DNA from: a virus
Direction: 5' to 3' (one strand)
IMG/VR virus record: IMGVR_UViG_3300025099_000176
Location: 1 to 20,996 of that record
DNA length: 20,996 nucleotides
Of the stretch, positions 1-20,996 are shown in pieces (the first letter of the stretch is position 1; each line of letters starts with the position of its first letter). A program made the translations under genes and the position numbers. Below the pieces are notes generated by a model. The model was not told the origin of the DNA. It ran no database searches and was given only the letters and a program-made list of their open reading frames with translations.

Positions 1-91
1 CAAAGTACAAGCATCTATCTATATCTTCAAAGGTTTGTGTTTGGTCTACTACTCTTAATCCCATCATAAACACTAACACAAACTCAATCAT
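1..91 (-). CDS. Partial small protein with hydrophobic N-terminus
   Basis: The first 30 codons of a minus-strand gene that runs off the left edge. It begins with ATG at 91-89, overlapping the end of the upstream Cys-rich gene. The start MIEFVLVFMMG is hydrophobic and resembles the N-terminus of the protein at 2420-2701 (MFEAFVLVCMIG). In both, a hydrophobic stretch is followed by a polar region with a Cys. It could be a short signal or membrane anchor. Function unknown; the C-terminus is outside the window. Confidence 0.6.
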   Translation of the reverse strand, partial: MIEFVLVFMMGLRVVDQTQTFEDIDRCLYF

Positions 92-182
92 TACCTTTTT
101 CTGCTACCCTATCTTCGTGACATTCACAGTTACATTCTTCGTCATTACACTCGTAGCACTCACATGTATCGCATTTATCCAC
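84..182 (-). CDS. 32-residue cysteine-rich mini-protein
   Basis: A short gene starting with GTG at 182-180, preceded at five bases by a strong GGAGG Shine-Dalgarno that lies inside the last codons of the upstream DUF5872-like gene. The peptide has seven cysteines in twenty residues (pattern CxxCxCxxCxxxxCxCxCH) followed by a charged tail, ending at TGA 86-84. The spacing suggests a metal-binding or metallothionein-like knuckle. An in-frame ATG at 269 would give 61 residues, but that extension lies wholly inside the upstream gene and lacks a ribosome site, so the GTG start is preferred. No family recognised; function unknown. Confidence 0.6.
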   Translation of the reverse strand: MDKCDTCECYECNDEECNCECHEDRVAEKGND

Positions 183-360
183 GGTATCCTCCACCTGCTG
201 CTTTGTATGCTTTGGCAACCATTTGTGCTTTTCTAGCTGACCATTGACCGGGAGCACCTCCCTTACCACCTGCTTTGATACGGTTGAATATGTTCTTACG
301 CATTGTAGGTTTAGTATAGTTACCTGCCTTATTTACTGTGCTTTTTTTTCTTACTGCCAT
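175..360 (-). CDS. DUF5872-like small basic phage protein
   Basis: A 61-residue basic protein. Its C-terminal half carries the signature KGGAPGQWSARKAQM followed by YKAAGGGY, which I recognise as the DUF5872-type motif common in marine phages and some large DNA viruses; the assignment is from memory of the family pattern. The start is the ATG at 360, with GAGGA upstream; an in-frame ATG at 372 would place the ribosome site inside the coding region. Its first 32 bases overlap the 3' end of the gene at 329-1018. Molecular role unknown; the Arg/Lys/Gly content would suit nucleic-acid binding. Confidence 0.75.
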   Translation of the reverse strand: MAVRKKSTVNKAGNYTKPTMRKNIFNRIKAGGKGGAPGQWSARKAQMVAKAYKAAGGGYRG

Positions 361-1018
361 CTCTATCCTCATATAAGTTATTAAACGTAGTGAATGGGTC
401 TAGGTAAGATTCATGTGACTCTGCTGAGTGTGTCCACTGCGATGGTGCAAAGTCAGGAGCACCTTCTCCTGTAACCCACAGAGCAGGACTTGTAGCTCTT
501 ACTCTGTTATTTGGAAGTGCAACAATGTTGCCTGTCCATTTTCCTGCATCCAACAAGTACATCACGTGTGACTGCTTATGCTGTGCCGGGTCATCTGCTA
601 TGTCACTGTCTGTATAGTCAACAGTAAACATATACTTAGCTGTGTAGAACTCATTGCCTATCTTACATAACCAAGGACTAGAACTGACTCTGTCCATAAC
701 TATGATACTATGGTTTCTTGATTCACAATCCCAAGGTTGACACAAGTGGTCTTCCATTGGCTCTGCCCATTCATCTACAGGTATGTCAGCTACGAGTGCT
801 TGTATTGGCATCCTTGCCCACATTGCACCACCGTGTACATTATCATCTTCTGTACAACCTGTGAAGACTACCTGAAAACTTAGTGACCTATCAGGTATGG
901 TATTAACTGCGAAAGCTAGTGCGTGTAGGTATTCACCGTGATAATTCATATGATTACAAGTGAACTCCTTACGTACCCAACATTTAAAATGTGGTACGTT
1001 ACTTATAAGATATGACAT
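329..1018 (-). CDS. Conserved hypothetical phage protein, 229 aa
   Basis: The largest gene of the leftward module. It starts at ATG 1018, which shares its A with the TAA of the upstream KGG-peptide gene (TAATG), so translation is probably coupled. The protein is mixed alpha/beta in character, has several Trp, Cys and Met, no hydrophobic anchor, and ends in a lysine-rich tail (GSKKKKHSK). I do not recognise a domain. Its position among small basic proteins expressed from the leftward promoter fits a virion-associated or late accessory role, which is only inference. Confidence 0.8.
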   Translation of the reverse strand: MSYLISNVPHFKCWVRKEFTCNHMNYHGEYLHALAFAVNTIPDRSLSFQVVFTGCTEDDNVHGGAMWARMPIQALVADIPVDEWAEPMEDHLCQPWDCESRNHSIIVMDRVSSSPWLCKIGNEFYTAKYMFTVDYTDSDIADDPAQHKQSHVMYLLDAGKWTGNIVALPNNRVRATSPALWVTGEGAPDFAPSQWTHSAESHESYLDPFTTFNNLYEDRDGSKKKKHSK

Positions 1019-1167
1019 TACTTCTTTTTAGAAGCTCCACCTCTTGCATAACCCATAGTCTTTTTCATTGTCATAGGCTTCTTCATACCACCTTTAGCCA
1101 TGTACTTTGTTTTCTTCATTCCGGCTCCACCTTTAGCCATATATTTTGTTTTTTTCTTCATTGCCAT
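1018..1167 (-). CDS. KGG-repeat basic peptide, 49 aa
   Basis: A short gene built from degenerate repeats: MKKKTKYMAKGG, then MKKTKYMAKGG, then shorter MKKP/MTMKKTM units, ending ARGGASKKK. It starts at ATG 1167 with AGGAG eight bases upstream, one base after the stop of the HNH-like gene, and ends at TAA overlapping the next ATG. Nearly every residue is Lys, Met, Gly, Thr or Ala, as in small marine podovirus peptides. It could bind DNA or pack with the genome; function is not known. The repeated unit is visible at both DNA and protein level. Confidence 0.7.
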   Translation of the reverse strand: MAMKKKTKYMAKGGAGMKKTKYMAKGGMKKPMTMKKTMGYARGGASKKK

Positions 1168-1168
1168 T

Positions 1169-1447
1169 TTAACTTCTCCTATTTACTTTTCTAGCAGTCT
1201 TAGTTCTTGCATAAGACCTATTCTTAGTTTTAGACACGACCTTCAGATTAGAAGGTCTATTGTCTTTAGGGTTGCCATTTCTATGTGCAACATCCTTACC
1301 TGTAACACCAACACCCTTTTTCTTGAGCAAGTTACGAGCAGCATTTCTACTGTCTCTTCTTTTTATTTGATCAGGCTTACCGTGGTAGTTATCATACTCC
1401 TTACGATAATTTCTTTTAGGCTTTGGTTTAAGTTTTACTAGTACCAT
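1169..1447 (-). CDS. HNH-like protein, 92 aa
   Basis: A small, very basic protein. The central part, NYHGKPDQIKRR, then KDVAHRNGNPKDN and SNLKVVS, resembles the minimal HNH-type pattern (D/A-H-x-x-G-N-P-x-x-N-x-x-x-N-L) found in many marine phage proteins. The histidine and two asparagines of the motif are present, but the Asp that often precedes the His is Ala and there is no zinc-binding Cys pair, so nuclease activity is uncertain. It starts at ATG 1447 and overlaps the upstream gene by 20 bases. It could be an endonuclease linked to packaging or a degenerate DNA-binding relative. Confidence 0.7.
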   Translation of the reverse strand: MVLVKLKPKPKRNYRKEYDNYHGKPDQIKRRDSRNAARNLLKKKGVGVTGKDVAHRNGNPKDNRPSNLKVVSKTKNRSYARTKTARKVNRRS

Positions 1448-1646
1448 TATTACTCTTCTTTATTTTATTCTTCAATGCAGCTGTTGTATACAGCTTGTCT
1501 TTATACTTAAACGTAGCAGCTTTTTTACTTATAGCAGTTTTAAGAGCAGTCATAAAAGATTTACCACTACTTATCTGAGAAGGTTTAGTTTGTAGTTGAC
1601 TAGGTCTTTTCTGTGTCTTGCGTTTATTAGCTTGCGTTATACTCAT
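1428..1646 (-). CDS. Small basic phage protein, 72 aa
   Basis: A lysine/serine-rich protein. Its second half, FMTALKTAISKKAATFKYKDKLYTT, follows a pattern seen in short T7-like and pelagiphage proteins (F-x-x-A...TF-x-x-x-x-K-x-Y-T-T), whose role is unknown. The start ATG at 1646 overlaps the upstream gene's stop (ATGA) and has only a weak purine-rich site before it, suggesting translational coupling. The last 20 bases overlap the HNH-like gene. Confidence 0.7.
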   Translation of the reverse strand: MSITQANKRKTQKRPSQLQTKPSQISSGKSFMTALKTAISKKAATFKYKDKLYTTAALKNKIKKSNNGTSKT

Positions 1647-1984
1647 TTCTTGTTCTTTCTATTGTCTATGGTATTAAGCACGTAGCCACCCTTACGGTAG
1701 TCATTACCACCTATTCTGTTCTTTGTTACTGAACCACCCTTAGACTTCTTTTCTTTGTCTCCAGCTTTCTGTGGAGCTTTTATGTTACCTGTCTTCTTCA
1801 TATTAGCATCTATTTCGTCATACATATCTCGTAAAAGATTACTAGGCACTTTGTCAATACCCTTTATTTGAGTAGGTGTTTCTGCACCACGATTGTATAC
1901 TTGATTAACCATATCTCGCCTAATAGTTCCATATAAAGTAGGACCTACTAACTCTTTAACTTTTGTTTGTGCTATACTAGGCAT
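1643..1984 (-). CDS. Hypothetical basic protein, 113 aa
   Basis: The N-terminal half looks globular and helical (KVKELVGPTLYGTIRRDM, then VPSNLLRDMYDEIDANM). The C-terminal half is Lys/Gly/Asn-rich and probably disordered. It starts at ATG 1984 in a TAATG overlap with the upstream gene, preceded by AAGGA, and ends in an ATGA overlap. No family recognised. The composition fits the other presumed nucleic-acid- or virion-associated peptides of this leftward cluster. Confidence 0.7.
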   Translation of the reverse strand: MPSIAQTKVKELVGPTLYGTIRRDMVNQVYNRGAETPTQIKGIDKVPSNLLRDMYDEIDANMKKTGNIKAPQKAGDKEKKSKGGSVTKNRIGGNDYRKGGYVLNTIDNRKNKK

Positions 1985-2196
1985 TAGGCTTTTCCTTTTT
2001 TGGTTACTTTAGGCTTTTTCTTCTTAATCTTACCAATAGTTATGCTAACAACAGTAATAGCCTTGCTTTTCTTCTTCTTAGAAGTTTTCTTTTTAGTAGA
2101 TACACCACCACTGTTCATGTATCCCATTGTATTACGCACAGATGTAGGTAATTTCTTTAACCCTATCTGATTAGGTGTTGTTTTCTTTAATGTCAT
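1984..2196 (-). CDS. Hypothetical lysine-rich peptide, 70 aa
   Basis: About a third of the residues are Lys, in runs such as TKKKTSKKKKSK and KIKKKKPKVTKKGKA, with a short hydrophobic stretch (ITVVSITIG) between them. It starts at ATG 2196, immediately after the TAA of the upstream gene, with GGAG seven bases before. The strong positive charge implies binding to nucleic acid or to another polyanion. No domain recognised. Confidence 0.65.
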   Translation of the reverse strand: MTLKKTTPNQIGLKKLPTSVRNTMGYMNSGGVSTKKKTSKKKKSKAITVVSITIGKIKKKKPKVTKKGKA

Positions 2197-2490
2197 TTAA
2201 CATCTCCATCGTCTTCTAGCTTGTCGTAAGCGACTATTAGGATTTTTAGCTGCTTTAGGAAACTTTTTCATTTGTCCTGCACTTCTAGCACAATATGATT
2301 TACGTCTCGCTGCTCTTTTTCCTGTTGGTTTCTTTTCTGTGACAGCAGTTTTAAGTTTACTACCCGGATTATCTCTACGATACTTGGCAACACCCTTAGC
2401 AGTCATTCCTGCACCAGACTTAGTGGGTCGTTTTTGACCTCCACCTATCGTATGACCCTTCATCGTGCCTTTGCGTGTCTTTGTTGCCAT
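2197..2490 (-). CDS. DUF6321-like basic phage protein
   Basis: A 97-residue protein with the ordered blocks MTAKGVAKYRRDNPGSKLKTAVT, then AARRKSYCARSAGQMK, then NPNSRLRQARRRWRC. I recognise this as the DUF6321-type pattern of marine phages and large DNA viruses; the family number is from memory and should be confirmed. The conserved Cys in KSYCAR and the C-terminal RRWRC are present. The start at ATG 2490 has a weak ribosome site, and the upstream gene extends 71 bases into it. Probably a small structural or DNA-associated protein; role unknown. Confidence 0.75.
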   Translation of the reverse strand: MATKTRKGTMKGHTIGGGQKRPTKSGAGMTAKGVAKYRRDNPGSKLKTAVTEKKPTGKRAARRKSYCARSAGQMKKFPKAAKNPNSRLRQARRRWRC

Positions 2491-2701
2491 AATTTATTCT
2501 CACTTTATCTGATTCTTTATCTTCAAAGCACTTATACTTCAATGCTTGGAACATAGGCATGTAATCTGGCAGGTCAGCAGCCATTTCATAGGTACGTACT
2601 ATACATTCCTGTTTAGTTTCGTATGGACCTTCCAAATCTTTCAGCGTATGACACACATCGGAGTTACCGATCATGCATACAAGTACAAATGCTTCAAACA
2701 T
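2420..2701 (-). CDS. Small Cys-containing protein with hydrophobic N-terminus, 93 aa
   Basis: It starts at ATG 2701 (TAATG overlap with the upstream gene) with a strong GGAGG site. An in-frame ATG at 2716 lies upstream of that site and is rejected. The N-terminus MFEAFVLVCMIGNSDVC is hydrophobic and is followed by a Cys-bearing region (KQEC, KYKCFED), as in many short phage proteins of the form FVLVxCxG. The tail after KYKCFED is very polar and lies partly in the region overlapping the DUF6321-like gene, so it may be a later extension. Similar at its start to the partial protein at 1-91. Function unknown. Confidence 0.7.
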   Translation of the reverse strand: MFEAFVLVCMIGNSDVCHTLKDLEGPYETKQECIVRTYEMAADLPDYMPMFQALKYKCFEDKESDKVRINYGNKDTQRHDEGSYDRWRSKTTH

Positions 2702-2907
2702 TACGTATCCCTCCATCCTTCTGCCTTCATAGCAGTCTCTACATGCTTCAGAGTAAATGGTTTACCGTAATGTGCTTCTACTGCTGCCCTCACGTAATAG
2801 ACATCACTGTGAGGAATATGCAATTTATCTAACGTATTAGTTGCTACAGCATGGTAAAATGCTTCTAGCACGTTATCTGTATATAGTTTTACTGATTTTT
2901 TCTTCAT
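2701..2907 (-). CDS. Hypothetical protein, 68 aa; first gene of the leftward operon
   Basis: A predicted helical protein (LYTDNVLEAFYHAVATNTL, then VYYVRAAVEAHYGK) ending in TAA that overlaps the next ATG. The ATG at 2907 is taken as the start. A TTG two codons earlier is part of a TTGACA string and has no better ribosome site. The Shine-Dalgarno is weak, unlike the following genes. It is the first gene after the leftward promoter at 3051-3079, leaving a leader of about 135 bases. No family recognised. Confidence 0.65.
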   Translation of the reverse strand: MKKKSVKLYTDNVLEAFYHAVATNTLDKLHIPHSDVYYVRAAVEAHYGKPFTLKHVETAMKAEGWRDT

Positions 2908-2957
2908 TGTCAAGTCAATTCTAGTTATTTGTACGGAGGATTAAGGATATATGATAA

Positions 2958-2976
2958 GATACATTTAATATGTATC
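2958..2976. repeat. AT-rich inverted repeat in leftward leader
   Basis: GATACAT and ATGTATC separated by five bases form a perfect 7-bp dyad downstream of the leftward promoter and about 50 bases before the first leftward gene. There is no T-run that would make it a terminator for either strand. It may be an operator or a 5'-leader hairpin. Confidence 0.4.
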
Positions 2977-3050
2977 ATTTATATGTTTTTTTATATTATA
3001 ATAATTAACATTTACTATGTTACATATACAATGTGTTTAAGTTATACTTA

Positions 3051-3079
3051 ATTATACCAGAATAATAAAAGGTTGTCAA
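3051..3079 (-). promoter_or_regulatory. Leftward sigma70 promoter, consensus
   Basis: On the minus strand, TTGACA (3079-3074), a 17-base spacer and TATAAT (3056-3051) match both consensus hexamers exactly, and TG two bases before the -10 makes it an extended -10. Transcription would start near 3044 and read into the leftward gene cluster beginning at 2907. Confidence 0.85.
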
Positions 3080-3193
3080 GACATTTATTATGTCACCACC
3101 CAAAATGTGTACATAGGCTATGCTCATGCTAGTTGCTAAGACAGTTATTCTTGTGGTTAACACTTAAAATACCTGATCTGTGTATTTCTCCAT

Positions 3194-3237
3194 GCATACG
3201 TACCGTACCGGGGGTAGTGGCAGTGGCGTACCCATGC
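3194..3237. repeat. GC-rich imperfect inverted repeat
   Basis: GCAT-AC-GTAC (3194-3203) and GTAC-CC-ATGC (3228-3237) pair apart from two internal bases. An alternative nested pairing joins GGGTA (3212-3216) with TACCC (3229-3233). The G-rich loop stands out in AT-rich surroundings. Candidates are a phage attachment site, a replication signal or a structured RNA; nothing here decides between them. Confidence 0.4.
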
Positions 3238-3329
3238 GATCAAATCCGATAATATTAGGCTAAAACCCTGATTTCAAATAAAAAAACACTATATATACGC
3301 AAAAAAAAGTTTAAATATCTAAATATAGC

Positions 3330-3344
3330 TTAACAACTTGTTAA
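3330..3344. promoter_or_regulatory. Dispersed palindrome, site 1
   Basis: TTAACAA-C-TTGTTAA, perfectly symmetric around one central base, flanked by AGC on the left and ACT on the right. In the divergent control region, about 250 bases upstream of the gene at 3599. Confidence 0.75.
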
Positions 3345-3471
3345 ACTAATAAACTGTTATGGTATCAGTTGTTTAATTGATAATGTTTTGATGTAATGAT
3401 ATTTGAAAAGTGAATTAAATACATATCGTATGCATATTCTAAAACATATACCCCATTAAAACCCTTGCAGA

Positions 3472-3486
3472 TTAACAAGTTGTTAA
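3472..3486. promoter_or_regulatory. Dispersed palindrome, site 2
   Basis: TTAACAA-G-TTGTTAA, perfectly symmetric, with GCT on the right. It lies 112 bases before the gene at 3599, next to weak promoter-like elements (TATAAA at 3505-3510), so it could act as an operator for that gene. Confidence 0.75.
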
Positions 3487-3598
3487 GCTAACCCTAAATT
3501 ATTTTATAAATACGCTTGACTTATTTGAGAATATCTATAAATTGATAATTGTTGATCAGCAATTAAGCATTTCAACTTTTTACTTAGGAACTAAAATT

Positions 3599-4231
3599 AT
3601 GACAAATCAATATGTAAATGGAACTTTTTCTAAATCTTATTTTACTGCTTCAAATAACTTTGATCTTAAATTATCTAAGTCTTTAACGTCTAACATTGAA
3701 CAATGGTTTATTGATTGTGACGATATGCAAGCGTTACCAAAAAATGATAAAGGTGAGTTAGCTAACAAAACTTTAAAAGATACTAATTACGAATTGTTAG
3801 CCTTGCCAAAATATGCGAATGAAAAGGGTAAAATGTTAAAAGTTGATAATGAGAAAAAAGATGAAATTAGATTTTTTCTAGCAACTAATACTGAGTACAA
3901 GGGTAAAAAACAAATTCGTGATTTATTCGATAATTCAACAGTATTTTTAAATAGCTATATGAAAAAGTTTTTTGATTATAAAGCACCTGAAATTGTGAAG
4001 CCTGAAGAGAAGCCTGAAGCAACTACTGTTGAAACTGATACTGTTGAGATTGTTAAAACTCAAGCTGAAATTCAAGCTGAAACAATGCAACTTGCATATT
4101 CAAATCTTTATAACCTTATGGCAAAAAATAATATTACAATGGACACATTTTATGAATTTGCCTTGCAATTAGAAACTGATAATAATATCAATATTGAAAA
4201 GATTGAAGAGTTAAAATTAAAAACAGCTTAA
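3599..4231 (+). CDS. Unknown 210-aa protein in a stand-alone transcription unit
   Basis: It starts at ATG 3599 with AGGA upstream; a TTG start at 3542 is possible but has no ribosome site. The protein is Lys/Asn/Glu-rich and soluble. The N-terminal two thirds look folded (about residues 1-130). A Pro/Glu/Thr-rich linker follows (PEEKPEATTVETDTVE), then a helical C-terminal domain. No helix-turn-helix, enzyme motif or membrane segment is visible. It is the only gene between two non-coding regions, has its own terminator, and its stop codon overlaps a copy of the dispersed palindrome. Base use is even more AT-rich than its neighbours, suggesting separate acquisition (moron-like). It might be a regulator acting at the palindromes, but that is speculation. 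Confidence 0.85.
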   Translation: MTNQYVNGTFSKSYFTASNNFDLKLSKSLTSNIEQWFIDCDDMQALPKNDKGELANKTLKDTNYELLALPKYANEKGKMLKVDNEKKDEIRFFLATNTEYKGKKQIRDLFDNSTVFLNSYMKKFFDYKAPEIVKPEEKPEATTVETDTVEIVKTQAEIQAETMQLAYSNLYNLMAKNNITMDTFYEFALQLETDNNINIEKIEELKLKTA

Positions 4232-4242
4232 CAAGTTGTTAA
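4228..4242. promoter_or_regulatory. Dispersed palindrome, site 3
   Basis: TTAACAA-G-TTGTTAA, perfectly symmetric. It overlaps the TAA stop of the stand-alone gene (GCT TAA) and is followed 13 bases later by the terminator stem. Confidence 0.75.
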
Positions 4243-4255
4243 ACCAAACCCCAAA

Positions 4256-4290
4256 CCCTAGGCAATTAATTTTGTCTAGGGTATTTTTTT
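4256..4290 (+). terminator. Rho-independent terminator
   Basis: CCCTAGGCAA (4256-4265) pairs with TTGTCTAGGG (4272-4281) through ten base pairs including one G-T wobble, around a six-base loop, followed by TA and seven T. It ends the transcript of the gene at 3599-4231. Confidence 0.9.
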
Positions 4291-4338
4291 GCCTAGAAAA
4301 AAGTATATTTTTTTAAAAATTACTATCCTACTATCCTA

Positions 4339-4416
4339 GTGGTGGTGGTGGTGGTAGTCGTGCTTCCGTGCAAATTACAATGCCTGCAAGCTAATGTTGG
4401 TGGTAGGTGGTGGGGG
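4339..4416 (+). repeat. GGT repeats and potential G-quadruplex tract
   Basis: A GTG-GTG type microsatellite (4339-4357) is followed by five G-runs of two to five bases between 4399 and 4416 with one- or two-base loops, enough for a two-tier quadruplex on the plus strand. Such asymmetry is often found near replication signals; the role here is inferred. Confidence 0.45.
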
Positions 4417-4420
4417 TAGC

Positions 4421-4435
4421 TTCACAAGTTGTTAA
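4421..4435. promoter_or_regulatory. Dispersed palindrome, site 4
   Basis: TTCACAA-G-TTGTTAA; the left half-site carries C instead of A. Flanked by AGC on the left. It lies 67 bases upstream of the -35 of the promoter at 4503. Confidence 0.7.
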
Positions 4436-4439
4436 CTGT

Positions 4440-4469
4440 ACCCCAAACTCAAGTGGTAGTGGTTGGGGT
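4440..4469. repeat. Inverted repeat ACCCCAA/TTGGGGT
   Basis: ACCCCAA (4440-4446) and TTGGGGT (4463-4469) form a 7-bp stem with a 16-base loop, located between palindrome site 4 and the rightward promoter. No T-run follows. It may be a protein site or part of an origin. Confidence 0.4.
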
Positions 4470-4472
4470 GTA

Positions 4473-4491
4473 AGCTGCTGAGGTGTCAGCT
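4473..4491. repeat. Inverted repeat AGCTG/CAGCT
   Basis: A 5-bp dyad with a nine-base spacer ending 11 bases before the -35 of the promoter at 4503, the usual position for an activator or repressor site. The short arms make it a weak call. Confidence 0.3.
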
Positions 4492-4502
4492 AAGTCCTTG
4501 AT

Positions 4503-4531
4503 TTGACATAATAAATTACTTGTGTTATAGT
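4503..4531 (+). promoter_or_regulatory. Rightward sigma70 promoter P1
   Basis: TTGACA (4503-4508), 17-base spacer, TATAGT (4526-4531) with TG before the -10. It should start transcription near 4538 and serve the small early genes from 4602. The stretch TATACATAAT just after the -10 recurs after the promoter at 5596. Confidence 0.85.
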
Positions 4532-4570
4532 ATATACATAATGAGAGAACAACTTACCGAGCAATTCAGC

Positions 4571-4585
4571 TTAACAAGTTGTTAA
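4571..4585. promoter_or_regulatory. Dispersed palindrome, site 5
   Basis: TTAACAA-G-TTGTTAA in the 5' leader of the P1 transcript, six bases before the Shine-Dalgarno of the gene at 4602. A protein bound here could block transcription elongation or translation. Confidence 0.75.
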
Positions 4586-4601
4586 ACTATAAGGAGCTAA
4601 A

Positions 4602-4808
4602 ATGTACTACATAATTAATAATCATACTCAAGAGTATCAGTTTTTTAGAAACAATATGTTGCAGAATAATCCTCACCCATTTGATACGAGGGAAGATGCA
4701 CTAGCTAATATAAACAAGTATTTCTATTCTGTTGGTCATTGTGAAATGTACTTTAAGCACCTAGTTGACAAATACTTTACTATTAAGTATATTAAACCAA
4801 GATTTTAG
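4602..4808 (+). CDS. Hypothetical protein, 68 aa
   Basis: First gene after promoter P1, with AAGGAG six bases before ATG. The protein is rich in Tyr, Phe and Asn (FDTREDALANINKYFYS, then HCEMYFKHLVDKYF), suggesting a compact alpha/beta fold of the kind often seen in early phage inhibitors. No family recognised. The next gene follows after 11 bases. Confidence 0.75.
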   Translation: MYYIINNHTQEYQFFRNNMLQNNPHPFDTREDALANINKYFYSVGHCEMYFKHLVDKYFTIKYIKPRF

Positions 4809-4819
4809 AAGGAGATTAC

Positions 4820-5110
4820 ATGAAGAAAGGTTTTGAAAATGGGAGTCTAGTTCCTATCAGTCATGGCATACAATCGCATAGTGGTAGTATGCATCTACAT
4901 GCAGATAGGGAAAGCTTCAAGGATATGTATATTATAGCTAGTCGTGGGGGTGCGTTGAATGATGTAAGCAACCTACGTGAGTATAATAAACAAAAGCAGA
5001 AGGAGAAGAACGTCAATGCTCTTAGTAGACTTATTGCTAGGGGTAAAGAGAGAGCAAGTAAACTAAATTCAGCTTCACAAGTTGTTAAACTGTTCAACAA
5101 GGAGAACTAA
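4820..5110 (+). CDS. Hypothetical protein, 96 aa
   Basis: Good Shine-Dalgarno (AAGGAG) before ATG 4820. The N-terminal half is His/Ser/Gly-rich (SHGIQSHSGSMHLHAD). The C-terminal half is a charged helix (REYNKQKQKEKNVNALSRL and onward). Palindrome site 6 lies in frame near the 3' end and encodes SASQVVKL, so the coding sequence has absorbed the DNA element. No family recognised. Confidence 0.75.
   Translation: MKKGFENGSLVPISHGIQSHSGSMHLHADRESFKDMYIIASRGGALNDVSNLREYNKQKQKEKNVNALSRLIARGKERASKLNSASQVVKLFNKEN
5074..5088. promoter_or_regulatory. Dispersed palindrome, site 6
   Basis: TTCACAA-G-TTGTTAA with AGC on the left and ACT on the right. It is inside the end of the gene at 4820 and 23 bases before the start of the next gene at 5112, just upstream of its AAGGAG. 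Confidence 0.7.
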
Positions 5111-5111
5111 A

Positions 5112-5426
5112 ATGTTACAATTAGAGTTAGTCAAGACTGTTCCCTACCTATCATGTGGTGGACAAAACATAAAAGAAGTCTATAGGGGTACTAACGTATC
5201 AGATGCAGAAGTTGAGATTACGCATCACAATAGACATTCAACACATGAGTTGTCATCATCTGTTGGGGTAGCTATACGTCAAGATGTAATATGTGAAAGT
5301 ATTGGTCAGTATCAGCCACCACCAATGCATATACACAAAGCGAAAGTATTTAGGACTATGGAAGAAGCTAAAAGGTGGGCAGAAACACAAGTCTGTATGT
5401 CTTGGGATATAGGAGAAGAAGTATGA
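5112..5426 (+). CDS. Hypothetical protein, 104 aa
   Basis: The start is ATG 5112 with AAGGAG upstream; an in-frame codon at 5082 lies inside the palindrome and has no ribosome site. The protein opens with a beta-rich segment (LQLELVKTVPYLSCGGQ), has a His-rich middle (THHNRHSTHEL, then PPPMHIHKAKVF) and a C-terminal helix (TMEEAKRWAETQ). The layout suggests a small alpha/beta domain possibly binding metal; this is a guess. It ends with ATGA overlapping the next gene. Confidence 0.75.
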   Translation: MLQLELVKTVPYLSCGGQNIKEVYRGTNVSDAEVEITHHNRHSTHELSSSVGVAIRQDVICESIGQYQPPPMHIHKAKVFRTMEEAKRWAETQVCMSWDIGEEV

Positions 5427-5587
5427 CTGAAAAACTAGGAGCAATCGTACTGTTAATCGTATCTGTGGTGGCAGTAGTCGTATTAGGTAATGACATTATG
5501 TATAGTGCAGGACTACTAATGTTAGCTATCTTTACTATGGGTGTATTAGGTTTATGTGGTGCAATTTATGCCATCATGCGACTATAA
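5423..5587 (+). CDS. Small protein with two transmembrane helices, 54 aa
   Basis: It starts at ATG 5423 overlapping the previous stop (ATGA). After MTEKL there are two hydrophobic helices, about residues 6-23 (GAIVLLIVSVVAVVVLG) and 29-51 (AGLLMLAIFTMGVLGL and onward), joined by a short NDIMYS turn, with a final Arg. It should sit in the inner membrane as a hairpin. Size and topology would suit a class II holin or an exclusion peptide, but the cell wall hydrolase is 3.5 kb away, so neither is established. Confidence 0.7.
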   Translation: MTEKLGAIVLLIVSVVAVVVLGNDIMYSAGLLMLAIFTMGVLGLCGAIYAIMRL

Positions 5588-5595
5588 TACCTCAT

Positions 5596-5624
5596 TTGAC
5601 AAAGTATAAATCATGTGGTATGGT
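5596..5624 (+). promoter_or_regulatory. Rightward sigma70 promoter P2
   Basis: TTGACA (5596-5601), 17-base spacer, TATGGT (5619-5624) with TG before the -10. Followed by TATACATAAT and AACAACT, as at P1, which suggests the two promoters arose by duplication or share a regulator. It drives the gene at 5663 onward. Confidence 0.8.
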
Positions 5625-5662
5625 CTATACATAATAACAACTAAACAATAGGAGAATCTAAA

Positions 5663-5986
5663 TTGCTTATTATAAATTTTGAAGACGTTAAAAAAGGTAC
5701 TACAATTAAAGGTGGTATCACACCAATTAAGATAGCCTTGACTTTATTAAAGTTAAGATATATTGATGGTCATAAGCCTGTTATCTTTAGGAATAAATCT
5801 ATAGTCGAAAAGGGTTGGTTTGTTCGCAAGGGTGAGGGTGGCAAATCAGGTGAAGCCTTGATTAGATTTAATTGGGGTAATAAGTATTCATCTTTCCATG
5901 CCTATAATAGGAATGGTAAGCCTAGAGTAGCACAAAATTGGTACGTTGCTATCAAGTCTGCTCTAATACAAAAGAAAGTAGCTTAA
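5663..5986 (+). CDS. Hypothetical basic protein, 107 aa
   Basis: It starts with TTG at 5663, eight bases after AGGAG; there is no nearby ATG. The protein mixes basic and aromatic residues (KPVIFRNKSIVEKGWFVRKGEGGK, then RFNWGNKYSSFHAYNRNGK), consistent with a small beta-rich nucleic-acid-binding fold, but I recognise no family. The TAA stop lies inside palindrome site 7 (GTA GCT TAA). First gene after promoter P2. Confidence 0.75.
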   Translation: MLIINFEDVKKGTTIKGGITPIKIALTLLKLRYIDGHKPVIFRNKSIVEKGWFVRKGEGGKSGEALIRFNWGNKYSSFHAYNRNGKPRVAQNWYVAIKSALIQKKVA

Positions 5987-5997
5987 CAACTTGTGAA
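5983..5997. promoter_or_regulatory. Dispersed palindrome, site 7
   Basis: TTAACAA-C-TTGTGAA, flanked on both sides by symmetric AGC/GCT. It overlaps the stop of the gene at 5663 and lies 13 bases before a strong AGGAGG. Confidence 0.7.
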
Positions 5998-6078
5998 GCT
6001 ATACAACTAGAGGAGGAGCTAGGCATCTCATACGTTAAACTGCCTACTTACTTTAACTCTAACGACATGGAGATTTAT

Positions 6079-6678
6079 ATGTCAGTACAAAACATACTAG
6101 CCATCTACAATGTGGCAACAACTGATGAGATCAAAGATGGTGTTACATGGTATCGCAGAGCCTATCTCGATTGCAGAAAGATTGCCATCAAACACAAAGT
6201 ACCTATACATATTGTCGTAGGTGTTGTGTCAGCACTATCGCCTAACAACAAGTGGGAACGTAACGTAGTCAATGCAGATGAATTGATTGGTGCATACATA
6301 AATGGAGATGGTATTGATAGCATCAAGGTATCAACGTATCACAAGATGAAGGAGAAAGCATGGCATATACTAGGGCAGATGCCTAGAAAAGATGACGTTG
6401 CTTTTATTCTCAATGGTCAAAAGATTACCTCGTTCTATCAAAATATTATGGGATATGATACGTGTACTGTTGATGGTCATGCTAGGAATATATACTATGC
6501 AGAACGTGAAGGCTTGACTACACCTAAAGTAAACATAGGCAAGAAAGAATATATTATGTTACAACAAGCCTATGTTGATGCAGGTAAGCAAGTCATAGTG
6601 AATGGACAACCCCTAAAAGCCTATGAGATGCAAGCTATAACATGGGTAGCATGGAGACGTATACATGGAATTAAGTAA
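6079..6678 (+). CDS. DUF7178-like / HhH-GPD-like protein
   Basis: About 199 residues from ATG 6079 (GGAG six bases upstream). Recognisable blocks are WYRRAYLDCRKIAIKH, VVSALSPNNKWERNV, KVSTYHKMKEKAWHIL, ILNGQKITSFYQNIMG and TVDGHARNIY. The pair GxKIxSFYxN and VDGHA recalls the lysine/alanine helix and the catalytic-Asp segment (VDTHV) of HhH-GPD DNA glycosylases. I recall a marine phage family labelled DUF7178 with this pattern. A base-excision or DNA-binding role is therefore plausible but unproven. The reading frame is open upstream through a strong AGGAGG (6011-6016), so the true N-terminus could be nearer 6025, where the aligned codon is ATC. Confidence 0.75.
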   Translation: MSVQNILAIYNVATTDEIKDGVTWYRRAYLDCRKIAIKHKVPIHIVVGVVSALSPNNKWERNVVNADELIGAYINGDGIDSIKVSTYHKMKEKAWHILGQMPRKDDVAFILNGQKITSFYQNIMGYDTCTVDGHARNIYYAEREGLTTPKVNIGKKEYIMLQQAYVDAGKQVIVNGQPLKAYEMQAITWVAWRRIHGIK

Positions 6679-6964
6679 CGTATCCTTAAATAGATTAGTA
6701 CCTATCTATCTTATGAGTTCTTTCTTATACTATGAGTGTGATAAGAATGTATTAGAAGATGAGCAGTTTGACTATCTATGTAAAAAACTATATGATAATT
6801 GGGATAAGGTAGAGCATATGCACAAACACTTAATAGACAAGGATAACTTGTTAGCAGGTAGTGGATATGGTATAGAATATACTAGCATGATTAGAGGTGG
6901 AGCAATCAGTTGGTATGAGCAAGAAACAGCTTCACAACTTGTTAAACCAAATCAGGGAGATTAA
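6665..6964 (+). CDS. Hypothetical protein with LigA N-domain-like motif, 99 aa
   Basis: ATG 6665 overlaps the previous gene by 14 bases and has GGAG eight bases upstream. The segment SSFLYYECDKNVLEDEQFDYL resembles the YYxxDxPxxSDxEYDxL motif of the adenylation-associated Ia domain of NAD-dependent DNA ligases, and many phages carry short proteins of this kind without the catalytic domain. It continues with HMHKHLIDKDNLLAGSGYG. Probably an orphan domain, not a ligase. Palindrome site 8 is embedded in the 3' end and encodes ASQLVKP. Confidence 0.7.
   Translation: MELSNVSLNRLVPIYLMSSFLYYECDKNVLEDEQFDYLCKKLYDNWDKVEHMHKHLIDKDNLLAGSGYGIEYTSMIRGGAISWYEQETASQLVKPNQGD
6931..6945. promoter_or_regulatory. 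Dispersed palindrome, site 8
   Basis: TTCACAA-C-TTGTTAA with AGC on the left, inside the end of the gene at 6665 and 21 bases before the ATG at 6967, just ahead of its GGGAG. Confidence 0.7.
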
Positions 6965-6966
6965 AT

Positions 6967-7170
6967 ATGATACAAGTAACTAGACAGTCAGCAATCACTA
7001 GGAAGATAAACACAATGGAGTTACCTATAACTCAAGAACATCTAGACATGTATGAAACTGTAGGGGATATACTTATACAAGATGCTTTCCCTAATCTAAA
7101 TGCAGAACAACGAGAGTTCCTACTAAGTGGTATTACACCACAAGAATGGAATGATACTTTTGGAGAATAA
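6967..7170 (+). CDS. Conserved small phage protein, 67 aa
   Basis: ATG 6967 with GGGAG upstream. The C-terminal half matches a pattern I know from small proteins of many podoviruses and microviruses: an N-terminal beta strand of the type MIxVTRxS, then ITQEHLDMYE, ILIQDAFPNLNAEQREFLLSGITPQEW. These are annotated only as hypothetical. Role unknown. The next start follows after two bases. Confidence 0.75.
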   Translation: MIQVTRQSAITRKINTMELPITQEHLDMYETVGDILIQDAFPNLNAEQREFLLSGITPQEWNDTFGE

Positions 7171-7172
7171 GA

Positions 7173-7388
7173 ATGATACATTGGAAAACTAAAGAAGAGA
7201 TGGGCGAAGGCTATCAACTTAATCAAGATGAACACAAGGATAATGAATACAATTATTTAGTTGTCATTGATGAGCATGAAACTAATACCATGAGAACAAA
7301 ATATCTCATTAGAGATGTGTGGGATATGGATAAACTAGTAGACTTAAAAAATCACTTAGATGATATAATATTAGAGAGGAAAGACTAA
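7173..7388 (+). CDS. Hypothetical acidic protein, 71 aa
   Basis: GGAG before ATG 7173. The protein is acidic and hydrophilic, with a possible beta strand (NEYNYLVVIDEHE) and a C-terminal helix (DMDKLVDLKNHLDDIILERK). Its TAA shares an A with the ATG of the next small gene. No family recognised. Confidence 0.65.
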   Translation: MIHWKTKEEMGEGYQLNQDEHKDNEYNYLVVIDEHETNTMRTKYLIRDVWDMDKLVDLKNHLDDIILERKD

Positions 7389-7522
7389 TGCGAAACACAA
7401 ATAATTTTCAGAAGATTGCAGTAAAGAAGAAGCCTACCAAGACTTACAATAAAGATTGGAAGATTGCTCGGAAGCTGCAACGTAAAAGTAAACGAGTTAT
7501 GCAGGAGAAAGTATATGCTTAG
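7388..7522 (+). CDS. Short lysine/arginine-rich peptide, 44 aa
   Basis: A small gene starting at ATG 7388 (TAATG with the previous stop), with GAGAGGA upstream, ending at TAG 7522. It is strongly basic throughout (AVKKKPTKTYNKDWKIARK, then QRKSKRVMQ) with aromatic residues at intervals. It fits exactly between two neighbours with overlaps at both ends, which supports it being real. It may bind nucleic acid; function unknown. Confidence 0.6.
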   Translation: MRNTNNFQKIAVKKKPTKTYNKDWKIARKLQRKSKRVMQEKVYA

Positions 7523-7748
7523 TAAAATAGAAGTTTCAGTAGACCAACTAGAGATTATCGTAGATGCTCTAGAGACAGAGTATCAATCATGGGAACAAAA
7601 CTTAGGGGGTGATGATGAAGATTCATATGACCGACTACAGTATGAGATGAGTAAGGCTCTTATGATTAAGTTAGATAAACAATTAATACAACTAAGACTA
7701 CTAGAACAGAAGAAGGAGTATGACAATGATATGTGCAAGTTTGTTTAA
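7515..7748 (+). CDS. Hypothetical helical protein, 77 aa
   Basis: ATG 7515 with AGGAG seven bases upstream; it overlaps the previous stop by eight bases. Almost wholly helical and heptad-like (VDQLEIIVDALETEYQSW, then MIKLDKQLIQLRLLEQKKEY), so a short coiled coil or helical hairpin is likely. The 3' end overlaps the methyltransferase start. No family recognised. Confidence 0.7.
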   Translation: MLSKIEVSVDQLEIIVDALETEYQSWEQNLGGDDEDSYDRLQYEMSKALMIKLDKQLIQLRLLEQKKEYDNDMCKFV

Positions 7749-8748
7749 TGGGTGTGGTGTAGGTGCATTAGCTATGCTACGTGCCAACTTACCCATCACT
7801 AAGTTTTACTATTCAGAGATAGACAAGTATGCCAACATAGTTATGGAAGCTAACTTTCCTGATGCTATACCTATAGGAGATGTAACCAAGGTTGATGCTA
7901 GTAGTTTCAATGATGACATAGATATTTTAATGGGTGGCTCGCCTTGTCAGGGATTTTCTTTTGCAGGACATCAGCTTAACTTTGATGACCCACGTAGTAA
8001 GTTATTCTTTGAGTTCATACGTATCAGAGATGATGTCAAGCCTAAGTATATACTCTTGGAGAATGTACGTATGGCTAAGAAATCACAAGATATCATATCT
8101 GAGTACATGGGATTTGAACCACAAGCTAAGAACTCTAAGTGGCTTAGTGGTCAGAATAGGTACAGACTTTATTGGTGGGGTAAGCTACAAGCTGATGGCA
8201 CATACAAGCAGATGCCTATTGATGACATGATTGACAAGGGTATTACTATGCAAGACATACTAGAAGATGGCTATGCTACAGATGAAATGACTAGCCAAGA
8301 TGGTAAGTCTCATTGTCTTACTGCTAGGTATAATGGTGCAGTATGGTGGAATAGTATTGAACGTAAGCAACGTACTATGGTACTGAAAGATAACCCTACC
8401 ATGTCCAAAGATGGATTGATTAGGGTTGGTACTGCTGACCTCAAAGGGCATGACTCAATCAAGCGAGTGTATGCACAAGAAGGCAAAGCACCTACTCTTA
8501 CTACCATGCAAGGTGGACACAGAGAACCAAAGGTTGCAGTATCAAAAGATATGTGGCGAAAGCTGACACCCCTAGAGTGTGAACGATTGCAGACATTACC
8601 TGACAACTACACCAATCATGTATCCAATTCGCAGAGATACAAGATGATTGGTAATGGGTGGACAGTTGATGTGATTGCACATATACTCAAGGGTATACAG
8701 TTAGATGAATGGTTTGATATGTATAACAACACAGAGGAGAGAGTATAA
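7726..8748 (+). CDS. C5 cytosine DNA methyltransferase (Dcm-like), solitary
   Basis: Transfers a methyl group from S-adenosylmethionine to carbon 5 of cytosine in DNA. From ATG 7726 (340 aa) the motifs are in order: I SLFNGCGVGA (SAM binding, residues 5-14), IV GGSPCQGFSFAG with catalytic Cys74, VI ENV at 112-114, VIII QNRYR at 143-147, a variable target-recognition region, then APTLTTMQGGHR and motif X YKMIGNGWTVDVI. The start at 7726 is chosen because AAGGAG is seven bases upstream; the ATG at 7720 is too close. No restriction endonuclease is nearby, so it more likely protects phage DNA from host enzymes or marks it. Recognition site not predictable. Confidence 0.95.
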   Translation: MICASLFNGCGVGALAMLRANLPITKFYYSEIDKYANIVMEANFPDAIPIGDVTKVDASSFNDDIDILMGGSPCQGFSFAGHQLNFDDPRSKLFFEFIRIRDDVKPKYILLENVRMAKKSQDIISEYMGFEPQAKNSKWLSGQNRYRLYWWGKLQADGTYKQMPIDDMIDKGITMQDILEDGYATDEMTSQDGKSHCLTARYNGAVWWNSIERKQRTMVLKDNPTMSKDGLIRVGTADLKGHDSIKRVYAQEGKAPTLTTMQGGHREPKVAVSKDMWRKLTPLECERLQTLPDNYTNHVSNSQRYKMIGNGWTVDVIAHILKGIQLDEWFDMYNNTEERV

Positions 8749-8939
8749 TGAATGTAGATAATTACTATAAACAACTTGAAGGTTTTAGAATAAAGAGTTA
8801 CTTAGGAGAAAGTAAAGATGGCTTTCCACAGTTTCATCTAACCAAGCCTAGATACAAAGATGTCAAGGTTGAGGTAAGTGCAGATGGAGAAGGTAACTAT
8901 GGTGGTGTATTGTTCCTAAGTGAAATGGAGACTGCGTAA
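8748..8939 (+). CDS. Hypothetical protein, 63 aa
   Basis: It starts in a TAATG overlap with the methyltransferase, with GGAG upstream. Residues YKQLEGFRIKSYLG, FPQFHLTKP and VSADGEGNYGGVLFLSE follow a pattern seen in short phage proteins; the GGVLFLSE-type end is typical. Probably a single small beta-rich domain. Role unknown. Confidence 0.7.
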   Translation: MNVDNYYKQLEGFRIKSYLGESKDGFPQFHLTKPRYKDVKVEVSADGEGNYGGVLFLSEMETA

Positions 8940-9133
8940 TGGCTTTTGACCAAATGAATATTAAAGATATGTTGTGTGATATGTATGACATTCAACGTCA
9001 AGTTAAGCAAGCTAAGTTACTTGATAAGCCAAAAGATAATGATGGAACTATCTTTACAATTAAAGATTGTTTTGACAATGTTATTGGTCAATTAGAACAA
9101 GAACTTGAACGTAGAGGACAGGAGATAAACTAA
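8939..9133 (+). CDS. Hypothetical helical protein, 64 aa
   Basis: TAATG overlap at both ends and GGAG eight bases before the start. The protein is helical and charged (IKDMLCDMYDIQRQVKQAKLL, interrupted in the middle, then VIGQLEQELERRGQE), with possible coiled-coil character. No family recognised. Confidence 0.65.
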   Translation: MAFDQMNIKDMLCDMYDIQRQVKQAKLLDKPKDNDGTIFTIKDCFDNVIGQLEQELERRGQEIN

Positions 9134-9564
9134 TGTTATTGGAATCAATGATATGCCTAGCACTCAACGTGTACCATGAGGCTAAGAATCAAAGTTTCAT
9201 AGGGCAAGTGGCAGTCGCACAAGTTGTGATGAATAGGGTAAAGGATACACGATACCCTAACACAGTATGTGACGTAGTTAAGCAAGGTGCAACATATAAA
9301 TGGAAGCCTGACTTTCCTATCAAGAATAGGTGTCAGTTCAGTTGGTACTGTGATGGCAAGAGTGACAAGCCTAAAGAACATCAGGCATGGAGAACTGCTA
9401 TGCACATTGCTAATGGTGTATACAATGGACACTTAGATGACTTTGTTGAGGGTGCTACACACTACCATGCACACTATGTCAATCCTAGTTGGGCAGATAC
9501 TAAGACGTATGTAACACGAATAGATGACCACATATTTTATAGATGGGAGATTAAAGATGAATAG
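9133..9564 (+). CDS. SleB/CwlJ-family cell wall hydrolase (probable endolysin)
   Basis: A 143-residue Hydrolase_2 (SleB) domain protein. It contains NVYHEA with the catalytic Glu (residue 16), the helix VAQVVMNRV, the loop TVCDVVKQ, CQFSWYCDG, and the C-terminal GATHYHAHYVNPSWA, all characteristic of this family, which cleaves peptidoglycan glycan strands. The protein is domain-only, with no signal peptide, so it would need a holin to reach the wall. It likely lyses the host at the end of infection. Start ATG 9133 with AGGAG. It overlaps the next gene by eight bases. Confidence 0.9.
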   Translation: MLLESMICLALNVYHEAKNQSFIGQVAVAQVVMNRVKDTRYPNTVCDVVKQGATYKWKPDFPIKNRCQFSWYCDGKSDKPKEHQAWRTAMHIANGVYNGHLDDFVEGATHYHAHYVNPSWADTKTYVTRIDDHIFYRWEIKDE

Positions 9565-10156
9565 ATTTATTATAGAAAAAACACCAAAGGAGATATCTAA
9601 GTCTCTATGTGACCAACATGTAGTTAAGATGCCACTAGAAGAAGCACAGATGTTATGTACAACGCTATGGCATTATGTACCTGACTATGCAGAGGAGTAT
9701 GACTTGTACAAACCTGTTCATCAGAAGCACCCATGCACATTGTGGGCAATGGAATGTCGCAAGAATTATGAGTGGGCATTTGGATTGTATCACTTCATGC
9801 TTGAGGAGTACACGAACAGATACAAGAAGGTGCATGGTGCGAGTAAACATTATGATGCTTTGAAGTTGGGTGCTAAGTTTGTGCCTGACACTACTAACTT
9901 TATCACACCACATCCACAATGTTTTAGTGGGCATGATGACTTGAAGACAGATGAGAACTTTCCTATCCAAGCATACAGAAGTTTTTATATTGTTGACAAG
10001 ATGAAGTTTGCGAGGTACAAGTATACAGAGATACCTGAGTGGTTTGAAGAAGAAGATGAACACATAGCTTGTTATAGTTATCCTAACTGTGATGAAGCAC
10101 CACTTGGATGTATCGTATCACAAGGCTCACAAGCAGAGTCATATGGACACAGATAA
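9557..10156 (+). CDS. Conserved phage protein with CDQHVVKM signature, 199 aa
   Basis: ATG 9557 with GGGAG seven bases upstream; an earlier in-frame start has none. The protein contains CDQHVVKMPLEEAQMLCTTLW, then HPCTLWAMECRKNYEW, YTNRYKKVHG, FPIQAYRSFYIVDKMKFARYK and IPEWF. I recognise this arrangement from marine phage and cyanophage proteins, some of which are annotated as pyrimidine-dimer DNA glycosylase-like. The evidence for that activity is thin. Conserved His, Lys, Glu and Cys suggest an enzyme, perhaps acting on DNA. The last 30 residues (YPNCDEAPLGCIVSQG) are Cys-containing and may be a tail. Confidence 0.7.
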   Translation: MNRFIIEKTPKEISKSLCDQHVVKMPLEEAQMLCTTLWHYVPDYAEEYDLYKPVHQKHPCTLWAMECRKNYEWAFGLYHFMLEEYTNRYKKVHGASKHYDALKLGAKFVPDTTNFITPHPQCFSGHDDLKTDENFPIQAYRSFYIVDKMKFARYKYTEIPEWFEEEDEHIACYSYPNCDEAPLGCIVSQGSQAESYGHR

Positions 10157-10171
10157 AGGAGAGATTTAAAA

Positions 10172-10876
10172 ATGAAAATACATAGAGTAGTACAGATGTT
10201 AGGTGCAACAACAAGCACAGGTAAATTAGCAAGTGATATGTATGACTTAAACTATAAGACATATTATTCAGAAGCAGAGGGTAGAGATATACCTATATCA
10301 CACATGGACTTTCAACATATGGTCAGAGCATTTGTGAAACAGAATGACGAAGACGTTAGGACTGATACACAAGAAGGTAAGATAAAAGAACAAGCAAAGT
10401 TCTATGATGATGTTGTTGAAAAGAACGACAAAATATATAGGAAAAAGATAAAGGAACTTGAGTTAGAAAACCAACGTCTTGTCCAACAACTTGAGCATGA
10501 TGAAACTGTAGTACCTAGAGAAGCCTATCAAGTAATGTGGGATAACTGTAAAAAGTTAACTACACAGGTAGAAAACTTACAAGAAAGATGTAACACTAAA
10601 GATAATATCATGGAAAGTTTACGTGATAAATTATATGATGCATCATCTTTACAAGGGTGTTACTATACCTTTAGTGAAGTACCACAAGATGCAGAAGGTA
10701 ATGCCTTTATCAAGAACTGTAGAAAGTATTTGAATAGAGATTCATATAAGATAAGAGTTAAAGGACAACACCTTAAACCTGAGTTATATGGAAAGGGTAG
10801 AGCATATCATGGTGCAAACATGGAAGATTCTACACACATGAGAGTTTATATTGACACAAAGAGAGGAGATGAGTAA
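10172..10876 (+). CDS. Hypothetical coiled-coil protein, 234 aa
   Basis: Good Shine-Dalgarno (GGAGAG) before ATG 10172. An N-terminal domain (about 1-60) is followed by a long charged coiled coil, about residues 70-160 (KIYRKKIKELELENQRLVQQL and on), and a C-terminal region of about 70 residues with a possible globular fold (CYYTFSEVPQDAEGNAF, then YKIRVKGQHLKPELYGKGR). No known domain recognised. The stop overlaps the next start (TAATG). It may be a scaffold or adaptor. Confidence 0.75.
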   Translation: MKIHRVVQMLGATTSTGKLASDMYDLNYKTYYSEAEGRDIPISHMDFQHMVRAFVKQNDEDVRTDTQEGKIKEQAKFYDDVVEKNDKIYRKKIKELELENQRLVQQLEHDETVVPREAYQVMWDNCKKLTTQVENLQERCNTKDNIMESLRDKLYDASSLQGCYYTFSEVPQDAEGNAFIKNCRKYLNRDSYKIRVKGQHLKPELYGKGRAYHGANMEDSTHMRVYIDTKRGDE

Positions 10877-11127
10877 TGGCTAAAAAAACAAAAGAAATAA
10901 ATAAAATACTCAATTTAACTAAACATCAAGCAAAACAGATACTAGATATGCTTGAGGATTTACGTAGTATCAATGCAAACACAGATGAAAAAGTTCCACT
11001 AGATTACGAACAGATATGCAAGCTAGATGGAATGGAGTTTCAACTTGCTAACATAGTAGGTGCTAAAGTTGAGTGCGAACATGGACATTATACAAGATGG
11101 AGTGGGTCTTATGAATATAAGACTTGA
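10876..11127 (+). CDS. Hypothetical protein, 83 aa
   Basis: ATG 10876 overlaps the previous TAA; GAGAGGAGATG upstream supplies the ribosome site. A helical N-terminal half (LNLTKHQAKQILDMLEDLRSI) and a small C-terminal region with CEHGH. No family recognised. It is the last gene before a short non-coding gap that carries a promoter-like element and palindrome site 9. Confidence 0.7.
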   Translation: MAKKTKEINKILNLTKHQAKQILDMLEDLRSINANTDEKVPLDYEQICKLDGMEFQLANIVGAKVECEHGHYTRWSGSYEYKT

Positions 11128-11152
11128 CTTCTGTCTCAATATCTTATACAAC
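11124..11152 (+). promoter_or_regulatory. Candidate promoter before the DUF932 gene
   Basis: TTGACT (11124-11129), 17-base spacer, TACAAC (11147-11152); TATACA two bases earlier is an alternative -10. Weaker than P1 and P2 and without the TG extension. It starts just at the end of the preceding gene and would give a leader containing palindrome site 9. Confidence 0.4.
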
Positions 11153-11168
11153 ACAATTATAAATCAGT

Positions 11169-11183
11169 TTAACAAGTTGTTAA
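11169..11183. promoter_or_regulatory. Dispersed palindrome, site 9
   Basis: TTAACAA-G-TTGTTAA with GCT on the right, 28 bases before ATG 11212 and just ahead of its GGGAG. It is the last copy seen in the window. Confidence 0.75.
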
Positions 11184-11211
11184 GCTACAACAATAGAAAG
11201 GGAGAATAACT

Positions 11212-12063
11212 ATGCCATTAGATATAGTACAAGACAAATTAATTAAATTAGATGATAACTTAAACTTCAAGGTAGCTTACGAGCCTACTAAGATGAGAGA
11301 CCACAAGTATGTAGTCAGAGAAGATACAGGCGAGTACATGGGTATCGTTGGTAGTGGGTTCAAGTGTGCATCACACCCTGCATTTTTTAATGCTATGGAA
11401 CAGGTTATACAAGACAATCGTGACTTCAAAGATTTATATGGTGCAGAGGTTAAACTAAGAAGTGCTAGAAATAATGCATGGTCACAGGTAGATATTACAT
11501 TACCTAACGTGTCACATACTATAACGACACCTAAACATCAGACAGTTATTAATGAGAGAATCATAGGCTTACATGCCATAGATGGTTCATGCTCTAACCA
11601 AGCACATGTTGGTGCTATAGATACATACTGTTCTAATGGTCAGATTACAGGTGATTTTAAATCTGTGATGATGAAGAACACTAAAGGTTTCAACATAGAT
11701 AACTTTATATGGGAACTTAAAAACTCTAAGAATACCTTTGATGCTAGACAAAGATATCTACAGTCTATGGCTGATACACCACTCAATGTAGATGGTAAGA
11801 CTTTACTTGAGAAGATAATCAAGTCAGAGAAGTTAGCTAAGAAGATGTACGAGTTAGCTTGTGTAGAAATATCTAAGAGAGGTAAGAATGTGTTTGCATT
11901 ATACTCTGCCTTCACAAACTATGCATCTTATGCTGATGAGAGAAATGGTTTTGCCTTACGAAACACAGGTAAGGATACTGTTGCACAATCTATGTGGGCA
12001 AGAGAGCAGAAGGTATCACAATGGGTATCATCACCTGAGTTCAAGTCGTTGATGGCAGCCTAA
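11212..12063 (+). CDS. DUF932 (phage/plasmid-like) protein
   Basis: A 283-residue protein with the DUF932 pattern: VVREDTGEYMGIVGSGFK near residue 35, followed by HPAFFNAMEQ, a central beta-rich part with GLHAIDGSCSNQAH, and the C-terminal NYASYADERNGFALRNTGKDTVAQSMWAREQ. The family is widespread in phages and plasmids and has no firmly established function; it is often found near recombination or replication genes, as here. Start ATG 11212 with GGGAG. It is followed after one base by the integrase, so the two are likely co-transcribed. Confidence 0.85.
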   Translation: MPLDIVQDKLIKLDDNLNFKVAYEPTKMRDHKYVVREDTGEYMGIVGSGFKCASHPAFFNAMEQVIQDNRDFKDLYGAEVKLRSARNNAWSQVDITLPNVSHTITTPKHQTVINERIIGLHAIDGSCSNQAHVGAIDTYCSNGQITGDFKSVMMKNTKGFNIDNFIWELKNSKNTFDARQRYLQSMADTPLNVDGKTLLEKIIKSEKLAKKMYELACVEISKRGKNVFALYSAFTNYASYADERNGFALRNTGKDTVAQSMWAREQKVSQWVSSPEFKSLMAA

Positions 12064-12064
12064 G

Positions 12065-12958
12065 ATGAAGTTATCAAACTTAATAGATAAGTATTATTTA
12101 TCCTTTGATTTCAAGAACTTACGGCAGGAAACTAAAGTACAATATCAATACTTTTTAACTGTCTTATCTGAGACAAAAATAGATAATGCTAAAAATTTAG
12201 GCAGTATCAAAATATCTGATATCACTACCAAGATGGCAAAGGTAGCATATGAGATGTGGTGTGAGAGGGGTATACATATGGCTAATCATGTAATGTCTGT
12301 AGCGAGAGTTGTATATAATTTTGCAATACATATGGAGCATTATAATATTAACCCCTTCACAAGTATCAAAAGGAAGACACCTGTAGCAAGAAAGGTGGTG
12401 TGGACAAAGGATAATGTCTGCACATTCCTTGACTATGCATATCAAGACTTTCATACAAGAAACATAGGCTTGATTGCACAGATGGCATATGAGTGGTGTC
12501 AAAGACTTGGAGATATGCGAGTAATAAAATGGGAGAACCTAGAGTTGGATAAAAATAAAATGCACATAGAACAATCTAAACGTAGGGCAGAAGTGTTTCT
12601 ACCTATATCAGAGTCACTATGCGAGATGCTTACTCAGCAGAAACAAGATTATGGGTTTCAAGAGTATGTAGCACCCTGTACAAAGCCTTCTAAGGGGGTC
12701 TACAAGCCTTATTCTAAACATAGGCTACCTAAACTAGCTAGAGACATAATGAATGATGCAGGACTTCCTGTGGAGTTACGTCTGTCTGATCTAAGAAGAA
12801 CAGGCACAACAGAGATGGTTGATGCAGGTGTTTCTATGGGTAATATTATGGCAGTCACAGGTCATACTAATCCTCAAAGTGTTAAGCCTTACATGAAGAA
12901 TACACTAGCTAGTGCTAATCTTGCATTAAATTTAAGAAAAAGTTTGACGGATGTTTAA
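12065..12958 (+). CDS. int: Tyrosine recombinase / phage integrase
   Basis: A 297-residue site-specific recombinase expected to integrate the phage at attB by a covalent Tyr intermediate. An N-terminal SAM-like core-binding domain spans about residues 1-105. The catalytic domain has Arg147 (CQRLGDMR), a probable Lys172, SDLRR with Arg244, TGH with His267, and nucleophile Tyr276 (KPYMKN). The usual HxxR His is Ser241, a change tolerated in some relatives. It starts one base after DUF932 and has no clear ribosome site of its own, so translation is probably coupled. Location within the early/replication cluster, without an adjacent repressor or excisionase, is notable. Confidence 0.93.
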   Translation: MKLSNLIDKYYLSFDFKNLRQETKVQYQYFLTVLSETKIDNAKNLGSIKISDITTKMAKVAYEMWCERGIHMANHVMSVARVVYNFAIHMEHYNINPFTSIKRKTPVARKVVWTKDNVCTFLDYAYQDFHTRNIGLIAQMAYEWCQRLGDMRVIKWENLELDKNKMHIEQSKRRAEVFLPISESLCEMLTQQKQDYGFQEYVAPCTKPSKGVYKPYSKHRLPKLARDIMNDAGLPVELRLSDLRRTGTTEMVDAGVSMGNIMAVTGHTNPQSVKPYMKNTLASANLALNLRKSLTDV

Positions 12959-12972
12959 ATCCATGCTACAAG
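12944..12972 (+). promoter_or_regulatory. Candidate promoter before the primase gene
   Basis: TTGACG (12944-12949), 17-base spacer, TACAAG (12967-12972) with TG before the -10, overlapping the end of the integrase gene. The -10 has two mismatches, so this is moderate support. It would let the replication module be transcribed separately from the integrase. Confidence 0.4.
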
Positions 12973-13000
12973 ACATTGTCATTGCCCAGAGGTACATACT

Positions 13001-13768
13001 ATGAACAACATAAAAGAATACATAAAAGACTTAGATATATCTAACGGAGAGACACGAAGATTAAACTGTCCGTCTTGTAATGGTTATAAAACATTTACTG
13101 TTACAAACAATATGGGTAGTATACTATGGAACTGTTACAAAGTAACATGTGACATAAGTGGTAATAGTAAAGTCAGACTATCTGTAGATGATATTAAAAA
13201 GACTAGCATACAACAATCTGAAGTAGAATTTGTATTGCCTGATTATGTTGTACCTCACAGGTATAGAAGAGAGGTCATGGAGTTCTGTGAACTATGGGAT
13301 TTAGATGTTGACACACTAGACTTACATTATGATGTAAAAGAAAAACGTGTTGTATTCCCTGTCACCCACAATGGTACTATCCTAGATGCAGTAGGCAGGT
13401 CTGTCACCAACCGATTACCTAAATGGAAAAGATATGGAAAAAGTGACTTGCCTTTTGTATATGGTTGTGGTAGTGTCGCAGTTGTTGTTGAGGATTGTGT
13501 CAGTGCTTCAGTTGTAGGTAGTGATGCATATGTTGGGGTAGCTGTGTTAGGTACATCATTATCTGAAGCTCATAAAGAGTATATGACACGATTCTCAACA
13601 GCTATTATAGCACTAGACCCTGATGCATTACCTAAGACACTATCTTTTGCTAAAGAGTTAAAAGCATACGTAAAGAATGTTTACGTACTGAAGTTAACAG
13701 ATGATTTGAAATATAAGAATGATGTAGATATAATAAATTTAATGAACCTAACCCCAAAGGAGATATAA
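13001..13768 (+). CDS. DNA primase, zinc-ribbon plus TOPRIM (T7 gp4A-like)
   Basis: Synthesises RNA primers for lagging-strand replication. Residues 23-50 form a zinc ribbon (CPSC, then NCYKVTC with Cys45 and Cys50). The TOPRIM part has Glu164 (VVVEDCVSA) and the Asp pair DPD at 206-208 (IIALDPDA), the metal-binding residues of the fold. At 255 residues it matches the primase half of T7 gp4, with the helicase encoded by the next gene rather than fused. Start ATG 13001 with AGAGG upstream. One base separates its stop from the helicase start. Confidence 0.88.
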   Translation: MNNIKEYIKDLDISNGETRRLNCPSCNGYKTFTVTNNMGSILWNCYKVTCDISGNSKVRLSVDDIKKTSIQQSEVEFVLPDYVVPHRYRREVMEFCELWDLDVDTLDLHYDVKEKRVVFPVTHNGTILDAVGRSVTNRLPKWKRYGKSDLPFVYGCGSVAVVVEDCVSASVVGSDAYVGVAVLGTSLSEAHKEYMTRFSTAIIALDPDALPKTLSFAKELKAYVKNVYVLKLTDDLKYKNDVDIINLMNLTPKEI

Positions 13769-13769
13769 T

Positions 13770-14999
13770 ATGGAACTAGCACTATTAAGAAGTTTAATGG
13801 ATAAAGAATTTTATTCAGAACACAGAGGAGCAAAATGTCCTGACAGACTATTCAGTAAGGATGCTCGTAAAATAAAGAACGCAATAGATACAGCAATGGA
13901 TAGGTATGAAAGGACACTGACACCTGACGAGATTGAAGCCTTGTTTATGTCTAACAATCCTACACTAACTACTGCACAGAAGCAGGCATACTCTTCTCTG
14001 TTTGCTCAGGTAAGGAAAGAGACACCTCTAGGTGGTGATGTTGCACAAGAAGTGTTATCAAAACTATTTCAACAGGTGGTTGGAGAAGATGTTGCTAACT
14101 TAGGCTTTGAGTATGTAAATGGCTCACAGACAAGTCTAGAACCTCTGAGACGTTTGATTGAGCAACACAATGATGACTTTACACCTGACTTAAATGTGGA
14201 GTGGGATGACATGGACATAGAAACATTATTATCTAAGAATGATTTAGAAGCTAGATGGCATTTCAATATACCTGCTTTGACTAGGCAAGTGAGTGGAGTT
14301 AATGCAGGACACTTGATTGAGATAGGTGCTAGACCTAATACAGGTAAGACATCTTTTCATGCAAGTATGATTGCAGGACCTGAAGGTTTAGCACATCAGG
14401 GTGCTAATTGTATTGTTCTATGTAATGAAGAGGGTAGTCACAGAGTTGGTGCTAGATACTTAACTGCATCAACAGGTATGACTATGCAAGAGATAAAGGC
14501 AAATCCAACTAAGGCAAGAGACTTATATGAACCTGTCAAGGCAAAGATAAAAATTAAAGATGCTTCTAATCGTGATATGGCATGGGTTGAGAGTGTGTGT
14601 AAATCTTATAAACCTGATGTAGTCGTATTAGATATGGGAGATAAGTTTGCAAGGACAGGTGGTTTTGCTAGACCTGATGAAGCACTCAAAGCAAATGCTA
14701 TCCATGCTCGTATGATCGCCAAGCAACATGAGTGTGCCGTATTTTATATGTCTCAACTATCTGCTGATGCAGAGGGTAAGATTATACTTAATCAAGCTAT
14801 GATGGAAGGATCACGTACAGGAAAAGCTGCAGAAGCAGATTTAATGATACTAATTGCTAAGAATCCACCAAAGCAAGATAGTCCTGAAGAAGAAGAAGAT
14901 TTACAAAGACATCTTAATGTTGTTAAGAATAAACTGACAGGGTGGCATGGTTCTAGAATATGCACACTCAACTATAAAATAGGGAGATATGAGGTATGA
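13770..14999 (+). CDS. Replicative DNA helicase, DnaB/T7 gp4B-like
   Basis: A 409-residue RecA-fold hexameric helicase. The N-terminal 165 residues are helical and probably mediate ring assembly or primase contact. The core has Walker A GARPNTGKT (186-194), the catalytic Glu region CNEEG (219-222), Walker B VVVLDMGD with Asp288, a motif H3-like FYMSQLS, and a C-terminal arginine-finger region (EGSRTGKAAEADLMI). AAGGAG before ATG 13770. It works with the upstream primase and the downstream polymerase. The stop overlaps the GIY-YIG gene by ATGA. Confidence 0.92.
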   Translation: MELALLRSLMDKEFYSEHRGAKCPDRLFSKDARKIKNAIDTAMDRYERTLTPDEIEALFMSNNPTLTTAQKQAYSSLFAQVRKETPLGGDVAQEVLSKLFQQVVGEDVANLGFEYVNGSQTSLEPLRRLIEQHNDDFTPDLNVEWDDMDIETLLSKNDLEARWHFNIPALTRQVSGVNAGHLIEIGARPNTGKTSFHASMIAGPEGLAHQGANCIVLCNEEGSHRVGARYLTASTGMTMQEIKANPTKARDLYEPVKAKIKIKDASNRDMAWVESVCKSYKPDVVVLDMGDKFARTGGFARPDEALKANAIHARMIAKQHECAVFYMSQLSADAEGKIILNQAMMEGSRTGKAAEADLMILIAKNPPKQDSPEEEEDLQRHLNVVKNKLTGWHGSRICTLNYKIGRYEV

Positions 15000-15499
15000 G
15001 TATTAAAGGAGATATTAGAGAAGATGGTAAAAGATTTGATGGTTTTACTTGGAGAGAAGTAGGATTAAATCATCACATGAATGAAAAGGGTTTAATTTTC
15101 TACAAAAGAAAATATAGAACTTTAAAAGGGTATTTAAAAACAGGTGGCAATATCGCTAAAATTAAAGGTAGTATACCTGATGTATCATCTATTGGTAAAG
15201 TAGTAACACTACTGTACGATCAACAACCCAATGGATATATATATGCTATTACAAATCCTGCTTGGGAAGGTTGGGTAAAAATAGGTATGGCAGTAGATGC
15301 AAAAGACAGATGTAACTCTTATCAAACCTCTAGTCCTTTTCGTGATTATAAAATAGAAATATCTGTTGCTGTTGAAGATAGAAGAAAATCAGAAATACTA
15401 GCACATAAAAAAGCTAAAAAAATAGCTAGACAAACTGTAGGTGAATGGTTTAGTATGCCTATAGAAGAAGTAAAAAGTATAATACAGGAGTTGAAATGA
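14996..15499 (+). CDS. GIY-YIG (T5orf172/MUG113-type) nuclease-like protein
   Basis: A 167-residue protein. An N-terminal 70 residues with a possible DNA-binding role (FTWREVGLNHHMNEKG, then KRKYRTLKGYLK) precede a GIY-YIG domain: GYIYAITN (80-87), VKIGMA (KIG at 95-97 in place of YIG), Arg105, Glu133 (KSEILAH) and GEWFSMPIEEV at the end. These match the T5orf172-type group, some of which are homing nucleases. It sits between helicase and polymerase with ATGA overlaps at both ends. It may be a mobile intruder that has settled in the operon, or a nuclease with a replication role. Confidence 0.82.
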   Translation: MSIKGDIREDGKRFDGFTWREVGLNHHMNEKGLIFYKRKYRTLKGYLKTGGNIAKIKGSIPDVSSIGKVVTLLYDQQPNGYIYAITNPAWEGWVKIGMAVDAKDRCNSYQTSSPFRDYKIEISVAVEDRRKSEILAHKKAKKIARQTVGEWFSMPIEEVKSIIQELK

Positions 15500-17508
15500 A
15501 ACTAACACTTGACGTAGAAAATACAGTCACTAAGAGGGATGGCAAGATGCACCTTGATCCTTTTGAACCTACCAATAAATTAGTTATGGTGGGTTGTCTA
15601 ACGGATACAGGTAAGGAGTATTTATTCAGAGATAACTTTGATGGAGTACAAGAACTGCTAGATCAAGCTACCATACTTATTGGTCACAATATATCTTACG
15701 ACTTAATGTGGTTATGGGAATGTGGTTTTAAGTATGAAGGTAGTGTGTTTGACACTATGTTAGCAGAGTACGTGCTACAGAGGGGTATAAAGAAACCTCT
15801 GTCACTAGAAGCATGTGCAGAAAGATATGACTTAGATACAAAGAAGCAGGACACACTGAAGGAATACTTTAAGAAAGACATGGGAGTTGACGAGATACCA
15901 CCTGAAGAACTGTCTGAGTATCTTTCAGCAGACTTACATGCTACACAGCAACTATCTGATGAATTATACAGAAAACTAAATACTGTAGAGTATAGTAGTC
16001 TAATGGAAACAGTAGTGCTTAGTAACAGTGTATCAATAGTATTGGCTAAGATATACTCAAGAGGGTTTGCTGTTAATCTAAGTAAACTAGAAGAAGTTCG
16101 TTCTGAGTTTGAGAAAGAAAAGATTGAGACAGAGAAGAGACTACGTTTACAAGTGTCTAATCTAATGGGTGACACATCTATTAATTTAAATAGTCCTGAG
16201 CAAATGTCTTGGGTTATATATAGTCGTAAACCTAAAGAAAAAACAACATGGTTGAATCACTTTCATCCTTATATGAATAAGGCAGACTTGGTACGTAAAA
16301 TAAATGAACAGTCAGACATAGTATATAAAACTACAGCAGTTAGATGCTCTCATTGTTATGGAACAGGCAGACTTAGAAAGATAAAGAAAGATGGAACACC
16401 CTATATTAATCAGCCTAAGTGTGATAAATGTGAGGGTAGTGGTTATATATTTAAACCATCTAATAATGTAGCAGGTTTTAAGTTCAATCCACCAACTGCT
16501 AAATGGGTTACTGCTAATGGTTTTAGTGTTAATAAAAATATGTTAGCCATACTACAGCGATCAGCTAGGAATACAAATAGACAGGATGCTTATAACTTCT
16601 TAACTGATCTACAAAGAGTATCAGCATTAGATACTTACCTGTCCTCTTTTGTAGAGGGTATAAATATATATGTAAAACCTGACAAGAAACTACATGTTAG
16701 ACTATTACAACACAGAACTTCTACAGGCAGATTCAGTGGTGCAGACCCAAACATGCAGAATATGCCTAGAGGTGGTACATTCCCTGTCAAGAGGGTTTTT
16801 GTATCAAGATGGCAAGGGGGAAAGATACTTGAAGCTGACTTTGCTCAATTAGAGTTTAGGGCAGCGGCTTTCCTATCACAAGATAAAACAGCAATGAAGG
16901 AGATTGAAGATGGATTTGATGTACATGCATACACTGCTTCTGTCATTACGGAATCAGGTCAGAAGACTACTAGGCAAGAAGCAAAAGCTCATACCTTTGC
17001 ACCCCTCTATGGAGCAACAGGATTTGGGAGAACGACTGCTGAAGCAAAATATTATGAACAGTTCACAGAAAAGTATCAAGGTATCAAGCTATGGCACACC
17101 AGATTGGCTAAAGAAGCTCTAGATAAAAGAATGATTACTACACCATCAGGCAGACAGTTTGCTTTCCCTGATGTAGAACGAAGAAGAAACGGCACTGTTA
17201 GTCACTTTACACAGATAAAGAATTATCCTGTACAGTCATTTGCTACTGCTGATATAGTTCCCTTAGTACTAATACACATGGAGAACTTGTTATCTACGCA
17301 CAAGTCTTGTATAGTTAATTCTGTGCATGATTCTGTGGTAGTTGATATACACCCTGAAGAAGTAGATCAGGTTTTATATATAATTAAGAAACTTAATAAT
17401 GATCTGCAAAGTATTATTGAACAGCAGTTTAAGATTGAGTTTAATGTGCCACTATTACTTGAAGCAAAAATAGGTGATAATTGGCTTGACACTAAAGATG
17501 TTGCGTGA
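15496..17508 (+). CDS. polA: Family A DNA polymerase with internal DnaJ-type zinc motifs
   Basis: The phage replicative polymerase, 670 aa. The 3'-5' exonuclease domain has DVE (Asp6, Glu8), GHNISYD (Asn65, Asp69) and YLSAD (Tyr142, Asp146). Residues 284-316 carry two CxxCxGxG units (Cys284/287, Cys309/312) like half of a DnaJ zinc domain, a trait reported for phage HMO-2011. Polymerase motifs are A EADFAQLEFR (Asp448), B RQEAKAHTFAPLYG (Arg493, Lys497, Phe501, Tyr505) and C VHDS (His611, Asp612). The residue equivalent to E. coli Phe762 is Phe. Motif C has Ser where most relatives have Glu. It starts in an ATGA overlap with the GIY-YIG gene; the end contains a promoter for the next gene. Confidence 0.96.
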   Translation: MKLTLDVENTVTKRDGKMHLDPFEPTNKLVMVGCLTDTGKEYLFRDNFDGVQELLDQATILIGHNISYDLMWLWECGFKYEGSVFDTMLAEYVLQRGIKKPLSLEACAERYDLDTKKQDTLKEYFKKDMGVDEIPPEELSEYLSADLHATQQLSDELYRKLNTVEYSSLMETVVLSNSVSIVLAKIYSRGFAVNLSKLEEVRSEFEKEKIETEKRLRLQVSNLMGDTSINLNSPEQMSWVIYSRKPKEKTTWLNHFHPYMNKADLVRKINEQSDIVYKTTAVRCSHCYGTGRLRKIKKDGTPYINQPKCDKCEGSGYIFKPSNNVAGFKFNPPTAKWVTANGFSVNKNMLAILQRSARNTNRQDAYNFLTDLQRVSALDTYLSSFVEGINIYVKPDKKLHVRLLQHRTSTGRFSGADPNMQNMPRGGTFPVKRVFVSRWQGGKILEADFAQLEFRAAAFLSQDKTAMKEIEDGFDVHAYTASVITESGQKTTRQEAKAHTFAPLYGATGFGRTTAEAKYYEQFTEKYQGIKLWHTRLAKEALDKRMITTPSGRQFAFPDVERRRNGTVSHFTQIKNYPVQSFATADIVPLVLIHMENLLSTHKSCIVNSVHDSVVVDIHPEEVDQVLYIIKKLNNDLQSIIEQQFKIEFNVPLLLEAKIGDNWLDTKDVA

Positions 17509-17514
17509 TATAAC
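17486..17514 (+). promoter_or_regulatory. Internal sigma70 promoter at the end of polA
   Basis: TTGACA (17486-17491), 17-base spacer, TATAAC (17509-17514), with TG before the -10. The -35 is in the polymerase coding region and the -10 begins right after its TGA stop. It should start transcription near 17521 and boost the gene at 17547. Confidence 0.7.
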
Positions 17515-17546
17515 TACGGAACTTATGTAAACAGAAAGGAAATTTA

Positions 17547-18479
17547 ATGACAGAAATAATGACAATAGATACTAATAACTACAATGCTATGGCTAAAGCT
17601 ATGGGTATTGCAGGAGAAGGTACTACTACACCTAAAAAGAGTAACAATCTTAATAGGTTAAGAATATGGCACTCACCATTAATGGGTTACGAAGAAGTTA
17701 ATGGTAAGAATAAAAAGACTGAGATAATAGAAGGTGGATCATATCGTCTAGAAGTATTAGACGGAGATAAGTCTACATTTTATTATGCTAATGAGATGTC
17801 AGTCAGACCTTTTATGCAACGATTTATGTATAGAAGATATGTAGCTAATACCAATGCCAAGCAGGGTGAACCAAAAGGAACTTATCAAAGAACTATTATG
17901 GCAGACAGCCTTAATATGGATTTAAAAGATAACACAGGTAAGTTTAATTGTGGTAAACCTACAGGTTATGTAAAGGACTTCAAGGCATTACCATCTGATA
18001 TGCAGGACTTAATACGACAGATTAAGAGAGTTAGAGTTGTGTTTGGTACTGTTCAACTAGTAGGTGCAAAGGATTCAAATGGAGATGATGTCTCTTTAGA
18101 ATCACTTCCTTTTATATGGGAGATAGATAATAAGGATGCCTATAAGACAGTAGGAGATCAGTTTACTGCGTTCTCAAAGAAGCAGAGACTACCTCTACAG
18201 CATAATATTTACTTTGACAAGACAGAGGAAAATCCTTTACCAAATGGTAGTTCTTTCTATACACCTGTAGCCAAAATAGATATGACTAAAGCCTTAGATA
18301 TTAGTAACGAAGATCAAAAGCTATTCTCTGATTTTATGGATTGGGTCAAGAACTTTAATGACTACATATATAAAGATTGGGATGAGAAGGCTTATGCTAA
18401 TCAGAAAGAATCTTCTCAAGAAGACATTGAAACTGTTGAGCAGTTTATTGATGTTGAATTAGAAGAAGGAGCAGCCTAA
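17547..18479 (+). CDS. Probable single-stranded DNA-binding protein (by context)
   Basis: A 310-residue protein with AAAGGAA before ATG 17547 and its own promoter. An N-terminal segment (about 1-40) is followed by a beta-rich middle (GGSYRLEVLDGDKSTFYY, then RVRVVFGTVQLVGAKD, then LPFIWEID). The C-terminus is highly acidic (SSQEDIETVEQFIDVELEE). A beta-rich core with an acidic tail directly after the polymerase is the layout of T7 gp2.5, an ssDNA-binding protein. I do not see a recognisable OB signature, so this is inference from position, tail and separate strong expression. Confidence 0.55.
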   Translation: MTEIMTIDTNNYNAMAKAMGIAGEGTTTPKKSNNLNRLRIWHSPLMGYEEVNGKNKKTEIIEGGSYRLEVLDGDKSTFYYANEMSVRPFMQRFMYRRYVANTNAKQGEPKGTYQRTIMADSLNMDLKDNTGKFNCGKPTGYVKDFKALPSDMQDLIRQIKRVRVVFGTVQLVGAKDSNGDDVSLESLPFIWEIDNKDAYKTVGDQFTAFSKKQRLPLQHNIYFDKTEENPLPNGSSFYTPVAKIDMTKALDISNEDQKLFSDFMDWVKNFNDYIYKDWDEKAYANQKESSQEDIETVEQFIDVELEEGAA

Positions 18480-19333
18480 TGAATCACCCTGCTGAACTGC
18501 TAGTGCATCAATATATGACGGATGCTATAAATGGTAAATCTACTATGTCTGAGGAAGTAATTGAACAAGTAGGTAACGATGTAAAGGAAGCACTTAGGAA
18601 GCAGTTTGGTGGGGGAGTCAAACGAGGTGACTTCCGATTGCGTATGTCCAACTTAGGCAGACCTACCTGTCAACTGTGGTTTGATAAAAACAAGCCTGAA
18701 GAAGCATCTAGTAAACCAAATAACTTTATGATGAACATGATGTTAGGAGATATTGTTGAAGCAGTATTTAAAGGTTTACTAAAAAGTGCAGGAGTTAAGT
18801 ATGAAGAACCTGAAAACGTGACCCTAGACTTGGGAGACACCAAAATAGCAGGTACATATGACTTAGTTCTAGATGGTGCAGTTGATGATGTTAAGTCAGC
18901 TTCAGGTTGGTCATACGACAACAAGTTTGTTGACTATGAAACTCTGAGAGAAGGAGATGCATTTGGTTATGTTAGTCAATTAGTTGGTTATGCAAAAGCT
19001 GCCAAGAAAAAGATTGGTGGTTGGTGGGTAGTCAACAAAGCTAATGGTGCATTTAAATATGTGTCAGCACAAAATGCTGATGCAGATTATGAGATGAAGA
19101 AGATAAGAGCAACAGTAGAGACAGTAAACGAAAATAAGTTTGCTCGTTGCTTTGAACCTATTGAAGAAACATTTAGAGGTAAGCCTACAGGTAATAAAAT
19201 ACTAGGAGTTAACTGTAGTTTTTGTTCATACAAAGAGTCCTGTTGGGATAACCTACAACAGTTACCCTCTGTGATGTCTAAAGCACAGTTTCCTAAAGTT
19301 GTAAACTATGTAGAATTAAATGTCTCCTCATAA
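18479..19333 (+). CDS. Cas4/RecB-like PD-(D/E)XK exonuclease
   Basis: A 284-residue nuclease. Motifs are GTYD (Asp128), DVK (Asp137, Lys139) and QLVGYA (Gln167), the RecB-type active site. Cys64 (RPTCQLWF) together with Cys246, Cys249 and Cys255 (NCSFCSYKESCW) gives the four-cysteine arrangement that holds an iron-sulphur cluster in Cas4 and AddB. In this position it probably acts as the phage 5'-3' exonuclease for recombination or host DNA degradation, like T7 gp6, though a different fold. ATG 18479 overlaps the previous TAA. It is not near any CRISPR array. Confidence 0.85.
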   Translation: MNHPAELLVHQYMTDAINGKSTMSEEVIEQVGNDVKEALRKQFGGGVKRGDFRLRMSNLGRPTCQLWFDKNKPEEASSKPNNFMMNMMLGDIVEAVFKGLLKSAGVKYEEPENVTLDLGDTKIAGTYDLVLDGAVDDVKSASGWSYDNKFVDYETLREGDAFGYVSQLVGYAKAAKKKIGGWWVVNKANGAFKYVSAQNADADYEMKKIRATVETVNENKFARCFEPIEETFRGKPTGNKILGVNCSFCSYKESCWDNLQQLPSVMSKAQFPKVVNYVELNVSS

Positions 19334-19772
19334 AATAAGAAGAGAAGCAATAAAATATGGGTATAGGAGTGGTTTAGAGCATAAGATAGCAGAGTATCTT
19401 ACCCTACTAAAGCATAAATATGAATATGAAAGCATTAAAATAGAGTGGGAAGACTTAACTTATCGCACCTATACCCCTGATTTTATTTTAAAAAATGGTA
19501 TAATAATAGAAACTAAAGGTAGATTTCTAACAGCAGATAGAAAAAAACATCTATGTATAAAAAAACAACAACCAAGTCTTGACATTAGGTTTGTTTTCAC
19601 TAATAGTAGAAGTAAATTAAGTAAAGGAGCAAAATCAACCTACGGAGAATGGTGCATAAAACATGGTTTTAGATACTATGATAGGATCATACCTGAAGAT
19701 TGGTTAAAAGAAAAAGGAAAAAACAAGCACCCTAAATTCATAAAGTTTTTAGGTACAAAAATAAGGAGATAA
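19320..19772 (+). CDS. Endonuclease I, T7 gp3-like Holliday junction resolvase
   Basis: A 150-residue resolvase that cuts branched DNA. The active-site set is complete: Glu20 (SGLEHKIAEYL), Asp54 (YTPDF), Glu64 and Lys66 (IIIETKGRF), in the same order and spacing as T7 endonuclease I. The C-terminal part (KSTYGEWCIKHGFRYYDR, then PEDWL) also matches the family. It overlaps the upstream nuclease by 14 bases. It would resolve replication intermediates before packaging. Confidence 0.93.
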   Translation: MSPHKIRREAIKYGYRSGLEHKIAEYLTLLKHKYEYESIKIEWEDLTYRTYTPDFILKNGIIIETKGRFLTADRKKHLCIKKQQPSLDIRFVFTNSRSKLSKGAKSTYGEWCIKHGFRYYDRIIPEDWLKEKGKNKHPKFIKFLGTKIRR

Positions 19773-19776
19773 TAGA

Positions 19777-20127
19777 ATGATAAAAAATATGTTTGATAGA
19801 AGACCTGAGTGTTGTTACATAGAACTACAACCTAACTTAACAAAAGACAATAAATGGACAGGACAAGTAGAAGTCAATATATTGACATCACGTAATAACC
19901 CTATGGACACAGAATCTAGGAATGACTTATTACATTTGTGCCAACTTACAGCGAGTACTGTGGCTTTAATGGAACAAGATTATGAATTAGTTGATAGACT
20001 AGAGGAGTTTGTTAACGAAAAAGATGAATATACACCTGATTATGACAATAAAAAGGTTGACATTGTACACGGAGAAGATAATATAGTACACCTATCGTTT
20101 ACTACGGAAACTAAAGGGAAAGCATAA
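19777..20127 (+). CDS. Hypothetical protein, 116 aa
   Basis: AAGGAG precedes ATG 19777. An acidic protein with a beta-rich N-terminal part (CCYIELQPNLTKDNKWTGQVEV), a central helix (LLHLCQLTASTVALMEQDYEL) and an acidic C-terminal third ending in a strand (DNIVHLSFTTETK). Similar proteins occur next to DUF3310 genes in marine phages, without known function. Its TAA overlaps the next ATG. Confidence 0.7.
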   Translation: MIKNMFDRRPECCYIELQPNLTKDNKWTGQVEVNILTSRNNPMDTESRNDLLHLCQLTASTVALMEQDYELVDRLEEFVNEKDEYTPDYDNKKVDIVHGEDNIVHLSFTTETKGKA

Positions 20128-20393
20128 TGGAAAGGTATGGTGATTATATGGCAAGAAGAATGAACGAGGAAGCTAAAAAGGATATGGTTAATAGTCCTGA
20201 GCATTACAATAAAGCAGGCATTGAGACTATTGATGCTTTAGAAGCTATGTTAACTAATGGGTTTGATTATTACCTACAAGGTAACATAGTTAAGTACCTA
20301 TGGAGATACAGGTATAAGAATGGTGTTGAAGATTTAAAGAAAGCACAATGGTATCTCAATAAATTAATTGAGGTCTACGATGATAAAAGTTAA
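20127..20393 (+). CDS. DUF3310 protein
   Basis: An 88-residue protein with the classic pattern VNSPEHYNKAGIETIDALEAM, then NIVKYLWRYRYKNGVEDLKKAQWYLNKLIE. DUF3310 proteins are common in phages and are often listed as nucleotide-kinase-like, without proven activity. Context beside a ribonucleotide reductase supports a link to nucleotide metabolism. It starts at ATG 20127 in a TAATG overlap, and the next small gene begins 14 bases before its stop. Confidence 0.88.
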   Translation: MERYGDYMARRMNEEAKKDMVNSPEHYNKAGIETIDALEAMLTNGFDYYLQGNIVKYLWRYRYKNGVEDLKKAQWYLNKLIEVYDDKS

Positions 20394-20544
20394 AATGATG
20401 TTAACTTTACATGTAGACGAAGAGGAATATCCTATACCTGCCGATCAAAATGTGGCAGAGGAATTAGAGACAAGTATGACAGAATTTATATATGATATAG
20501 GTGGTGTTAAAATAAAAAATATTAGAACTTTACAGGAGACATAA
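20380..20544 (+). CDS. Hypothetical acidic protein, 54 aa
   Basis: It starts at ATG 20380 within the end of DUF3310 and ends at TAA 20544, immediately before the reductase. A GAGG lies eight bases upstream. The protein starts with a beta strand (MIKVKMMLTLHVDEEEYP), has an acidic helix, and ends with GGVKIKNIRTL. Size and pattern recall short ferredoxin-like adaptor proteins; no family recognised. Confidence 0.65.
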   Translation: MIKVKMMLTLHVDEEEYPIPADQNVAEELETSMTEFIYDIGGVKIKNIRTLQET

Positions 20545-20996
20545 ATGATACGAAATTACTTACCGACTGATTATCAGAACTTCATAGCACTCTCTCGCTA
20601 TGCAAGGTGGAAAGAAGATGAACAACGCAGAGAGAATTGGAGTGAGACTGTAGATAGGTACTTTGACTATATGAGCAACCATCTTAAAAATAATCATTCT
20701 TATACTATTACAAAAGCTCTTAAAGAGAAATTGACAGATCAAATAATGTCTCTAGGTATTATGCCTAGTATGAGAGCCTTAATGACTTCAGGACCTGCAT
20801 TAGACAGATGTCATGTAGGTGGTTATAACTGTAGCTACATACCTGTGGATAGTCCACGTTCATTTGATGAATGTATGTATATACTTATGTGTGGTACAGG
20901 TGTAGGTTTCTCTGTTGAAAGAGAGAATGTTGACAAGCTACCCATAGTCAATGAACACTTTGAGGACAGCACTACTATCATCACTGTAGGTGACAG
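20545..20996 (+). CDS. Class II (adenosylcobalamin) ribonucleoside-triphosphate reductase, partial
   Basis: The first 150 residues of a gene that runs off the right edge; GGAG six bases before ATG 20545. FIALSRYARWKEDEQRREN, MPSMRALMTSGPALDR, GGYNCSYIPVDSPRSF and LMCGTGVGFSVER match the monomeric B12-dependent reductase of Lactobacillus leichmannii type. The Cys in YNCSY is the first of the redox-active pair; the rest of the active site is outside. It converts ribonucleotides to deoxyribonucleotides for phage replication and depends on host cobalamin. Confidence 0.93.
   Translation, partial: MIRNYLPTDYQNFIALSRYARWKEDEQRRENWSETVDRYFDYMSNHLKNNHSYTITKALKEKLTDQIMSLGIMPSMRALMTSGPALDRCHVGGYNCSYIPVDSPRSFDECMYILMCGTGVGFSVERENVDKLPIVNEHFEDSTTIITVGD

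Follow-up and report, generated by a model that had tools for sequence, protein, structure and literature searches.

A candidate palindrome-binding regulator encoded by the first gene of the early region in a marine podovirus of HMO-2011 type

What is encoded by the first gene of the early region in this viral DNA, and how is it connected with the palindromes on either side of it? The window analysed here, meaning the whole stretch of DNA, comprises 20,996 bases and represents an IMG/VR record in full. The DNA polymerase that it encodes shares 63.6% identity with its counterpart in Puniceispirillum phage HMO-2011, and we therefore regard the window as a fragment, about 21 kb long, of an HMO-2011-type marine podovirus. 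Phages of this type are reported as a dominant group of marine viruses (PMC9038755). The gene in question, here called the regulator gene, is the first rightward gene past a divergent region of 685 bases, and the leftward gene set starts at position 2913. A preliminary description had placed it between two operator copies and proposed either a moron or a regulator controlled by its own product.

The gene is well isolated, the leftward gene being 685 bases away and the following rightward gene 370, and it is followed by an intrinsic terminator whose surrounding region folds with z = -3.1 (96 nt). This bears out the earlier view of a stand-alone gene with a terminator of its own. Its GC content is 27.5% against 36.5% (about 36%) for the downstream region, confirming that it is richer in AT than its neighbours. 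The same gene is found on two further contigs, L005 (93% identity) and L006 (83%), which form group A with the window; two scans for additional group A relatives recovered only these two, and a tblastn search of annotated phages with the window protein found no relative. The dN/dS value against L005 is 0.08, a sign of purifying selection that shows the gene to be real. A GGT-rich simple-sequence stretch occupies 4339-4415, past the terminator and before the next palindrome; it is conserved in L005 and, in part, in L006.

Table 1. Positions of the regulator gene, its putative recognition helix, the palindromes and the transcription signals in the window
Feature	Position	Strand	Remarks
Regulator gene	3599..4231	+	ORF with ATG start, 210 aa; relatives at 93% and 83%
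Putative recognition helix, residues 112-127 (NSTVFLNSYMKKFFDY)	3932..3979	+	Last helix before the linker; inferred from group C
Palindrome copy 1, TTAACAACTTGTTAA	3330..3344		Divergent intergenic region; conserved in L005 and L006
Palindrome copy 2, TTAACAAGTTGTTAA	3472..3486		112 bases upstream of the regulator start codon; conserved in L005 and L006
Palindrome copy 3, TTAACAAGTTGTTAA	4228..4242		Overlaps the regulator stop codon; conserved in L005 and L006
Palindrome copy 4, TTCACAAGTTGTTAA	4421..4435		Upstream of putative early promoter; conserved in L005
Palindrome copy 5	4571..4585		Past promoter-like sequence, 16 bases before next gene; conserved in L005
Palindrome copy 6, TTCACAAGTTGTTAA	5074..5088		At end of ORF 4820-5110; conserved in L005
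Palindrome copy 7, TTAACAACTTGTGAA	5983..5997		Over stop of ORF 5663-5986; conserved in L005
Palindrome copy 8, TTCACAACTTGTTAA	6931..6945		At end of ORF 6665-6964; conserved in L005
Palindrome copy 9	11169..11183		Gap before DUF932 gene (11212); other words or none there in close relatives
Intrinsic terminator of regulator gene	4255..4282	+	Hairpin and T run; hairpin conserved in L005 and L006
Putative early promoter, TTGACA-17-TATAGT, extended -10	4501..4542	+	42-bp copy at 5594-5635, 76% identical
Second putative early promoter copy, TTGACA-17-TATGGT	5594..5635	+	Promoter-like sequence

The 210-residue product had been described as matching no known family, and our searches agree: neither it nor its sister groups have a significant family in Pfam or PHROGs. 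Matches to RelB, MazF and DNA-binding proteins in the family and fold searches were weak, at chance level, and were rejected. The AlphaFold prediction of the window protein with group B relatives is poor (mean pLDDT 37.5). The model of group C found no match in a PDB fold search, and its comparison with viral folds gave a weak match to a ParB/Sulfiredoxin protein (E 0.54). Profile comparison links groups C and G, and also groups B, F/I and H, while hhalign found no significant link between window group A and groups B-J, and phmmer comparison with group C or B members gave E 0.03-0.5.

The palindrome TTMACAASTTGTKAA occurs nine times, from 3330 to 11183, in the early region only. The copies differ by 0-1 base and extend to about 21 bp as AGCTTMACAASTTGTKAARCT. 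The two copies flanking the gene, 112 bases upstream and at the stop, had been noticed before and are both real; they belong to a set of nine, a family that the preliminary description had missed. With up to three mismatches allowed, 11 matches are found where 2.2 are expected, and 0 of 100 shuffles reach 11. No copy lies deeper than 31 nt inside any gene, although just 26% of the region qualifies (p ~5e-6 under random placement). All nine copies recur at corresponding places in L005; in L006, whose contig ends shortly past the gene, the three readable copies are all conserved. The 99-aa ORF at 6665-6964 resembles NAD-dependent DNA ligase in no part but its N-terminal NAD-binding domain (PF22745, E 4e-13), which here apparently forms a stand-alone protein.

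These repeats could in principle belong to the host. The element TTAAC-N5-GTTAA within TTAACAAGTTGTTAA corresponds to the known CtrA consensus, the window sites fit TTAA-N7-TTAA, and the hosts known for such phages belong to the alphaproteobacteria, so that the palindromes might be CtrA boxes that tie the phage to the alphaproteobacterial cell cycle, the 210-aa protein being unrelated. We consider this extremely improbable, given that the N5 centre (AASTT) and the flanks are conserved across all nine sites, that the words of close relatives at the same places (GCCACAAGTTGTGGC, TTCCCAACTTGGGAA and GTCCCAAGTTGGGAC) are not CtrA boxes, and that the group C word follows the phage protein, as described below. 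Near relatives with DUF932 proteins 90-97% identical carry TTAACAASTTGTTAA, GCCACAAGTTGTGGC, TTCCCAACTTGGGAA or nothing at the spot before that gene, a change of words that looks like specificity switching among close kin. The sister words GCCACAASTTGTGGC and GTCACAASTTGTGAC, when scanned for, turned up mostly as single copies, which are probably due to chance; three copies were found in L344 alone, which is the L051 contig.

The slot is occupied by a gene in other HMO-2011-type phages as well. HMO-2011 gp74 (205 aa), CRP-345 gp01 (210 aa) and CRP-1 gp01 (208 aa) are annotated as hypothetical proteins and are mutually homologous. HMO-2011 carries five copies of TAGTCCG-N4-CGGACTA, one upstream of gp74 and one just beyond it, and the CRP phages carry five to six copies of GTCCAAYRTTGGAC. 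The three proteins resemble the window protein in slot, size, layout and possession of their own early-region palindrome family, whereas their sequence similarity to it is not significant and the palindromes differ. The stretches read of CRP-603, CRP-2, CRP-207 and HTVC033P contain neither the gene nor palindromes.

A systematic survey covered 49 loci anchored on the 70-aa leftward neighbour and used a motif-blind palindrome finder. It reported a palindrome family in 25 of them, each lineage with its own word, such as TGTAGCACCTGCTACA (11 exact copies), TGTCTGAACATCAGACA (10), GTAATCACCGATTAC (8) and TCCCGATGTCGGGA. All 25 contain an ORF of 178-340 aa located 450-1100 bases from the anchor. 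Another locus, L120, which is cut short, has the gene together with two exact sites and one variant. In HMO-2011-type loci whose early region can be read, the slot gene, of 180-320 aa, is thus present in 26/26 with palindromes (L120 included) and in 0/22 without (one locus with just 533 bases left out); the loci are related to one another, so that the counts cannot be treated as independent. A family of three exact copies appeared in 0/175 shuffled early regions and in none of the late regions. The window shows the same arrangement, its gene being the first rightward one after the divergent region, with its own palindromes upstream and at or past the gene. Six loci without palindromes (L130, L155, L156, L159, L161 and L164) carry, near the divergent region, an early gene whose product has 118-132 aa (GYWFQ.TGLTGQNLSE...); it may be an alternative regulator, and no repeated word family was found alongside it in these loci.

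The association also holds when the protein is taken as the starting point. The group C protein alignment was searched against viral contigs by protein alone and 80 loci were kept, 79 of which have at least two GTCC[AG]N4[CT]GGAC sites. The corresponding search with group B protein gave ten loci, all ten with 3-10 copies of TCCCAAGTTGGGA.

Group C operators fall into two classes, GTCCA and GTCCG. The best of 185 alignment columns in separating the classes are 110, 117, 114 and 120 (z 4.9, 4.1, 4.0 and 3.4). In the group C AlphaFold model (pLDDT 77) they form one face of one helix (109-125), the last before a disordered linker. Position 110 is Thr with GTCCA and Ser with GTCCG in 13 of the 14 nearest opposite-class pairs. 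A tree of residues 1-104 requires about 11 changes of operator class, and L210 and L213, 90% identical over those residues, nevertheless differ in operator class and in helix 109-125.

Column 138 also separates the classes, but does so solely because the linker coding sequence contains an operator at that point (SNVG/SDVG), and was discounted as a specificity residue. An operator inside the linker coding sequence is seen in L042, L052, L148, L152, CRP-1 gp01 and others, where it is read as SQVGT, SNVG, SDVG or PDVGE; the site therefore fixes part of the regulator protein sequence.

Taken together, the association, the protein-first searches and the covariation of group C residues with operators support the slot family as operator-binding regulators, and the group C specificity residues in particular are strong evidence that the slot protein is the operator-binding protein. 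The regulator half of the original proposal thus gains strongly from gene-palindrome co-occurrence and residue-operator covariation. Its other half, a moron, or an early host-takeover gene lying between the repeats by accident, becomes a minor rival: low GC, a stand-alone unit and the gene's own terminator would all suit it, but it leaves the strict association of slot gene and palindrome family, and the specificity covariation in the related group, without a place, and we judge it very improbable.

The symmetry of the sites also bears on whether DNA or RNA is recognised. The repeats might act as RNA, as gene-border hairpins that the regulator binds or an RNase cleaves. They do lie near the starts and stops of co-transcribed genes, and 22 of 24 asymmetric group C sites, mostly from one clade, would retain G-U pairing when transcribed in the sense direction. 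Against this, the window variants TTCACAAGTTGTTAA and TTAACAACTTGTGAA break pairs without wobble, the central base is G as well as C within the one genome of the window, and the symmetry reaches the very centre. Moreover, 248/259 group C sites (96%) have a pyrimidine-purine step (TG, CG or CA) at the centre, which suits a bent double-stranded DNA site for a dimer and would be meaningless in a loop. We regard action as RNA as improbable.

For the window protein itself, the layout was drawn by analogy with the group C AlphaFold model, since its own model is poor. It would comprise a helical N part (~1-127), an acidic, proline-containing linker (~128-153) and a short helical C part (~154-210), with the putative recognition helix at the end of the N part. 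The first 140 codons have a dN/dS of 0.06-0.08, with mostly silent changes, and codons 141-200 about 0.5; the N part is therefore held fixed alongside a fixed palindrome, while the C part drifts fast. The words of the window, group B and the near relatives have the centre CAASTTG in common. From slot, size, site layout, conservation together with the sites and this shared centre, we infer that the window protein binds the palindrome. We regard it as almost certain that the product of the window gene is a DNA-binding regulator with the nine-copy palindrome as its site.

How such a regulator would act is suggested by where the sites lie relative to promoter-like sequences. The 42-bp pair in the window is likely to represent duplicated early promoters. 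The promoter-like sequence at 4503-4531 has one palindrome 40 bases beyond its -10, and further copies lie at gene ends. None of 87 sites overlaps a promoter-like sequence, which fits a roadblock rather than operator occlusion of the classical kind. Group B has a site whose end lies 3 bp short of the -35 of a promoter-like sequence preceding the regulator gene; this could serve autoregulation in either direction and would also suit an activator.

The whole reading that we favour, and hold with fair confidence, is that the first early gene encodes a site-specific DNA-binding regulator acting as a dimer on nine copies of AGCTTMACAASTTGTKAARCT, most likely as a repressor. The protein would bind the nine palindromes, including those upstream and downstream of its own gene. 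Bound sites near gene borders or past the early promoters would then block or reduce transcription of the early operon, and the flanking sites would let the regulator tune its own gene; control by its own product, as first proposed, fits these sites. The early genes would thereby be shut off late in infection or in a prophage. Repression with roadblock action is most likely, with activation the main rival. The same protein might bind the palindromes and mainly activate or antiterminate the early genes, or organise the genome through partition or condensation, a possibility to which we assign a low but real likelihood. The lack of overlap with promoter-like sequences and the group B site, placed where activators work, both speak for it, and KorB/ParB-type proteins also use dispersed palindromes (PMC11790492). 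On the other hand, the sites at gene ends and between genes, far past the promoters, resemble roadblock sites, and Pfam finds no ParB family.

The repressor reading invites comparison with the stoperators of the Cluster A mycobacteriophage L5, which block elongation and, as here, are many short sites dispersed over the genome (PMC6550527, PMC9283540). In both systems the intergenic region before the known or putative repressor gene contains a site, and motif and repressor diverge together between relatives. L5 sites, however, are asymmetric 13-mers, mostly in one orientation and bound by a monomer, whereas those described here are palindromes of 14-21 bp. Pfam and PHROGs do not recognise the window protein and the PDB offers no fold match for the group C model, kinship with gp71 having been judged through family models. 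The hosts and the phage group are unrelated, and transcription termination, like the superinfection immunity that the bound repressor confers, is known for L5 and putative here. The window system would work like stoperators while lacking two of their defining features, asymmetric sites and a recognisable repressor.

The OB operators of KorB are present in several copies on the RK2 replicon, as the palindrome is in the window. This plasmid system also shares an odd palindrome with a central base and would share long-range control of many operons (PMC11790492). It differs in that Pfam scans of our proteins detect no ParB N-terminal CTPase domain, the sites belong to a phage early region and no KorA-like partner was identified. 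Lambda CI has palindromic operators, an autoregulated gene at a divergent control region and immunity groups distinguished by their operators, features seen or predicted in the window system and its relatives as well. Lambda operators cluster at two promoters, whereas the window sites span about 8 kb. Unlike CI and XRE repressors, the window protein has no HTH_3/XRE match in Pfam, and the group C model has no PDB fold match.

Diverged or unrelated slot proteins each pair with their own palindrome, and as a set they therefore behave like immunity specificities. The system may serve lysogeny. Integrase genes are common and occur both with and without palindromes, so that they do not separate the two classes. 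A genome search for palindrome-bearing prophages matched two MAG contigs, both without palindromes. The 24-kb contig L177 (QQUU01000028.1), from a Bacteroidetes MAG bin, encodes an HMO-2011-type 70-aa protein (77% identity) and is probably a misbinned phage contig. CRP-3 has been reported to integrate (PMC6918029), and no palindrome family was found in the stretches of it that were read.

The open-access literature contains no account of palindromes or of a repressor in HMO-2011-type phages, and neither is mentioned in the 2022 paper on the HMO-2011 group or the 2019 paper on RCA phages. On balance, by a slight preference, we think that these phages, which rank among the ocean's most abundant viruses, have an unrecognised class of regulatory and immunity systems, in which one slot holds several unrelated or extremely diverged DNA-binding proteins of no known fold or family, each with its own palindrome, and the exchange of a few residues in a single helix has switched specificity repeatedly, giving many immunity types among phages that are otherwise alike. 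The regulator-palindrome pairs of related phages would then be like different locks and keys, a palindromic counterpart to the stoperator idea, hitherto best known from actinobacteriophages. For each of many lineages the analysis supplies a candidate regulator and its predicted binding site, where neither the control of early genes nor the silencing of a prophage had previously been described. The proposed specificity code can be checked by exchanging one to three residues, and marine phages may be sorted into predicted immunity types from sequence alone.
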